Virus record (IMG/VR): IMGVR_UViG_3300030001_000013
Span: 1-57,365 of that record
From: a virus
Length of the DNA stretch: 57,365 nucleotides
Reading direction: 5' to 3' (one strand)
In this document: positions 1-57,365 of the stretch, piece by piece
Layout of the letters: each line of letters starts with the position of its first letter
Position numbering within the stretch: the first letter of the stretch is position 1
The notes under the pieces: generated by a model
Databases searched by the model: none
What the model was told of the DNA's origin: nothing
The model's input: the letters and a program-made list of their open reading frames with translations, nothing else
Translations under genes and position numbers: made by a program

Positions 1-39
1 AAATCTTTTGTTATTTCCGGCGAATGAATCAACTGCTTT
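1..39 (-). CDS. Possible gene start cut by the window edge
   Basis: An ATG at position 39 follows a GGCGGTG ribosome-binding sequence that overlaps the end of the preceding gene. It reads 13 codons to the edge (MKAVDSFAGNNKR...). If the window is circular, the frame stops two codons after the junction, giving a 15-residue peptide. It is therefore either a real gene truncated by the edge or a tiny coupled ORF. No function can be assigned. Confidence 0.3.
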
Positions 40-43
40 CATT

Positions 44-394
44 TTATTCACCGCCCTTTGATATTTCATATTCTAAAATACCATCAAAATCAATTATTTT
101 TTTATCTTTTAAACCATTAAGCATATCAATTGTCCATTTTACCATTTTAGGTGTCTTAAATGATAATTTATCCATAAGACTATCAAAATCATGATCTTGT
201 ATTGACATTCCCTGATATACTCCGCAAATATCACCTTTACAGATATATAAAATATATTTACCTCTAAATGTTTGCGGTATAACTATTTTATACCATTGAA
301 CTTTACCTTCGCCCCATTCCGATGGTGCTTTTTCAAATCCATGTTCTAATATTTCAGGTTTTACATTTTTAATTACAATATTAAATTTACTCAT
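44..394 (-). CDS. Hypothetical protein, 116 aa
   Basis: This is a compact soluble protein rich in Lys, Ile and Asp with no membrane segment. I do not recognise a domain. The start ATG follows a GGAAAACGAAAAC initiation region that nearly matches the region complementary to the predicted small RNA at 13.5 kb. It is the last well-supported gene of the 57-0 kb early run if the genome is circular, 15 nt downstream of the 3D-domain gene. Confidence 0.65.
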   Translation of the reverse strand: MSKFNIVIKNVKPEILEHGFEKAPSEWGEGKVQWYKIVIPQTFRGKYILYICKGDICGVYQGMSIQDHDFDSLMDKLSFKTPKMVKWTIDMLNGLKDKKIIDFDGILEYEISKGGE

Positions 395-409
395 GTTTTC
401 GTTTTCCTT

Positions 410-859
410 TCAATCTTTAATCACTGCTGTTGTTATGTATCGACCTTTTTTAATCGCTGTCCTTCGATCATTGACAAAAATATCAACCTTATTCCCTGAT
501 ATTGAACCGCCCCGATCTTGGACAACATATTCATTACCTTCGATCACAACAACTGTTCCAAATGGAATGCTTTCATCCATTGCAATAGTTCTTCCCTCAA
601 TTGCTCTTTTGCCACTTGCAGTAATTCCTTTACCATTCATTGTATCATCTGATGCTGTATAGAATGATACGTTTACGATAATTTCCCTCTGTTTGCGTTC
701 CTGCACTTGCTTTCGCTGTTGTTCTAATGAATCATAGAACTGTTTAAATTGATCTCTTACATTGAAAATGTCGCATTCCTGATATGACCATGACCACGCG
801 ACATTATTTAAACTGATTAAGATTGCGGTTATTAAAACCGCTTTTTTCCCAACACTCAC
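410..859 (-). CDS. Exported 3D-domain (RlpA/MltA-like fold) protein
   Basis: The 149-residue protein has an N-terminal hydrophobic segment (about residues 5-22) after a lysine pair, consistent with a signal peptide or anchor. A charged coiled stretch spans about 40-60. The C-terminal half has the 3D signature: YTASDDTMNGKG, then GRTIAMD, then VVQDRGG and KVDIFV, containing the three conserved aspartates. In this family the double-psi beta-barrel binds or cleaves peptidoglycan. The start is GTG, chosen because GGAG lies 8 nt upstream. It sits in the early region rather than the lysis cassette, so a role in wall remodelling or superinfection is inference. Confidence 0.8.
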   Translation of the reverse strand: MSVGKKAVLITAILISLNNVAWSWSYQECDIFNVRDQFKQFYDSLEQQRKQVQERKQREIIVNVSFYTASDDTMNGKGITASGKRAIEGRTIAMDESIPFGTVVVIEGNEYVVQDRGGSISGNKVDIFVNDRRTAIKKGRYITTAVIKD

Positions 860-863
860 AAAT

Positions 864-1427
864 TCAACTCCCTATTTTCTTGACGTTACTTTCAAATAAT
901 TTCTTCATATCTCCATTCACACTGATCAATACTTTTACATTAATGCTATCGCTATTTTTCCTATTGATCAAATTTTCATAATGCTTTATGAAATGTGCCT
1001 GCTGTACGCTGATCTTTTCAGAACAACACATATTACGAAACCCAACTAATTTTACCGCTTCTGCGATCTCCGGCGTTGAAAATTCTAGCCGTCTACCAAC
1101 TGACCAACTTTTCATTTTGTCTTGAACTTCTCGCCATGCTTCTTCAATTGTTTTTACTTCTGACCCAATCGCTGTACCCATTACGCTTTTTGCTTCTTCA
1201 CGTATCTTTGCAATACTTGGAAAGAAATCTTTACATACATTCATACACTTAAAAACTGCCGCATTTAATTCTGTTGCGCTCAAATCACTTAATGCGATTG
1301 AATATGTGATTATTGTTTGTTTTGTTACCTTTGAATTAGGAAATGCATAAATTAACGGTCTCAATATCTTGCATATCTGCTGTTGCTTGATTGGTAAATC
1401 GTTGATTGCTAAATCGTCAATATCCAT
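864..1427 (-). CDS. Helicase loader/inhibitor-like replication protein
   Basis: The 187-residue protein has a middle region (TELNAAVFKCMNVCKDFFP, then SIAKIREEA) typical of phage proteins of the G39P or helicase-loader type: a helical N-terminus, a 'FFPSIAKI' turn, then a Trp-containing helix (EEAWREV). Its start overlaps the stop of the replication protein at 1427 by one base, so the two are translationally coupled. The likely role is recruiting the host DnaB-type helicase. The assignment rests on pattern and neighbourhood only. Confidence 0.55.
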   Translation of the reverse strand: MDIDDLAINDLPIKQQQICKILRPLIYAFPNSKVTKQTIITYSIALSDLSATELNAAVFKCMNVCKDFFPSIAKIREEAKSVMGTAIGSEVKTIEEAWREVQDKMKSWSVGRRLEFSTPEIAEAVKLVGFRNMCCSEKISVQQAHFIKHYENLINRKNSDSINVKVLISVNGDMKKLFESNVKKIGS

Positions 1428-1870
1428 TATTTACGCCCCTTGTAAAAATCATCAATATTGTTTTTCTTTGTCGATACTGCTTTACACTCAATTTGATTGA
1501 GATAGCTTTCAAAATGATCTGCCGCGAATAATGTTTCCGGTCGCAAATATTTAGCCTGATCTGTTCCTAACCACTCTTTGGCTTTTTTATCAATTACAAT
1601 TTTGAAATCCTCTTCTGTATGACCTTCTTGCCATCGTGCAGATATCTTGCTTTTTGTGCTCTTAATCTCTCTGTATTTAGTCCCTACGACTTGATTAAGG
1701 TATCCGATTATACTTGTATATGGTATTGCATTTTCTCGCTCTGACAGCTTTCTGATATCTGTTATAGCTAACATATAACCAACTTTGCATGATTCACTGA
1801 TTGAATTATTCTTTTCTAATTCATCTAGCCGCTTCAGTAAGAACTTTGCGGCTTTTTCTAATTCTGTCAT
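1427..1870 (-). CDS. Phage replication protein with conserved C-terminal domain (Phg_2220_C type)
   Basis: The protein is about 147 residues. Residues 55-135 carry the signature IIGYLNQVVGTKYR, a basic helix, W.EGHTEEDFKIVIDKK, and YLRPETLF, which is characteristic of the C-terminal domain of phage replisome organisers. The usual N-terminal winged-helix half is missing, so this is a short version. The start at 1870 is preferred over the ATG at 1876 because the AAGGAG site is then 9 nt away instead of 3. It is preceded by hairpin element A. Confidence 0.75.
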   Translation of the reverse strand: MTELEKAAKFLLKRLDELEKNNSISESCKVGYMLAITDIRKLSERENAIPYTSIIGYLNQVVGTKYREIKSTKSKISARWQEGHTEEDFKIVIDKKAKEWLGTDQAKYLRPETLFAADHFESYLNQIECKAVSTKKNNIDDFYKGRK

Positions 1871-1899
1871 AGGCATGCTCTCCTTTTCTCCATAACCTT

Positions 1900-1957
1900 T
1901 AGAGCGTTTGGCACTCTATAGAGCCTACCAACGCTTGATAAGCTCTAACAATGTCAA
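1900..1957 (-). promoter_or_regulatory. Intercistronic hairpin element, copy A
   Basis: Read on the minus strand it begins TTGACATTG. A 10-11 bp stem follows (TAGAGCTTATC with GGTAGGCTCTA), then a second hairpin TAGAGTG-CCAAA-CGCTCTA. The upstream gene's TGA stop lies inside TTGACATTG, and the next ribosome-binding site follows after about 20 nt. It is one of six related copies (see also 5001, 49170, 55238, 55496, 55759). Confidence 0.75.
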
Positions 1958-2115
1958 TCATCAATAATTATTGATGTATAAGTCATTTTTGATAACATTC
2001 TTACTTTGTGACACTTTTTGCATTTGAATTTTACATTTTTACCTTTTGGTGAGAAATGTTCTTCGATCTCTGGAGAATTGCATTCAGGACATTCTAATCT
2101 ATAACCTGTTTTCAT
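1954..2115 (-). CDS. Small zinc-ribbon protein, 53 aa
   Basis: The ORF begins MKTGYRLECPECNSPEIEE and carries a second pair CKKC, giving CxxC-x22-CxxC, a rubredoxin-knuckle zinc ribbon. The GGGAGACG site lies just upstream of the ATG. It is the first gene after the promoter at 2166-2194. Its TGA stop is embedded in hairpin element A. The role is unknown; a small phage regulatory or nucleic-acid-binding protein is plausible. Confidence 0.75.
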   Translation of the reverse strand: MKTGYRLECPECNSPEIEEHFSPKGKNVKFKCKKCHKVRMLSKMTYTSIIIDD

Positions 2116-2135
2116 TTTAATCGTCTCCCTTATAT

Positions 2136-2149
2136 GTTCTAATCGAACC
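2136..2149 (-). promoter_or_regulatory. 5' UTR mini-hairpin (GGTTC...GAAC family)
   Basis: In the transcript from the promoter at 2166 the leader reads TATAGAAAAGGGGTTC, then GATTA, then GAAC, just before the ribosome-binding site. The same TATAGAAAA-GGTTC-loop-GAAC arrangement follows the promoters at 49583 and 56077. Confidence 0.5.
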
Positions 2150-2165
2150 CCTTTTCTATAGTCTT

Positions 2166-2194
2166 ATTATAACTCTCTGCTATATTAATGTAAA
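2166..2194 (-). promoter_or_regulatory. Early promoter with shared operator
   Basis: On the minus strand: TTTACA, 17 nt, TATAAT, with TATAGCAGAGAG immediately before the -10 box. This is nearly identical to the promoters at 5101, 9020, 49583 and 56077. It drives the zinc-ribbon and replication genes. Confidence 0.85.
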
Positions 2195-2212
2195 GAATTA
2201 TATTACAAATAA

Positions 2213-2482
2213 TTATAAAATAAATAACATTGCAAGCCATGTGATAAATGCAATAATTAATGAAATTTGTCCAATCCCCGGAATCGCCCCGATTAATGCC
2301 GCTTGCCACCATAAAACAACGGTTGTTCTTCCAAAATACGTCAGCCATGTATTTAAAGAATAATGCCAAAATAAAGCATCAACAGCAATAACAATTCCAT
2401 AAATTATAACCGGAATTATGCAACCTTGACCATATATAAATAAACCGAATACTGTTTTTATTACGTTTTTAAATTTTTTCAT
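2213..2482 (-). CDS. Small membrane protein, 89 aa
   Basis: It has two to three predicted membrane segments (about residues 8-30, 45-65 and 70-88) and a short basic N-terminus (MKKFKNVIK). No family is recognised. It lies between the DUF2303-like gene and the promoter at 2166, so it is probably the last gene of the recombination operon. A GGGAG site precedes the ATG. Confidence 0.6.
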   Translation of the reverse strand: MKKFKNVIKTVFGLFIYGQGCIIPVIIYGIVIAVDALFWHYSLNTWLTYFGRTTVVLWWQAALIGAIPGIGQISLIIAFITWLAMLFIL

Positions 2483-2505
2483 CCCATTAACTCCCTTATA
2501 ATTTT

Positions 2506-2533
2506 ATAAGAGGAGCAATTAAGCCCCTCCCTG
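2506..2533 (-). terminator. Weak intrinsic terminator-like hairpin
   Basis: On the minus strand GAGGGGC-TTAATT-GCTCCTC is followed by TTAT and an A/T-rich stretch. It lies between the DUF2303-like gene and the membrane protein and would give partial termination at most. Confidence 0.4.
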
Positions 2534-2534
2534 A

Positions 2535-3272
2535 TTAATAAATTACGCCTGTTACGATTAAGAACCCATCTAATCCGGCTTTGATTGTTTCAATTTCGTG
2601 CTTTACTGCTTCTCGCAAATATCGATCATACTTAGGACAACTTAACTTGAATACTAACTTGTCATCCTGGCTTTTCGGTGCTACAATTTCTAATTCAATT
2701 TCAACTTCTTGAAAAAAGCCGCTTTCATTAAAAATTTCAATGTTTGGCAATATCACTTTTGGTAATGAAGTTGTTCCTTCGACTGAACCATTTTGGGTGG
2801 CAACCTTAACTGCAAAAGTATGATTGTTGTCATCATCAAACGACGATTCAAAATCAATGGTTGTATTTCCTTTAAATGTTTGCAGGTTCACAAGCAGACT
2901 TTCCAAACAACCTAATTCATCCTCTTCGCGGCGTTGAAAGAAATTTACGATTTCTTTTTGATAAAATGATGCACCATTTGAAGTTAAAATATTTCCCCAT
3001 TCTTCAACCTGCTGTGACAATTCATAAGCATATGTCACATGATCTTGATTTCTTTCGATAACCTGATCATTTAAGATAGCACATACTCTTTTTTCTGTAT
3101 ATGCAACTACTGCATTTTCTTTTACAGCCTTTGACTGTAACAACGCAATGAATGCCTGTGATGATTTTGCTTCGTATTTAAATCCTCTGTATTGGTAAAT
3201 CTCCGGCGCATCACCTTCGCGTACAATTACTTCTTTTGCTCCATCAACCATTTTTAATTCGATTTTTTCCAT
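2535..3272 (-). CDS. DUF2303-like (YfdQ-type) phage protein
   Basis: The 245-residue soluble protein has a central segment (VNFFQRREEDELGCLESL) followed by a beta-rich C-terminal half (TIDFESSFDDDNN, then IEIFNESGFFQEVEIELE). This matches the order of the DUF2303 family of phage early proteins. The function is unknown; family members sit next to recombination genes, as here. The start at 3272 (MEKIEL) is preferred because GGAGG then lies about 11 nt upstream; an ATG at 3290 is an alternative. Confidence 0.65.
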   Translation of the reverse strand: MEKIELKMVDGAKEVIVREGDAPEIYQYRGFKYEAKSSQAFIALLQSKAVKENAVVAYTEKRVCAILNDQVIERNQDHVTYAYELSQQVEEWGNILTSNGASFYQKEIVNFFQRREEDELGCLESLLVNLQTFKGNTTIDFESSFDDDNNHTFAVKVATQNGSVEGTTSLPKVILPNIEIFNESGFFQEVEIELEIVAPKSQDDKLVFKLSCPKYDRYLREAVKHEIETIKAGLDGFLIVTGVIY

Positions 3273-3273
3273 A

Positions 3274-3612
3274 TTATTTAACTCCTCCATCTTCTGTTCC
3301 TGTCAATTTTGCTGGTACTGCCTGAAATAAATCAACCGCTTTTAATGCTTCGCGCGGTTTTTCTGTTTTCAATTTCATATCACCTGTTAATGTACAAAGA
3401 CCTTTGCGCTTGCTGACCGGAAATTTAGGTGTTACACTGCATTCAGCAACAACCATCGTATCCATATCCTCTGGCCTTGATAATGCGATTGTAATGCTAA
3501 TGCCGCCCTTTTGACCTTTTTGAATTGCTGACATTAATACTGGAATAATCGAATCAAACTTCTTGGCAACCTCGCCGCCACAAATGTTTTGCAATGTTAA
3601 TTCTTCTTCCAT
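3274..3612 (-). CDS. Hypothetical early protein, 112 aa
   Basis: The soluble protein has a Gly-rich segment (IQKGQKGGISITIALSRPED) then a basic segment (VSKRKGLCTLTGDMKLKTEK). Its TAA abuts the preferred start of the DUF2303-like gene with one base between them, which implies translational coupling and shared function. No domain is recognised with confidence. Confidence 0.65.
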   Translation of the reverse strand: MEEELTLQNICGGEVAKKFDSIIPVLMSAIQKGQKGGISITIALSRPEDMDTMVVAECSVTPKFPVSKRKGLCTLTGDMKLKTEKPREALKAVDLFQAVPAKLTGTEDGGVK

Positions 3613-3664
3613 ATCTTTTCCCCTTTATATTTATTTCGCACACGTTTCATGCGCAAACTCTCCG

Positions 3665-4366
3665 TTATCCTGCCACAACAACCTCAACGCCTGTTGCTCT
3701 CTGAATCTTGTCTTTGATCATTACTTCATCACTATTGCCATTGCTTAGATGCAATAAATAAATCCGTTCTGTTTTACTTAAATCATTTGCTTTGAAAAAT
3801 TTTATTGCATGTTCTAATGAAAAATGGCTTTCAACAATTCTATTTCGCAAGCCGCTATTCAAATTCCCATGCCCCATATTATCGTCAAGAATTTCCTTGA
3901 TATAATTTACCTCTGTGCAAAAATAATTGATACCTGCGAATTTATATTTACAATATGGCGTATCTACTAGATAAACGCCTTTTTTGTTTGTTGCACTACT
4001 TGCAAACATGTATCCGTAATTTGTTACATCATGGACTAAATCAAATGGCATTACGTTGAATGTTCCTATTTGATAATGCTTTTTAGGTTCAACGATCTTT
4101 ACCCTATGACCGGATACTTTCAATGCTTCTGCTGTATCCTGTGACATATAGCAATCAACGCCGCGTTTGATTAAATCCTTTATTGCCTTAGAATGATCAC
4201 CATGTGAGTGGGTAAGCAACACGCCGCCTAATCTGCTGAAATCAAAATCAATTTCGATCTGAATGTTTTTGAAGCTAATACCTGCATCCAATAATAAAAC
4301 CGTTTTCCCATCATCTACTATGCCGCAATTACCTGTACTGCCACTTGCAACAAACCGAATGTTCAT
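3665..4366 (-). CDS. MBL-fold metallohydrolase, candidate recombination nuclease
   Basis: The 233-residue protein shows the metallo-beta-lactamase fold signature: SGSTGNCG near residue 8, the metal motif LLTHSHGDH (HxHxDH) near 50-58, later FDLVHDV and a distal His in ESHFSLEHA. This resembles YycJ-type and phage MBL proteins. It is encoded in the same run as RecT and a Rad50-like ATPase. The working inference is that it supplies the exonuclease activity that makes ssDNA for RecT, since no lambda-exonuclease-like gene is visible. It overlaps the next gene upstream by 4 nt. Confidence 0.8.
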   Translation of the reverse strand: MNIRFVASGSTGNCGIVDDGKTVLLLDAGISFKNIQIEIDFDFSRLGGVLLTHSHGDHSKAIKDLIKRGVDCYMSQDTAEALKVSGHRVKIVEPKKHYQIGTFNVMPFDLVHDVTNYGYMFASSATNKKGVYLVDTPYCKYKFAGINYFCTEVNYIKEILDDNMGHGNLNSGLRNRIVESHFSLEHAIKFFKANDLSKTERIYLLHLSNGNSDEVMIKDKIQRATGVEVVVAG

Positions 4367-4587
4367 ATTTCATTCATCAACTTTTGTATGTCATCCCTAT
4401 TTTGAACTACAGCTTCTTTTATCTTTTCAAATATTTCAGGAGAATTATTCTTGTCAAATGATAATGACTGTGAATTTCCACTAGTACCTATATAAAACGA
4501 TCTATATTCTTCCAAATCTTTAATTTTTTTATTTACCTTTTCGAGATTTGATTTTAACAGATAATATTTTTCTACACGTTCATTCAT
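4363..4587 (-). CDS. Small coiled-coil protein, 74 aa
   Basis: The charged, helical N-terminal half (SNLEKVNKKIKDLEEY) suggests a coiled coil; the rest is low complexity. The ATGA overlap with the MBL gene indicates coupled translation. It may be a small partner of the MBL protein, but that is inference. Confidence 0.55.
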   Translation of the reverse strand: MNERVEKYYLLKSNLEKVNKKIKDLEEYRSFYIGTSGNSQSLSFDKNNSPEIFEKIKEAVVQNRDDIQKLMNEI

Positions 4588-4602
4588 GTATTCATATGTT
4601 TT

Positions 4603-4971
4603 TCATCCATTTGCAATACCCGCCATTTCTAGCAACGTAACATTTTCATCAAATGTGCCTGAAATAGCCATTCCCCCGCCGTCTACATCTACTATATGCG
4701 GTTTTCCATTTCGATTCACAATACCTGTAATAGCTTTTTTTCTTAAATAAAAATTGATTCCTGCATCATCTGTCATTTTAATAAACTTACTAGGATCAAG
4801 CATTTTCCCTAATTCGTCTACTTGTTTATGTTCTGGAAAGAATTCTCTTGTTTCAGAACCAACTAAACCGATGGTAACATCTTTCTGAGCATTTAAAAAC
4901 AGCACTTTAATTTCATCCTGAGCTAATGCAACTTTTCCGTTTTCATCTTCGAAAATTAATAACTTACTCAC
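4603..4971 (-). CDS. Hypothetical early protein, 122 aa
   Basis: The acidic soluble protein starts MSKLLIFEDENGKVALAQDE and ends in a Gly-rich segment (VDVDGGGMAISGTFDENV). The start codon is GTG, with GGGAGACGGTAAAC upstream. It is the first gene after promoter 5101 and hairpin element B. No family is recognised. Confidence 0.65.
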   Translation of the reverse strand: MSKLLIFEDENGKVALAQDEIKVLFLNAQKDVTIGLVGSETREFFPEHKQVDELGKMLDPSKFIKMTDDAGINFYLRKKAITGIVNRNGKPHIVDVDGGGMAISGTFDENVTLLEMAGIANG

Positions 4972-5000
4972 GTTTACCGTCTCCCTTTATATATTTTTTG

Positions 5001-5060
5001 TAGAATGCGTTTGGCATTCCATAGAGCCTACCAACGCTTGATAAGCCCTAGCAATGTCAA
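5001..5060 (-). promoter_or_regulatory. Intercistronic hairpin element, copy B
   Basis: On the minus strand: TTGACATTGC, stem AGGGCTTATC / GGTAGGCTCT with loop AAGCGTT, then the perfect hairpin GAATGC-CAAAC-GCATTC. The loop CGTTGG could pair with the CCAAACG loop. This copy follows no gene. Instead it follows an AUG-UAA start-stop codon pair at 5071-5076. Confidence 0.75.
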
Positions 5061-5070
5061 CCTATTGCCG

Positions 5071-5076
5071 TTACAT
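5071..5076 (-). promoter_or_regulatory. Start-stop minimal ORF (ATG TAA)
   Basis: The leader from promoter 5101 contains AAGGTGG, 5 nt, ATG and immediately TAA, ending 10 nt before element B. A strong ribosome-binding site in front of a one-codon ORF suggests that a terminating ribosome is deliberately placed upstream of the hairpin element. Confidence 0.5.
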
Positions 5077-5100
5077 CTTAACCACCTTCTAACTTCTCTT

Positions 5101-5129
5101 ATTATAACTCTGTGCTATATAATTGTAAA
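5101..5129 (-). promoter_or_regulatory. Early promoter with shared operator
   Basis: TTTACA, 17 nt, TATAAT on the minus strand, with TATAGCACAGAG before the -10 box. It lies just downstream of recT and feeds the 4971-2213 gene group, giving that group transcription independent of recT. Confidence 0.85.
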
Positions 5130-5159
5130 GCTTTTTATTACTAATATCTATATTTTATA

Positions 5160-6161
5160 TTAAAATGGGTCTGGTTCTTCTTCACTAATCAATGTTTGTT
5201 CCTGCACCTGCGATTTTTTAGTAGATGTTTTTGTTTCTTTCTTTGTTTCTGGCTTGCTTGCTTTCTTTTCTTCAACCTTTTGTTCCTGAATTGGCTTTTC
5301 TTCTGCCACATTCGCTTCCTGTGCTTCGATTACTTCGCCGCCCTTGTCATTATCTTCATCCATATCTAAAACCTCGCTATTGGCATTCTGAATGATCTCA
5401 GCTTCAATCACTTCATCTGTGATGTTTTTTTCAGAACGATTCAATGATTCAGCAATTAAATAACTATCATTTGAACCATTAATCAGGGGCTTGCATGTTC
5501 TATTAATGACTGTCTTTTTTGCCATTTCTTCGGAAAATTTACCATGGACAGAACCGGGCTTAACATTTCCATGGTCATCAATAGGTAACATTTTCGATTG
5601 TTTCCATGCTTGTTTTATCTGCTCAAATGTCATTATCTGTGTGACATTTCGTTTTTCATCAGGAAATTCGACTACGCAATAAGCCGCTTTGATCTTTGTA
5701 TTATCAATACTATCTAACGTCTGCTCATGCTTTGTAATAATTTTCTTGCCATGTTCAATTTTGTATTCAAATATATCACCTTCATAAACAACTTCGGCAT
5801 AAGCTTCACTAGCTCCCGCCATTGTCTTTACTAAGTGGATTGTTCCAAAATAGCTACGCTGAAAGGTTAGTGTGCCGCCATATACAATGAAATACCCTTG
5901 CTTTTTTACTGGATTCAATCCTTGTGTGATTACATCTAGCAACGCCAACATTACAGAATCTCGTGAACATACTTCCAACGCTGGTTTCCCTACCTTATCC
6001 GTAACACCTTGCAACATTAACCATGAAGCAGTTAAAACATTTGCCGGAATATATTCTTTCGGAAATACCAATTCCTTACTTGCTACATATTCGCTTACCT
6101 TATGCTGTACCGTCTGAATGATCTTTTCCTGCTGAACCGCTTTATCTTTATCAACTGCCAT
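5160..6161 (-). CDS. recT: RecT family ssDNA annealing recombinase
   Basis: The first 230 of 333 residues match RecT: an ANVLTASWLMLQG helix, then LALLDVITQGLNPVKKQGYF, IVYGGTLTFQRSYFGTIHL, and the conserved FSEEMAKKTVINRTCK near 210. The C-terminal 90 residues are a Glu/Lys-rich low-complexity tail. RecT anneals complementary single strands during phage recombination. It lies two bases beyond the end of the 94-residue gene and in the same run as the Rad50-like ATPase. The family call is firm; the nuclease partner is unproven. Confidence 0.93.
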   Translation of the reverse strand: MAVDKDKAVQQEKIIQTVQHKVSEYVASKELVFPKEYIPANVLTASWLMLQGVTDKVGKPALEVCSRDSVMLALLDVITQGLNPVKKQGYFIVYGGTLTFQRSYFGTIHLVKTMAGASEAYAEVVYEGDIFEYKIEHGKKIITKHEQTLDSIDNTKIKAAYCVVEFPDEKRNVTQIMTFEQIKQAWKQSKMLPIDDHGNVKPGSVHGKFSEEMAKKTVINRTCKPLINGSNDSYLIAESLNRSEKNITDEVIEAEIIQNANSEVLDMDEDNDKGGEVIEAQEANVAEEKPIQEQKVEEKKASKPETKKETKTSTKKSQVQEQTLISEEEPDPF

Positions 6162-6162
6162 T

Positions 6163-6447
6163 TTATTTTTCCACCTTTTCGTCTAAATTTAAATTGATTA
6201 ACAATTCCTTTAGCTGTTCCACTTTTTCAATAACTTCCTGCAAAGAAGATGACATTTTTAATTCTTCATTGCATAATCTATCTAAAGCAATAATGATTGT
6301 AGGATAATAGCCGATTGAAGTCCATACGCCATCCGGTTTTAATTCTGTTTTCACTAGCTTTTGTAAAGCCCATTGACAGCGATCACTTGCTAATCTCCAT
6401 TTTTCATTAATACTGCATACTTTCGTATATCCACCCTCTGCCATCAT
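6163..6447 (-). CDS. Hypothetical protein between recT and the Rad50-like gene
   Basis: The 94-residue soluble protein has a Trp-containing N-terminal segment (SINEKWRLASDRCQWALQKL) and a helical C-terminus. It overlaps the stop of the ATPase gene by 4 nt (ATGA) and ends one base from recT, so all three are co-translated. It is probably an accessory factor of the recombination module; no family is recognised. Confidence 0.65.
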   Translation of the reverse strand: MMAEGGYTKVCSINEKWRLASDRCQWALQKLVKTELKPDGVWTSIGYYPTIIIALDRLCNEELKMSSSLQEVIEKVEQLKELLINLNLDEKVEK

Positions 6448-8402
6448 TCAGCCACCACCCTAATTACTTCGTCTGCTTCGGATACATAGAGAGCGCATAA
6501 TTGAGATTCGATAATAGGTAAGACAACAATGCTTTCCGCATTATCTACAAATGTAGGCAAATAAATTCCGTAATGCTGTGCCAACGTGTCGCAAATATCT
6601 AAACCTATAATTATCCTGCTAGAACTATTTAAATCGTTCCACGTGACACCATTGAACATTGTCTTGCAACAATCCGCAATAGAACCGTTTACCTGCGTTT
6701 CAAACAATTTGAATCTGGCAAATTTGAATTTGCTATTAATGTTCTGTTCAATCATATTTACCTTGAATTTTGTGAACTCTTCGACTAGATATGTTTGTTT
6801 TTCTAAACTGCTATACTCAGCCGACAATTTACGTTCTTGCTCTTTTAACTGATCAATACGAACTTTCATTGCTTCGTTCTGCTGAATGGCGGCAATATGT
6901 TTGCGTAAACCTTCAATTTCGGATTCAAATTTCTGTGCCAATTCTATTTTTTGTACGATCACATCATTTTTTGACTGCTGAATGTCAACGATCTCAATTT
7001 CAACCTTTTTCTTTTCATCGTTCAATAAATTTTGCTTTTCCGAGTTATCAGGAACAATTATAGCCAATATTTCTGTTTTGATGTTATCAATTAATTGCTG
7101 TGAGCTATTTTTTTGAGCAGAAAGGTTTTCTTCTTCGGACTTTATTTGTTCCACCTTGGATTGTTTTTCTTCTATTTCTGCTTTCATTCCTGTTCCTGTT
7201 GTCATAATGCTTTCAATCGTATCAGATTTTAATTTGTTAAAATCTTCTAACGCTTTTACCCGTGCCGCTTCTAATTTTTCCTCTTGCAATCCCTGTCCGC
7301 ATGTAGGACACACACATTCTGCATTATGAACAAATTCCTTTTTCTTGACTTCTTTCAACTGCGCCAATAATTCGGATTTTTTTGTTTTCTTGATTGCAAT
7401 ATCGCTTTCTATCTGCGATATATTACGCCGCCCTGTCAATATTTTGTTTTCAATATCAGACAGCTTTACAGATTCTTGATTTAATTGATTTTGTTTGACC
7501 TGTTTTGCTTCTTGTTCTGCCTTAATGTGTTCATTTTGTAGCTTCATGATCTCGTTGTCGATCTCTGCTAACCGGACACGTTTTGCCGCAACTGCGCTAT
7601 CATTTCGAATATCGCTTACTTGTTTTTCAACTGCCGACTTATTAGATTTTAATTCGTCAATTTTGATCTGAATTGATTCTTGCGAAACTGCATCAACTCC
7701 CGCTGTTGCCTCTAACGTTCTGCTTGCTTCATCAATTCTTGTCGGTATTGCTGTCAATTCCTGATTTACTTCTTTTTTCTTTGCCGCAACAATAGCCTTT
7801 AAATCTTCAATACTTTTCTTGCCTAATATTTCTAGCAGACCGGATAAACTTTTATTACCTGCAATTACATCTTTATCCGTTATATCACCGCAAACCGACA
7901 GCAATAATTCCCTGCGTTTTTTCCAACCAAAAGCTTTTTCATCGTTAAAGAATAATGGATTTGTTAATAATTTAAATTGATCTGCACTTGCCAAGCCTTC
8001 GGTAAATATGTCATACGCTTTCTTTTGGGTAGGTACTTCGTTAATATAATAATTCGTTGTGTGACCGGACAATACGGCTTCTTCTGACCCTTTATGCTTT
8101 GTCCAATCTTCCATGTATGCTCGTCTTAAAATCAATTCTTCGCCATCTTCTAATAATGTGCATTCAACTTCATGATGTAAACCGTGAATAGGATTATTAT
8201 TAGAATCCAATGTCTTAATGTCGAAATCTGCTTTACCTTCTGAATCCTTACCGCTAAATAACCACGAAAACGCATCAACAATTGTCGTTTTACCTTTTCC
8301 GTTTGTTGCAAAAATATCTGTTCGATCTTTCCCGAACTCAACAACTAAATCCTTAATACCTTTGAAATTCTGCAATCTCATTCTCTTTAAAATTAATCTC
8401 AT
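6444..8402 (-). CDS. Rad50/SbcC-like SMC-type ATPase
   Basis: The 652-residue protein has an N-terminal ABC-type P-loop (FATNGKGKTTIVDAFSWLF, about 32-50). Two long coiled coils flank a zinc-hook-like CVCPTCG near 365. The C-terminal lobe holds a signature-like stretch LNSSSRIIIGLDICD and a Walker B-like LPTFVDNAESI. It is much shorter than host SbcC, as is usual for phage versions beside RecT. It probably works with a nuclease at DNA ends. The ribosome-binding region (GGGGAGCGAAAAACATGAG) is complementary to the predicted small RNA at 13523-13587. Confidence 0.9.
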   Translation of the reverse strand: MRLILKRMRLQNFKGIKDLVVEFGKDRTDIFATNGKGKTTIVDAFSWLFSGKDSEGKADFDIKTLDSNNNPIHGLHHEVECTLLEDGEELILRRAYMEDWTKHKGSEEAVLSGHTTNYYINEVPTQKKAYDIFTEGLASADQFKLLTNPLFFNDEKAFGWKKRRELLLSVCGDITDKDVIAGNKSLSGLLEILGKKSIEDLKAIVAAKKKEVNQELTAIPTRIDEASRTLEATAGVDAVSQESIQIKIDELKSNKSAVEKQVSDIRNDSAVAAKRVRLAEIDNEIMKLQNEHIKAEQEAKQVKQNQLNQESVKLSDIENKILTGRRNISQIESDIAIKKTKKSELLAQLKEVKKKEFVHNAECVCPTCGQGLQEEKLEAARVKALEDFNKLKSDTIESIMTTGTGMKAEIEEKQSKVEQIKSEEENLSAQKNSSQQLIDNIKTEILAIIVPDNSEKQNLLNDEKKKVEIEIVDIQQSKNDVIVQKIELAQKFESEIEGLRKHIAAIQQNEAMKVRIDQLKEQERKLSAEYSSLEKQTYLVEEFTKFKVNMIEQNINSKFKFARFKLFETQVNGSIADCCKTMFNGVTWNDLNSSSRIIIGLDICDTLAQHYGIYLPTFVDNAESIVVLPIIESQLCALYVSEADEVIRVVAE

Positions 8403-8415
8403 GTTTTTCGCTCCC

Positions 8416-8640
8416 CTATGCTCTTCGTTCTTCTAAATAAGAAATGAAGGCTATTTTCTTTATTCTTACTGCTCTACCAACTCTTACGATTGGGCAATCC
8501 GGCTCCAATATAATATCACGAATTGTTCTTTCAGATAACTGTGTCAACTCTGTTGCTTGACCTACCGTTATTAAGCTTTCATCATTATTTTCAAGCCTTA
8601 CAAGAATCTTTTCCAGAACTTCCTTGATCTGCTCTTCCAT
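8416..8640 (-). CDS. Excisionase/AlpA-like helix-turn-helix protein
   Basis: The 74-residue protein has a short acidic helix followed by ITVGQATELTQLSERTIRD and CPIVRVGRAVRIKKIAFISYL, the MerR-like winged-helix layout of phage excisionases and AlpA regulators. It lies directly after the Cro-like gene, with the two overlapping by 50 nt. It is a candidate directionality factor for the integrase or an early regulator. Confidence 0.75.
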   Translation of the reverse strand: MEEQIKEVLEKILVRLENNDESLITVGQATELTQLSERTIRDIILEPDCPIVRVGRAVRIKKIAFISYLEERRA

Positions 8641-8986
8641 CTTCCATCCCTCGCAAAGGTTCGTCTATAATAAATCTTTCAATTGGAAACCCTGATAACT
8701 GTGAAAGCTTTAACGCCTGTTCTGCTGTCGGCTTTCTTTTAAAACCGTCTTGGCCTGTTTCCCATTGACAAACAACTACCTGAGAAATTCCTAATTCTAT
8801 CGCAAGTTCAGATTGTTTCATATCTAATTTTTCTCTCAATTCATAAACTGCTTTTGCAATTGTATTCGTAAAATCTTCATCCTTTTTGTTGAAACGTCTG
8901 CGCCGTTTGCACTGATTTTTCAATTTCTGAATGTCGCCGTTGCATTCATCATGGAACTGACATTTTTTATTGTAGCAATAAATCAT
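8591..8986 (-). CDS. Cro-like HTH_3 regulator with N-terminal Cys/His cluster
   Basis: The 131 residues open with a Cys/His cluster (CYNKKCQFHDEC). A classic HTH_3 domain spans about 45-105: YELREKLDMKQSELAIELGI, then SQVVVCQWETG. It is the first gene transcribed leftward from the switch promoter at 9020, divergent from the repressor, the position expected of Cro. The putative metal site preceding the HTH is unusual for Cro. The C-terminus overlaps the excisionase-like gene by 50 nt. Confidence 0.8.
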   Translation of the reverse strand: MIYCYNKKCQFHDECNGDIQKLKNQCKRRRRFNKKDEDFTNTIAKAVYELREKLDMKQSELAIELGISQVVVCQWETGQDGFKRKPTAEQALKLSQLSGFPIERFIIDEPLRGMEDGRADQGSSGKDSCKA

Positions 8987-9019
8987 ACTGTATTCACCGC
9001 CTTTCCTTAACCTGTTCTT

Positions 9020-9048
9020 ATTATAACTCTCTGCTATAAATAAGTAAA
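9020..9048 (-). promoter_or_regulatory. Main leftward early promoter at the lysogeny switch
   Basis: TTTACT, 17 nt, TATAAT on the minus strand with TATAGCAGAGAG in the spacer. It faces the repressor promoter at 9117. GCTATAA half-sites occur at 9033, 9059 and 9138, consistent with a multi-site operator region. Confidence 0.85.
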
Positions 9049-9116
9049 GACTTTTATTGCTATAAATATTAATTTGTTACTTTTTAGCCTTTATTATAAT
9101 TATTGATTATATCTTA

Positions 9117-9145
9117 TTGTATTTACAATAAATGTGAGCTATAAT
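9117..9145 (+). promoter_or_regulatory. Repressor promoter
   Basis: TTGTAT, 17 nt, TATAAT on the plus strand. The -10 box overlaps a GCTATAA half-site at 9138-9144, so the repressor may autoregulate. An AGGGGG ribosome-binding site follows before the ATG at 9179. Confidence 0.75.
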
Positions 9146-9178
9146 TTAAGGTAGAATCTTTAGGGGGTTATAAATCAA

Positions 9179-9556
9179 ATGAAAAATCTAGGGTCAAAAT
9201 TGAAAGAATTGCGGAAGATGGAACGCTTAACCACGAAAGAATTAGCGGACAAACTCCAATTGTCGCAACCCTATATTAGTCAGATTGAAAGCGGCGGGCG
9301 CGTTCCACATCCTAAGAACATTCAAAAAATGGCAGACTTTTTCAACGTCCCGTACGGATACCTTATGACAGACGAAGCAATCAACCTAGATGAATTTAAA
9401 CAGGTTGAGGGGCTAATTATAGATAGAGGTAAAGAGAAATATATTCCATATTATTTAGTAGTTGATAAAGCAATTGAGGAGGAAATAACCCCCAGTGAAT
9501 TAGAAGATGCAATCGATTTTGTTAAAAAATATAAAAATAAAACGCCCTCAACATAA
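9179..9556 (+). CDS. CI-like phage repressor, HTH_3 domain
   Basis: The 125-residue protein begins with an XRE-type HTH (LKELRKMERLTTKELADKLQ, then LSQPYISQIESGGRVPHP; residues 8-60). A short variable C-terminal half follows with no LexA-like Ser-Lys peptidase. Induction therefore probably does not rely on self-cleavage, unlike lambda CI. It is one of two long plus-strand genes and is divergent from the Cro-like gene. It is the obvious candidate to bind the operator shared by the early promoters. Confidence 0.85.
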   Translation: MKNLGSKLKELRKMERLTTKELADKLQLSQPYISQIESGGRVPHPKNIQKMADFFNVPYGYLMTDEAINLDEFKQVEGLIIDRGKEKYIPYYLVVDKAIEEEITPSELEDAIDFVKKYKNKTPST

Positions 9557-9570
9557 GAGGGCGTTTTCTG
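9540..9570 (+). terminator. Repressor terminator
   Basis: AACGCCCTC-AACATAA-GAGGGCGTT followed by TTCT; the stem includes the stop codon of the repressor gene. Confidence 0.8.
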
Positions 9571-9682
9571 TTAATAAAAATTCTTTTTCATATATTTTAT
9601 TCACTAAAAATATTCCACCGATAAAAGCCCATTTTACAGATTTACTATGCCAAGCATAAATAATGTATCTTGCATGTAACAT
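9548..9682 (-). CDS. Small convergent protein, 44 aa
   Basis: The ATG at 9682 has an excellent AAGGCGG site 5 nt upstream. The peptide starts MLHARYIIYAWHSKSVKWAF and has one possible membrane segment. It runs against the repressor gene and overlaps its last three codons. A TTGTAA-17-TATAAT promoter lies upstream on the same strand. The product is unknown; its transcript could also act as antisense to the repressor 3' end. Confidence 0.45.
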   Translation of the reverse strand: MLHARYIIYAWHSKSVKWAFIGGIFLVNKIYEKEFLLTENALLC

Positions 9683-9779
9683 TGAATCCGCCTTCTTTTC
9701 GACTGATTATGAATATTTTTATTTAAATTATATTATAAATTAAAATTATAAATATTACAATAGGGGATATGTCAAAATA

Positions 9780-10898
9780 ATGAATAAACGCGCGAATGGT
9801 GAAGGAACATTTAGAATCAGAGATAATGGAACATGGGAATGCATGATAAGATACAATGGAAAACGCCATAGTGTATATGGTAAATCAAGAAAAGAATGCA
9901 TCACAAAATTAAAAGAATTAAAAAAGAAACTTGATTTTGGAATTGCAGAAAAATCAAAGCATATGACATATGAAACTCTTTTAAAAAATTATCTTGAAAA
10001 TATTATAGCGATCAAGAATAGACCGTCAACCTATGATAATTATAAAATCGTTATAGATAATCACCTAATACCTCATTTAGGAAAATATAAAGTTGATAAA
10101 TTAACGCGTACTGATATTCAAGACATGATCAAGAAAGAAAAGAAAGCGGGAAAATCTGCAAGCACTATCGGCTTAATTCATCATGTTTGCAAGACTTCGC
10201 TTGCCTATGCTATTGAATTAAAAATCATCATGGAAAATCCATCTTTCGGCGTTGTTAAGCCACAAATTGATAAAAAGGAAATGAGCGTATTAACCGAAGA
10301 CCAATTCCGTCATTTACGTGATGTTGGCGGCGATATTCGATCCAAAGAAAGAATGTTTTCCTGTTTTATATTTATGTTTTACACCGGACTGCGGCGCGGT
10401 GAAGCACTAGGATTAAAATGGTCTGATATTGATATGACTGAAAAATCATTATCAATGAAACGTGCTGTCACTAAATCAACATCAAAAGGCATTATAATTA
10501 CAAAAGGAAAAACTGCCCGCGCTGTACGAGCAATACCACTGCCGGAAAACTCAATAAAAGAATTGCTGATCTTTAAAGAAACACAAGCAAAAGAAAAAGC
10601 ATTTTACGGTAAAAAATACAATAATGAAAATTGGATATTCTGCCGACCGGACGGGAAACGTTATTACCCTACATCATTACGAAAAATATTCCTCCGTATT
10701 CTGGCTCTAGCAGACATTCCACCGATTCGAGTACATGATACTAGGCATACATTTGCAACGTTCTTGATGCTTGCAGGAGAGAACCCCAAGACTGTACAGG
10801 CAATTATGGGTCATGCTAATATTTCAACGACTTTAGGATATAGTCATGTTACTGATGGATTAAAACGTCAAGCGGCTGATAAATTGGATAATATATAA
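9780..10898 (+). CDS. int: Tyrosine-recombinase integrase
   Basis: The 372-residue protein has an arm-binding N-terminus (EGTFRIRDNGTWECMIRYNG), a SAM-like core-binding region (about 65-165) and the catalytic domain with Arg in TGLRRGEALGL, HDTRHTFATF and GHANISTTLGYSHV (R, H-x-x-R, H, Tyr). It should recombine attP at 13.7-14.0 kb with a host tRNA-Asp gene. It lies 3 kb from attP, separated by the Rep module, which is unusual because integrases are mostly adjacent to attP. Confidence 0.95.
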   Translation: MNKRANGEGTFRIRDNGTWECMIRYNGKRHSVYGKSRKECITKLKELKKKLDFGIAEKSKHMTYETLLKNYLENIIAIKNRPSTYDNYKIVIDNHLIPHLGKYKVDKLTRTDIQDMIKKEKKAGKSASTIGLIHHVCKTSLAYAIELKIIMENPSFGVVKPQIDKKEMSVLTEDQFRHLRDVGGDIRSKERMFSCFIFMFYTGLRRGEALGLKWSDIDMTEKSLSMKRAVTKSTSKGIIITKGKTARAVRAIPLPENSIKELLIFKETQAKEKAFYGKKYNNENWIFCRPDGKRYYPTSLRKIFLRILALADIPPIRVHDTRHTFATFLMLAGENPKTVQAIMGHANISTTLGYSHVTDGLKRQAADKLDNI

Positions 10899-10901
10899 AT
10901 A

Positions 10902-10932
10902 AAATCGGCTGATTTATTCAGTCGCTTTTTTA
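10902..10932 (+). terminator. Integrase terminator
   Basis: CGGCTGA-TTTAT-TCAGTCG followed by CTTTTTT, directly after the int stop codon. Confidence 0.85.
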
Positions 10933-10940
10933 TAAATAAA

Positions 10941-10970
10941 AATAACCGATGAAATTAATCATCGGTTTAT
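10941..10970 (-). terminator. Terminator of the 11.4-10.9 kb transcription unit
   Basis: AACCGATGA-TTAATT-TCATCGGTT followed by ATTTTTATTT on the minus strand; the symmetrical U-run also allows plus-strand use. Confidence 0.75.
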
Positions 10971-11409
10971 AAAAGGATACATATTACTATGGAACTATTT
11001 TATTTAGAAGAGTGTTACCCAATTGATTTATAAGCCTAATCAGAATTTAGTTTTAGATTACAACCTTGTAAGAATAATCTGCTTATCAAATGTTTAGTTT
11101 TTTCACGTCTGCACTCTCCAACCAGCTTTTAGCCAATCCAGGGAATCGAACCCCATATTTTCGCTGTGCCGCGAAACGCTTTACCTTTAAGCTATATTGA
11201 CATATGGAGCAGAGGGCAGGATTCGCACCTGCTTTGTCGGTAAAGGTCTCCCGCCGACTATATATGGATTCTAAGCTTTGCTGAGTTACAATTATATTGA
11301 TTTCAGTTATTGTGATGTTGAGCGGAACTTCATACATTTTCATGCTCCATAATGTGCGCTTGTTCCCGCACTTCCCGCGTGTCTCACCACGCCGCACCAA
11401 CTTCTTACA
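10971..11409 (-). ncRNA. Candidate structured RNA transcript with tRNA-like segments
   Basis: A promoter at 11416-11444 and a terminator at 10941-10970 bound about 440 nt with no convincing conserved gene. The RNA would contain hairpins GCGTG-GTGAGA-CACGC and GTGCG-GGAACAAG-CGCAC near the 5' end. Two tRNA-like T-arm/acceptor ends follow (GCAGGTGCGAATCCTGC... ending CCA, and the 71-nt element at 11131-11201). An 85-codon ORF (start 11343, MKMYEVPLNI) runs through it. Its C-terminal part simply translates the tRNA-like sequence, so coding is doubtful but not excluded, since GGAG precedes the ATG. A phage-borne structured RNA or a decayed tRNA cluster are both possible. Confidence 0.4.
11131..11201 (-). 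tRNA. Degenerate tRNA-like element (Cys-like frame)
   Basis: A near-cloverleaf: acceptor GTCAATA / GATTGGC (6 of 7 pairs), TA at positions 8-9, D-stem GCTT / AAGC, anticodon stem TTTCG / CGAAA, T-arm TGGGG-TTCGATT-CCCTG, and discriminator U as in tRNA-Cys. The anticodon loop is eight nt (CGGCACAG) with no U33, and no CCA is encoded. It is therefore probably a pseudo-tRNA or a tRNA mimic. Confidence 0.4.
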
Positions 11410-11415
11410 ATTCTT

Positions 11416-11444
11416 ATTATACTTCTAAGCTATTCCATTGTCAA
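11416..11444 (-). promoter_or_regulatory. Promoter of the candidate RNA unit
   Basis: TTGACA, 17 nt, TATAAT: the best consensus -35 box among these promoters. The spacer (ATAGCTTAGAAG) is a diverged form of the early operator. Confidence 0.85.
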
Positions 11445-11489
11445 TACTTTTATTACTAAAAGCTATAAATTTATTGATGTTTTTTGAAT

Positions 11490-11651
11490 TTATTTTACCT
11501 TCTTATCATTTTCTCGCCTTTGCTTTAACTCAGCCATTATTTTATATACGCTTAATGCATTCTTACGTTCGCTTTGAAAAAACGCACTTCTTGCTTTTAT
11601 TTCATACCACTCCATTAAACTATCTAAAGATTTATCGCTTATTACTTCCAT
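11490..11651 (-). CDS. Small helical protein, 53 aa
   Basis: ATG GAA GTA... gives MEVISDKSLDSLMEWYEIKA and an Arg/Lys-rich helical tail. AAGGTGG lies 7 nt upstream, inside the end of the zinc-ribbon gene, so translation is coupled. The function is unknown. Confidence 0.65.
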   Translation of the reverse strand: MEVISDKSLDSLMEWYEIKARSAFFQSERKNALSVYKIMAELKQRRENDKKVK

Positions 11652-11653
11652 AA

Positions 11654-11914
11654 TTATTCCACCTTATCTTTAATATCCTTTACCCACTTTTCCTTTGTCG
11701 TTCCTGTTGCTCCGCATTTCATGCAAACAAAATAGCCCTTATAACATCCATATTGATTACCGCCGCGCAAATATCGCTTGTCACTATGTCCGCTGATCTT
11801 CTTTATGTTTGTACTGCCGCAATATTCGCAACACTTCACACTCATATAACCCTTTTTCCTAAGAAATAACCATGCTAATTTTAGTCTTTGATAAAATGAT
11901 TCTTTACTTGCCAT
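11654..11914 (-). CDS. Zinc-ribbon protein, 86 aa
   Basis: The core CCEYCGSTNIKKISG ... CMKCGATG gives a four-cysteine ribbon, with a basic N-terminal helix (FYQRLKLAWLFLRKKG). The ATG at 11914 has AAAGGTG upstream. It belongs to the small-gene tail of the rep operon. It probably binds nucleic acid or protein; no family assignment is possible. Confidence 0.7.
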   Translation of the reverse strand: MASKESFYQRLKLAWLFLRKKGYMSVKCCEYCGSTNIKKISGHSDKRYLRGGNQYGCYKGYFVCMKCGATGTTKEKWVKDIKDKVE

Positions 11915-12055
11915 TTACACTCTCACCTTTATATATAAATACCCTGTCATGATAGCAATAGCCCAATAAATAATAAATTTAATAAACCACGTTCTATGTT
12001 CTTTTCTTATTTGTCTTTTTTCTTTTATTTGCTGGACTGTTATTTCATATTTCAC
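11915..12055 (-). CDS. Small membrane protein, 46 aa, GTG start
   Basis: A basic N-terminus (QQIKEKRQIRKEHR) is followed by one hydrophobic segment (WFIKFIIYWAIAIMTGYLYI). The GTG overlaps the end of the 111-residue gene, and AAGG lies 8 nt upstream. Confidence 0.6.
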   Translation of the reverse strand: MKYEITVQQIKEKRQIRKEHRTWFIKFIIYWAIAIMTGYLYIKVRV

Positions 12056-12380
12056 TTTGATCAACCTTTTCCATTTTATGTTTTATATAAATATACAAAT
12101 TTGTATGATGTTCTATATACATTGTTTTGTTTACTACTAGCACATGATCTCGTGGATAATCGTCAAATTCAACGCCATGCATTAATCTTGTGTTAATGCA
12201 AATTTCTTGTACTTTACTAATTGAATTATTTATTAAGAATTTCTTAAAAAATACTTTATCTCCATATGCTATAAATATTCCATCAATTGAACATATGGCA
12301 AAACGTCTTTTATTTGTTTTTATATCCCATACAAAACGTTTTAAAATAGACTGTTGACGAATTGTTAATGTTTTCATCAT
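12045..12380 (-). CDS. Hypothetical protein downstream of rep, 111 aa
   Basis: The soluble basic protein (MMKTLTIRQQSILKRFVWDI) overlaps the rep stop as ATGA, so it is translationally coupled to rep. No domain is recognised. A role in replication or copy control is inference from position only. Confidence 0.6.
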   Translation of the reverse strand: MMKTLTIRQQSILKRFVWDIKTNKRRFAICSIDGIFIAYGDKVFFKKFLINNSISKVQEICINTRLMHGVEFDDYPRDHVLVVNKTMYIEHHTNLYIYIKHKMEKVDQSEI

Positions 12381-13228
12381 GCCGCCACCTTTCGCAATAG
12401 ATTGGTCAATATACCATCACTAAGAAAATGCCATATCTTATAATCACAATCTTTATATTCTGTATTGAAATACTTATCCATTGCCAAAATCATAATGTCG
12501 AAACTTGCCTGAAATTCTTTATCTTCATTTACTGAATAATAACTGTTTGATATGAATATGCTGTTAAGCTGTTCATATATTCTGCTATCACGTATAGGAG
12601 CATGATGTTCATCGAATCGATTCATATACCTTCGATCAAATTCTTGTATGCAACTTATTGTCAAATCTAAAGAATCTTTCGCATAATACGTAGCAGGTAT
12701 CCATCGTTTATTTTTACCGTCCTCGGTATAACCCGAGCATTTATCTTTTAATTCTTTAGTATCTTTTATAGAATAATCTTTTATAGAAGTATCTTTGTTA
12801 GGCCATTTTGACACTTGGTCTAGTTTCGTTTTGATATTTGGTCTAATGTCATTTTGAACTTTGGTTATTTTAGGGGGTTCATCTATTTGATCATAATCAG
12901 AAAGAGAATCCATTTTTTGTGTATGCTTAACATAATAAAATCTTCCGGCTATGCCTTTTTTATTTGTTATGACAATACTTTCTAAAAATCCATCATCACA
13001 TAATTTTGTCAACATTCTTTTCAATTTGCTCATACTGCCAATAATTGGTATTTGTTGAAGCAAATATGATTGATTTACCCATATGTAACGTTTAGATTCA
13101 TTAATAAGGCTTTCCATACTATCACTTGAATACATATCCTTTATTGTTCTAAGCAATAGAGCATCTTCCAATGATAGATTATTCTCTATAAGCTTATTTT
13201 GTTGAAATCCTAAAACTGTATATTTCAT
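12377..13228 (-). CDS. Plasmid/phage-type replication initiator (winged-helix Rep)
   Basis: The 283-residue protein starts with the conserved N-terminus of Firmicute phage/plasmid replication proteins: YTVLGFQQNKLIENNLSLED, then LLLRTIKDM, then YIWVNQSYLLQQIPIIGSM and a recognition-helix segment SKLKRMLTKLCDDGFLES. A linker and a helical C-terminal domain (about 180-283) follow. It is preceded by a 208-nt leader with a terminator just before the gene and an antisense promoter inside. That is the layout of pIP501/pAMbeta1-type copy control, so it probably drives plasmid-like replication. The ATG has an AGAGGGG site. Confidence 0.7.
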   Translation of the reverse strand: MKYTVLGFQQNKLIENNLSLEDALLLRTIKDMYSSDSMESLINESKRYIWVNQSYLLQQIPIIGSMSKLKRMLTKLCDDGFLESIVITNKKGIAGRFYYVKHTQKMDSLSDYDQIDEPPKITKVQNDIRPNIKTKLDQVSKWPNKDTSIKDYSIKDTKELKDKCSGYTEDGKNKRWIPATYYAKDSLDLTISCIQEFDRRYMNRFDEHHAPIRDSRIYEQLNSIFISNSYYSVNEDKEFQASFDIMILAMDKYFNTEYKDCDYKIWHFLSDGILTNLLRKVAA

Positions 13229-13254
13229 TTTGCCCCTCTTTTCTTTTAGACAAA

Positions 13255-13283
13255 CAAAAAAGCAACCGCTAAACGATTGCTTA
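13255..13283 (-). terminator. Attenuator in the rep leader
   Basis: On the minus strand AAGCAATCG-TTTA-GCGGTTGCTT followed by TTTTG, about 30 nt before the rep ATG. The 5' arm AGCAATCG can alternatively pair with the leader segment CGATTCGCT (13378-13386, one bulge), which would form an antiterminator. Confidence 0.8.
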
Positions 13284-13315
13284 CTGACACTTATCCAATT
13301 TCGAGCCTTTTAGTA

Positions 13316-13344
13316 TTGCCACCACAATTTACCTATGGTATAAT
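13316..13344 (+). promoter_or_regulatory. Promoter of the antisense RNA
   Basis: TTGCCA, 17 nt, TATAAT on the plus strand, inside the rep leader and pointing against it. Confidence 0.85.
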
Positions 13345-13350
13345 ATTACT

Positions 13351-13425
13351 AAAGGTTTGCTGATTGGTTCAGGTTTTCAGCGAATCGCCTGAAAGTGTTA
13401 GCGCACCGACAGGCTTTATTTTTTT
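13351..13425 (+). ncRNA. Antisense RNA to the rep leader (copy-control type)
   Basis: The predicted RNA of about 75 nt starts 7 nt after the -10 box. It has a 5' hairpin (GCTGA ... TCAGC) and a 3' terminator hairpin GCCTG-AAAGTGTTAGCGCACCGA-CAGGC followed by TTTATTTTTTT. It is fully complementary to the rep mRNA leader. Its single-stranded linker AGCGAATCG covers the leader segment that would serve as antiterminator. By analogy with RNAIII of pIP501 it should promote premature termination at 13255-13283. Confidence 0.75.
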
Positions 13426-13445
13426 GTCCGAATGTATGTAAGTTC

Positions 13446-13474
13446 ATTATAACTCATAGCAATGTAATAAACAA
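13446..13474 (-). promoter_or_regulatory. rep promoter
   Basis: TTGTTT, 17 nt, TATAAT on the minus strand, 208 nt upstream of the rep ATG. The spacer contains TGCTATGAG, a variant of the shared early operator. Confidence 0.8.
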
Positions 13475-13487
13475 CTTAAAAAGTAAT

Positions 13488-13516
13488 TTGCGCTATGATA
13501 CAATATGTGGTATTAT
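13488..13516 (+). promoter_or_regulatory. Promoter of a second small RNA
   Basis: TTGCGC, 17 nt, TATTAT on the plus strand, followed within 75 nt by a strong intrinsic terminator and no ORF. Confidence 0.65.
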
Positions 13517-13522
13517 AAATTC

Positions 13523-13587
13523 ATAGCTCATGTTTTTCGTTCTCCAACGAAAGAAAAAGACCAACATTAATTTGTTGGTCTTTTTTG
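13523..13587 (+). ncRNA. Predicted trans-acting small RNA with a CUCC loop
   Basis: The RNA would contain TAGCTCATGTTTTTCGTT, a 7-bp hairpin TTTCGTT-CTCC-AACGAAA presenting an anti-Shine-Dalgarno CUCC loop, and a terminator GACCAACA-TTAATT-TGTTGGTC followed by TTTTTT. It is complementary to the start regions of the Rad50-like gene (13 contiguous bases plus GGAG), of the gene starting at 49538 (11 bases plus GGAG) and, less well, of the gene starting at 394. Alternatively the minus strand is a relic start site (GGAG...ATG, 12 codons). Confidence 0.55.
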
Positions 13588-13653
13588 TGTCTATGCGTTA
13601 TAATATTGATGCTTACAATCTAATTCTATACGTATTATTTTGCTTTGTTGCTG

Positions 13654-13670
13654 TGTAAAATAATTTTACA
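13654..13670. repeat. Perfect AT-rich palindrome
   Basis: TGTAAAATAATTTTACA, centred on A13662, lies between the small-RNA terminator and the attP arm repeats. It could be a protein-binding site or part of a replication origin; nothing else in 13588-13710 is recognisable. Confidence 0.5.
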
Positions 13671-13743
13671 TATAAACTATTACATAACGTAAAAATAAGC
13701 GTTTAAAACATTAATGGTGGTATTTGTGGTGGTATTGACAAAC

Positions 13744-13783
13744 TTTTAATAATTGAAAAGACGAAATTTTAATGATTGAAAAG
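13744..13783. repeat. Tandem 17-bp repeat, 23-bp period
   Basis: TTTTAATAATTGAAAAG at 13744 recurs as TTTTAATGATTGAAAAG at 13767, one mismatch, just 3' of tRNA-Phe. It may be an iteron or an accessory site for integration. Confidence 0.6.
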
Positions 13784-13859
<76 letters not shown>

Positions 13860-13863
13860 AAAT

Positions 13864-13908
13864 TGGCGACCCGAATCGGATTTGAACCGACGACCTCTTG
13901 CGTGACAG
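13864..13908 (-). pseudogene. 3' half of tRNA-Asp (GTC), attachment core
   Basis: The sequence runs from the anticodon loop CTGTCAC (GTC) through GCAAGAGG, T-arm GTCGG-TTCAAAT-CCGAT and acceptor TCGGGTC, G73 and CCA. The 5' half, including GACCCGA and the D-arm, is absent and identity stops exactly at the anticodon loop. This is expected of a phage attP that restores a host tRNA-Asp upon integration. Confidence 0.88.
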
Positions 13909-14045
13909 TTATGCTTTCATGATTGCGCCTGCCTGCGCCACTATGAATGGCGATACAAAACACAAAAATGAAAATACCACCTGCACCCCAAAAAATATAG
14001 GAATGCACTGACTTGGTGGTGTTTCGTGGTGGTATGGATGAAATA

Positions 14046-14088
14046 TAAAAAAGCCCCTTGCCAAATTAATGGTAAAGGGCTTTTAATT
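14046..14088 (-). terminator. Terminator at the end of the late operon
   Basis: AAAAGCCCTTTACC-ATTAATTT-GGCAAGGGGCTTTTTT on the minus strand, immediately after the last late gene. Confidence 0.9.
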
Positions 14089-14097
14089 ATGTCCTTA

Positions 14098-14910
14098 TTA
14101 AATTTTAGATAATGTTTCTGCAACCTTTGATTTGAGTGTAGAAATACCGGAAGCAATCTCTTTAGCAACGTATAATTTAAAACCATATGCTGGCGCCATG
14201 TTCAGATCATAACCTAAAGCCTTAATCCAATTGTTTGCAACTTTGTTTCTTTTGGTAATCATGAGATTCAACCAATCTTCTACAGGCTGTAAAACTTTTT
14301 CCTGTACAAGCGTTGTAGCATTTGTTAAATCAGCCGTTGAAACTGAATCTGTATTGACTGTAACTTGAAATGATGCTAATGCCGCTTTTGCCGCCGCCTT
14401 GATAGAATCCCAATCCTCCGAAACTGTCGTTGTCGTGCTTGTGCTTGCCGCTGTAGCCGCTTTTTCAACAGCATCAACAACTATACTAGCTGTGCTAATA
14501 ACTGTGCCGATTTCAGCCGCAACCGCTGTTGCTGTCAATGCAATGTCAACGGATAATGCCGTATCTTCATCAACCGGAACAACTGATTCAGAAAAATTAT
14601 CATAACCTGAAATCGATACAGCAACCGGATAACTTGCACCAACTACTAAACCACCGATTATTGCCTGACCGTCTGCATTTGTCGTATATGGTATTGTTCC
14701 CGAACCATCAATTGTAATATTTACGGTAGCACCTTCTATTGCCTTATTTGTTGCTTTGTCCTTAACTGTTACTAAAAATTTAGCCATTTTATTATATTCC
14801 TTCTTTTCTATTATTTTTTTTATTTCATCTATGACAAAGGGCATTGCGCTAACAATACCCTTTACAATGTAGGGCTTTAATGCTTCTAAGATTGATAATA
14901 TATAAGACAC
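14098..14910 (-). CDS. Secreted-like protein with carboxypeptidase-regulatory/Ig-like domain
   Basis: Residues 45-130 form a beta-sandwich typical of CarboxypepD_reg-like domains: FLVTVKDKATNKAIEGATV, TNADGQAIIGGL, ISGYDNFSESVVPV. Ala/Thr-rich and helical regions follow. The GTG start at 14910 adds a hydrophobic/basic 41-residue leader. A second start, ATG at 14787 with AAGGA upstream, would give only the domain protein. It is the last late gene, after the lysis genes, and may be a virion surface or host-interaction protein. Confidence 0.6.
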   Translation of the reverse strand: MSYILSILEALKPYIVKGIVSAMPFVIDEIKKIIEKKEYNKMAKFLVTVKDKATNKAIEGATVNITIDGSGTIPYTTNADGQAIIGGLVVGASYPVAVSISGYDNFSESVVPVDEDTALSVDIALTATAVAAEIGTVISTASIVVDAVEKAATAASTSTTTTVSEDWDSIKAAAKAALASFQVTVNTDSVSTADLTNATTLVQEKVLQPVEDWLNLMITKRNKVANNWIKALGYDLNMAPAYGFKLYVAKEIASGISTLKSKVAETLSKI

Positions 14911-14924
14911 TAAATCACTACCCT

Positions 14925-15428
14925 TTACGCGGCATCAACATGTAATGTGCCGATCTGTTCAATTACTTCCATAAGTATTTCAGGTGTGATACTTGAAGCC
15001 GGAACATCCCCTTTAATGTCTAATCCATATGTCCTGAGAATGTCTGTATCGTCACCGGAACAATCATTTTCGCCTTGTGTTCCTGTTAATACCAATCCAA
15101 ATACAGAATAAGCCGCGCCATCAATTAACGCCTTGACAGAATACTTTTGACCTAATAACTCTTTGAATCTTGCATCCCCTGCTTTGATCTTGTCTTCATC
15201 ATCAATTACAATATCATAAATGCGTAATTGTTCAGGCTTGTATCTTTCTAATTTATTGCCGATGAATCCGCTTGCCAATGCTTCTTGAAATACTCCATCT
15301 ACGATCAAACCGCAATGGGTAGGTGTCCATTTGTCCTTGTCTGCATTGTCTAATTCTTCGATAAATTCAATTACTGGCGATATGCCGCCAATACCATGAA
15401 CAAAAACAACTTGAATAACTTTACTCAA
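14925..15428 (-). CDS. Permuted NlpC/P60 (YiiX-like) cysteine peptidase candidate
   Basis: The 167-residue protein has PTHCGLIVDGVFQEAL early (His candidate near 38) and ENDCSGDDTDILRTYGL late (Cys candidate near 122), followed by SSITPEILMEVI. The His-before-Cys order and the terminal 'TPE.L' segment match circularly permuted papain-like proteins. It is located beside the amidase, so an accessory lytic or lipid/peptide-cleaving role is plausible. No search was possible. Confidence 0.5.
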   Translation of the reverse strand: MSKVIQVVFVHGIGGISPVIEFIEELDNADKDKWTPTHCGLIVDGVFQEALASGFIGNKLERYKPEQLRIYDIVIDDEDKIKAGDARFKELLGQKYSVKALIDGAAYSVFGLVLTGTQGENDCSGDDTDILRTYGLDIKGDVPASSITPEILMEVIEQIGTLHVDAA

Positions 15429-15639
15429 TCACTTCAACCTCAATTCTTTCATTGTTTTTACTAAACGGATGACAAGAAAATATTTCAACTGTGTTCTTAT
15501 CGAACCATCTATAATTGCACCGTGCTATTTCAAAACCATCCTGAAGGATTTTACCTATATTTTCTTTTGAAATGATAGGAGAGGGAAGAATGAAAAATCC
15601 AACCCTATCCGTTTTAACCATTTCAACTAATTTACTCAC
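15421..15639 (-). CDS. Hypothetical protein in the lysis region, 72 aa
   Basis: The small soluble alpha/beta protein (VGFFILPSPIISKENIGKIL) overlaps both neighbours by 4-8 nt, so it is co-translated with the amidase and the peptidase candidate. Its function is unknown. Confidence 0.6.
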   Translation of the reverse strand: MSKLVEMVKTDRVGFFILPSPIISKENIGKILQDGFEIARCNYRWFDKNTVEIFSCHPFSKNNERIEVEVIE

Positions 15640-16133
15640 GCCGCCATAACCTCTTTGATTATTTCAGGCAATTGAGCATACATCGTATCGCCTGGACACG
15701 CTGTTGCATCGTTTGGATTGCCGCTGATATCTGCAACATCGCTATGACCGATTGTTTTAACATCCCTGCCATAAATACTATACAATTCGCCTAGCAATTC
15801 TTTTAAAGAATTGATCTGTTTTTCTGTAGGTGTAACATAATTGTCTTGTCCGGTCTGAAAATTACCTTCCAATACAATCCCTAACGATTCAAAATTAACG
15901 CCGTGAGCATGAGCACCAACCGTGTCACGAGGCCTGCCACGAACTACTTTACCATCACCTTTAATAACATAATGATAAGCTATACCATTATCGCCAATAT
16001 TGATATGTTCATCCCATATTTCCTGCGTGTCTTGCATTTGACCGCCTGTTGTGTGATGGATAACAAAATAATTTGTCTCTGATCTTTCAGATAATTCCCT
16101 TGGAAACTGCCAATCTTTTTCTATAATGTCCAC
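15636..16133 (-). CDS. Endolysin: N-acetylmuramoyl-L-alanine amidase (PGRP type)
   Basis: The 165-residue protein has a zinc site formed by YFVIHHTTGG (His 26-27) and the distal CPGDTMY, with the central HYVIKGDGKVVRGRP segment, the classic Amidase_2 layout. No separate wall-binding domain is present, which suits a thin diderm wall. It cleaves the lactam bond between MurNAc and the stem peptide. It is encoded next to the holin. Confidence 0.92.
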   Translation of the reverse strand: MDIIEKDWQFPRELSERSETNYFVIHHTTGGQMQDTQEIWDEHINIGDNGIAYHYVIKGDGKVVRGRPRDTVGAHAHGVNFESLGIVLEGNFQTGQDNYVTPTEKQINSLKELLGELYSIYGRDVKTIGHSDVADISGNPNDATACPGDTMYAQLPEIIKEVMAA

Positions 16134-16200
16134 CGTTTTATCACTCCTTGTAATAATTTTATAATTGAATTATAACACATATCAATAATTTTAAATATGG

Positions 16201-16713
16201 CTATTTCGTGAATTTCTTCCTAAATACATCAATTGCATCACCTAATTCAACCACGCCTGAATCCCTTAAATTTTCTAGCACGCTGATTGCTTCTGTAGCC
16301 GCAAGATACGTCCATACCATTTTCAAAAATATAGGTGTTTCATTTGCTATTTTTAATAATGCATCTGATTTTACAGCAACGAAAGTTAATATCATATAAA
16401 CAATAATTTTACTAACAAATCTGTGTTTCATAGCATTGCTATTTATGTATCCTGCTTTAAAAGCCTTTCTCATATCAAAAACACAACTGATCAAATCGTT
16501 TTTTTCATGACAATCTGAAAGATGCTTATAAGCCTGTGCTATCCACCTTGTAAATAAATCGATTATTACTAAGAAAATAAATGCCTTTAATGCTAATCCG
16601 TGGGTGCTTGTCGTTATTGTTATTATAAAAGATAATATAATCTTTACAACCCACATATCAGCTAAACTATGAAAACATTTGGTTATACCTCTCACACACG
16701 TTTCTAAATCCAC
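16201..16713 (-). CDS. Phage holin, toxin-secretion/holin family
   Basis: The 170-residue protein has three to four hydrophobic segments (about 22-40, 42-60, 100-118, 128-145). The motif FLVIIDLFTRWIAQAYKHL resembles the 'D-x-x-T-G' segment of holin_4 family members. It would form membrane lesions that release the adjacent amidase. Confidence 0.82.
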   Translation of the reverse strand: MDLETCVRGITKCFHSLADMWVVKIILSFIITITTSTHGLALKAFIFLVIIDLFTRWIAQAYKHLSDCHEKNDLISCVFDMRKAFKAGYINSNAMKHRFVSKIIVYMILTFVAVKSDALLKIANETPIFLKMVWTYLAATEAISVLENLRDSGVVELGDAIDVFRKKFTK

Positions 16714-16737
16714 ATTGCACCCCTTAAATTTTTATTT

Positions 16738-18045
16738 TTAATTTCCTAGCATAATATAACTGTATGTTTTACCGTGTTTACTTGTCCCACTAGCTCCGTC
16801 ACCAAAGCGAACTTTAATAGACGAAACACTAACATAATAGGTAAAAGGTTGCCACCAAAAATCATCAACATCAGAATTGTTGTCACCATTTCTAGATGAT
16901 TCAATAAAAACAAATACTGAATTTGAAAATTCCCAAGGAAATGTAATGATATGATTTCCATTGTTCCACGCTCCAACGGCATTATCATCAGCAAGAACCA
17001 ATGAACCCCACTGCAACATAACTCCATTCGAAAATTTAATATATCCGTTCGTTCCTAAACTTGATGATACAATTCCACCTGCCGCCGCTAATAATGCCGC
17101 CGCTGTATAGCCACCAACTGAATTTACATTGAAATTTGATGGATTATATACATACATATTGCTTGCATCGTTTCCACCCCATAACCAAGATGGCTGACCG
17201 CCTTGACCCGACCAATTAAATACATGACCATTGACTGACCCTGCGTTTAATGCTGATGCAAGATATGTACGTAAATATGAATCACTGCCATTTGTTCCCC
17301 AAACTCTGGCCGGACTTGAATTGTTACCCTCATCACCATTATTGGAATTGATATATCCGGTTTGAAGATATCCACTTCCATCTGTACGGACAACTTGATT
17401 AGAAACATTGTTTTGGCCACTAGCAACGGATAAACTAGCGACTGTGTTTGCGTTATTTGAATTTGTAGCTGTTGCCGCATTACCTGTACAGATAGTCGCT
17501 GTTGTGGCTGTAGCGGCGTTTCCATAACACGTCGCCGCTGTATCAGCCGTCACTGCACTTGCTACCTTACCACTAATTGCAATTGTTATCTTATCATTCG
17601 TAATATCCGGCGTTAATGCTATATTAGTTCCTGCCGCTATTTCTAATGTGTCGGTTTTACCGTCTGCTTGAATTGTAGAACTTCCTACGACTATGTTTGA
17701 GAATGCCATTTGGTTTACTTCTGCGCCTGTTGCAACCGTATCAATCTTAATTTTATCTGTATTAATCATAAAACCATTTTTAATGGTTGTTGCTGTATTA
17801 TGATCATGCGAAGCATTTGCAAAAGCTGTTGAATCATTTCCATCTAGCATATCGGCATTTAAATTAACATTTAACGTGCCGTTGCTTACTGGTATGTTTC
17901 CGGCTAGATTGCCAGACTTTAATCCATTCAATAATCCTGAATCAACTATTGCATCCTCAATAATTGCCCGAAGCTGTTCACGCATTTCTGGTGGAAAATC
18001 TGCTAAAAATTCGCTATTTGTTGGTTTTGTATAATCATACGCCAT
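16738..18045 (-). CDS. Tail fibre / receptor-binding protein 2
   Basis: The 435 residues share an N-terminal anchor (about residues 1-165, GNIPVSNGTLNVNLNADMLDG, TGAEVNQMAFSN) with the larger fibre at 18146-20752. The C-terminus (GYIKFSNGVMLQWGSLV ... FWWQPFTYYVSVSS) resembles gp53-like fibre tip domains. The start at 18045 has GGGAG upstream; an in-frame TTG three bases earlier is rejected. Confidence 0.8.
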   Translation of the reverse strand: MAYDYTKPTNSEFLADFPPEMREQLRAIIEDAIVDSGLLNGLKSGNLAGNIPVSNGTLNVNLNADMLDGNDSTAFANASHDHNTATTIKNGFMINTDKIKIDTVATGAEVNQMAFSNIVVGSSTIQADGKTDTLEIAAGTNIALTPDITNDKITIAISGKVASAVTADTAATCYGNAATATTATICTGNAATATNSNNANTVASLSVASGQNNVSNQVVRTDGSGYLQTGYINSNNGDEGNNSSPARVWGTNGSDSYLRTYLASALNAGSVNGHVFNWSGQGGQPSWLWGGNDASNMYVYNPSNFNVNSVGGYTAAALLAAAGGIVSSSLGTNGYIKFSNGVMLQWGSLVLADDNAVGAWNNGNHIITFPWEFSNSVFVFIESSRNGDNNSDVDDFWWQPFTYYVSVSSIKVRFGDGASGTSKHGKTYSYIMLGN

Positions 18046-18145
18046 CAAATCAACTCCCTATTTATTAATAGGAATGGCAAAGGGGATGATTGCGGAGAAT
18101 ATATACATAAAATAACGTATAAAAATTAAATATATAATATATTAC

Positions 18146-20752
18146 TTATGCTATTTCTCCAATTGATATAATGTTTATTCCCCATGAGCCTGTTGCATTA
18201 AAAGATGTTGGAACTGTTAATGTCAATGTAAAACTTGTAGTACTGATTGAAGAAACTTTTAACATAACACCAGTTGTATACGTTCCTACACTTGAATCTC
18301 CTGTAATTGTAGCTAAAACAATAGGCGTAGAATAATATGATTTAGGAAATGTAAAAGTTTGAATAACTATTGTTTGACCTGATGTACAATTAAGCCAAAC
18401 TTCCTCCGATTGAATTGTATTTTGTCCTTTTAAAGTTTCTTGACCGCTATACCAATTTATACATTTACAATTGATCACGGAAGACCCATTTTCTATAGGT
18501 GAAGCTAAAAAATTAGTATTATGTGTTGTAGCATCCATTATAAAAGTAGATTCACGTATAGCAATACTGGAACCTGATATTGCTCTAGCAGCCATTTGTA
18601 TATTATCTGATGATGAAGTGTATCCACCAATAGAAAAATGACAATTAAGTACTGAATTTTTTATATTAGTACCTGATATTGAATTTATAATTGATGATGC
18701 TACTGTTGGTGTTGTAAAAGCAATTGCTGTCAAAGTTCTTTCAATGTTTATATTATTATTAATGCAATCTGTTCCTATTTTAATAAAGCTGTGATCACAC
18801 CAATATGCTGTACCATAAATTCCAGATGTTTCCTGATAAGCATGTATTATTATGTTGTTGGCTGAATTTAAATAAATGCTTTCAGCAGTTCCATTTATTG
18901 TACCTGAAATCTTACGTGTTGAAGTATATAGGGAAATAAATTCCATAGTTCCTACTTGATATAAATGCAATGCTCTAAAACTATCGTAAGAAATTAATGC
19001 AAAAGTATCAAAATGGCCCATTGTACAAGATCCTGATGTTGTTGCAGGTGTTTCATAATCTGTTGATATTTCACTGCCACCGTGAATTGTCATGTCTAAT
19101 ACATTTTCAACGACCATAGGCATATTTGCATAAATCTCTATTCCTCTACCGCCGCAATGTTCGCCACCGAAAATGAATAGTCCTATCGTACCAATTCCAC
19201 CATTAGCAGTGCTATCAGTTCCTAGATTTATCAATATATTATCAAATGTATTAAAAGCGCAAAACCCTGATGCTGATGAACTTGAACCACGTCTATCCAA
19301 TATGCCAATCTTTGATAAAGATTGACCTGTCGGAACGGTATCTCCATTATCAGCTATAATTCTAAAATCCCTTAAATTTAATTTGCTTGATCCTGTCAAA
19401 TCTATAGCTGGATATATTCCTGTACATGATCTAAATACAGTGAGAGACGTTCCCGCACCCCATATTTTTTTACCATTAAAAGGTGCATAACTTGTATTAT
19501 TCCTAGCCGTAAGATTTATAGGCAAAGTATGATAATAATTGCCTTGTGGAAAATAAATATCTTTATTTATGGACAATAAATTATTAATAGCTGTACTATC
19601 ATCAATTGATAATATTGTATATGCTGAATCTTCATACCATGCACCACTATGAAAATAATTAGCATTACCTTTACAAGCTACCATAGGGACTGGCGGATAT
19701 TTTGCATTTATCCAACCCATGTTTTCGTAATTATACTGTGTTTTTAATTTACGTGTATCCGTAATTACTCCAACTGTAGAATTTGCCGCTACACTAACAT
19801 TACTAATGCTAAATGCTCCACTCGGCAATGTTGGAACAACTGGTGTTGCTGATGGATTTCCTGTAGTTAATGTAACTATTCCCGCACTAGATAAATATGT
19901 CAAATCAATTCTAGGATTTGTTGAATCTGCTGTAGAATGACTTACTGTTGTTTGAGAAATTGATATTCTTTGACCATTTTGCATGTGAATATTTTGTGCT
20001 TGAACCGTTTCAATAAGGCCTGATATTGTTGATGAACTTCCGCTAACTGATCCATATCCTGTTGATTCTACTATTGTAGGTAACATTAAATCTGAATATT
20101 GTTTTGTTGCCGCTCCTAAATTATCTGTTGGATTTCCAAATAATAAAAGCGCACCTGTCATTGTATCTCCTGATTTAGCTACTTTTGTACTATCTGCAAC
20201 TGTAATATCTTGTGACCCATCAAAACCAATACCATTTATTAATCTTTCTGTGGCTAATTTTGTTGCTGTAATTTGACCAGACACATCAATTGTAACTTTG
20301 TCGTTTACTGCATCTGGTGTTAATGTGATATTTGTTCCACCGACTAATGTAAACGTATCTGTTTTTGAATCTGCTTGTATTGTTGTACTACCAACTGAAA
20401 TTCCCGAAAATGCATTTTGGTTTACTTCTGCACCACTTGCTATTGTTGCCAATTTTACAACATCTGTATTAGCCATAAACCCATTAGAACTTGTTGTTGC
20501 TACACTATGAACATGGCTCGCCATTGCAAATGCCGATGATAAAAAACCATTTAGCATTTCAGAATTTAGATTTGTATTTATTGTCCCATTGCTAACAGGA
20601 ATATTTCCACTTAAATTACCTGTTGAAAGTCCATTTACTGTTCCTGCGTTTACAATTGCATCCTCTTTTAACGCTTTCTGATTCTGTCGTATATCTGCGG
20701 GTCCATTTGCAATAAATTCTGTGTCTGCTGGTATTGTTGCATCATAAGCCAT
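18146..20752 (-). CDS. Tail fibre / tailspike-like protein 1 with beta-helix
   Basis: The 868-residue protein has an N-terminal anchor (1-170) homologous to fibre 2, a middle domain, and then a long region rich in short beta repeats (about 360-780), with FPQGNYYHTLPINL, a pectate-lyase-type entry motif, and many Asn/Ser/Gly turns. The C-terminus is beta-rich. It probably recognises or degrades a surface polysaccharide. Confidence 0.8.
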   Translation of the reverse strand: MAYDATIPADTEFIANGPADIRQNQKALKEDAIVNAGTVNGLSTGNLSGNIPVSNGTINTNLNSEMLNGFLSSAFAMASHVHSVATTSSNGFMANTDVVKLATIASGAEVNQNAFSGISVGSTTIQADSKTDTFTLVGGTNITLTPDAVNDKVTIDVSGQITATKLATERLINGIGFDGSQDITVADSTKVAKSGDTMTGALLLFGNPTDNLGAATKQYSDLMLPTIVESTGYGSVSGSSSTISGLIETVQAQNIHMQNGQRISISQTTVSHSTADSTNPRIDLTYLSSAGIVTLTTGNPSATPVVPTLPSGAFSISNVSVAANSTVGVITDTRKLKTQYNYENMGWINAKYPPVPMVACKGNANYFHSGAWYEDSAYTILSIDDSTAINNLLSINKDIYFPQGNYYHTLPINLTARNNTSYAPFNGKKIWGAGTSLTVFRSCTGIYPAIDLTGSSKLNLRDFRIIADNGDTVPTGQSLSKIGILDRRGSSSSASGFCAFNTFDNILINLGTDSTANGGIGTIGLFIFGGEHCGGRGIEIYANMPMVVENVLDMTIHGGSEISTDYETPATTSGSCTMGHFDTFALISYDSFRALHLYQVGTMEFISLYTSTRKISGTINGTAESIYLNSANNIIIHAYQETSGIYGTAYWCDHSFIKIGTDCINNNINIERTLTAIAFTTPTVASSIINSISGTNIKNSVLNCHFSIGGYTSSSDNIQMAARAISGSSIAIRESTFIMDATTHNTNFLASPIENGSSVINCKCINWYSGQETLKGQNTIQSEEVWLNCTSGQTIVIQTFTFPKSYYSTPIVLATITGDSSVGTYTTGVMLKVSSISTTSFTLTLTVPTSFNATGSWGINIISIGEIA

Positions 20753-20780
20753 TATAAAAACCCCTTTATTAATAAAATAT

Positions 20781-20806
20781 AAAAGGACTACTTTTTAGTA
20801 GCCCTT
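20781..20806 (-). terminator. Intergenic terminator before the fibre gene
   Basis: AAGGGCTACT-AAAA-AGTAGTCCTTTTAT on the minus strand, overlapping the stop codon of the hub gene. Confidence 0.7.
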
Positions 20807-23800
20807 AATCCTGATATCAGCAGAACCGCCAACATCGACATTACTTTCATTTTTTATTTTTAATGTACATGTTGTATTTGTCTTGCTAATCAAATCAATG
20901 TGCAATCCTTCTCCAATCGCTGTAGGCGTTACATATGGTACTGTATAAAACGTATGACCATAAGAAACCGTTGTCCCACCAATTGCAATCGTTGATGTTA
21001 TTGCTAAATCTGTATCATCAACATCGATATTTATCGTAAATTGATTTACTTCTGGCGTTTTTGATGTGTTTGACGTACCTAAAATAACTTTAAATTGAAC
21101 ATATCTAAATGTATACTGAACAGGTTTGAAATCTTGCCAACTTGTCCATAATGTTCCATCCTGTGATGTTTTTATTTGTAAAACGGCTGAACCTGTGCCA
21201 CTAACAATAACCGTTGATATAAAATTAGATGAAATATTTGCCGTTATAATACTGCCAATATCAATCTGTTGACATAAATATGTTCCTGTTGTTGGATATA
21301 CGCCACTAACTGCTTTTAATTTTAAAACTGTAGACCCGCCAACATCACTAAATTTAATTGTTGGATAATCAGAAAACCTACCGCCTAAATTACTAAAATT
21401 GATTAGAGATTCACCAAATTCAACATTTGTTGATGTTCCGTTTTGTAATGCAATTTCGTCAAATGTTTCAATTATATTTTTTACTGGCAAATTTGATATA
21501 GAAACGGTATATTGCGCCGCTGTTGCACTATAATGACCGCTATTATTGATTGATTTGATGAAATATTGATAATTTCTTTCTGTATCAACTGATGCAACAT
21601 ATTCTGTTTGTGTAACTCCTGTTGATACTAAAGAACCTTGGGAGAAATTTGAACCCTCACGGATTTCATATGAAACAACATCTGATTCACTTGCTTTGTT
21701 CCAATATAATTCAACTGTTTCACCATTTTGATAAGCAACAAATCCTGTTACTGCAAGAGGTTCAACCGTGCAATATAAATTAGAATCTGTTTCATCCGAA
21801 TAATAACCTGCGGTATTAATTGTTTTGATCATTACTTTTATATTTCCGGTAGATGTTAACTGATATGTGCAATACAATTCTTGTGTTAGCGGCAAATCTT
21901 CTGCTGAATCCCATGTTTGACCTATCTTTACTTGATAACCTGCTAAATCACCGTCAGAAACACCCTCCCACATAATATTTAAAACTGATTTATCGCTTGT
22001 AGATTGTGCCATTTGAATATTTGTTACTGCTGTAGGATTCATGCTGTAAATTCCTGAAACTTCTGCCGGATATAAGCTTTCATGACCTGCGCTTGTAACT
22101 GCTTTAATCCAAAATGTTTTTTCTGTTTCATCATTTACGATAATATCATAAAATGTTCCTGTTACTCGTTGGCCTATTACTATGCCGCTATCCCAACTAA
22201 CACCGTTTTTAATAATATAATAAGCAACATCAATTACTATCGGCATATCCCATGACAATGTTACTTTTGTTCTGTCTGTCGTTGACTGTGTGGCTGTAAA
22301 TCCGGTAACGTCATAAGCTTCGATGAATACTGAAACGGATATGTTTTTTGCAATTGAATAATATCCGGCAACTGTTCGTGCTTTGACCATGATATTATAT
22401 GTTCCACTTGTAGGGATTGACCACACGTAATATATTTCTGATGTTCCACTTGTGATCTCTGTTCCTGTATCCCATGAATTACCATAACGAATTTCATAAC
22501 CTGCAATATCTTTTCCTGCGCTTGCTGTCCATGAAATCTTTAATTTACTTACATCCTGTGTTTCCTGAACACCTGTTAAATCCGTTACTGCATCAGGCGT
22601 GATTGTGGCTGTTATATCGCCGCTGATTGCATTTGCTGAATAATTACCAGAATTATCAATTGCTTTTACTGAAAATACATAATTACCATTTGCACTAATT
22701 GTATATGTGAATGTATTGTCGGCAATTATTGAAAGATTTAATTTTGTTGCTGTCTCCCAAACATCACCTAATCTAACCTCATAACCTCTCAAATCTGGCG
22801 TTGTGACTTGATTAATTGCATCCCATGACAATACTATCTGCGCGCGATTATATTCATACTGAACCAATGATAGACCTGTTATATCCGGTGGTGGGTCACT
22901 TTTACCTGTGATGATATAAGAATCAGAAATACATCCATTTGATTCAATCGTAAATTTATTTATTGTTGTAACTTTTACTTTTACAGATTGCGCTTGTTTT
23001 AATGATTTTATTTTATAGCCGCTTGCTACTGCTACACCTGAATATGTCCAAGAACCTGTATTGTTTTCATCATAATAAACATTATAATGATCTACTATCG
23101 TACATAATGAATCTGTAAAGCTAACCGTAAGGTCTGTCAATGCTGTTCCATCACGTAATATATAGGTATTTTCGTCAAATTGAATATTTGATACATCCGG
23201 TGGCAATTGTTTTGAAATTACATGCGTATACTCAACAACATCAGCTATACTTTGTTCTGCCGCACCATAAATATTAAATGACGTAAATTTAAGACAGATT
23301 GTTTTGCCAATATCTGTTTGTGCAAAATCATACTTAAATAAATTATCATCTAACCTAACAAATTGACTGCCTGACGAATGAGCCGCAACCGTTGTTCCGT
23401 ATGCGCCCCGAACTAATCCGGTTAATGTATAATGACCTATTGCTGTCAATGTAGCTGTTGTATAAGCTATGCATTCATTATCAACCCAACATAAAGTCCT
23501 TAGATTACTTGCATCTGCTGATGTTCCTGAACTTAATTGTAAATCCGTATCAGATAATGCTATTTGTAAACTATCACTTATTGCTGAAAGACCTGCTGTA
23601 AGCGTTCCTTGACGGGAAATAGAATTAAATACGCCCGCCTGCTTATACGTGTCTCCATCGTCACTAATCCATATATTACAACCACCGAAATTATCCCCAC
23701 CGCTTAAGCCTATCCACGTTTCAAAACCTGTCGTTGTTATATCACTAGGAGGTTCAAATGTTACAGGTGTATTTATATTGCCGCCTGTTAACGCCGTATT

Positions 23801-25180
23801 TGCTGATGCTCGAATGGATTCTTGACCTACATACTCAACAATACCTGTTCCTGTTATGCCGACCTCTTCGACCGTCAATGTGATTGTCATATCAGATTCG
23901 CTGATCTCCTTATCAACAATTCTGACTAATTCTTTTTCTAATCCTGTATCACTATCACTAATGTCAATTAAATCCATTGGTTCTAATACGATATAAGGGA
24001 AATAAGGTATTTTACTAACCGTATATTGTTGACGATGATCAATAGTTCTTTCGCCTATTGCTTGAACAACAACGCCCGCAACTGCCGCCGTACATATACA
24101 ATCTAATGAAACCGAATCAGCTTTTTTTAATCCAATCTGTTTTATTGAAACTAAATCTTCATAATAAACAACATCGTCTGCATATTCCGAAGCACGATTT
24201 TTAAACGCTAATGATTGAAAATTATATATATCGCTGTCGTCATCTTCATTTTCTTTGATTGGTTCTTTATTATCTAAATAATCATCATCCGTTAAAGAAA
24301 ATTTAGCATCTAAATCAGGTGAATATGTTACTCCGTTTTTTGTAACTGCTGTTGTTCCGTATGGGACAAATTTAGATTTTCCTTGTGACATTACATGTTG
24401 GCTATTTGTAGCCATCATAATATTTGTCAATTCGTCTGAAACAGAATTTTGACTGCCATCCAATGATAATGATAAAAATATTCCCATTGCTAGACAATAA
24501 TTTCTATAATTTGTCATATCATAGATATAATCTGAACCATATCCAATGCCAAAAATACTATCATTAAGTAACCCGTTAATAATTCGATATGGTTCTGCAT
24601 CTAAATTTCCACCGCCATAAATATACTTACCGAACATTTCAAATGCATATGATGGTAATGAATTGTCACTTCCTAAATCTAAATAGGCCGCAACATATGC
24701 GGTATATGGATAATTTAAAGCATGATCTATATGCTTACTTGTCATATAAGACCAAGGATTTTGTGTTTTAGAACCATAGAATACTGATAAATTTGATTCA
24801 GAATTTAAAGCATTACCATCTGAATCAAAATAAAGCGAATTTATTGCCGCTAAAGTTGTTCCATCAAATCCATAATTTGAATTTATAGCATTTTTCTTAT
24901 ATGCTGTGCCGCTATCCCATAAACGGCCTATTCCTCCAACTTCGCCCTCACATAAAGCTGTAGCGACTGCAACATAATATGTGTATGATGTAGATTTTAC
25001 CGAACCACCTTTACCTGAACTTGTTGTTGTTGTAACACGTTTAAAATCAATATAATCAATTACATTTCCAGATACTTTATGTGTACCTAAAACGATTGCT
25101 AAAGGGACATTAAATGACGATGATGTTATGTCTAGATCACTATATTTAGTTCCTGTTGTTATATTTGAACTACCACCCAT
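20795..25180 (-). CDS. Tail hub / host-specificity protein with fibronectin-like repeats
   Basis: The 1461-residue protein has an N-terminal third (SSFNVPLAIVLGTHKVSGNV, TYYVAVATALCEGEVGGIGR) typical of large phage tail-tip proteins of the GTA gp15/lambda J kind. The region from about 670 to 1270 contains about five fibronectin III-like repeats starting PPDVSNIQF, PPDITGLSL, AVTDLTGVQ, AVTNIQMAQ and AVTGFVAYQ. A beta-rich C-terminus follows. It connects the tail tip to the fibres encoded downstream. Confidence 0.87.
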   Translation of the reverse strand: MGGSSNITTGTKYSDLDITSSSFNVPLAIVLGTHKVSGNVIDYIDFKRVTTTTSSGKGGSVKSTSYTYYVAVATALCEGEVGGIGRLWDSGTAYKKNAINSNYGFDGTTLAAINSLYFDSDGNALNSESNLSVFYGSKTQNPWSYMTSKHIDHALNYPYTAYVAAYLDLGSDNSLPSYAFEMFGKYIYGGGNLDAEPYRIINGLLNDSIFGIGYGSDYIYDMTNYRNYCLAMGIFLSLSLDGSQNSVSDELTNIMMATNSQHVMSQGKSKFVPYGTTAVTKNGVTYSPDLDAKFSLTDDDYLDNKEPIKENEDDDSDIYNFQSLAFKNRASEYADDVVYYEDLVSIKQIGLKKADSVSLDCICTAAVAGVVVQAIGERTIDHRQQYTVSKIPYFPYIVLEPMDLIDISDSDTGLEKELVRIVDKEISESDMTITLTVEEVGITGTGIVEYVGQESIRASANTALTGGNINTPVTFEPPSDITTTGFETWIGLSGGDNFGGCNIWISDDGDTYKQAGVFNSISRQGTLTAGLSAISDSLQIALSDTDLQLSSGTSADASNLRTLCWVDNECIAYTTATLTAIGHYTLTGLVRGAYGTTVAAHSSGSQFVRLDDNLFKYDFAQTDIGKTICLKFTSFNIYGAAEQSIADVVEYTHVISKQLPPDVSNIQFDENTYILRDGTALTDLTVSFTDSLCTIVDHYNVYYDENNTGSWTYSGVAVASGYKIKSLKQAQSVKVKVTTINKFTIESNGCISDSYIITGKSDPPPDITGLSLVQYEYNRAQIVLSWDAINQVTTPDLRGYEVRLGDVWETATKLNLSIIADNTFTYTISANGNYVFSVKAIDNSGNYSANAISGDITATITPDAVTDLTGVQETQDVSKLKISWTASAGKDIAGYEIRYGNSWDTGTEITSGTSEIYYVWSIPTSGTYNIMVKARTVAGYYSIAKNISVSVFIEAYDVTGFTATQSTTDRTKVTLSWDMPIVIDVAYYIIKNGVSWDSGIVIGQRVTGTFYDIIVNDETEKTFWIKAVTSAGHESLYPAEVSGIYSMNPTAVTNIQMAQSTSDKSVLNIMWEGVSDGDLAGYQVKIGQTWDSAEDLPLTQELYCTYQLTSTGNIKVMIKTINTAGYYSDETDSNLYCTVEPLAVTGFVAYQNGETVELYWNKASESDVVSYEIREGSNFSQGSLVSTGVTQTEYVASVDTERNYQYFIKSINNSGHYSATAAQYTVSISNLPVKNIIETFDEIALQNGTSTNVEFGESLINFSNLGGRFSDYPTIKFSDVGGSTVLKLKAVSGVYPTTGTYLCQQIDIGSIITANISSNFISTVIVSGTGSAVLQIKTSQDGTLWTSWQDFKPVQYTFRYVQFKVILGTSNTSKTPEVNQFTINIDVDDTDLAITSTIAIGGTTVSYGHTFYTVPYVTPTAIGEGLHIDLISKTNTTCTLKIKNESNVDVGGSADIRIKGY

Positions 25181-25192
25181 TTAATCAACCCC

Positions 25193-25630
25193 TCACCAAA
25201 AGCTATACACCGCCCGCATTCTGTCTTTAAGCGGGTCTTGTTCTGTGTCGCTATAACAAACCATATGATAATTTAAAAACGAATGTATAACCGTTGGATA
25301 ATCAATTACAATTGAACCATGCGATATACAACGACCCCATTGATATAAAATTAAATCGCCTGGTAACGGTGATCGATTTTCAACTTTATGACAATACTTT
25401 TCGACCCATCCAAGATATTTTTGATCTCCACGATGCAAATGCCAATCGGGTGGATAATGGGGGATATCAATATGTTCCATCAATCCGCACCGTTCAAAAA
25501 CTTCAATTAAAAACATGCCGCAATCTGTGCCTGCCCCTTTAATCCTTCCTTCGTGCTGATATGGGGTTTCAAGCCAAGAAATAGCTTCTTTTACTACTGA
25601 TTCACGCTGTTCTTTCTCTAATGTGTTCAA
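25193..25630 (-). CDS. Tail-tip NlpC/P60 peptidase
   Basis: The 145-residue protein carries the catalytic Cys in GAGTDCGMFLIEVFER and the His in CISHGSIVIDYP, plus PGDLILYQW, the NlpC/P60 layout. Its position between the DUF2163-like gene and the hub matches GTA gp14 and phage wall peptidases that open peptidoglycan during DNA entry. Confidence 0.9.
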   Translation of the reverse strand: MNTLEKEQRESVVKEAISWLETPYQHEGRIKGAGTDCGMFLIEVFERCGLMEHIDIPHYPPDWHLHRGDQKYLGWVEKYCHKVENRSPLPGDLILYQWGRCISHGSIVIDYPTVIHSFLNYHMVCYSDTEQDPLKDRMRAVYSFW

Positions 25631-25647
25631 AACGAACCGCTCCTTTA

Positions 25648-26535
25648 TTAAACATTTGTGTAAGGATTTGGAATATATGGGAATGCTCTGGCATTTGAAT
25701 AATTATTAAATCTTGCTTTACAAGTTGCGATTGTATGATCACAACCTGCCGTTGTAGCAATTGTATCGCCTGAATTTGGTGCTGATGCTAGATTCTTTCG
25801 AAGAACTGCCGTTCCTATTCCTGTAGACGAATTGAGCGTGTATGATTTGATTGTCCTATATGCTCCATAATTACTGCCGCCTGAAACATATATATAGCCG
25901 CCTGTATAATAATTTGTTGCTTTACTGCATGGAAAATATAACGTATTTTTTGTGCATCCACTGGACAATGTATAATTCAATGTAAAATCGCTCTCGTTTA
26001 TACCACAAGCTGTTGAATATGTGGCATTGATGCAACCTGCAATAAAGATATTAGGCGGCGTTTTTGTTGACATTATATCCGTAAATGATTTGATCTTTAT
26101 ACTGGCAACACTCCGGCTTGCACTATCTAATTTAAATCTACCTTTCCAGATAACCATTCGATATGTTTCTGTAGATGTAAACGCCCAATTTATCAAAAAA
26201 ACTTGTGAATGTTCTACTGTAGCCCATCTAAACGCACCTGATCTTATTGCTTTTGCTAATGTCGTACTTGCATTATTTAACGTAATAACATCATCTGAAT
26301 TATAATAAATTGTTACATCACGCGTATCAACATCAAATCCAATGCCCTGTTTCAAACCACCAATATCAAAAGCTAAAGGCAAATAATTATAATTGCCGCA
26401 TTTAAATGTATAAGGCAAATTTGTAAATCGGAATACTGTTGTTTTATCCCATAACGTAATTGTCAATAAATCAATAACACATAATTGTGTTTCATTGCAT
26501 AATCTAGCAAGCAATTCCGTACTTAAATCCATCAT
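25648..26535 (-). CDS. DUF2163-like (BR0599 family) tail-tip protein
   Basis: The 295-residue protein has a C-terminal signature GCDHTIATCKARFNNYSNAR followed by FPYIPNP, diagnostic of the BR0599 domain. The N-terminal beta region (LCVIDLLTITLWDKTTVFRF) matches DUF2163. It corresponds to the hub component gp13 of GTA-type tails. Its start overlaps the upstream stop as ATGA. Confidence 0.9.
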   Translation of the reverse strand: MMDLSTELLARLCNETQLCVIDLLTITLWDKTTVFRFTNLPYTFKCGNYNYLPLAFDIGGLKQGIGFDVDTRDVTIYYNSDDVITLNNASTTLAKAIRSGAFRWATVEHSQVFLINWAFTSTETYRMVIWKGRFKLDSASRSVASIKIKSFTDIMSTKTPPNIFIAGCINATYSTACGINESDFTLNYTLSSGCTKNTLYFPCSKATNYYTGGYIYVSGGSNYGAYRTIKSYTLNSSTGIGTAVLRKNLASAPNSGDTIATTAGCDHTIATCKARFNNYSNARAFPYIPNPYTNV

Positions 26536-27128
26536 GAAGAACCAACCTCCGATTCAAATATGACGGTAGGTGCTGACCAAACAGCGTCGCAAACCTCTTC
26601 ATATTCCAAATCATCCGCCGTGAATCTGCACCGATAATAAAATAATCCTGACCATGACAAAACCGCACCGTTTGCGGGTGCGGTTGCGAATGTTATAATA
26701 CCTTTCGTTATCCAAGAAAACGCCGTTGTTGCCACGCCATCAATATAAATCGTAGGTGTTGATGCAATGTTAACAGGTTCAATAAATCTTCCCCATGCAC
26801 GACATAATACAAATTTCGTTGTACTTCCATCGCCTTCACCAAAATCTTGATTTACGCATGTATTGTCTTTTTCGTCAAGATATAAAAAACTATCATATTG
26901 ACCGTATCTGTTTAGAAAAAAACCGACAATCTCTTGCAAATCATCTGTTGCTAAAGATTCATCTTTTAAACCTGCATACCCTAATGTAAATGTCCATACT
27001 GGATAAGGTGCTAAACAGATTGTTTTTTTAATCTTCGTGATGGAGGTTTGAACGATTGTATTAAATTTTGGTTTCTTTTTTATTCCCAACGTTCGACCGC
27101 TGAGACTTGGAAATATTGCATCACTCAA
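26532..27128 (-). CDS. DUF2460-like distal tail protein
   Basis: The 198-residue protein has FFLNRYGQYDSFLYLDEKDN and the closing FTADDLEYEEVCDAVWS, characteristic of DUF2460 (GTA gp12-type distal tail) proteins. It directly follows the tape-measure gene with no gap. Confidence 0.9.
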   Translation of the reverse strand: MSDAIFPSLSGRTLGIKKKPKFNTIVQTSITKIKKTICLAPYPVWTFTLGYAGLKDESLATDDLQEIVGFFLNRYGQYDSFLYLDEKDNTCVNQDFGEGDGSTTKFVLCRAWGRFIEPVNIASTPTIYIDGVATTAFSWITKGIITFATAPANGAVLSWSGLFYYRCRFTADDLEYEEVCDAVWSAPTVIFESEVGSS

Positions 27129-30100
27129 TCAAGGTCGCCCCCATCTGCTCTGATTTTGTAAATTATTGCTTCGTTGTGTTCTGTATACTGATTGATTTAA
27201 ATCCTTACTTGAATCGCTTAATACTTTTCCTAATCCCTTGCCATCAATTGCAGACATATTGTAATTAGGAGATACAGATATTTTCGTAACATTTGAATTA
27301 CTGTTACTGTTTGAATTGCTATTTGTTTGATTAAATCCACCATTAGCAATAAAGCTCCTTGCACCTTCTGCGAATGGTTTAGGCAATATTGCTTCGCCCT
27401 GATGGATTTGGGCAACTTGATCTTTTGCAACATCCAACGTTCCTACATCATATGAAGGTAATGAGGAATAAACCGCTCCTGTTTGCCTATATGATGATGC
27501 AGGACTATATGTTGTAGACGATGAAGAATCACTACCACCAAAAATCAATGACCAGATTGAATATACAATCATTAATTCACTCATGATACTTCCTAAACTA
27601 GAAATAACGTCTGTACTTGCTGAGGCCGCTGATGTACTTGCACTTGATGCATTTGCATTATTTAACGCTTTTTCTTCTGCATTCATTGTTTGCTTATCTT
27701 TTAATTCTTTTGTTTGATATAACTTTGAATTAATATATTTTTTTACATTTGACGAAACCCAATCACTAACCATGCCATTTAAAACGCTTGTTATAGATGT
27801 TTTAAATGAAATTAATGCATCTTTCCAACCTTTAGCATGCGTAACTAAATCTGTTGTCATCTTACCGAAGCTAGAGCTTACCGAATCAACAACTTTAGTT
27901 ACATTTTTTAACCGTTCGTCTGTAACTTGTTTGTCAATTGCTAATATGTCTTTTTCGCTTTTTGTGATATGAGCGGTAATATCAGTCCATGCTTTGATTG
28001 CCGCTTCTTTGTCGGTAGCATCCAAAACGACAGATTCAGCAATTGCTTTCCTTAACGTTGCTGTTTTAGCATTAGAAAAAGCTGTATATGCCTGTTCCAT
28101 TGCAAGATATGTTGTTCCTGCCGCCGCCGCTTCTGCTTCCAATTCCGTTTTTTGTAATGCCTGTTGTTTGATTAAAGATGCTTTTTTTGCTTCTAACAAC
28201 TGTTCTTGACTAATCAATCCGTTTTGTGCTAAATCTGCATAATGTTGATCATCTGCTTCAAATTGATCTTTTAGCATCGATATATAAGATTCCGAAGCTT
28301 GTTTGTCAATCTTCCTTTTTTCATCTGCCGCTTGCTTACGTGCCGTAATATCTAACTGCAAATAACCCATATTATAATCATGACCATCTTTTGATGTTTC
28401 GATTGCCGCCTTTAAATCTTCCTGATATAATGCAATCTTTTCTTGGATGGTTCGTTTCGTTCCATTTATTTCTGCATTATCTTGAGCTGTTTTTTCATCC
28501 TCTTCGTACTTGTCTTTAGCTTTTTGATAACCTTTTGACAAACTATCATCTGTATCTTTTTCTTTCTTTTCTTTTGGTTCTTTCTTCTCTTTTTTCTCTT
28601 TATCAGGCGACAAATCAGGTTCAAAATATCCACCCTCTGGCGCGCCTGTTCCACTGCCATCATATGCATCAGGTGTCATTAATTTAGATACACCGTTCTT
28701 TACTGCACCAAATGCCGCTGAACCAAATTTCATTGCACCTTCTGGATCACTTGCCGCGCCGTAAACTGCCTGTCCTAATCCTTTTGCGGATTGCCAAAGC
28801 CCTGTATATCCTGTAATTAATCCTGACATTAGACCTTTTGCTGAATCAATTGCACCGGAAAAATCGCCCATAATTGCATTGCCAATTGTTTTAGCTAGCG
28901 CTACAAATATTTCACCGATTCCCTTTGCCATTTGGCTTACGCCTTCTGAAAAATTATTCAGGCCATAAATAATACCATCACATGTTCCTGCTGTAGCTTC
29001 TTGAATACTACCAAAATTCATTGTCCATGCTCCGGCCAATGCGACTACGACTGCAATCCCTGCAATGACTGTTCCATATAAAGCCATTAATCCTACTCTT
29101 GCTATTCTGACAATACCATTCATAGATATTAACGATCTCATATATGACAATACGCTTGTAACACCGCCCGCGCGATATAACATAGAAACTTCTGCTAATG
29201 TTAACCGCATTCCTAACATTGCCGCCTTTGCTCCATTAACTGCCCCTGTCATTACGCCTGTTGCTGTAGAAACAACCGTTCCGCTTGTGGCGAATGAAAC
29301 AGCCGCCATCGTTGCGCTTGTCAATCCTGATATAAGCCCACCGACTGCACCTGTTAATAATCCGACTGGATTAATACATGTTCCAACGATTCCCGCGAAT
29401 CTTTCAAATCCAACTGCTACTAATACCATTTTCAAAGCCGCCATACCGCCAAGCAGAATACCGACTGCGCCACCTAATGCCGCCATTTGAATAATTACAT
29501 TTCTTGTTTCAGGGCTGATCTGATTAAATGCCATTGCTAAATTTTTAACCAACGTGGATAATCTTGTTAATGCAGGTAACATTGCATTACCTATTTCCAT
29601 CTTGAAACCATCCATGACCGCCGACATTTGCCGTTGTGCTTGAATCCACGTCATATAAGCACTTGTATCATGGACAACCGCGCCGTATTGCTCTGCCTTT
29701 TTACGCAAATCATCTATACCCGCCGCACCTTTTTGTAAGAAAGGTATCATTGCCTGTGCTTCTCCCCTGAACATTGCAAATGCAAATTGACTTCTTGCCA
29801 TGCCTGGTGCTAATGAATTATATCTTTCAGCGATATTAGAAAGAATCTGTCCTGTAGGTAACAAATGCCCGTTTGTATCCTTTACCGAAACGCCAAACTC
29901 TGTAAATTTGTCCCTGCCTGTATCCATTGACTTTTCAGCCATGAGCATTCCACGGGATAATGACATAACCGCCGTGCTAAATGATTCCGTTTGTACGCCC
30001 GACATTTTAGCCGCGAAGCTCCATTGACTAGCATCCTGAATACTCATACCTGTGACACGAGATAACCCCATCATTGCCTTTTCATGATCTAATGCTGACT

Positions 30101-30431
30101 TTGTAGCAGAACCCAAATAAGCGGCAATACCAATGCTAACCGCTCCAACTGCCGCCTTTAAACTTGTAAACGCTGATGATATTCTGCTTGTACTTGCTTC
30201 TGTCTTTGTTGCCGTTTCTTCTGCCGCACTGCTGATCTGATCTGTACTGCTTTTAACTGCATCACCTGCACCGCTTGAACTTGTTTGTATGCTTGACTGC
30301 ATATTCTGCATGATACTCGTCATCGTTCCTGTAGCTGATGTTAATGAACTGATTGATGCATTCATGCCGCTATCAATTCCAGAACTATCAATTTCCGCGC
30401 CTATCTGAAACTTTCCCAAATCCTCTGCCAT
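27129..30431 (-). CDS. Tape-measure protein
   Basis: The 1100-residue protein has an N-terminal Ser/Thr-rich helical region, a TMP core (ALDHEKAMMGLSRVTGMS, about 100-300), and Gly/Ala-rich hydrophobic segments (about 310-470). A highly charged linker (KEKKEKKEPKEKKEKD), coiled coils (650-850) and a Ser/Asn repeat near the C-terminus follow. Its length implies a siphovirus tail of moderate length. It lies downstream of the frameshifted chaperones, as expected. Confidence 0.93.
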   Translation of the reverse strand: MAEDLGKFQIGAEIDSSGIDSGMNASISSLTSATGTMTSIMQNMQSSIQTSSSGAGDAVKSSTDQISSAAEETATKTEASTSRISSAFTSLKAAVGAVSIGIAAYLGSATKSALDHEKAMMGLSRVTGMSIQDASQWSFAAKMSGVQTESFSTAVMSLSRGMLMAEKSMDTGRDKFTEFGVSVKDTNGHLLPTGQILSNIAERYNSLAPGMARSQFAFAMFRGEAQAMIPFLQKGAAGIDDLRKKAEQYGAVVHDTSAYMTWIQAQRQMSAVMDGFKMEIGNAMLPALTRLSTLVKNLAMAFNQISPETRNVIIQMAALGGAVGILLGGMAALKMVLVAVGFERFAGIVGTCINPVGLLTGAVGGLISGLTSATMAAVSFATSGTVVSTATGVMTGAVNGAKAAMLGMRLTLAEVSMLYRAGGVTSVLSYMRSLISMNGIVRIARVGLMALYGTVIAGIAVVVALAGAWTMNFGSIQEATAGTCDGIIYGLNNFSEGVSQMAKGIGEIFVALAKTIGNAIMGDFSGAIDSAKGLMSGLITGYTGLWQSAKGLGQAVYGAASDPEGAMKFGSAAFGAVKNGVSKLMTPDAYDGSGTGAPEGGYFEPDLSPDKEKKEKKEPKEKKEKDTDDSLSKGYQKAKDKYEEDEKTAQDNAEINGTKRTIQEKIALYQEDLKAAIETSKDGHDYNMGYLQLDITARKQAADEKRKIDKQASESYISMLKDQFEADDQHYADLAQNGLISQEQLLEAKKASLIKQQALQKTELEAEAAAAGTTYLAMEQAYTAFSNAKTATLRKAIAESVVLDATDKEAAIKAWTDITAHITKSEKDILAIDKQVTDERLKNVTKVVDSVSSSFGKMTTDLVTHAKGWKDALISFKTSITSVLNGMVSDWVSSNVKKYINSKLYQTKELKDKQTMNAEEKALNNANASSASTSAASASTDVISSLGSIMSELMIVYSIWSLIFGGSDSSSSTTYSPASSYRQTGAVYSSLPSYDVGTLDVAKDQVAQIHQGEAILPKPFAEGARSFIANGGFNQTNSNSNSNSNSNVTKISVSPNYNMSAIDGKGLGKVLSDSSKDLNQSVYRTQRSNNLQNQSRWGRP

Positions 30432-30449
30432 ATTCTCACCACACTTTCA

Positions 30450-31171
30450 CTAAACACTGCCGCCCGCCGCACCGAATAACGACATAAAATCTTCCATGCT
30501 ATTGTTGTATTCTCCATTCTCTATCTTCTTATTTACATCAATAACCTTTTCTTTTCTATACCCTCTAGCTTCCTTATTTTGCGTTGTAGGCGTTTTATCT
30601 TCATCACCGAACAAACTATTGCATAGCTCAATGATGACCCTTCCTGCGGGTGGATTATCGTTATGATAACGGATTGCTGACCCGATCTGTGCAATCTCCA
30701 TACCCCAATCAAATTTTTCACTGCTAATATTTAATTCAGCAGATAGCATACACCGAATATATTCCCAATCTGTTATTTCTTCTGTGCTTGAATCGCTACC
30801 TGCGCTAGACCGTTTTTTACACTGTTCTGCTCCATGAGTTTTTTATTGTATGGAGTCTGTGCCATCAGGTCATCAACATACATGATTAATGCAAATCCAT
30901 CTGTAATATTTTCCATCACAAATTTTTCAGTAATTTTAGGATAATTACGTTGTAATGCTAATGTAACTAATTCGACCATTATTTTATAAGCTTCACTATC
31001 AAAATTACCTTTTTCTTTAACTGTTTTTTCAACGGTTCCGATCTTTTCAAATGCATCATGTTCAGCATAAGCAATACCGCTCAAAGGTGGCATGATCAAT
31101 ATAGCCCCTGCAAAATCTATTTCGATACCCTTATATTTAGGCTCAATATTTTCAAAATCTTTAATTTCCAT
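30450..31171 (-). CDS. Tail assembly chaperone frameshift fusion (G-T type)
   Basis: A -1 slip at A AAA AAC (30812-30818) after 120 codons joins the 132-residue first chaperone to the downstream frame. That frame continues TEEITDWEYIRCMLSAELNI to a stop at 30450. The fusion is about 240 residues. The downstream frame alone has an ATG at 30749 but no good ribosome-binding site. In lambda-like phages the G-T fusion binds tape measure and tail tube. Confidence 0.8.
30773..31171 (-). CDS. Tail assembly chaperone (G-like), unshifted
   Basis: The 132-residue, mostly helical protein (MEIKDFENIEPKYKGIEIDF ... LITLALQRNYP-like middle) follows the tail tube gene and precedes the tape measure. It ends QAQKK at 30773, 39 nt after the slippery site. 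Confidence 0.85.
   Translation of the reverse strand: MEIKDFENIEPKYKGIEIDFAGAILIMPPLSGIAYAEHDAFEKIGTVEKTVKEKGNFDSEAYKIMVELVTLALQRNYPKITEKFVMENITDGFALIMYVDDLMAQTPYNKKLMEQNSVKNGLAQVAIQAQKK
30812..30818 (-). other. Programmed -1 frameshift heptamer A AAA AAC
   Basis: Read on the minus strand in the zero frame it is GT A AAA AAC GGT, a perfect X XXY YYZ heptamer in the last tenth of the first chaperone gene. The -1 frame is open from here to 30450. Confidence 0.85.
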
Positions 31172-31190
31172 TTTTAATCCATCCTTATAT

Positions 31191-31222
31191 AAAAATAAGC
31201 CCCGCGATTAAGCAGGGCTTTT
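31191..31222 (-). terminator. Intergenic terminator after the tail tube gene
   Basis: AAAAGCCCTGC-TTAATC-GCGGGGCTTATTTTT on the minus strand between the tail tube and chaperone genes; it probably lowers chaperone expression relative to tube protein. Confidence 0.85.
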
Positions 31223-31265
31223 ATTAACTTATGATATTTATTACTATCTTGCTTATGTTATGCGA

Positions 31266-32444
31266 TTAAGCCGCGCCGCCTAAACTCATATATCCGATTG
31301 TGTTTGCCGCTGTACTGAATGCTTGATATTCATACGAAGGATAATTGAACTCACCGATCTTCATGCTGATTCCAAGTTTATTACATGTTATAGCAAATAA
31401 CCAGATATTAGCTTGTTCGGCAATACCTGCCTGATTTACTAATGTTCCTGATAAAAACATTTGGTAATATGTTGCAAGACCCTGCTTAGTATTGTTGATC
31501 GAAATTAAACGACCGCCATCATTTGTTGTCTTGTACATATATTTAGGTTTAATTGTCAAACCTGCCGCGCATTCTGCCGGATTGAATGAATATACACCGC
31601 TTACTACTTTGTAATATCCTGCCGGAACTACTGCACTTGTATCTGCTGTTGGAACTTCATCGCCGCCGCTTACTAACGAAGACAACGAAATGGAATTTGT
31701 TGATGTAACTTCCTGCAATGTTTCTGAACCACTTGCACTACCTACATACCATGCATAACCGCCCGCACTAGAATTAGCCGCTACATTCGCCGTAATCATA
31801 TTGGCACTGCCTGTCAATGCTCCTGTATTAACTGCCACACTTGCCGCTGTTACGCCATAATCAGCATCTAACGTCATATTTGGGGCTTGCACATTAAGCG
31901 TTAATTTGTTTGCTAAAATGCTTGTGATATAAGCGCACCGGATATAATAAGTACCTGCGGCAATACTACCACCTGCCGCCGCCCCCGTTGCTGTAACTGT
32001 TCCGACTGTCCCTAATGTCGCATCACTAAATTTATTCATGCTGATCAATTTGAATATACTAGAAACATCGTCAACGCCTAAATCTTGATTGAATCCACTA
32101 GCATTTGCCGCCGTAAAGCTTTGAACCGTACTAGACAATGTTGCTGTTTCTTCATTGGATAATTTGTATTGTGTTCCTTTTGTAACGGTAGCACAATTGG
32201 CAAGACCCATTGCCATAGTTTCGGCACTCCATTCAGCCGCCGAAAACTTGCCGCTGATCTTTAAATCTGCCAATGCAACTAATTTTGCTACTTTGTATGT
32301 GTCTTGTAATGATTTTGTTGATGTAGCAAAATCAACCTCTGCACTTTGGATAACCGTTGCCTCTCTTGGTGTTCCGCTTGAATCAATCATAAATAAATTA
32401 CCTGCGGAAAAAAGAAACTGTTGCCCTGTTGCTTTATCTGACAT
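31266..32444 (-). CDS. Major tail tube protein with inserted Ig-like domain
   Basis: The 392-residue protein has N-terminal (QQFLFSAGNLFMIDSSGTPR) and C-terminal (CNKLGISMKIGEFNYPSYEY) parts that form a tube fold. The middle (about 145-270) is Gly/Ala/Thr-rich with a beta-sandwich character (AAGTYYIRCAY, GGYAWYVGSA). Its position between tail completion and chaperone genes is decisive. Confidence 0.85.
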   Translation of the reverse strand: MSDKATGQQFLFSAGNLFMIDSSGTPREATVIQSAEVDFATSTKSLQDTYKVAKLVALADLKISGKFSAAEWSAETMAMGLANCATVTKGTQYKLSNEETATLSSTVQSFTAANASGFNQDLGVDDVSSIFKLISMNKFSDATLGTVGTVTATGAAAGGSIAAGTYYIRCAYITSILANKLTLNVQAPNMTLDADYGVTAASVAVNTGALTGSANMITANVAANSSAGGYAWYVGSASGSETLQEVTSTNSISLSSLVSGGDEVPTADTSAVVPAGYYKVVSGVYSFNPAECAAGLTIKPKYMYKTTNDGGRLISINNTKQGLATYYQMFLSGTLVNQAGIAEQANIWLFAITCNKLGISMKIGEFNYPSYEYQAFSTAANTIGYMSLGGAA

Positions 32445-32456
32445 TTTTCAACCCCC

Positions 32457-32852
32457 TTAATTTGTAACGTCTAACCTTGTTACTTTATACTTTGCTGAAA
32501 GATGATATGTTTGTGTATCATTTTCATATAAATCATCAGCGCAATGATATTGAATGCAATGAACAATACCGCCGCCAAGATTCTTTTTTTTATTTATTAA
32601 TGATTTTATTATATTGTAAATCGCTGTTAATTCATCATTACCTTTTTTGCTCCATACGTCACAAATATAATAACCGCTTTCCTCAAACTCATTTTTTTCT
32701 GTCATGATCTTTTCGAAACTAAGCGTTACACATGGATAAGCTGGATTAGCTATACTAGAAATATGTTTTGGATAGACCCGATCACTAACAATAGCAAGGA
32801 ACGGCGCATTGTTTATAAGCACACTTCTTATTGTTGCTTTTATAATATCCAT
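32457..32852 (-). CDS. Tail terminator/completion protein
   Basis: The 131-residue protein has an N-terminal helix (IIKATIRSVLINNAPFLAIV) and beta strands (YPCVTLSFEK, ESGYYICDVW), resembling DUF3168/gpU-like tail terminators. It overlaps the HK97 gp10-like gene by 1 nt and precedes the tube gene, the usual order. Confidence 0.7.
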   Translation of the reverse strand: MDIIKATIRSVLINNAPFLAIVSDRVYPKHISSIANPAYPCVTLSFEKIMTEKNEFEESGYYICDVWSKKGNDELTAIYNIIKSLINKKKNLGGGIVHCIQYHCADDLYENDTQTYHLSAKYKVTRLDVTN

Positions 32853-33388
32853 TACTTAACAACCCCGCCCCTTGCTGAATTAGAATCACCAACCGTTAAT
32901 GCATTCTTGATTATATCTAATACAACATCCTTTTTTTCTATCCACGAATGACCTAAGAAATCACGCGGTCGCATCTTACTTGTTCCCTCAATCAAATACT
33001 TGATATAAGGAACTTTGTCCTCACGAACGCCAACCGCAATGATTAACTTGTCACCTTCACGCTCACAAACCTGCTCGACTGACCCATATAATTGACCGCC
33101 TTGAATATGCGTAAATTCATCAGCATGAGGTCCGCTATCTTGTCCCATTTTTGTACTATATGCACCAATGTATTTAACCTCGCCATTACCTGCATCATAA
33201 GCAAAATAATGACTTAATGCATTTAAATCATGTTCATCAACTACCTGAACCTTTTGCATTACATCCTCATATAGAATACCAACCGCTAACTTACCAGCTT
33301 CATCCAATCGATCTTTTTGTTTTTGGCTAAACTCTTTCATATTTGAAATGACCGATTCTAAACCTCGAACATCAACACTGCCGCCCAT
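32852..33388 (-). CDS. HK97 gp10-like head-tail joining protein
   Basis: The 178-residue protein begins with the typical VRGLESVISNMKEFSQKQKD helix and later has KVPYIKYLIEGTSKMRPRDF ending in a helix, the gp10-like core. It contributes to head-tail joining. It overlaps its neighbours by 1 nt at both ends. Confidence 0.8.
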   Translation of the reverse strand: MGGSVDVRGLESVISNMKEFSQKQKDRLDEAGKLAVGILYEDVMQKVQVVDEHDLNALSHYFAYDAGNGEVKYIGAYSTKMGQDSGPHADEFTHIQGGQLYGSVEQVCEREGDKLIIAVGVREDKVPYIKYLIEGTSKMRPRDFLGHSWIEKKDVVLDIIKNALTVGDSNSARGGVVK

Positions 33389-33747
33389 TACAAAACGCCG
33401 CCTGTTAAATTGATTTCATTGTGAGGAATACTTGGAGGATAAAAAGGATTTGTATCGCTTACCTGATAATTTGTATTGTCAATTACGACAATATCACCTT
33501 TTCTTACGTCAAGCAGGTTTCCGTCCGAATCATATAAACTGCATACCATCACTTTATAATCGAGGTCTGTTTTCCCTGCTCCTGCCATAAAATATTTACC
33601 CGCATCCGGTTCGATGTAGCACGGAACACTTGAATAAATAATAGGTGGTTCAGTTGACAATGTAGGTTCTCCACTTTCTGATGTTGAATCAATCGCATTT
33701 CGCTTTACAACGGCTTTTCTGTTATACATACATGATAATGCATCCAT
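33388..33747 (-). CDS. Head closure (stopper) protein
   Basis: The 119-residue beta-rich protein (MDALSCMYNRKAVVKR ... VRKGDIVVIDNTNYQVSD) lies between the connector adaptor and the gp10-like gene. The start at 33747 is chosen because AGGAG lies about 11 nt upstream and it leaves a 1-nt gap to the previous stop. A longer in-frame ATG at 33852 overlaps the adaptor gene. Confidence 0.72.
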   Translation of the reverse strand: MDALSCMYNRKAVVKRNAIDSTSESGEPTLSTEPPIIYSSVPCYIEPDAGKYFMAGAGKTDLDYKVMVCSLYDSDGNLLDVRKGDIVVIDNTNYQVSDTNPFYPPSIPHNEINLTGGVL

Positions 33748-33748
33748 A

Positions 33749-34120
33749 TCAAAACGAACTCCTGTGACAATCAAAATCCCTATCGAGACTAATTGTATCC
33801 GGCGAATCCATAGACACACTATAAACCTGTGGTGTATCTGCAAACTTTGCATTTAGAACATCAGACAATGACTTGTAATGATCATACCGCTGAGAATATG
33901 AAATTTGTGTTTTACCTGACGTTGTATCCATCAGCCTAGCAAATTTTGCACATATTCGCGTGCATGCTTCGTATGCGGCTTCTTCAACATTTGGATGATT
34001 TGCGGATAAATAAGAAATTTCTTCATCGGTGACTAATTGATCTGTTGTATCTGTATCGCCAATTAGAAAACGTATTTCATCCTTTATGCTTGCACTTGGG
34101 TTGTCATATGTCCACGACAT
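33749..34120 (-). CDS. Head-tail connector adaptor protein
   Basis: The 123-residue helical protein (ASIKDEIRFLIGDTDTTDQL, DEEISYLSANHPNVEEAAYE) is typical of gp15/gp6-like adaptors that bind the portal. Start ATG 34120 with GGGGTG upstream is preferred over an in-frame TTG at 34126. Confidence 0.78.
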   Translation of the reverse strand: MSWTYDNPSASIKDEIRFLIGDTDTTDQLVTDEEISYLSANHPNVEEAAYEACTRICAKFARLMDTTSGKTQISYSQRYDHYKSLSDVLNAKFADTPQVYSVSMDSPDTISLDRDFDCHRSSF

Positions 34121-34126
34121 AATCAA

Positions 34127-34369
34127 TCACCCCTTTGCTTTAATTGGCTTTTCAACAGGTTTAGGCTTTTTGACTTCGCTGACCGTTTTTACTTCGATCT
34201 TCGTAATCAATTTTCTTAATTGCGTTTTCTTCTCCGGTTCGGTATAGATTAGATATTTGCAACTAATAAGATAAGGGAGATTAGGCGAATTTTCCACATT
34301 AGGAACAATTTCGCCAACTCCATATTCTTTGCCGCCTGAATTAAAAGCCTGTAATGCTTTGTATGCCAC
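34127..34369 (-). CDS. Small capsid-region protein, 80 aa
   Basis: MAYKALQAFNSGGKEYGVGE leads into a small beta domain and a Lys/Pro-rich tail (KKPKPVEKPIKAKG). Similar small proteins often lie between major capsid and adaptor genes. The exact role, possibly neck or capsid accessory, is unknown. It overlaps the capsid gene by 1 nt. Confidence 0.65.
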   Translation of the reverse strand: MAYKALQAFNSGGKEYGVGEIVPNVENSPNLPYLISCKYLIYTEPEKKTQLRKLITKIEVKTVSEVKKPKPVEKPIKAKG

Positions 34370-35343
34370 TATGCAACAATGCCATTGAAGAACACGCCTA
34401 AATCGGTTGCAACAACTTTCATATCAAAAGCCATTTCCCCTTCAATGCGCTGTGCTTCTAATGCTTCTATACGGAAATTTTTAATACGGCTACCGAACGC
34501 AGACGAACCAAGAAGACCCGCCCAAGAGAACATGTATCCTGCTGATGGTTTTTGCAGACCAGGATTCTTTTCTACATAGCAAAGCATTGCAGAATTACCG
34601 AATAAGAAATCTAAACTATCCGTTGCGCCTTTAGCCGCTGAATTAACAACGCCATTAGCAACTAGAACTTGATCAACACCAAATAACGAAGCTAAAATTT
34701 CTTCATTTGTAACGCCGCGCTGAGTGTATTTAATACGATCAAGAATCAAAGGATGATCACATAATTTATCAAATACTTTACGACCAAGAACAAATGTATT
34801 TGCTTCAAATCCTGTGCCGCCTGCAATTACTTGCTTTGCTTTTCTTACATCGGTGATTGGTGCGCCATTCGTAAAATCAGACCACTGACAAAGATTATTT
34901 CCTGACGTAGTTGTCGAAACGCCTGTGAAATCTGTACCCCAAATACCAGAGCCAAAATAATTTTTCTGCCAAAGAACTTCTTTTCTCAACAAAAGTTTTT
35001 CTGTTAAGAACTGTGTTGCATCCCGTTCGGGGCTTAATGGAGTATCTGCGTTTGCCACTTCATCGTCTGATACGTCCTTATGAAATGCATATTTAGTGCA
35101 GAAATAAGATGGCGTATTGTCGATGGTGTAATCACCGCCTGCTGATTCTGTAGATGGTGCTCTTACTTGTGCTTCATCACGGAACCAATCGCCTTTATTA
35201 TATTTGAAATAACGGTCACTCTGTTTTTGAACCGGAATATTAGGGAATACTTTACTTGCAATGAATCTGTCCTGACCTTGAATGTATGCAACGCTGATAT
35301 TAGACAACGGTGCATCAATATGCTGACTCGCTAATGATGGCAT
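34369..35343 (-). CDS. Major capsid protein
   Basis: The 324-residue protein has an N-terminus ISVAYIQGQDRFIASKVFPN, then VSDDEVANADTPLSPERDAT and a C-terminal FRIEALEAQRIEGEMAFDMK, consistent with a major capsid protein of HK97 fold (gpE/P2-type subgroup). It is preceded by scaffold and decoration genes and a terminator, the standard order. Confidence 0.87.
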   Translation of the reverse strand: MPSLASQHIDAPLSNISVAYIQGQDRFIASKVFPNIPVQKQSDRYFKYNKGDWFRDEAQVRAPSTESAGGDYTIDNTPSYFCTKYAFHKDVSDDEVANADTPLSPERDATQFLTEKLLLRKEVLWQKNYFGSGIWGTDFTGVSTTTSGNNLCQWSDFTNGAPITDVRKAKQVIAGGTGFEANTFVLGRKVFDKLCDHPLILDRIKYTQRGVTNEEILASLFGVDQVLVANGVVNSAAKGATDSLDFLFGNSAMLCYVEKNPGLQKPSAGYMFSWAGLLGSSAFGSRIKNFRIEALEAQRIEGEMAFDMKVVATDLGVFFNGIVA

Positions 35344-35375
35344 TTATATCAACTACCTTTCTTTTTTGGGAATTA

Positions 35376-35403
35376 AAAAAGACCGCTATATTTGCGGCCT
35401 TTC
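35376..35403 (-). terminator. Intergenic terminator before the capsid gene
   Basis: AAAGGCCGC-AAATATA-GCGGTCTTTTTT on the minus strand. A terminator between decoration and capsid genes implies either read-through or a separate capsid promoter, which I could not identify. Confidence 0.85.
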
Positions 35404-35405
35404 CT

Positions 35406-36137
35406 TTATTTCGAAATTGTGAGTAATACGAATCCAGAACCTTCACTGAATGCCGTTACTGACGATGCAACCAGCTTAATTGTATCTGTAGCACCAAACG
35501 CGTTATTTGCCGTAATTGCTGTACCTGATACTGATGCACCCATCGCCGTTAATGCCGCCGTTGTAAGCGAAATAACGCCGCCTGTTACTGCGATAGTATT
35601 AATGGATAGACCCAATGTGGCAAGCTTCGAAGCTGTTGAAGCAACTGCGGTGCTTACAAACTGTGCCGAAACAATTTTCCCTGCAAATCCTGATGTAACT
35701 GCCGCAACTGTACCTGCCCCTGTAATGCCTGCAAGCTGAATAGGAATAGATAATGTCTGATAAGCAACATTGTTAGAATTGAATCTTGCACCTAACAAAA
35801 CCGAATGAATTTCATTTGCCGACCCTGCTTCTAATGCTGTACCAATAATTACATCAGTAGACAACGTTGAAACAACTAATTTACCGTTTGCATCTGCTGT
35901 CAATGCCGCGCCGCCTGTTACCGTGCCGCCATATACTGCCATAGATACGCCCGCAACCATTACATTTACAGGTCTGCCACTTGCCATAGGTTCTTGGATA
36001 ATACCCACACCGCCTGCCGCCCCTGCTGTTGCCTGAACAATATTAACGCCGCTCATTGCACCCGCTAAATACTGTGCCGTGCTTAAATCTGCACCTGCCG
36101 GAAAAGTGATTCGTTGTAAAGGAATTTCATAAGCCAT
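35406..36137 (-). CDS. Capsid decoration protein, two-domain
   Basis: In the 243-residue protein the first 115 residues (AYEIPLQRITFPAGADLSTA, ASGRPVNVMVAGVS, LVVSTLSTDVIIGTALEAG) resemble the DUF2190/head-decoration fold. The second half (IPIQLAGITGAGTVAAVTSG ... FSEGSGFVLLTISK) is a different beta/Ala-rich domain. It is therefore a decoration protein with an added surface domain, probably binding capsid hexamer centres. Confidence 0.7.
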   Translation of the reverse strand: MAYEIPLQRITFPAGADLSTAQYLAGAMSGVNIVQATAGAAGGVGIIQEPMASGRPVNVMVAGVSMAVYGGTVTGGAALTADANGKLVVSTLSTDVIIGTALEAGSANEIHSVLLGARFNSNNVAYQTLSIPIQLAGITGAGTVAAVTSGFAGKIVSAQFVSTAVASTASKLATLGLSINTIAVTGGVISLTTAALTAMGASVSGTAITANNAFGATDTIKLVASSVTAFSEGSGFVLLTISK

Positions 36138-37171
36138 TATTTAGCACCTCTCATTTCGTCACGATGTTGCACATACAATTCAGGATTCTGATCACATGCT
36201 TTTGCAAATGCCTGTTCTTTTGTGCATTTATCGCTTTTTTGAATTTCAACTGCTTTTGCTTCTAACTGTTTTTCAACAGACGATTCACTCACGCCACCTG
36301 AACCGATTTCATTAAACAAGCCGGATTTTTTGATTTGTTCTTCTTTTGCCTGTTCTGATGCTACAAATTTTGTAAAAGCTTCTGTGCCATGAATAGATTT
36401 CAAGAAAGGCATAAGACCTTCAACATCAAACCCGCCAATACCATCAAATGATTTTCTAATCTGAATTTCTTTGTCTGCTTCATCACGTTTTTGAAACTTT
36501 TCTTCTAAATCCTGATATCTCTTTTCAAGACTTACATATTCTGCGCTTTTTACTACATCAATAACTGGTTCCGCTGATTTAGCAACTGCGCTTTTGCATG
36601 CATCACACATACAACCTTCGGGATGACCCGCTGGAGTTTTTGGTTTATCTGCCACTTTGGACACACTTCCTTTCGATTCTGTACATTCATCACCGTCTGG
36701 CTCTCCTGCTTGCGGCTGTTCATCACTTGCGCCCGCTATAAAATCGCCCAACTGCGAATGAAGGTCTTTTAATGCGTTAATACGATCACCAGAAATTTTC
36801 TTTCCGGCTTTGATAACGCTGTTTGATTGCAAGAAACTCATGAATTGCATGAATGCAACGGTCGTTGCGCTCAATTTGTCTGTGACTGTTTCATCTTCTG
36901 AAATACTTCTGATAGAATCCTGAAACGCACTGAATCCGTCCCACATAGCATCCCGCGCATTATCTGCACTTAATGCTGTGTTAAAATCTAACGCCTTTTC
37001 AACATCAGAAGTTTTTAAACTGCCATTCTTTAAAGCTTCGCCTAAACGTTTTACCATTTTGATTAATGGGTTTTCATTATCAGCATTTTTTATAACAACA
37101 AAACTTTGACCATTCGCCGCCTTATCAACTGTGCTTACTTCATTGACTTTAAGATTGATTAACTTTGGCAC
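36137..37171 (-). CDS. Scaffold-like protein with XkdF-type N-terminus
   Basis: The 344-residue protein starts at GTG (37171), after AAAGGGGGTG. An ATG at 37216 lies inside the upstream terminator and is rejected. The N-terminus LKVNEVSTVDKAANGQSFVV matches the conserved 'EVSLVDKAANG' segment seen in XkdF-like proteins. The middle has CMCDAC and a coiled coil (EYVSLEKRYQDLEEKFQKRD). The C-terminal part resembles capsid scaffolds. It is a likely scaffold partner of the protease encoded upstream. Confidence 0.72.
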   Translation of the reverse strand: MPKLINLKVNEVSTVDKAANGQSFVVIKNADNENPLIKMVKRLGEALKNGSLKTSDVEKALDFNTALSADNARDAMWDGFSAFQDSIRSISEDETVTDKLSATTVAFMQFMSFLQSNSVIKAGKKISGDRINALKDLHSQLGDFIAGASDEQPQAGEPDGDECTESKGSVSKVADKPKTPAGHPEGCMCDACKSAVAKSAEPVIDVVKSAEYVSLEKRYQDLEEKFQKRDEADKEIQIRKSFDGIGGFDVEGLMPFLKSIHGTEAFTKFVASEQAKEEQIKKSGLFNEIGSGGVSESSVEKQLEAKAVEIQKSDKCTKEQAFAKACDQNPELYVQHRDEMRGAK

Positions 37172-37198
37172 CTTTACACCCCCTTTATTTTTATACAA

Positions 37199-37235
37199 AG
37201 AAAAAAGACCAAGCACACAATATGCCTGATCTTTT
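37199..37235 (-). terminator. Terminator between protease and scaffold genes
   Basis: AAAAGATCAGGC-ATATTGTGT-GCTTGGTCTTTTTT on the minus strand with two G-U pairs. The gap 37236-37407 upstream of it is AT-rich with a GCTATAA half-site at 37395; I see no strong minus-strand promoter there. Confidence 0.85.
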
Positions 37236-37407
37236 TTCTATTACGTGGAACTGTTGACAGGAAATAGCAGTAACCTATCAAATTTGTAGGAATTTATTTA
37301 AATGAAAAAACTATTGGGCTTTTACACCTTGCCTAAAGGATATCATTTTTTATATCAGAAAGCAATACATTTTTTATACTAAATATAGATGTAAGCTATA
37401 ATTATGG

Positions 37408-37902
37408 TCATTCGTTAGGTACTCTTACGCCCATACCGCCCATACTGAACCCTGTACGTTCACCGTTTAACACCTTTTCGAAATATTGTGGTTCGTATTG
37501 AACCGCCATCATCCAAGTTCCTTTTTTAATTGTCATATCATTTATTGTGCAATCGCAAGGCATAATATAGGATTCAATAATGTCGCCTACGTCACTATTC
37601 CATGACTGGTGCTGATCTCCCATTGCTTGCGTTCCCTTTTGGACAATATTCATAATATCCGTAACATCAATGCTGACCTGCTCTGTGTCTCCTGTAAGCA
37701 ACTCCATCGCCTTTTTGATTGTTACATTCAGGCTTTTATTTATGCCGCCGAACTGTATACTTTTGTTGAACTCATGACACGCTTTTTCGATTGTTGGCGC
37801 ATCTGAGAAATCACCCTGTAAATCAACTTCATCAGGTGCATATACAACGCCTAATACGATTCGTTGCATTTCGTTTTTTTTAATAAATGACGTTTTTGGC
37901 AT
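37408..37902 (-). CDS. XkdF-like prohead protease
   Basis: The 164-residue protein has RIVLGVVYAPDEVDLQGDF at the start, a helix-rich insert, then DIIESYIMPCDCTINDMTIK, KKGTWMMAVQ and GERTGFSMGGMGV, the conserved order of the XkdF/S78-2 peptidase domain. It should process scaffold and capsid during maturation. Confidence 0.85.
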   Translation of the reverse strand: MPKTSFIKKNEMQRIVLGVVYAPDEVDLQGDFSDAPTIEKACHEFNKSIQFGGINKSLNVTIKKAMELLTGDTEQVSIDVTDIMNIVQKGTQAMGDQHQSWNSDVGDIIESYIMPCDCTINDMTIKKGTWMMAVQYEPQYFEKVLNGERTGFSMGGMGVRVPNE

Positions 37903-38177
37903 TAATTTAAATCCTCCAAATTCTCCAAATTCTTTAATATAACTGATGGCGAATTACTAAAATCGCATCCAATAATTTGAATGCCGCTAAATGATTTTAA
38001 TACTAAATCATCGTTATACGCTTTCTTGTAATATGAAAATTTACTATCGAAATTAACATTCTCGTTTATGATTATTTCAGGTTTTGGAAATCCCTGCATT
38101 TTAATTTTTACCCCGATATATTTTATATCGTTAACACTTGCATAATGAAAACATTTTTCTAAATCTTTAATTGTCAT
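37902..38177 (-). CDS. Hypothetical protein, 91 aa
   Basis: The soluble alpha/beta protein (MTIKDLEKCFHYASVNDIKY) overlaps the protease start by 1 nt and the next gene by 4 nt. It resembles small accessory (moron-like) genes inserted between portal and protease. Its function is unknown. Confidence 0.6.
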   Translation of the reverse strand: MTIKDLEKCFHYASVNDIKYIGVKIKMQGFPKPEIIINENVNFDSKFSYYKKAYNDDLVLKSFSGIQIIGCDFSNSPSVILKNLENLEDLN

Positions 38178-38359
38178 TTATCTTTACCCTCCAACTTATT
38201 TTTTAATTGAATGATCTTTAAATTATCTAGCGACCACAATATCATAACAATTCCTAAAAAATTATATCTTATAGGTGTATGACCAAACAAACAATGGCTT
38301 ATCTGCATCATGCCGCCTATCATAACCACCATCCAAAATAAACGTTTTAGTTTTATCAT
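38174..38359 (-). CDS. Small membrane protein, 61 aa
   Basis: A basic start (MIKLKRLFWMVVMIGGMMQI) with two hydrophobic stretches; it overlaps both neighbours by 4 nt. Its function is unknown. Confidence 0.55.
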   Translation of the reverse strand: MIKLKRLFWMVVMIGGMMQISHCLFGHTPIRYNFLGIVMILWSLDNLKIIQLKNKLEGKDK

Positions 38360-38571
38360 TTATTTTCTTGCTCCCATCCACGATTATTCCAATACTCATT
38401 GTCTCGATAAAATAATATAGCGCATATCACCGCTGTTACTAATCCATAAACTATGAGAAATAAATTGATAAATCCATAAACCATAAAACCGAATATCAAA
38501 AACATAATAAATGAACTAATAGCCGCAATGATTGAACGCCTTGGATATTTTTTATAATGCTTCATTTGCAT
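38356..38571 (-). CDS. Small membrane protein, 71 aa
   Basis: Two membrane segments (ISSFIMFLIFGFMVYGFINL, LIVYGLVTAVICAILFY) follow a basic N-terminus. The ATG at 38571 follows GGAGTAAAT and lies just after the preceding stop; longer in-frame starts overlap that gene and are rejected. Confidence 0.6.
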   Translation of the reverse strand: MQMKHYKKYPRRSIIAAISSFIMFLIFGFMVYGFINLFLIVYGLVTAVICAILFYRDNEYWNNRGWEQENK

Positions 38572-38573
38572 AT

Positions 38574-38906
38574 TTACTCCAATCCGCTTAACTTTTCTGC
38601 GCTCCACTGACGATCTGTTAATCCTGTACATGTAATAATCTTTTTATCTGATATTTCTCCTTTGCATAACTCGACCCGATCAATGATATTAACGTTAGGA
38701 ATGCCCCTAATCTTGTCAATATCAACCTCGCCACATAATTCAATTGTAACTGTTGGGAACTCTTCTTTGCCCAAATGTATGTCAGCCGACTGTACACCTT
38801 TTATTTTATTTCCATCAATTTTAACAGATAGCCCAAAACTGGCAGTGCAATCAATACCATCAAAAACCTTTTCTGTACTTATTTCTATTTTAGGTAAATT
38901 ACTCAT
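38574..38906 (-). CDS. Hypothetical accessory protein, 110 aa
   Basis: The beta-rich soluble protein (MSNLPKIEISTEKVFDGIDC, KGVQSADIHLGKEEFPTVTI) is first in a four-gene accessory group with its own operator-bearing promoter at 38928. The start at 38906 has AAAGG 9 nt upstream. Expression from an early-type promoter inside the late operon suggests a prophage-expressed or immediate-early moron. Confidence 0.6.
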   Translation of the reverse strand: MSNLPKIEISTEKVFDGIDCTASFGLSVKIDGNKIKGVQSADIHLGKEEFPTVTIELCGEVDIDKIRGIPNVNIIDRVELCKGEISDKKIITCTGLTDRQWSAEKLSGLE

Positions 38907-38927
38907 ATCAATCATCCTTTCAACTTT

Positions 38928-38956
38928 ATTATAACTCTACGTAATAGAAATGGGAA
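38928..38956 (-). promoter_or_regulatory. Operator-like promoter inside the structural operon
   Basis: TTCCCA, 17 nt, TATAAT with ACGTAGAG before the -10 box on the minus strand: a weaker relative of the shared early promoter, just before the accessory group 38906-37902. Confidence 0.6.
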
Positions 38957-38959
38957 GAA

Positions 38960-41242
38960 TTAATCTTCCCCGTCATCTACTGTTCTAAACGAACCAAAAT
39001 CATAAACATATGAAGCATCACGCGTACAATTTGGGTGAGCAATAGGATTGTCTATCAGCCAATCACAAGACTTCTCACCATTCGCATCAATGCATTCCTG
39101 ACAGCCGCATTCTGCTAAATCTGTAACCAATAATGATTTAACACATTTCGATTCATTACCGACCTTTGCAAACCCTGTATTATATCCGACTGCCGATTCT
39201 GTCCGTGCCACTGTTTCTGCTCTATTTTCACTGAATGCATAATTCGTCTGCAAGCGTTCTGACAATTGATTCCAATCCTCTTCATTTGCTAAACTGTTTG
39301 ATATGCAATTTCTAACAAGATTAGTTGTTGTTTCTTCCATGCCTGCCAATACTTTAGCTCCACGATCTTCCATGTAATCAGCAATATGTTTTGATGCATC
39401 TAGCGACCCCATATTAACCTCTACGCCTTGTTTATATGCTTCTGTTCCAATCATACCCGCGCCGCCATTCCAACCAACACCGTAATAATCACCGACCGAA
39501 TCAGACAATGCTTGCATTACAGCATCAGACAATAGGTTATTGGCTTCAACAAACTTTATCAATTCTTCTGTTACGCCTATATCCTTCGCCTGATCTAATA
39601 AATCGTCTAGCGAATCTTGCAATGCAACATTAAGAGCTTGTTTTCCTTTCTCTCTTAACTTGTCTAATAGGTCATCATCGTTTTTTTTTACGTTACCGTA
39701 CATTTTATTAACGTCCTCTGGATTCGGCTCACTAGCAGGATTTGTGGCTGTTTTATCATTATTCTGATCATCCGTATTGACTTTATTTTGCAATATCGCC
39801 TGTGCTTGTGCCTTTTGCGTTTCCAACTGCGCTTGTGCCATATCTGTTTGCTGTTGTCTGCTTGCCGCCATTGCCTGTAATGTTTCTTCTGGAATAGGTG
39901 GCAACCCTGCTAATTCTAATAAATGATTCAATAATTGATCATTAGGGAATAATGTTGCCCCCGACTGTGTGAGTGAAGTCATAAACGTTGACAATTTCAA
40001 AAGGTCAGGAGGTTCTATTGGGTCATGCTCTAACGTTGGCAATGCTGTCAATCCGCTGAATGCGTTTAATTTGAATAACATAGGTATTGCCTTTTTGTTG
40101 AATACCTGCACGATTGAATCTAATATTGTGCCAATCGCTAACCCGAATAAATCCGTTTTATCTGTACTGAGTGCATTACTGCCGACACCCGTTAATCCCA
40201 GGAAAATAAAATCAGCCGCTACCGTTTGAGCAATACGCTGTTCATGCCGCGTGATGATTGCATTTGTATCAAAATTACGTTTACCGCCTGTTGTCATTAA
40301 TGAAAATGTGAATCCTGTGTCTTGACCGTCTGCTGTCTTTGCGGCAGGGAATACAATTCCTTCGCGCTTATCCTGACGAACTTGTTTAACCATCTTAGCA
40401 ACATAACGTAATGTTGACTTTTCTTCATCACTGGCGTTTTTGCTCATAACCTTTGCAGGTACTGTTGCAAATGGTATGCCTGCTAAATCGCGCTCAATGC
40501 CGATACCTTCGATCTGGATGATCTTTTTCTTGTAGTAGTATGAAACATATGCATTACGCAATATTGATCGACCTTCTGGATTGTTCTTTTCTGTATCATA
40601 TCTGAATAGCAAACACTTTTCATATGGAATGAAATTCAATTGATAAGTAGGTGGTGATAACTGCCACATTCCTAACAGATTATTCTTATCGTCAAATTCC
40701 CACTTCCAAAATGTTTCTTGCGCCCTGATGCTTATTTTACGAAAACCGATCTTGCCATCATTATATTGGCTGTTTGTTTTTGGGTCTCCTGTTTCGCCCA
40801 TACGCTTTTTAAATACCATTTCATGATAAGCCCAACCAAATGGTAACATGCTAAGAATATCGGAAAGCAACTCCTGAAATGTCTGCTCCATATCATTCAT
40901 TAAGCACTGATCTAAAAAGTCAGCCGCTTCTTTGTCTGCATCTGTATCGCCGCCCGCTTGCACGTAGAATCTTGATTGACGTACTAGCATCTTAATTGCA
41001 AAAAGCATTGCACCTACTACACTGCAATTGTCCCGCATTTCCTTATACTTCTTAATCCCATTCTGTCCTCTTAGATCATGTAGCCATTCCTCTTCTACCC
41101 AACCACTAACGCGGCTTAATCCGGTATTACCTACCTCAATAAGCGGATCAACCTCTGGTATATCTTCCTGTGCCATACCATCCATCAAATCTAATCCGTT
41201 TGTATTTACAATACCATTTATATTATTGTTCACATGTTCCAC
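38960..41242 (-). CDS. Portal protein fused to a MuF-like minor head domain
   Basis: The 760-residue protein has a portal core at about residues 40-480 (VVGAMLFAIKMLVRQSRFYV, FAWAYHEMVFKKR-like segment, DFIFLGLTGVGSNALSTDKT). A Gln-rich linker follows. Residues 600-760 form a MuF/SPP1 gp7-like domain with VARTESAVGYNTGF and CGCQECIDANGEKSCDW. Most phages encode these as separate proteins, so a single chain would place minor-head domains on the portal ring. It overlaps the terminase gene by 13 nt. Confidence 0.83.
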   Translation of the reverse strand: MEHVNNNINGIVNTNGLDLMDGMAQEDIPEVDPLIEVGNTGLSRVSGWVEEEWLHDLRGQNGIKKYKEMRDNCSVVGAMLFAIKMLVRQSRFYVQAGGDTDADKEAADFLDQCLMNDMEQTFQELLSDILSMLPFGWAYHEMVFKKRMGETGDPKTNSQYNDGKIGFRKISIRAQETFWKWEFDDKNNLLGMWQLSPPTYQLNFIPYEKCLLFRYDTEKNNPEGRSILRNAYVSYYYKKKIIQIEGIGIERDLAGIPFATVPAKVMSKNASDEEKSTLRYVAKMVKQVRQDKREGIVFPAAKTADGQDTGFTFSLMTTGGKRNFDTNAIITRHEQRIAQTVAADFIFLGLTGVGSNALSTDKTDLFGLAIGTILDSIVQVFNKKAIPMLFKLNAFSGLTALPTLEHDPIEPPDLLKLSTFMTSLTQSGATLFPNDQLLNHLLELAGLPPIPEETLQAMAASRQQQTDMAQAQLETQKAQAQAILQNKVNTDDQNNDKTATNPASEPNPEDVNKMYGNVKKNDDDLLDKLREKGKQALNVALQDSLDDLLDQAKDIGVTEELIKFVEANNLLSDAVMQALSDSVGDYYGVGWNGGAGMIGTEAYKQGVEVNMGSLDASKHIADYMEDRGAKVLAGMEETTTNLVRNCISNSLANEEDWNQLSERLQTNYAFSENRAETVARTESAVGYNTGFAKVGNESKCVKSLLVTDLAECGCQECIDANGEKSCDWLIDNPIAHPNCTRDASYVYDFGSFRTVDDGED

Positions 41243-42528
41243 TCACTTTCATTTAAAAAATCATCGTCTATACCGTCAATCAATTCGCCATCAATTGCGC
41301 CTGTATCATATCTCATTTCGTCATTGATAGCATAACGCGATGTATCGATTGAATGATTGTTCTTATCAGGGAATTTCGCTTTCCAATTTCCCTCTCTATC
41401 TTTGTCATACTCATAATTCAAGAACTCTCTTGCTGTGTTTTGACATCTATCGTCATCAATGATAATCTCTGTTAAATCTTGCAAGAACTTAACACCGAAA
41501 TCAACCGAATCTTTACCCTTCTTACACGGCAAGACATTCATCTGATATTCGTCATTCAATTGTGCAATTGACTTACCTTCTGCACTATCTGCAATGATTT
41601 CATAGTTATCTGGATTTTGGACTTTTATCTCCCTTGCAAGTTTTCTGTTGCTCATGCCAACCTTGTGTATTTCAAAGAATATGAATAATCGTTTATTCTT
41701 TCTGTCAAAATGACATTCCATGTAATGAACAGGATCAATTGAATAACCGAAATCTATTCCTCGTCTTATCCGGTCGAATGATTCTATTTCAACATCTGAT
41801 ATTGTTCTGATCGTTATATTCTGGAATATCTCGCCGCCAATGCCGACTGGTATCCCTAAATATTCATGCTGATAAGCTTTTTCGTTTGTCTTGGATAATT
41901 GTTCGGCTTCAAACAAAAAGACCTTACCTAGCCAATCCCTTGGAACGGTTAAATAAGTGCTTTCATGTACTAACCTATCAGGCCGCTTTATCATTTTTTC
42001 GGAATTAACCCATGCTGATTTATTTCGCGGTGGATTATAAGAATAGAAGGCCACAAACGTTTCACCGCCACGCATTAACGATTGATTTACGCTTCTTATT
42101 TCTTCCATTCCGGCAAACTCTGCAAGTTCTTCATACCATACAAACTTTGCATATCCTTTGCTAAACTTGATAGACTTTAATTTCAATGGCGTATCTAATC
42201 CACGAAATATGATCTTTTGTCCTGTTGGCGTGTATGTCAATTCCATTGGTGATACTGTTGCTTTCCAAAACTCACTCACGCCTAATGCATCAATAGCCCA
42301 CAAGAACTGTGCATATATTGAATCTTTGCATGTATCTCGAATCTTACGCATTGCAACACAATTTGCTTCTGGGTCTTTCATCATTCCCAATATAATTTCA
42401 ACACTTATGAATGATGACTTCGTTGAACCACGTCCACCTGCAAGCCAGAAATGACTATACTTATTATTCTTGATTGCATTGTGGACACCATAGAAAGACG
42501 GCGCAATTAACTTTTTAAGGCTAATCAT
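41230..42528 (-). CDS. terL: Large terminase subunit
   Basis: The 432-residue protein has Walker A FWLAGGRGSTKSSF (near 35), an acidic Walker B-type segment FVWYEELAEF, and a nuclease domain with RRGIDFGYSID, EIIADSAEGK and the distal acidic cluster IIIDDDRCQN. It packages DNA through the portal. The ATG at 42528 overlaps the terS stop by 8 nt; a longer start at 42585 is rejected. Confidence 0.95.
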   Translation of the reverse strand: MISLKKLIAPSFYGVHNAIKNNKYSHFWLAGGRGSTKSSFISVEIILGMMKDPEANCVAMRKIRDTCKDSIYAQFLWAIDALGVSEFWKATVSPMELTYTPTGQKIIFRGLDTPLKLKSIKFSKGYAKFVWYEELAEFAGMEEIRSVNQSLMRGGETFVAFYSYNPPRNKSAWVNSEKMIKRPDRLVHESTYLTVPRDWLGKVFLFEAEQLSKTNEKAYQHEYLGIPVGIGGEIFQNITIRTISDVEIESFDRIRRGIDFGYSIDPVHYMECHFDRKNKRLFIFFEIHKVGMSNRKLAREIKVQNPDNYEIIADSAEGKSIAQLNDEYQMNVLPCKKGKDSVDFGVKFLQDLTEIIIDDDRCQNTAREFLNYEYDKDREGNWKAKFPDKNNHSIDTSRYAINDEMRYDTGAIDGELIDGIDDDFLNESEWNM

Positions 42529-42955
42529 CTTCTGATTCTGTATCCTGTGGAATATCGTCAACGATCTTAACGCCAATACTTCCACTGTGGTTCATATCGA
42601 CCCTTTCTTGTCTACCCCAATGCTGTGCATTCTTTCTTTCTTGTCTCCATGCCGCCGCTTGCCAAGCCCCTGCATCTGCCGCCCTCCCTATTGTCATATT
42701 GTCTCTGATCTCTGATTCTGCAAGGGATTTTTCTATTGCGTTCAGAAAGTTTCTATGGATACCTTTCTTTTGTTCATTCCCTTTTTTCATCCAATCATAC
42801 AAACTGGTCTTACTTACGCCAACAAAAGCCGCCGCTGTTTCTATATAATTACCTGCCGCAACTAACTTACAAACTTTGTCCTGTAACTCCTGTGTTAGCT
42901 TTGTTGGTCTTCCATTCGTCTTAGGCTTCTTGAATGCTTTTCCATCTTCTTCCAT
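42521..42955 (-). CDS. terS: Small terminase subunit
   Basis: The 144-residue protein has an HTH near residues 28-60 (NYIETAAAFVGVSKTSLYDW) followed by IEKSLAESEIRDNMTIGRAA and WRQERKNAQHWGRQERVDMN, typical of Terminase_2-like small subunits. The ATG at 42955 follows GGGGGAAAGGG. Confidence 0.9.
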   Translation of the reverse strand: MEEDGKAFKKPKTNGRPTKLTQELQDKVCKLVAAGNYIETAAAFVGVSKTSLYDWMKKGNEQKKGIHRNFLNAIEKSLAESEIRDNMTIGRAADAGAWQAAAWRQERKNAQHWGRQERVDMNHSGSIGVKIVDDIPQDTESEDD

Positions 42956-42972
42956 TTCCCTTTCCCCCAATA

Positions 42973-43002
42973 ACAAAAGGACAGCCGCTTTGACTGCCCT
43001 TT
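42973..43002 (-). terminator. Terminator upstream of terS
   Basis: AAAGGGCAGTC-AAAGC-GGCTGTCCTTTT on the minus strand, directly before the terS ribosome-binding site. Terminase transcription therefore needs read-through or antitermination. Confidence 0.75.
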
Positions 43003-43040
43003 ACTCTTAATATAGAACGTATGTTTCATTACCGTATATT

Positions 43041-43511
43041 TTAGATAAACACCAGTAAATACAGGATGTAACCAAAATAGACAAGACCTATTATATTAGA
43101 AAAAATTACTTTTGGAATGTATTTCCGTTCTACTAATTCCCAATATATTTTTTGAACATACTCTAATTCCCCTTGCTTATATGATTGATATTTTGCATAT
43201 AAATATCTAATCACCGATAAAGAAAATAATATAATCGTTGGGTAAAATATTATATCCAATGCAAAAAACATATAAATATAATTAGATATCATAACAAATA
43301 AGCTAAATAATACATATAAAACTGTTTTCATATCTAATCCTTTGCCTATTTCTTCCTCAATACTTATATTTCCGGTATATGTCCAGAATCCAGTTTCCCT
43401 TTTTAACATCTGATACCTTAATGAATCTATTGTTGCATCCCTACATAACGGCTGACCGAACTTGTGCAAACTAATCACAATAAAAAATACTGTAGCTATA
43501 ATCATAAGCAT
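43041..43511 (-). CDS. Integral membrane protein, 156 aa
   Basis: Hydrophobic segments lie at about 2-14, 64-82, 86-106 and 135-155, with a charged centre. No family is recognised. It is placed between the modification cassette and terminase; it could be an exclusion or superinfection protein, which is a guess. Confidence 0.6.
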   Translation of the reverse strand: MLMIIATVFFIVISLHKFGQPLCRDATIDSLRYQMLKRETGFWTYTGNISIEEEIGKGLDMKTVLYVLFSLFVMISNYIYMFFALDIIFYPTIILFSLSVIRYLYAKYQSYKQGELEYVQKIYWELVERKYIPKVIFSNIIGLVYFGYILYLLVFI

Positions 43512-43530
43512 TTATATATTACCCCTTACC

Positions 43531-43845
43531 TTATCTTAATTTTATTAATAAAAAACACGCTGTCCACATTGCTATTACAAATATAACAAACGTGAATATA
43601 AGCAAATTCTTTGCTGTTTGCCGCCGCTTCATTTGTTCCATTGCACCTTTTAATATTTCTTTGTCTGATTCTTTACTATCACTTTTAATAACAATATCTT
43701 TTTCCCATTTATGTTTTTGTAATTCTTCATACATATGTTTAGGAATGATAATTTCACCGCTAGTATGAACCATTGCAAATAATTCAGGCGTAATTGTTTC
43801 AAGCGGACTTTTACCATATTCTTTCCGCTTTCGTTTGTGTCTCAT
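43531..43845 (-). CDS. Membrane-anchored protein, 104 aa
   Basis: The N-terminus is highly basic (MRHKRKRKEYGK), the middle is soluble and there is one C-terminal membrane segment (LIFTFVIFVIAMWTACFLLI). It is an unknown small protein following the glycosyltransferase gene. Confidence 0.6.
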   Translation of the reverse strand: MRHKRKRKEYGKSPLETITPELFAMVHTSGEIIIPKHMYEELQKHKWEKDIVIKSDSKESDKEILKGAMEQMKRRQTAKNLLIFTFVIFVIAMWTACFLLIKLR

Positions 43846-43864
43846 TGTATATTCACTCCCTTAT

Positions 43865-44578
43865 TTAAAATGGAACTTTCAACGTAGGATTCGTACTTTT
43901 CTTGAAATCATATTTCACTATGTTGTTTCCCCACTTATGAATCATAATCTCTGACTGATATTTTTCTTCGTCAATTGTTCTATAAGCCGCACACCCGCCC
44001 GCCATATCTAAATGTTTTGCAATGTAATGCCATTTATCAAACCTCAATACTTTACGATACTTGAAACAATGTTGTAAAAAGAAATCATAATCTTCATTCA
44101 GACTTAAACTTTCATCATATCTCAAATCATTTTTTATATGGCAACATAGCGTTCCTAATACCGGAACATTTACCGATATAGGCAACCATTCGTAATAGAA
44201 TAAATTAGCTTCGTTTACGTTTACGCCCCATAACTTAGAACCCGCACCACTCGCTATTTCAAATCCCATTTTTAAGAAATCCATAAAATAATCTTCATCT
44301 ACTGAAATAGGACTTCCATTTTCCCTGTATCCTACTTTTACTATGTCATCATCCATCATGACCACATGATCATCTTTACTGAATCCATAGTCTAACATCC
44401 AATTTCTTATTCTTGCCATATTACCACGTATGTTATCAGGCATCGTGACAATCTCGCCGCCCTCCTTATCCCTGTATTCCATGTATTCAAACTCATGCAC
44501 ACATAATACTGCATCGTGTAGCCAACGCCTTGTAAGGACTTCCCCTGCGCGCTTATATGATGGTACTAATATAATCAT
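43865..44578 (-). CDS. GT-A glycosyltransferase resembling the TET-associated family (TAGT)
   Basis: The 237-residue protein opens IILVPSYKRAGEVLTRRWL, a GT-A nucleotide-sugar fold start, with the metal-binding DxD in DHVVMMDDDIVKVGYRE. NEDYDFFLQHCFKYRK and GGCAAYRT follow. This pattern and the adjacent ParB-like gene match phage glycosyltransferases thought to sugar-modify bases in DNA. No TET/JBP oxygenase or cytosine methylase is visible in this window, so the acceptor is unknown. It overlaps the ParB-like gene by 4 nt. Confidence 0.7.
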   Translation of the reverse strand: MIILVPSYKRAGEVLTRRWLHDAVLCVHEFEYMEYRDKEGGEIVTMPDNIRGNMARIRNWMLDYGFSKDDHVVMMDDDIVKVGYRENGSPISVDEDYFMDFLKMGFEIASGAGSKLWGVNVNEANLFYYEWLPISVNVPVLGTLCCHIKNDLRYDESLSLNEDYDFFLQHCFKYRKVLRFDKWHYIAKHLDMAGGCAAYRTIDEEKYQSEIMIHKWGNNIVKYDFKKSTNPTLKVPF

Positions 44579-45300
44579 GACTTGCTATTAACCAACTTTA
44601 CTATGTCAGCACCCCGAACAACACGCCCTATGCTTTTTCTGCTCGTCTTGCCTGTCTTTTCATCTTTTATGCGCATGCCTGTTGAATCCGTTACTATCTT
44701 TAAGCCGAATGTTTCTATAGCCGCGTTCCAATCAACCGAATTATCAAAATACAAAACTAATATATTATGCTCCTCGAATAATTCAGGCGTTAACTCAATT
44801 TCCGGCTTGTCGATTATGTCCGCGTTTTCCGTCATCATCTTTTCTATTTCGTCCTCTGTAAAACCTGTTAGCTCGATATCAATTATTCCTGTGTCTACCT
44901 CTGCCAATAAATCTTTTAACGAACCCTTATCATTCTTCGATAATTCCGCTATTTTGTTATCTGCTAATAAATCCGCGTATTCTTCGGCTTCGCTTGCATA
45001 ATCTTGACGATCTATTGGAACTTGACTAACTCCTAATTTCTGTGCCGCCATTAATCGGCCATGACCCTTTACAACAAATCCCGATCTATTAGATACAACA
45101 ATCGGATTTCGCCACCCCTGCGCCTTTATGATCTTTGCTAATAATTCAATCTGTTTGTCATTATGCTTATTAGGATTCTTTGGCTGTGGTACTACACTTT
45201 CAATATTCACGATTTCAGAATGTGAACAATATACCGGAATACCATCTGCTAGAAATTCGACTGTTCCCTCATATACATAATTATCTGGTAAACTTTCCAC
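44575..45300 (-). CDS. ParB/Srx-domain protein, modification-cassette type
   Basis: The 241-residue protein has an N-terminal ParB-like catalytic fold: IVNIESVVPQPKNPNKHNDK, IVVSNRSGFVVKGHGRLMAA (GHGR motif), followed by ADLLADNKIAEL. There is no HTH for centromere binding, so it is not the partition ParB at 53.6 kb. Such proteins accompany DNA methylases, glycosyltransferases and terminases in phages; ParB-fold proteins can hydrolyse NTPs or phosphorylate substrates. Confidence 0.8.
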   Translation of the reverse strand: MESLPDNYVYEGTVEFLADGIPVYCSHSEIVNIESVVPQPKNPNKHNDKQIELLAKIIKAQGWRNPIVVSNRSGFVVKGHGRLMAAQKLGVSQVPIDRQDYASEAEEYADLLADNKIAELSKNDKGSLKDLLAEVDTGIIDIELTGFTEDEIEKMMTENADIIDKPEIELTPELFEEHNILVLYFDNSVDWNAAIETFGLKIVTDSTGMRIKDEKTGKTSRKSIGRVVRGADIVKLVNSKS

Positions 45301-45311
45301 TTTGATTCCCC

Positions 45312-45704
45312 CTAGAATAAACTATAATCTTGTATTTTATCGACCGTTTTCTTTTCGACCCTGACAACTTTTATTTCTGCCGTTATACCTTCCCATTCAA
45401 GAACTTTCATTCCTGTTCTTGCTTCAAGCCAATTAGCAAATACTCTCCGGCTTGAAAATGCGCCTTTATCTTCATTTGTTAATACTATTGAATCCTTACC
45501 TAGAATCGTTATGATCTTATCAGGATTTAATTTATCTAACTGTTTCATGTATGCCTTGATAAACTGTGTAGGTCTTAATCCTGAAATTCTTATATCCGGC
45601 ACTAAATCTCTGCACACTTTACCTGTGAACCATTGCGGATATTCTGAACTAATTGCAATCGCATTGTCCATCTTGCCGCATGTATCATAATTAGACGTAT
45701 ACAT
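45312..45704 (-). CDS. DUF488-like protein
   Basis: The 130-residue protein has MYTSNYDTCGKMDNAIAISS, then YPQWFTGKVCRDLVPD and YMKQLDKLNPDKIITILGKD, matching the order 'YTSNY...P.WF.G...L.P' of DUF488 proteins. The biochemical role is unknown. It overlaps the HNH gene by 14 nt, which supports joint function in the cassette. Confidence 0.65.
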   Translation of the reverse strand: MYTSNYDTCGKMDNAIAISSEYPQWFTGKVCRDLVPDIRISGLRPTQFIKAYMKQLDKLNPDKIITILGKDSIVLTNEDKGAFSSRRVFANWLEARTGMKVLEWEGITAEIKVVRVEKKTVDKIQDYSLF

Positions 45705-46017
45705 TATATTCTCTCTCCCAAAACGCAGGATATAAACCTGCTAAATATAATTCAACTTCATTTTGTAATTGCTTGCTGTTATTTCCGAAATGCAAATCTT
45801 GATGGCATTGATAGCATAAAACCGCACCACATTCGATTCTATCTTGTTTATATGGTCCAAATCTTTGATGGTGGAACTTTTCTTCTCTGCTTACCCATCT
45901 ATGGCATAGGATGCAACGATCATTATCTCTATCAAAAATAGACTCTTGCAATGCTTTTATCTTTTTCGGGTTTTTTGTTCGTTTGTTTTTATGCTTTGTT
46001 AATGGATAGCACCACAT
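45691..46017 (-). CDS. HNH endonuclease
   Basis: The 108-residue protein has CILCHRWVSREEKFHHQRFG followed by CGAVLCYQCHQDLHFGNN: two CxxC zinc pairs and the HH...N/H catalytic core. The ATG at 46017 has an excellent AGGAGG. An upstream in-frame start at 46116 would begin inside the promoter and is rejected. It may act in packaging or as a nicking enzyme; proximity to terminase favours packaging. Confidence 0.85.
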   Translation of the reverse strand: MWCYPLTKHKNKRTKNPKKIKALQESIFDRDNDRCILCHRWVSREEKFHHQRFGPYKQDRIECGAVLCYQCHQDLHFGNNSKQLQNEVELYLAGLYPAFWEREYNVYV

Positions 46018-46037
46018 GTTTGTCCTCCTATAAGAAA

Positions 46038-46081
46038 AAGCAATACCGATAGCAATAATTCTGCCGCTTTCGATATTGCTT
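46038..46081 (-). terminator. Attenuator-like hairpin before the HNH gene
   Basis: AAGCAATATCGA ... TCGGTATTGCTT (12 pairs) followed by TTTTC, ending just before the AGGAGG of the HNH gene. The arms resemble the rep attenuator (AAGCAATCG ... GGTTGCTT). Confidence 0.65.
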
Positions 46082-46102
46082 AAATCTATTTTTACTAACA
46101 CA

Positions 46103-46131
46103 ATTATACTACACATTTAAGCGTTTTTACT
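46103..46131 (-). promoter_or_regulatory. Candidate late promoter, -10 only
   Basis: A consensus TATAAT lies on the minus strand with no recognisable -35 box, as expected of an activator-dependent late promoter. It heads the HNH-to-terminase run. Confidence 0.4.
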
Positions 46132-46384
46132 ATACTTTTTTTATACTGCCTGTTTCTTCATCCATCTTGCTAATTTTTAGAAGAAGAGTAGCAACCTGTT
46201 TTATTAATTCTTCTCTTGTTCTTCCAATAGCTAATATTCCATAAGCTTTATCAAGAGGATTTTTTTGTTGTTTCCCGACCTCTATGTTAACGTCAGCTAA
46301 GATTTTACCAAAATCACTGGATATGAATACATGTGAAGCGAAAAACTCCATTGCTTCTTTATCTGATATTGTTCCTATTCCCAC
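46130..46384 (-). CDS. Hypothetical protein, 84 aa
   Basis: The soluble helical protein (ISDKEAMEFFASHVFISSDF, TREELIKQVATLLLKISKMD) is the last gene of the 49-46 kb early run, before the putative late promoter. No family is recognised. Confidence 0.6.
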   Translation of the reverse strand: MGIGTISDKEAMEFFASHVFISSDFGKILADVNIEVGKQQKNPLDKAYGILAIGRTREELIKQVATLLLKISKMDEETGSIKKV

Positions 46385-46399
46385 GCAAATTGCTCCTTT

Positions 46400-46585
46400 C
46401 TATTGTTCATCTGCTTGCTGTTCTCCCCATATTACGAATTGATCTTTGCAATTCTTATCGTCAATAGCGCATGGTGGCTTTTGACAACAATATCCGCACC
46501 CATTAATTATATTGTCAATTGTTTCGTAAAACTCTTCTGATGTGCAATGTTCTAGCTGTTCAACTAATCTTTGCATGTTTGTCAT
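46400..46585 (-). CDS. Cysteine-rich small protein, 61 aa
   Basis: MTNMQRLVEQLEHCTSEEFY is followed by CGYCCQKPPC and a further Cys (DDKNCKD), a likely metal-binding knot common in phage early proteins. The start ATGA overlaps the preceding tiny gene. Confidence 0.65.
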   Translation of the reverse strand: MTNMQRLVEQLEHCTSEEFYETIDNIINGCGYCCQKPPCAIDDKNCKDQFVIWGEQQADEQ

Positions 46586-46698
46586 TTTACATTTTCCCCT
46601 TTCGCCGCAACACACATTGCCATCATCGTTATTCCACATGTTCCACCAATTAATAGCCCTATAACAAATGAACTAATAACCCATGTTGTACTATACAT
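46582..46698 (-). CDS. Tiny membrane protein, 38 aa
   Basis: MYSTTWVISSFVIGLLIGGT continues through one membrane segment to a short Lys-containing tail. It is coupled to the next gene by an ATGA overlap and starts 2 nt after the previous stop. Single-span miniproteins of this kind are common in phage early operons. Confidence 0.55.
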   Translation of the reverse strand: MYSTTWVISSFVIGLLIGGTCGITMMAMCVAAKGENVK

Positions 46699-46699
46699 A

Positions 46700-47017
46700 T
46701 TAATCAACTTCCAATCCGGCTTCATTCTTGTAATACAAAATTGTTCCCTCTATGCAATCATTAGGAATATCTTTCCAGCATGTTTCCCCTTTAACCTCAT
46801 ACATGCAATTGCGGCAGGGATGACCCATATCATCCCTAGCCATCATTTTTAAAGCCGCTTCATATTTAGGCTGATCTTCTAAAGCTTTAATTGCCTTTTC
46901 AATAGCTTCGGCTTTGTCCAATGCTGATTTATGATCTACACCGAAAACACTTTTATATGCCATTGCTCCGTTTTTGTATTCATTCTGTATTTTTAGAAGA
47001 ATTTCAACTATGTCCAC
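46700..47017 (-). CDS. Hypothetical protein with Cys pair, 105 aa
   Basis: A helical N-terminal region (DHKSALDKAEAIEKAIKALE) is followed by a HPCRNCMYEVKGETCW metal-binding-like segment. Its function is unknown. Confidence 0.6.
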   Translation of the reverse strand: MDIVEILLKIQNEYKNGAMAYKSVFGVDHKSALDKAEAIEKAIKALEDQPKYEAALKMMARDDMGHPCRNCMYEVKGETCWKDIPNDCIEGTILYYKNEAGLEVD

Positions 47018-47018
47018 T

Positions 47019-47273
47019 TTAAACGCTCCTATACTCTATATTATAAAATCTGTCCTGAATCTCTCTCAATAAATTTTCATCAATCTGTGATCTGTTTAAT
47101 ACAATGACAAGACTTTGCCTATCAACTCCACGAATCTTTTCAATCGTTGATACAAATTTGTAATAGCGCAAATCAGCTTCACTTTCTAGCTCGATTTCAC
47201 ACATGAACATTTTGTATGTTTCCATGTTATGAGAAACAATAACTATTTCACAATCCACTATTCGCCATCCCAT
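47019..47273 (-). CDS. Hypothetical protein, 84 aa
   Basis: The alpha/beta protein (VDCEIVIVSHNMETYKMFMC, VDRQSLVIVLNRSQIDENLL) overlaps the previous gene by 16 nt. A GTG at 47255 is an alternative start. Its function is unknown. Confidence 0.5.
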   Translation of the reverse strand: MGWRIVDCEIVIVSHNMETYKMFMCEIELESEADLRYYKFVSTIEKIRGVDRQSLVIVLNRSQIDENLLREIQDRFYNIEYRSV

Positions 47274-47629
47274 TTCTTCCCTGTTTCCTCTTCATATGCA
47301 TCTTTCGCAAGTTCACACCCGCCGCCCTCACATGATGAATTTGGATACCCTTGATGTAATGGTTCATCACCATATTCTGTACATGCACAATATTTGCAAA
47401 TGGCTAATGGATAATCATATTTATCTTTATTATAGATAACCGAAAACTTTTCATTTTCCCAAAAGCAAATTGGTTTTCCTGCATCATCAATCAATTCATA
47501 GCCTTTGCCTGATGCAAGAGGTCTTATTTCAGCGATTGTTTTCTGTGAAAAATATTCTTTAGCACCGACCCTATATGTTCCTATACCATGTATGCCGTGT
47601 ATTCCTAATTCAATTATTTTGCGCTCCAT
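47258..47629 (-). CDS. Hypothetical protein with C-terminal Cys cluster, 123 aa
   Basis: MERKIIELGIHGIHGIGTYR opens a beta-rich domain, followed by CKYCACTEYGDE and SSCEGGGCELAKDAYEE. The start at 47629 overlaps the ASCH gene's TAA. Its function is unknown. Confidence 0.6.
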   Translation of the reverse strand: MERKIIELGIHGIHGIGTYRVGAKEYFSQKTIAEIRPLASGKGYELIDDAGKPICFWENEKFSVIYNKDKYDYPLAICKYCACTEYGDEPLHQGYPNSSCEGGGCELAKDAYEEETGKKWDGE

Positions 47630-48156
47630 TATTCCATACCGTCCCAATTCCATATTCTTTGTTGACCTCTCGCTGGAACTGGCGCAATGCGCTGAACATT
47701 TTCTAATGCCCATGCATACCGCCTAGGTGTCCAATCTCCAAAAGCAATTTCTTGAGAGGATGGAACAATATACTTTCCGAAATCAGGATGATGCTTGTCA
47801 TTTGCCATGGATTCTGCACCTATATTAATATTCTTCGCAATATCAATATTAGTACCAGGATGATAAACGATGTAATAGCAATCCACTAAATCAGCAATTG
47901 CAATGACCTTTCCAAAGGTTTCCCCATTGCTTACTCGACCTAAAAAAGTGTTGCAACTGTATTCATCTAATACTTTAAAAAGTGAACTGTGAAACGGCTC
48001 TTTATCGATCAATCCTTTTTGTTGTTGTCCAAACTGTTTAGCCGCATGAATCGCGATTTCCCCCCGATACTTTGTAGGCCAGCCTCTCGTTTCGTAACGT
48101 TTCGCGCCGCAAGCGATTAAACTCGCCCACGGCTCTAAAATTGTTATAGCTTTCAT
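47629..48156 (-). CDS. ASCH-domain protein
   Basis: The 175-residue protein starts MKAITILEPWASLIACGAKR and YETRGWPTKYRGEIAIHAAK, the diagnostic ASCH beta-barrel opening, with FGKVIAIADLVDCYYI and FGDWTPRRYAWALENV further on. ASCH domains bind RNA or hydrolyse modified nucleosides. The ATG at 48156 is coupled by ATGA to the upstream gene. Confidence 0.87.
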   Translation of the reverse strand: MKAITILEPWASLIACGAKRYETRGWPTKYRGEIAIHAAKQFGQQQKGLIDKEPFHSSLFKVLDEYSCNTFLGRVSNGETFGKVIAIADLVDCYYIVYHPGTNIDIAKNINIGAESMANDKHHPDFGKYIVPSSQEIAFGDWTPRRYAWALENVQRIAPVPARGQQRIWNWDGME

Positions 48157-48593
48157 ACGTCTGCACCTTCCTTGTATATTTCTGCATATCTCCAAGGTAT
48201 TGCATCGTCAGAACTTCCTGTAAATGATGTTTTACCACTATCAAACGCAAAATACATGCCATTTTTAAAATGAGAAAAATGTTTTCTAGTTTTCTTTGCG
48301 CCGCGACTGTCGTTATCCCATACAAGAATTTTTGTATCTACTGCCCAATCAACAGGAGGTTCCCGTTTCCAAAGGTAATTATCAGTAACTAGCATATCCG
48401 ATAAAGAACCACTTTCAGGACGTAATACTGCTATAATATCTAATGCTTTGTCGGTTTCATGCCGCAAATCATGGTCATATTCATCTAGCAATATAGAAAA
48501 ATTAATTCCAGATATAGAATTTATTGCGACTACTAATCTTTCATGCGTAGCTAATTCAACTACCATGAAAACACCTAAATCATTTTTTTTCAT
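48153..48593 (-). CDS. Conserved phage-type hypothetical protein, 146 aa
   Basis: The C-terminal part DWAVDTKILVWDNDSRGAKK ... SSDDAIPWRYAEIY resembles a widespread phage protein of unknown function that presents a small beta domain. It overlaps both neighbours. Confidence 0.6.
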   Translation of the reverse strand: MKKNDLGVFMVVELATHERLVVAINSISGINFSILLDEYDHDLRHETDKALDIIAVLRPESGSLSDMLVTDNYLWKREPPVDWAVDTKILVWDNDSRGAKKTRKHFSHFKNGMYFAFDSGKTSFTGSSDDAIPWRYAEIYKEGADV

Positions 48594-49140
48594 TTACCGT
48601 ACCTTCTCTTTCTAGGCTTTTAATAACGCACATTGCTAATGAAAATGCAGACTGTTGCATTGATTCTTTACTTAAACTTTCGGCACTATCGCTACCCTTT
48701 GCCAATTCTATCATCATAAGCAATGTTACCCGCATTATTACTTCCTGTTCTGCATTATAAATTATACCTTGATTTCCTTCTTTCATGATATTCCATAATA
48801 TATATTGGCTTGTTGGATTCGAAACAATATCTAAACCACTTGGATTTTTTGAATATACCCATAAATCATTTATCATTTTGTTATATATCATTGCATCATT
48901 GCCTAATATTGCTGAAATCTTCAAAATTTCCGTTGCATTAAACTTTGTGCCTGCACTATCGCATACCAATTTGCCGAAATTCTTAACCATCCGCACTGTA
49001 CACATTAGCAAATCAGGCAAATTTGTATTCTGACTGATCAACTGCGGACGTTTACCGCCAACGCTTACTAAAATGTACTTGCTTGTACTATCCTTAACGA
49101 TTTCCATTGCCTCGAATCTGCTCATTTCTTTGTTTTCCAT
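48580..49140 (-). CDS. Hypothetical protein, 186 aa
   Basis: The mostly helical soluble protein (SRFEAMEIVKDSTSKYILVS, NATEILKISAILGNDAMIYN) follows hairpin element C. Its function is unknown. Confidence 0.6.
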   Translation of the reverse strand: MENKEMSRFEAMEIVKDSTSKYILVSVGGKRPQLISQNTNLPDLLMCTVRMVKNFGKLVCDSAGTKFNATEILKISAILGNDAMIYNKMINDLWVYSKNPSGLDIVSNPTSQYILWNIMKEGNQGIIYNAEQEVIMRVTLLMMIELAKGSDSAESLSKESMQQSAFSLAMCVIKSLEREGTVNEKK

Positions 49141-49169
49141 GTTATCGTCTCCCTATATTTATTTTTTGG

Positions 49170-49227
49170 TGGAATGGTTTGGCACTCCATGAAGCCCACT
49201 CGATAGAATGGACTTTTGCAATGTCAA
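49170..49227 (-). promoter_or_regulatory. Intercistronic hairpin element, copy C
   Basis: TTGACATTGC, stem AAGTCCATTC / GAGTGGGCTT with loop TATC, then hairpin TGGAGTG-CCAAAC-CATTCCA. Both stems differ in sequence from copies A and B yet still pair, which supports an RNA structure. The upstream TAA ends 8 nt before the element. Confidence 0.75.
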
Positions 49228-49235
49228 TTTTTCAC

Positions 49236-49538
49236 TTATCTATGAATACTTAATGGTTGAAGCAAAACACCATTTATTGTAGGTGTCCATTTATAATCAT
49301 TAGATACTTTAAATTCTCCGGTTATTCCCTTTTGTATTGCATCGTTTACCATTTTACTTTTGATATTAAACTCTTTGCATTCGAAACAATTGCATTTTAC
49401 TGTTTTATCGTTTTCATCTACATCATCTTGATCTTCACACCATAAATAATGAGAATCCGATTCTGTGAATTTGTATCCATAATGAGCGTTCAAATCAAAA
49501 CCGCCTTCATCTGATTCAGCCAAATCATAATGTTTCAT
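49236..49538 (-). CDS. Hypothetical protein, 100 aa
   Basis: The acidic protein (DLAESDEGGFDLNAHYGYKF) has a CNCFEC metal-like cluster at its centre. Its start region GGAGCGAAAAACATG is a predicted target of the 13.5-kb small RNA. It is the only gene between promoter 49583 and element C. Confidence 0.65.
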   Translation of the reverse strand: MKHYDLAESDEGGFDLNAHYGYKFTESDSHYLWCEDQDDVDENDKTVKCNCFECKEFNIKSKMVNDAIQKGITGEFKVSNDYKWTPTINGVLLQPLSIHR

Positions 49539-49555
49539 GTTTTTCGCTCCTTTGT

Positions 49556-49569
49556 GTTCTAATAGAACC
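49556..49569 (-). promoter_or_regulatory. 5' UTR mini-hairpin (GGTTC...GAAC family)
   Basis: The leader reads TATAGAAAA, then GGTTC-TATTA-GAAC, then AAAGGAG, in the same arrangement as after promoters 2166 and 56077. Confidence 0.5.
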
Positions 49570-49582
49570 TTTTCTATATCTT

Positions 49583-49611
49583 ATTATAACTCTCTGCTAT
49601 AAATATGTAAA
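49583..49611 (-). promoter_or_regulatory. Early promoter with shared operator
   Basis: TTTACA, 17 nt, TATAAT with TATAGCAGAGAG before the -10 box; it drives the 49538-46130 gene run. Confidence 0.85.
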
Positions 49612-49631
49612 GCTTTTTATTATTATTAGCA

Positions 49632-49657
49632 ATAAAAAAAGACCACGAAATTGTGGT
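49632..49657 (-). terminator. Terminator after the RinA/ArpU-like gene
   Basis: AGACCACAA-TTT-CGTGGTCT followed by a run of T on the minus strand. Confidence 0.88.
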
Positions 49658-49664
49658 CTAATCT

Positions 49665-50117
49665 TTAAATAATATTTACCGCTTTAATGCCGATCATTGA
49701 AATTGTTAAGAGCCTTAAACCTGCTTCTCTGATCTTATAAACGTACACTTCACTGCATGCTAAATCTTGTGCGATTTCCTTTTTACTTTCGTTTTTTATG
49801 TATAACCTGCTTAAAACTTCCTGAACTGGCATTTTCGTTTCTTTCCCGATCTCTTCCAATACGTTGTTTATCCGGTCTAACGCCGCTTGATTATCGTCAA
49901 TGATACCTTTCCAATAATTCAGCTCTAACATATCATCAAGTGTATTCCCTGCTTTATTGCCACCCCTTATGCCTGTAGCATCCATGCATGATGCTTTAAT
50001 TTCCTTTGGTGCGGTCTTATCCATCAATAGAGCAATCTTATACTCTGCGTGTTTTATCGCCCTGTACATGGCGTTGTAGGCTTTTAATTCGTTTTCCGTA
50101 TATTCAATTGCATTCAT
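49665..50117 (-). CDS. RinA/ArpU-like late transcription regulator
   Basis: The 150-residue protein has a helical N-terminal half and a sigma-region-4-like HTH at about 105-140 (VLSRLYIKNESKKEIAQDLA, then CSEVYVYKIREAGLRLL). RinA/ArpU family proteins activate late phage promoters. Its place just before a terminator at the end of the early run fits that role. Confidence 0.8.
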   Translation of the reverse strand: MNAIEYTENELKAYNAMYRAIKHAEYKIALLMDKTAPKEIKASCMDATGIRGGNKAGNTLDDMLELNYWKGIIDDNQAALDRINNVLEEIGKETKMPVQEVLSRLYIKNESKKEIAQDLACSEVYVYKIREAGLRLLTISMIGIKAVNII

Positions 50118-50332
50118 CGTTTATGCCCCTTTTTACTATCTTGTTCTTTTTTCTTCCTGCGCTCTGCCGCTTCTTCCGATTCATAATACCTACAATGTAA
50201 CATTCTGTGTCTGCATGAATTACAATGCTGTGTTACGCAAAACATAATCGTGCAACTTCTTGTTTTTGGTGGTTCGTTTATTTTTTTTGATTCAGCGCAA
50301 TCTAGGCACTGACAATCATCTTTATTTCTCAT
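50114..50332 (-). CDS. Cysteine-rich protein, 72 aa
   Basis: It has CQCLDC, then CTIMFCVTQHCNSCRHRMLH and a basic Glu/Lys tail. The ATG at 50332 overlaps the MazG-like gene by 11 nt; longer starts are less likely. It is probably a zinc-binding accessory protein. Confidence 0.6.
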   Translation of the reverse strand: MRNKDDCQCLDCAESKKINEPPKTRSCTIMFCVTQHCNSCRHRMLHCRYYESEEAAERRKKKEQDSKKGHKR

Positions 50333-50837
50333 TGTTTTTGCCGCCCTTATCATAATATTTACGATCTTTTTTATTATTTTTAGCAATAACTCGATCTATT
50401 GCACCATTTACATCATAGCCTTTGTCTTTGTATATCTGTAGATATGTTAAACCCGCCTGTATAACGTCTACAACTTCCTCTAAAGCGTGTTCTTTGTTCT
50501 TGCGTGCATTTGCTTCAATGACTTCCGAAACCTCTTCTACAAGCTTGATTGTCTGCTGTTCAAATGTATTGCCTAGATACTTCTTACATGGTTTTAACTT
50601 GCTTATATCTATTTTTGGCTTTTCTGCTGTCTTTATTACTTTTTTTATTGAAATTATATTCCCTTGTAATTGAATGGTATTTGGTAATGGAGGATAACCC
50701 CATATTTTTGGATTTCTCATGATCCCTGTACTAACCATAATTCCTAATTCATCCACTTCGTATTTTATTACATTTTCGATTTCAAATTTTTTAATATCTC
50801 CATCCGGCATTTGTATTTTAACTTTTATTTTAAGCAT
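50322..50837 (-). CDS. MazG-like nucleotide pyrophosphohydrolase
   Basis: The C-terminal half of the 171-residue protein has TIKLVEEVSEVIEANARKNK ... LEEVVDVIQAGLTYLQIY, the EExxE and ExxD metal motifs of all-alpha NTP pyrophosphatases. The N-terminal 80 residues are a separate beta domain. It may cleanse dNTP pools or alter alarmone levels. Confidence 0.82.
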   Translation of the reverse strand: MLKIKVKIQMPDGDIKKFEIENVIKYEVDELGIMVSTGIMRNPKIWGYPPLPNTIQLQGNIISIKKVIKTAEKPKIDISKLKPCKKYLGNTFEQQTIKLVEEVSEVIEANARKNKEHALEEVVDVIQAGLTYLQIYKDKGYDVNGAIDRVIAKNNKKDRKYYDKGGKNNEK

Positions 50838-51070
50838 TCTTTAACCGCTCCCAACAATAAGAAAAATTCCCACGCTACACGAATAAATAATCCAAATAGA
50901 AAGCCGCCTGAAATAGTTATCCATATTACATGAACAATGTCTTCTATTACTTGTAATGCCTTGTTTTCATTTTCTTCATCTTCATTACCAACCCACCTAT
51001 CAAAATCATTGCATTCACTGCATCCCCTAACCATGCTATTTTTTTGACACGTATCACAATTTTTAATCAT
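50825..51070 (-). CDS. Membrane protein with N-terminal zinc knuckle, 81 aa
   Basis: CDTCQKNSMVRGCSEC forms a CxxC...CxxC cluster, followed by an acidic linker and one hydrophobic segment (VIWITISGGFLFGLFIRVAW). Its function is unknown. Confidence 0.6.
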   Translation of the reverse strand: MIKNCDTCQKNSMVRGCSECNDFDRWVGNEDEENENKALQVIEDIVHVIWITISGGFLFGLFIRVAWEFFLLLGAVKECLK

Positions 51071-51522
51071 TTCGCAACTACCTTCTTTAATTTTTTATTT
51101 TCTAACCTAATCTTTATTAATTTATCTGTTTCAATCCATCCTGTTGAACTATACTTTTCCGATGCTGTGATGACTACTAGCGGCGTATCATATCGAAATG
51201 CAAATAGCTTTCTTTTTATTGAGAAGACATCTGTCAACATTCCTTTTGTGTCAATATATACCTCGCTACCATCTGCATACTTAACCCAAAAATCAGCATA
51301 ATACATAATTGGTTTATGATGTTCGCCGTTCTTATCAAAAGCCGCTTGTAATTCAATCTTAGGCTGTAGCTTGATCTCTAATATCTTGCCGGATTCTATT
51401 TCCCTTTTAAGATAGCAATAATATTTACCCTCCATCACTGAATCAAACTTATGACCATCTATTAAACAGGTTTTATTTTTCATCTTACTTTTGTTGTCGC
51501 TCACGCTTATTGATTTATTCAT
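51067..51522 (-). CDS. DUF1064-like phage nuclease
   Basis: The protein of about 151 residues has MEGKYYCYLKREIESGKILE, IELQAAFDKNG, MYYADFWVKYADGSEVYIDT and KGMLTDVFSIKRKLF, a restriction-endonuclease-like D/E...K arrangement. The ATG at 51522 follows GGGGG; an upstream ATG at 51546 is weaker. It may act as a junction resolvase. Confidence 0.75.
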   Translation of the reverse strand: MNKSISVSDNKSKMKNKTCLIDGHKFDSVMEGKYYCYLKREIESGKILEIKLQPKIELQAAFDKNGEHHKPIMYYADFWVKYADGSEVYIDTKGMLTDVFSIKRKLFAFRYDTPLVVITASEKYSSTGWIETDKLIKIRLENKKLKKVVAK

Positions 51523-51545
51523 TTTATCCCCCATATACAGAAACA

Positions 51546-51572
51546 AGGAAACCCGTTACGGCTTCCTTGCTC
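51546..51572 (-). promoter_or_regulatory. Leader hairpin before the nuclease gene
   Basis: CAAGGAAGCC-GTAA-CGGGTTTCCTTG in the leader from promoter 51595, without a long U-run. It may be an mRNA stabiliser or a translational control element. Confidence 0.5.
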
Positions 51573-51594
51573 ATTGCAATAACTTTATAATTTT

Positions 51595-51623
51595 ATTATA
51601 ACTCTCAGCAATAATTTAGGCAA
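51595..51623 (-). promoter_or_regulatory. Early promoter with shared operator
   Basis: TTGCCT, 17 nt, TATAAT with TTGCTGAGAG before the -10 box; it drives the DUF1064, MazG and RinA-like genes. Confidence 0.75.
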
Positions 51624-51641
51624 TGAAAATACTTTTTATCT

Positions 51642-52364
51642 TTAAACTATTTCTCTACTAGGCTTTGAATCTGCGCGTGTTACATAATATTTATTTGTGA
51701 TCAATGTTGCAGGTTCTTTATTATCTCCGAATGACTGCGGTGCAAAACGATCTACAAAAACACGTTCGCCGCATTCCCTGCAAGCACAAAAGTTTGTATC
51801 TGCGAATAATCTAGCAAAATATGTTGCGCCGCATCCACAATCAATTTTGTATAATACTTTGTTTAAATCGCGCTGAACTGTTGTTTCATTGTTTTTTATA
51901 CTGTAATCAGGAACTAAATCAGTTTCTATGTTTGATTTAACATTTTCTTTGCTTACATTAGGCGGCAATAAAAGACCTTCACTGTGATCTGTAGCTGTTT
52001 TACCTTGCAAAAATCTGCTAAATTCTGACTTATGCTCTTGAATAATATGTTTGCTCATTGAATTTGTAATATTTTTAAATACGTCTGCATCTACTTCGGG
52101 AATGCTCATATTTACTGTACGACCGCATCCACAATTATGGTGTTCTATATTTTTCGCTTTTGGCTCTGATGTGCCAACTTCTGTAATTTCTATGCTGATC
52201 ACATTTTTTAAATCAATTGAAAATGTTTGACCATCACCAGATTTTGTGAAGAAAATACCACCATTTCCATGGGCTTTCGCTACTGCCAACGCCACATTTA
52301 ATTTTAACGCATATGTGTATTTTCTTCCTGCTCTTGTTGTCAATTCTAATAATGATTCGTTCAT
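51642..52364 (-). CDS. Two-zinc-cluster hypothetical protein, 240 aa
   Basis: The protein contains NCGCGRTV near residue 79 and IDCGCGATYF ... CACRECG near 175-200, suggesting two zinc ribbons. The N-terminus is beta-rich. It lies in the SSB region and may bind DNA; no family is recognised. Confidence 0.6.
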   Translation of the reverse strand: MNESLLELTTRAGRKYTYALKLNVALAVAKAHGNGGIFFTKSGDGQTFSIDLKNVISIEITEVGTSEPKAKNIEHHNCGCGRTVNMSIPEVDADVFKNITNSMSKHIIQEHKSEFSRFLQGKTATDHSEGLLLPPNVSKENVKSNIETDLVPDYSIKNNETTVQRDLNKVLYKIDCGCGATYFARLFADTNFCACRECGERVFVDRFAPQSFGDNKEPATLITNKYYVTRADSKPSREIV

Positions 52365-52627
52365 TTTTCCGCCGCCTTTTTAATATTTTTCACAACATCT
52401 GAGGATTTAACTCTTAAATCGCTAATCAGCTTATCAATCGCAATCTCTGCGGTCATTATCCCTTTTGCTTCTGCATTAATAGCCAATCCCGAAATCAACG
52501 CTGACATTCCAACTAACATATCTTGATCGGTTGCCCTGTTTGAATAAACAAACTGTTCATCTTTTTTTGCGTTTAAATCCAATAAGATATACTTTCTACC
52601 TCTGCTTACTATGTTTCTTGCTTTCAT
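52361..52627 (-). CDS. Hypothetical protein, 88 aa
   Basis: The helical protein (MLVGMSALISGLAINAEAKG, TAEIAIDKLISDLRVKSSDV) is coupled by an ATGA overlap to the following gene. Its function is unknown. Confidence 0.6.
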   Translation of the reverse strand: MKARNIVSRGRKYILLDLNAKKDEQFVYSNRATDQDMLVGMSALISGLAINAEAKGIMTAEIAIDKLISDLRVKSSDVVKNIKKAAEK

Positions 52628-52629
52628 AT

Positions 52630-52911
52630 TTACGCCGCCTTTACAATGTACAATATTTTATTGAATTGATAACCTTTTACTTTTTTTCTTCTTGACTTAG
52701 TTATCCTTCGTGAATTTGTTCTTCTTTTTTCTGTTTTACCTCTAATCCTATCATATTTTCTTATTTGATCTATGTTGTTATTTCTGTGTATCATTACTCT
52801 TTTCTTTGTGCATTCTTTGCATTGATTTAAATGACCATCAGCCATTTGACTATGTTTATAAAATTCACTTATTGGAAGCGTTTTACCACATTTTCTACAA
52901 ATTTTATCCAT
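52630..52911 (-). CDS. Zinc-ribbon/HNH-like basic protein, 93 aa
   Basis: MDKICRKCGKTLPISEFYKH ... CKECTKKRVMIHR matches the 'CxxCG...FYKH...C..C' domain found in many phage endonuclease-like proteins. It is followed by an Arg/Lys-rich tail. The true start is 52911; a longer frame reads back into ssb. Confidence 0.7.
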   Translation of the reverse strand: MDKICRKCGKTLPISEFYKHSQMADGHLNQCKECTKKRVMIHRNNNIDQIRKYDRIRGKTEKRRTNSRRITKSRRKKVKGYQFNKILYIVKAA

Positions 52912-52915
52912 AATA

Positions 52916-53326
52916 TTACCAAGGAATTTCATCGTCAGGGAATACCTGACTGCCAAACGAATCAGCCCCACTTGTAGCACCTGAATCATTTCCGGCAGGT
53001 GTTGCCGCTGTTTGCGATTTTGAACCTAGAAACTCAACATTGTTTACCATGACTTCCACAACGTATACTTTCTTGCCGTCCTTATCATCATATGTCCTTG
53101 TATTGATTCGACCGCCTACAGCAATATGTGACCCTTTTTGTGATGCATAATTTCCCATTGCTTCTGCGGTTTTTCCGAATGCTACGCAAGGAACGAAATC
53201 AGCTTTCTTTTCACCTTTTACAAACTTATTTACTGCTAGATTAAAATTCAAAACGCAGGTTCCTTCCTGCGTATATCTACACTCTGTATCCCTTGTAAGA
53301 TGACCAATTAAATTTACATCATTCAT
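52916..53326 (-). CDS. ssb: Single-stranded DNA-binding protein
   Basis: The 136-residue protein has an OB fold (MNDVNLIGHLTRDTECRYTQ, VPCVAFGKTAEAMGNYASQK, VYVVEVMVNNVEFLGSK), a Gly/Ser linker and the acidic tip DDEIPW, a variant of the usual DDDIPF. It protects ssDNA and should recruit RecT and replication partners. Confidence 0.95.
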   Translation of the reverse strand: MNDVNLIGHLTRDTECRYTQEGTCVLNFNLAVNKFVKGEKKADFVPCVAFGKTAEAMGNYASQKGSHIAVGGRINTRTYDDKDGKKVYVVEVMVNNVEFLGSKSQTAATPAGNDSGATSGADSFGSQVFPDDEIPW

Positions 53327-53349
53327 TATTTATTACCTCCATTTATTTT

Positions 53350-53670
53350 CTAATCGCAATAACTTCTATTACAATGTGGACAACCTGTAATTAATTCTGT
53401 GCTTGCTCTTTCAAGCGAAATACCATATACACGGTCAACCATTTCACCATCAATATTACATTCTGTTCCTCTTGAATATGGCGCATCTGGATTGTCTTTA
53501 TATCCTACATTCTGATAAATATTTTTATTGCAATTCCAACAAATTCCGCTATGAGGTGCGAAATCAGGATAACCATTTTTATTCTGATAATCCGATTGTG
53601 ATTTTGCGCATTCACTAATTTCTTTATCAGTCTTTCTTATTAACTTTTCCGTAAAGATACCCCATTTCAT
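53350..53670 (-). CDS. Zinc-binding hypothetical protein, 106 aa
   Basis: GICWNCNKNIYQNVGY and TGCPHCNRSYCD give two CxxC pairs. The start overlaps parB by 43 nt; a later start is possible. Its function is unknown. Confidence 0.6.
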   Translation of the reverse strand: MKWGIFTEKLIRKTDKEISECAKSQSDYQNKNGYPDFAPHSGICWNCNKNIYQNVGYKDNPDAPYSRGTECNIDGEMVDRVYGISLERASTELITGCPHCNRSYCD

Positions 53671-54457
53671 ATTCTATATTTTTATTGCCTAATGCTGTTT
53701 CAATAGCCGCCACATCTTCTTTTGAAATGTTAAATATTTTCATCATAACACTGACATTGGGTTTATCCTTTGTCTTGATCTCTCTTTTTACTTCCTGCAC
53801 GGCCTTGAATGAAACTTCCTTGCCTTTGTTATCCTGCATTACCTTGGTTTGCTCTTCTGGTTCTAAGCTTGCCAACTCTGCCGCTGTTGAAAACTTTAAA
53901 TTGTCTTTTTTCATTTCTTCTTTTAATTCAGGAATTAGATTATTTTCGATGTTATCCATCTTAGCAATCTTCGCAGACGAAACGCCTATTGTCTTTGAAA
54001 CAAAATCCCGCAATCTTCCGGGTACTTTATTTTCTTTGCAATACTCAATAAGCGGCTCTTTCAATCGCTTGTACTGCTCGATCTTTTCCCATTCAGATAA
54101 TTTTCTTGTTCCCATATTGGCAATGATAATAGCAATCTGTTCCTCTGATCTACTCCTGAATGTCTCTACCTGACAAGGAACATGATCGTCTATATCAACA
54201 CCCCTGCTAATTAGATTCATCATTGCCTGCCGCCGTCTATGCCCTGAAATTACTTTATATCCACCCCCTTCTAACGGCGTAACAATCAGATTTTCTTTTA
54301 CGCCGCCCCTGATTTCAATTGCATCCTCTAAACTTTCAATGTCGCTTAGTGTATAAAAATTATCTTCATGTGGGACTAATTCATAAACACTGATCTGTTT
54401 CATAACACCTTTTTCAACTAAATCATCTTTTTTGATGAAACTATTTAATAAACCCAT
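53627..54457 (-). CDS. parB: ParB-family partition protein
   Basis: The 276-residue protein begins with a ParB N domain (ISVYELVPHEDNFYTLSDIE, GGGYKVISGHRRRQAM), followed by a central HTH region (VPGRLRDFVSKTIGVSSAKI, AKMDNIENNLIPELKEEM). Start ATG 54457 is chosen because AGGAGG lies 8 nt upstream. It partners with ParA to segregate the extrachromosomal form. The parS site is not identified. Confidence 0.9.
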   Translation of the reverse strand: MGLLNSFIKKDDLVEKGVMKQISVYELVPHEDNFYTLSDIESLEDAIEIRGGVKENLIVTPLEGGGYKVISGHRRRQAMMNLISRGVDIDDHVPCQVETFRSRSEEQIAIIIANMGTRKLSEWEKIEQYKRLKEPLIEYCKENKVPGRLRDFVSKTIGVSSAKIAKMDNIENNLIPELKEEMKKDNLKFSTAAELASLEPEEQTKVMQDNKGKEVSFKAVQEVKREIKTKDKPNVSVMMKIFNISKEDVAAIETALGNKNIEYEMGYLYGKVNKKD

Positions 54458-54469
54458 TGTCATTACCTC

Positions 54470-55213
54470 CTATAGATTGAAATACTCTTTTGTAAATGTA
54501 ATATAATCCATTGTTGCACCGCTCCGGCGTGAATAATTAATAAGTGGACGTTGTACAAATGTGCTACCTGCTACTTTTGCAGAATAGCGAATCCTTGTAT
54601 TAAAAATCTTGTAATCTTTGATGTTTTGATCGCTTATAATTTCATTTTCTGTTTTATTGTAACGAGTTATCAAGCACCCTTTAAACGACAATTTAGGATT
54701 TATTTCCTTCACTTCTTCTATAATCCCCTTTAATTGATCGAATCCGTCAAAGCTGAACTGATCCACTACGACAGGTACAATGATTTCATCTGATGCACTT
54801 AGAACATTTGTAACGCTTGCGTTTATGTCCGGCGGGTTATCAATAATACAATAATCATAATCATTAACGCTTGCTAATGCTCTTTGCAATATCTTGGCTG
54901 TTCCAATGCTCATTTTTGCCGCAAGCATGTTATTTGTTTCAAACAATTTCATATTAGAAGGTAATACGTCTAGCCCTTCATATTTCGTATGCTGAATAAC
55001 ATTTTCAATTGATTTACTTTTCAAAAGAACATCTGAAATACTTGGATTTTCCTGATCATACAATCCAAAAAACTTGCTTGTGTTGCCCTGCTTGTCATTA
55101 TCAATGATTAATACTTTTTTATGGAACATTGTTGCTAGAATATGAGAAACATTAATCGAAGTGATACTTTTCCCCACGCCGCCTTTTAGATTCATAATGG
55201 TTATAACTTTCAT
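54470..55213 (-). CDS. parA: ParA-family partition ATPase
   Basis: The 247-residue protein has a deviant Walker A NLKGGVGKSITSINVSHIL at the N-terminus, IIDNDKQGNTSKFFGL, and the Walker B region YCIIDNPPDI. There is no N-terminal HTH, so it is a type Ib-like ParA. It is preceded by hairpin element D and lies 12 nt upstream of parB. Confidence 0.95.
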   Translation of the reverse strand: MKVITIMNLKGGVGKSITSINVSHILATMFHKKVLIIDNDKQGNTSKFFGLYDQENPSISDVLLKSKSIENVIQHTKYEGLDVLPSNMKLFETNNMLAAKMSIGTAKILQRALASVNDYDYCIIDNPPDINASVTNVLSASDEIIVPVVVDQFSFDGFDQLKGIIEEVKEINPKLSFKGCLITRYNKTENEIISDQNIKDYKIFNTRIRYSAKVAGSTFVQRPLINYSRRSGATMDYITFTKEYFNL

Positions 55214-55237
55214 GCTTATCGTCTCCCTTGCTTTTTG

Positions 55238-55292
55238 TAGAGTTTTGGCACTCTATAGAGCCTATCAACTTGATAAACTCTAACAATGTCAA
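55238..55292 (-). promoter_or_regulatory. Intercistronic hairpin element, copy D
   Basis: TTTGACATTG, stem TAGAGTTTATC / GATAGGCTCTA with loop AAGTT, then hairpin TAGAGT-GCCAAA-ACTCTA, just before the parA ribosome-binding site. The upstream TAA ends 4 nt before the element. Confidence 0.75.
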
Positions 55293-55296
55293 ATAT

Positions 55297-55470
55297 TTAG
55301 CAATGGACTGATTTATCTGTGTAATAATAAAAATCACTTATTACCTTTGATCTATTTTCCGGCGTATTAGGCAAATTATATCCGCTTTTATCATCACCGC
55401 AAAATAATTCTCCATCATTATTTATACCGCAAGACATTCCGCTTTCTTTATCTTCTTTAAATATTTTCAT
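55297..55470 (-). CDS. Small hypothetical protein, 57 aa
   Basis: MKIFKEDKESGMSCGINNDG ... FCGDDKSGYNLPNTPENRSK; the ATG at 55470 is 9 nt from GGGG, with an alternative ATG at 55476. It lies between elements E and D. Its function is unknown. Confidence 0.6.
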   Translation of the reverse strand: MKIFKEDKESGMSCGINNDGELFCGDDKSGYNLPNTPENRSKVISDFYYYTDKSVHC

Positions 55471-55495
55471 TTTCATTATCCCCTTTAAATTTTAT

Positions 55496-55545
55496 TTTGG
55501 CACTCCATGAAGCCCACTCAATCGAATGGACTTTTGCAATGTCAA
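55496..55545 (-). promoter_or_regulatory. Intercistronic hairpin element, copy E (short)
   Basis: TTTGACATTGC, stem AAGTCCATTC-GATT-GAGTGGGCTT, then CATGGAGTGCCAAAA. The second hairpin lacks its 3' arm. The TGA stop of the upstream gene is directly adjacent. Confidence 0.7.
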
Positions 55546-55546
55546 A

Positions 55547-55744
55547 TCATGAATGAGATAAACACTTTTTGCATATATTTCCTGACGTTGGATTTTCAAC
55601 TGGTTCACCTTGTAATTCATTTAATCTATCTAAATTGTAAGATTGACAGCATGGTATAATTCTTGATTCCCCATTGATAAATGGTTTATCATTTCCTACT
55701 TTATGCCACATTCCACTTTTTGACTTCATCCACATTTCAATCAT
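55547..55744 (-). CDS. Small Cys-containing protein, 65 aa
   Basis: WMKSKSGMWHKVGNDKPFIN followed by RIIPCCQSYN and ICKKCLSHS, probably metal-binding. It is bracketed by elements F and E. Confidence 0.6.
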   Translation of the reverse strand: MIEMWMKSKSGMWHKVGNDKPFINGESRIIPCCQSYNLDRLNELQGEPVENPTSGNICKKCLSHS

Positions 55745-55758
55745 TCCTTTTTAATTTA

Positions 55759-55808
55759 TTTTGGAACTCTATAGAACCCACTCACCGAATGAGTTCTAAC
55801 AATGTCAA
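55759..55808 (-). promoter_or_regulatory. Intercistronic hairpin element, copy F (short)
   Basis: TTTGACATTG, stem TAGAACTCATTC-GGT-GAGTGGGTTCTA, then TAGAGTTCCAAAA. The upstream gene's TGA is inside TTTGACATTG. It lacks the second hairpin. Confidence 0.7.
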
Positions 55809-56026
55809 ATATGAATAGGGTTATCAATGATTATTCTAACTTCATCCTCTGTCAATTCAGGGCAACATAAATTTTTATTTTCACTTACTTCGATAGAATT
55901 TTCAGGGTAAAATACTGCCCAAGACTGACCTATTGGCAACTTGCTACATGTACAATTATGGTATAACCTGCATCTGTGTTTCACCTTGCAACCATGATTC
56001 AAACATACTGTTATTCCTTTTTGCAT
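55805..56026 (-). CDS. Cysteine-rich protein, 73 aa
   Basis: CLNHGCKVKHRCRLYHNCTC is followed by an acidic tail ending in TEDEVRIIIDNPIHI. The Cys/His spacing suggests one zinc site. It is the first gene after promoter 56077. Confidence 0.65.
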   Translation of the reverse strand: MQKGITVCLNHGCKVKHRCRLYHNCTCSKLPIGQSWAVFYPENSIEVSENKNLCCPELTEDEVRIIIDNPIHI

Positions 56027-56045
56027 TTCAATCGCTCCCTTTTGT

Positions 56046-56059
56046 GTTCTATTTGAACC
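56046..56059 (-). promoter_or_regulatory. 5' UTR mini-hairpin (GGTTC...GAAC family)
   Basis: The leader reads CATAGAAAGAGTGGTTC-AAATA-GAAC before AAAGGGAG; it is the third member of this set. Confidence 0.5.
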
Positions 56060-56076
56060 ACTCTTTCTATGTCTCT

Positions 56077-56105
56077 ATTATAACTCTCTGCTATATTAAT
56101 GTAAA
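56077..56105 (-). promoter_or_regulatory. Early promoter with shared operator
   Basis: TTTACA, 17 nt, TATAAT with TATAGCAGAGAG before the -10 box; it drives the small genes plus parA, parB and ssb. Confidence 0.85.
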
Positions 56106-56144
56106 GCTTTTTATTGCAAATAATTATATTATTTTACAAAAGAA

Positions 56145-56175
56145 AAAGAGGAAGATTTTATTCCCCCTCTTACTT
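56145..56175 (-). terminator. Terminator after the exported protein gene
   Basis: AAGAGGGGGAA-TAAAA-TCTTCCTCTTTTTC on the minus strand, overlapping the gene end. Confidence 0.75.
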
Positions 56176-56667
56176 GTTTATTGCTGATTTCCATTCGTTT
56201 AATTGATCACTTGTTAGCTTGATCTCTTTAGTGAATCCATAGAAATGTACTTCTAATCTAACCTCTGCCGCCTGTGCTAATTGATTTACCATTTCTTTAT
56301 CATCAAAATAATAGAATGCCGCATTGTTTGCCGTCCGTTTCATAATTGACATTCCGTCTGCTTCGTTCCATTTGACCTGACTTCCTGCAAATGTTGCTTG
56401 ATACTTGATTCCGTCAATTACAACGTCTAGCCCTGCACTTGTTGCAACGTCCATATTTTCATAACTAATAAATGAATAGCCGATCACATACCATGTTCTT
56501 GTATTACTTGAATACTGATTGAAGAATAAAGCTTCTTGATTTCCGTTTATTGGGATTGCTGATTCTGAAAACTTATACCCTTCTCTGTATCCTGTCGTCA
56601 TCTGCGCCATTGATACACCTTGCAAGCACATCACTAAAATGATTACCAATAATAATATTTTTTTCAT
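56170..56667 (-). CDS. Exported protein, 165 aa
   Basis: A clear signal peptide (MKKILLLVIILVMCLQGVSM, cleavage probably after AMA-like residues near 21) precedes a beta-rich mature domain (TWYVIGYSFISYENMDVATS, AGLDVVIDGIKYQATFAGS). The start ATG 56667 has AAAGGAG upstream. It is a periplasmic or secreted phage protein of unknown function, perhaps lysogenic conversion. Confidence 0.72.
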   Translation of the reverse strand: MKKILLLVIILVMCLQGVSMAQMTTGYREGYKFSESAIPINGNQEALFFNQYSSNTRTWYVIGYSFISYENMDVATSAGLDVVIDGIKYQATFAGSQVKWNEADGMSIMKRTANNAAFYYFDDKEMVNQLAQAAEVRLEVHFYGFTKEIKLTSDQLNEWKSAINK

Positions 56668-56726
56668 GTTTGCTGTCTCCTTTATTTTTTGGTTTACTGA
56701 CACAATCATATTGTTTTGAAATTGGT

Positions 56727-57218
56727 TCAATTTTCATTGTTGATTACCTCGTTTTCTATCCTGAACTCACATTTTCCTGCTTGTGGATTTTCATTCAATA
56801 CCGGAATACTTAAACGATGAAACACTTTTCTGAACCTGCATTCTTTTACACATTCGCCCTGTTCACAAGCTGTGCAACTATTTAACGCTAACTCGCCTAT
56901 TTCAAAAATATCATCTAATGACACTTGCACAATATCCGTTTGATTTTCAGCTATAAAGCGTTTATTATCTTTCGATACTAGCATTACAGCCGTATGATCT
57001 TTTCGCCGCATGACGGGCAAATACTGGCTCTTGTCTAGCAATGCAACACGTTCATCAATTACCTTTTCTAAATTTGTTGTTGCTGTTTTTATTCTCTTAT
57101 GCCACTGCGGATTTTTCACATCGGATAAAGAAAGTCCGCATTCGGTAGCTAAACAACCAAGTGTTAAAAAACTAGCCATTTCTTGGCTTGAAATATAAGG
57201 CGTTCCACGTAAACCCAT
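56727..57218 (-). CDS. DUF5651-like early protein, 163 aa
   Basis: The N-terminal helices (MASFLTLGCLATECGLSLSD, KTATTNLEKVIDERVALLDK) and the C-terminal Cys set (SCTACEQGECVKECRFRKVF) match the order of DUF5651 proteins from Firmicute phages. Its function is unknown. It is the first gene of the promoter at 57289. Confidence 0.6.
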   Translation of the reverse strand: MGLRGTPYISSQEMASFLTLGCLATECGLSLSDVKNPQWHKRIKTATTNLEKVIDERVALLDKSQYLPVMRRKDHTAVMLVSKDNKRFIAENQTDIVQVSLDDIFEIGELALNSCTACEQGECVKECRFRKVFHRLSIPVLNENPQAGKCEFRIENEVINNEN

Positions 57219-57288
57219 TATTTACTCCCCTTTTATTGTTATCTGCTATTTTAATTTAAATATTTTATTACTATTGGCTATATTTTTA

Positions 57289-57317
57289 GCTATAAAAAAG
57301 ATTATTTCTTTGACAAT
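57289..57317 (-). promoter_or_regulatory. Candidate promoter near the window end
   Basis: TTGTCA, 17 nt, TATAGC on the minus strand; the -10 overlaps a GCTATAA half-site. The rest of 57219-57365 is AT-rich without a gene. Confidence 0.55.
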
Positions 57318-57365
57318 TCTTGAAATTTTAATAATTTTTTGATTTTTTGAATACGTTGCTTAAAT

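Follow-up and report, generated by a model that had tools for sequence, protein, structure and literature searches.

The stretch of DNA analysed here, referred to as the window, comprises an entire IMG/VR virus record (57,365 bases). Its minus-strand genes follow the order early genes (RecT, SbcC-like, SSB, ParA and ParB), terminase and portal, tail and lysis, tRNA-Phe and finally a cassette containing the replication initiator gene rep (Table 1). A 4.5-kb sister contig (L011), which is 87-90% identical to the window over the main aligned pieces and encodes a ParA 93% identical to that of the window, reads across both ends of the record (L011 1971-2011 corresponds to window 42-2, and 2009-3380 to window 57365-55994), and this indicates that the phage genome is circular or circularly permuted. 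ParA/ParB genes (53627-55213, minus strand) and a tyrosine integrase gene coexist in this one phage. The former suggest a phage that can exist as a plasmid, whereas the integrase points the opposite way. The repressor gene (9179-9556) encodes an HTH_3 protein (HTH_XRE/PF01381). Downstream of rep are three small genes, probably cotranscribed with it, whose products (111, 86 and 53 amino acids) gave no family match; no relative of the 111-aa protein was found in viral_contigs. Between the end of the integrase gene and the rep cassette there is a degenerate tRNA-like sequence (11131-11201, minus strand; Rfam 32.9 bits, not called by ARAGORN), which is a candidate for the attP region.

Table 1. 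Features of the rep cassette and its surroundings; positions are those of the window unless a contig is named.
Feature	Position	Strand	Remarks
Repressor and tyrosine integrase genes	9179-10898	+	
Three small genes 3' of rep	11490-12380	-	111, 86 and 53 aa
rep	12377-13228	-	phage replication initiator, 283 aa, winged-helix N-terminal domain
AT-rich repeats adjoining the iterons	12761-12796		15 bp x 2.4; predicted unwinding element
Iterons inside rep	12804-12865		23 bp x 2.7; predicted origin
Attenuator (intrinsic terminator), directly 5' of rep SD	13282-13255	-	10-bp stem, T6 tract
Antisense promoter	13316-13344	+	11/12 consensus, ideal 17-bp spacer, TG extended -10
Predicted antisense RNA	13351 to 13423/13427	+	about 72-77 nt; two abutting hairpins, then TTTATTTTTTT
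Antiterminator segment CGATTCGCT of rep leader	13387-13379	-	inside antisense target
Antisense terminator hairpin	13387-13423	+	GCCTG...CAGGC and T tract; dG -11.4
Sense (rep) promoter	13474-13446	-	predicted start near 13439
Hairpin terminator between tRNA-Phe side and rep promoter	13554-13585		13 pairs, T tracts on both sides
tRNA-Phe	13784-13859		
Amidase (lysis gene)	15636-16133	-	
ParB-like gene	53627-54463	-	
ParA gene	54470-55213	-	
Repeated hairpin copies	1907-1957, 5010-5060, 49178-49227, 55244-55292, 55496-55545, 55760-55808	-	
Repeated hairpin copies in sister contig	L011:80, 415, 3586	+	

The N-terminal half of Rep matches phrog_428 (replication initiation proteins, E 4e-5), the sole family match, since none was obtained in Pfam or NCBIfam. 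Rep is 38% identical to a protein of Fusobacterium phage phiFN37 and 40-48% identical to its best-matching initiators in IMG/VR and GTDB (41-48% for the IMG/VR phages). For the N-terminal domain, a winged helix is predicted with high confidence (AlphaFold pLDDT about 90), and the matches of Rep to PDB structures, among them the DnaD N-terminal domain, are many but weak, none being below E 0.001. Rep was not recognized as an initiator of the Inc18 RepR/RepE type, and none of the plasmids in PLSDB encodes a relative of it at E <= 1e-5. Judged by these comparisons, Rep is a phage winged-helix initiator and not an Inc18 Rep. An early gene about 10.5 kb from rep (1427-1876, minus strand) supplies the C-terminal half of phrog_428 (Phg_2220_C), and the phrog_428 initiator may be split between these two genes.

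Because rep contains iterons and arrays of 22-23 bp occupy the equivalent position of the gene in five of the six relatives examined (L012, L013, L014, L033 and L034), it is very probable that the initiator carries its origin within its own gene. A 15-bp AT-rich repeat like that of the window is also present in rep of L013, L014 and L034. In the relatives examined the initiator gene belongs to an early operon, in several cases beside genes for a helicase loader, a primase or SSB. The rep gene of the window stands alone, between the lysis and tRNA genes and the integrase, and in the closest relative of the lysis region (L041) the corresponding gap has no rep. The original description of the phage as integrase-bearing undersold the setting, which also includes ParA/ParB-like genes and an intragenic iteron origin.

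The proposed rep promoter, TTGTTT-17-TATAAT, lies at 13446-13474 as predicted, with a perfect -10 and a poor -35 hexamer (3/6). The terminator expected 30 nt before rep was also found, its end being 26-31 nt from the ATG (13228), with the SD AGAGGGG at 13239-13233. Its stem (13282-13260, minus strand) is followed by TTTTTTGTTTG, the T tract extending to about 13254. The structure has a dG of about -11 kcal/mol (z = -5.0), and the hairpin is more stable on the sense strand than on the other one (-11.3 versus -6.5). Since the gap between attenuator and rep is too short for a promoter, every rep transcript must cross this terminator.

Both the opposing promoter TTGCCA-17-TATAAT (13316) and a terminated RNA close to the forecast length of about 75 nt are present in the sequence. 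When both strands of the 57-kb window were scanned for promoters with at least 5/6 matches in the -10 and at least 11/12 overall, this was the only plus-strand match and the only one bearing a TG on either strand; five of the other eight matches are copies of one repeated phage promoter. By consensus it is therefore the strongest plus-strand promoter of the genome, and a terminator comes 72 nt after it. The predicted RNA folds with -23.9 kcal/mol (z -2.6), and its hairpin 1, which has a 13-nt loop, abuts the terminator hairpin. Of the three hairpins, two are more stable on the strand predicted to be used, namely the attenuator and antisense hairpin 1 (-9.0 on the plus strand versus -5.0 on the sense strand). 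The antisense terminator stem is slightly less stable than its sense-strand hairpin (-11.4 versus -13.3), and its T tract is found on the plus strand only. YUNR motifs occur in both loops, but they are expected by chance in 13-nt loops and were not used as evidence.

One detail of the predicted RNA has to be corrected. The segment AGCGAATCG had been taken for a free single-stranded linker, and folding places it in the 3' arm of hairpin 1, where it is paired and directly followed by the terminator hairpin. Its exact complementarity to the leader segment is true, but any two opposing transcripts of one DNA segment would show it. Further upstream of the rep transcript, the region 13476-13590 (plus strand) has a weak TG promoter (9/12) and, after it, a strong terminator hairpin (z -5.4), and it could specify a second small plus-strand RNA.

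The antiterminator was found as described, with one bulged C, when the nascent leader was folded without constraints: CGATTCGCT (13387-13379) pairs with AGCAATCG (13281-13274). The duplex is worth -6.0 kcal/mol, as opposed to -10.8 for the terminator; as the terminator wins at equilibrium, the switch must be kinetic. In the unconstrained partition-function folding of a leader ended at 13274, where the 5' arm of the attenuator has just been made, GATT (13386-13383) pairs with AATC of the arm with a predicted probability of about 0.8. This value changes little across starts from 13437 to 13440 and stays at 0.7-0.95 over 25-42 C. The pairing is down to about 0.1 once the leader extends to 13264 and is lost altogether at 13262, as the 3' arm nears completion. 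Folding with and without the complementary segment masked gave the anticipated result, since arm pairing decreased from 0.56 to 0.21 when 13351-13427 was blocked.

The same measure applied to the repE leader of pAMbeta1 (L040, NC_013514), in which GATTGC pairs with GCAATC inside the RNAIII target, gave 0.57 versus 0.56 here. Of the shuffled leaders, 11.6% reached the value of the window overall and 2.7% did so inside the antisense target, and shuffled pAMbeta1 leaders reached that of pAMbeta1 in 7.5%. In these models the antiterminator equals that of a system whose function is proven; it is not an independent proof, being by itself only modestly above chance. With all the evidence taken together, antisense attenuation is the most likely function of the region, and the rep leader is probably a transcription attenuator controlled by an antisense RNA.

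It could be argued that the attenuator is governed by translation of a leader peptide (GTG 13325 to TAA 13281, VVAILKGSKLDKCQ), the antisense RNA being secondary or absent. The TAA stop overlaps the first bases of the attenuator stem and an AGG is found a few bases before the GTG. However, weakly started frames of 14 codons arise readily by chance, the frame does not have the single-codon run typical of amino-acid attenuators, and the promoter-terminator pair of the plus strand would remain unexplained, which makes this mechanism very unlikely. Somewhat less improbable, but still unlikely, is that the antisense RNA blocks rep translation or directs cleavage by RNase III, in the manner of pSK41 or of lambda OOP, and that the hairpin is a plain weak terminator. 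The RNAI of pSK41 is similar in size and place (PMC5703833), and OOP is a 77-nt self-terminating antisense RNA encoded near the lambda replication genes (PMC3349717). Nevertheless, the SD is outside the attenuator stem and more than 110 nt downstream of the antisense target, and an intrinsic terminator with a T6 tract is better suited to attenuation.

An antisense attenuator could also be mimicked by coincidence, if two ordinary terminators and a spurious promoter happened to lie in an AT-rich intergenic region and no antisense RNA were made. The antiterminator taken alone is within the range of chance, and no conserved counterpart of the leader was found in the databases searched. Against this, in the upstream regions of 775 ORFs (80 aa or longer) from the window and the fetched loci, strict settings returned the whole module once, at rep only, and dinucleotide shuffles of 13480-13229 produced it once in up to 3000. 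Relaxed settings gave two cases in 1159, of which the one at L029:2460(-) matches less well. The antisense promoter, moreover, is the best on its strand of the genome. Coincidence is thus quite unlikely, and the leader structure is, on these counts, real and non-random as an arrangement.

It must be taken into account that the module scan did not flag the true pAMbeta1 system, either with strict or with looser settings. The attenuator, the antisense promoter (11/12) and the RNAIII terminator (-6.9 kcal/mol) of pAMbeta1 are each visible individually; the strict scan missed the system because the RNAIII terminator is below the energy threshold, and the looser one may have missed it owing to the choice of ORF start. 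The scan is thus of limited sensitivity, and its specificity is better established.

No homologue of the leader was found in DNA searches of phages and plasmids. A second copy was likewise not found with the exact attenuator pattern in IMG/VR, at loci reached via Rep alone (IMG/VR and GTDB) or Rep profiles, or at those reached via the integrase, the 111-aa neighbour, ParA or the amidase. Close relatives of Rep are encoded in early operons without this leader. The Rfam ctRNA families pT181, pND324, pGA1 and p42d gave no match in 13229-13446 even at E <= 10, and Rfam as a whole gave no match of note in the leader. That none of the searches of phages, plasmids, IMG/VR and GTDB genomes yielded a leader homologue counts against the attenuation reading. 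A conserved non-coding region does exist upstream of rep in two relatives (L012:3580-3800 and L013:3590-3815), without an Rfam match at the gathering threshold. On inspection, its hairpins form better pairs on the strand opposite to that of rep, where G-U takes the place of A-C. It was considered as a possible second antisense RNA and rejected, being a different element in a different context.

Seven early promoters are dispersed over the minus strand (2153-2217, 5088-5152, 9007-9071, 11403-11467, 49570-49634, 51582-51646 and 56064-56128). Most of them are TTTACA- or TTGACA-17-TATAAT, with a common dyad ATAGC-N5-GTTAT, and one is situated in the divide between the repressor gene (9179, plus strand) and the first early gene (8986, minus strand). 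They are a probable repressor regulon. At the rep promoter, the 18 nt ATTGCTATGAGTTATAAT resemble the operator-like core ATAGCAGAGAGTTATAAT of these repeated promoters, and ATWGC-N3-GAGTTATAAT also occurs in six of the seven. A 20-nt matrix covering the -10, built without the rep site, ranks this site 9 in the whole window. When only the 14 nt preceding the -10 are used, however, it ranks 92 of about 115,000 positions, so that the likeness to the operator is weak once the -10 hexamer is set aside. Control of rep by the repressor is possible.

These data bear on the idea that the antisense RNA acts mainly as a factor of immunity or lytic timing on rep, like the CI RNA of P4, and not in plasmid copy control. 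The repressor would shut the promoter of a lytic initiator, Rep, in the prophage, and a constitutive antisense RNA would stop leaky or superinfecting rep transcripts. The resemblance of the rep promoter to the early promoters with their dyad, the presence of a tyrosine integrase and a prophage repressor, and the use of Rep-type initiators in the early operons of relatives all fit such a role, and P4 CI RNA is a system of this kind (PMC4825925). On the other hand, besides the weak operator likeness, ParA/ParB and a separate cassette of rep and origin suggest plasmid maintenance. This role, which overlaps with attenuation for copy control since the circuit is the same and only its use differs, is possible but less likely than not.

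Another repeated element of the genome is a hairpin of about 50 nt, TTGACATTG...GTGCCAAA, most copies of which immediately precede early genes, parA (55213) among them. In the nine copies, six pairs show changes on both sides, with 95% pairing as compared with 48% or less when slid. The element appears to be a structured motif of leader RNA (or DNA). At the gathering threshold, the Rfam scan of the window returned only tRNAs.

Returning to antisense attenuation of rep, the leader would set the amount of initiator made per genome copy. In transcripts starting from the promoter at 13446, segment 13387-13379 would capture the attenuator's 5' arm on its emergence, polymerase would escape and rep would be made. 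The opposing promoter at 13316-13344 would yield the short two-hairpin RNA in proportion to the number of genome copies. By pairing with 13351-13427 of the nascent leader, this RNA would occupy the antiterminator strand, the terminator would form 26-31 nt before rep and transcription would stop. As Rep would bind the iterons in its own gene, the circuit would amount to a negative feedback on initiation by genome number. The promoters, the two terminators, the complementarity behind the antiterminator, the iterons, the initiator family, the ParA/ParB genes and the circular or permuted genome can be read from the sequence. We infer the synthesis of both RNAs, termination caused by the antisense RNA, binding of the iterons by Rep, and a role of the circuit in the copy number or the immunity of a phage that can replicate as a plasmid. 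Because of the ParA/ParB-like genes and the intragenic iteron origin, rep, the origin and the antisense RNA could together form a plasmid-style replicon.

Among Gram-positive plasmids, control of the initiator gene by antisense attenuation is textbook knowledge. Among the open-access papers searched we found no account of antisense attenuation from a separate opposing promoter acting on the initiator of an integrase-bearing phage. If the proposed function is true, the same circuit would apparently have had an independent origin on an unrelated initiator. Moreover, it would suggest how a phage keeps a low and even genome number without integrating, and an RNA would join the determinants of superinfection immunity and incompatibility. 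Very tentatively, and with more doubt than belief, it can be imagined that a temperate phage moved its iteron origin and initiator from the early operon to a separate cassette under two locks, the immunity repressor acting on the promoter and the antisense attenuator within the leader. The copy-counting switch would then have evolved independently of Inc18 and pT181, allowing life as a partitioned plasmid while the integrase was kept.

The control had been called plasmid-type, on the plan of RNAIII in pIP501 and pAMbeta1. This stands for the logic, that is, the order of the elements and the pAMbeta1-like behaviour of the nascent leader, and not for descent, as the initiator matches those of phages, no PLSDB plasmid encodes a relative at E <= 1e-5 and the searches yielded no homologue of the leader. 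The anatomy and the predicted behaviour of the nascent leader match the RNAIII plan; transcription, termination and the effect on rep are predictions from the sequence. The Inc18 plasmids pIP501, pAMbeta1 and pSM19035, in which RNAIII induces attenuation of repR/repE, have the same order as the phage leader, which is also that of pT181: sense promoter, antisense target, antisense promoter, attenuator, SD and rep. Inc18 and the phage further share an antisense promoter within the leader, an antiterminator strand within the antisense target and an attenuator of the form AAGCAATC...TTGCTTTTTT just 5' of the SD. CopR of Inc18 is a small HTH_XRE/PF01381 repressor and the phage repressor is of the same family; however, the phage has no dedicated cop gene and the initiators are unrelated. 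The Inc18 antisense RNA has 136 nt and the leader about 300 nt (PMC4981023), as opposed to about 75 nt and about 210 nt in the phage. The leaders of pAMbeta1 and the phage have no significant DNA homology, and a common origin of the two was rejected, as the best local matches had E about 0.1.

In pT181, RNAI has 87 nt and a pre-emptor competes with a terminator immediately before the start of rep (PMC5703833). The phage resembles this system in the size of the antisense RNA and in the position of the terminator, whereas pT181 is a Rep_trans rolling-circle plasmid to which no sequence relation was found. Among phages, the parABS mycobacteriophages are temperate and carry ParAB with a phage-borne plasmid replicon whose origins are RepA- or RNA-based (PMC7157519), a paper that makes no use of the term attenuation. 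In those of cluster A the parABS cassette replaces the integration cassette, whereas the phage of the window has both. The CI RNA of satellite phage P4 is an antisense RNA that terminates the transcript of the phage's own replication genes in the prophage (PMC4825925). It is processed from that same transcript and pairs with seqA/seqC, in contrast to the separate opposing promoter found here, and by analogy it is a precedent for antisense-driven termination of phage replication genes.

The pSK41 plasmid (RepA_N) and the phage have in common a winged-helix DnaD-like initiator, an origin inside rep and a two-hairpin antisense RNA. RNAI of pSK41 is about 83 nt long, has two stem-loops, lies about 100 nt upstream of the rep start and sequesters the ribosome site rather than attenuating transcription (PMC5703833), so that this plasmid differs from the phage in the mode of control as well as in being a plasmid. 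The hybrid pPR9, in which a phage-type initiator N-domain is joined to this antisense control region (PMC5703833), shows that an initiator domain of phage type can work under the antisense control region of a plasmid.
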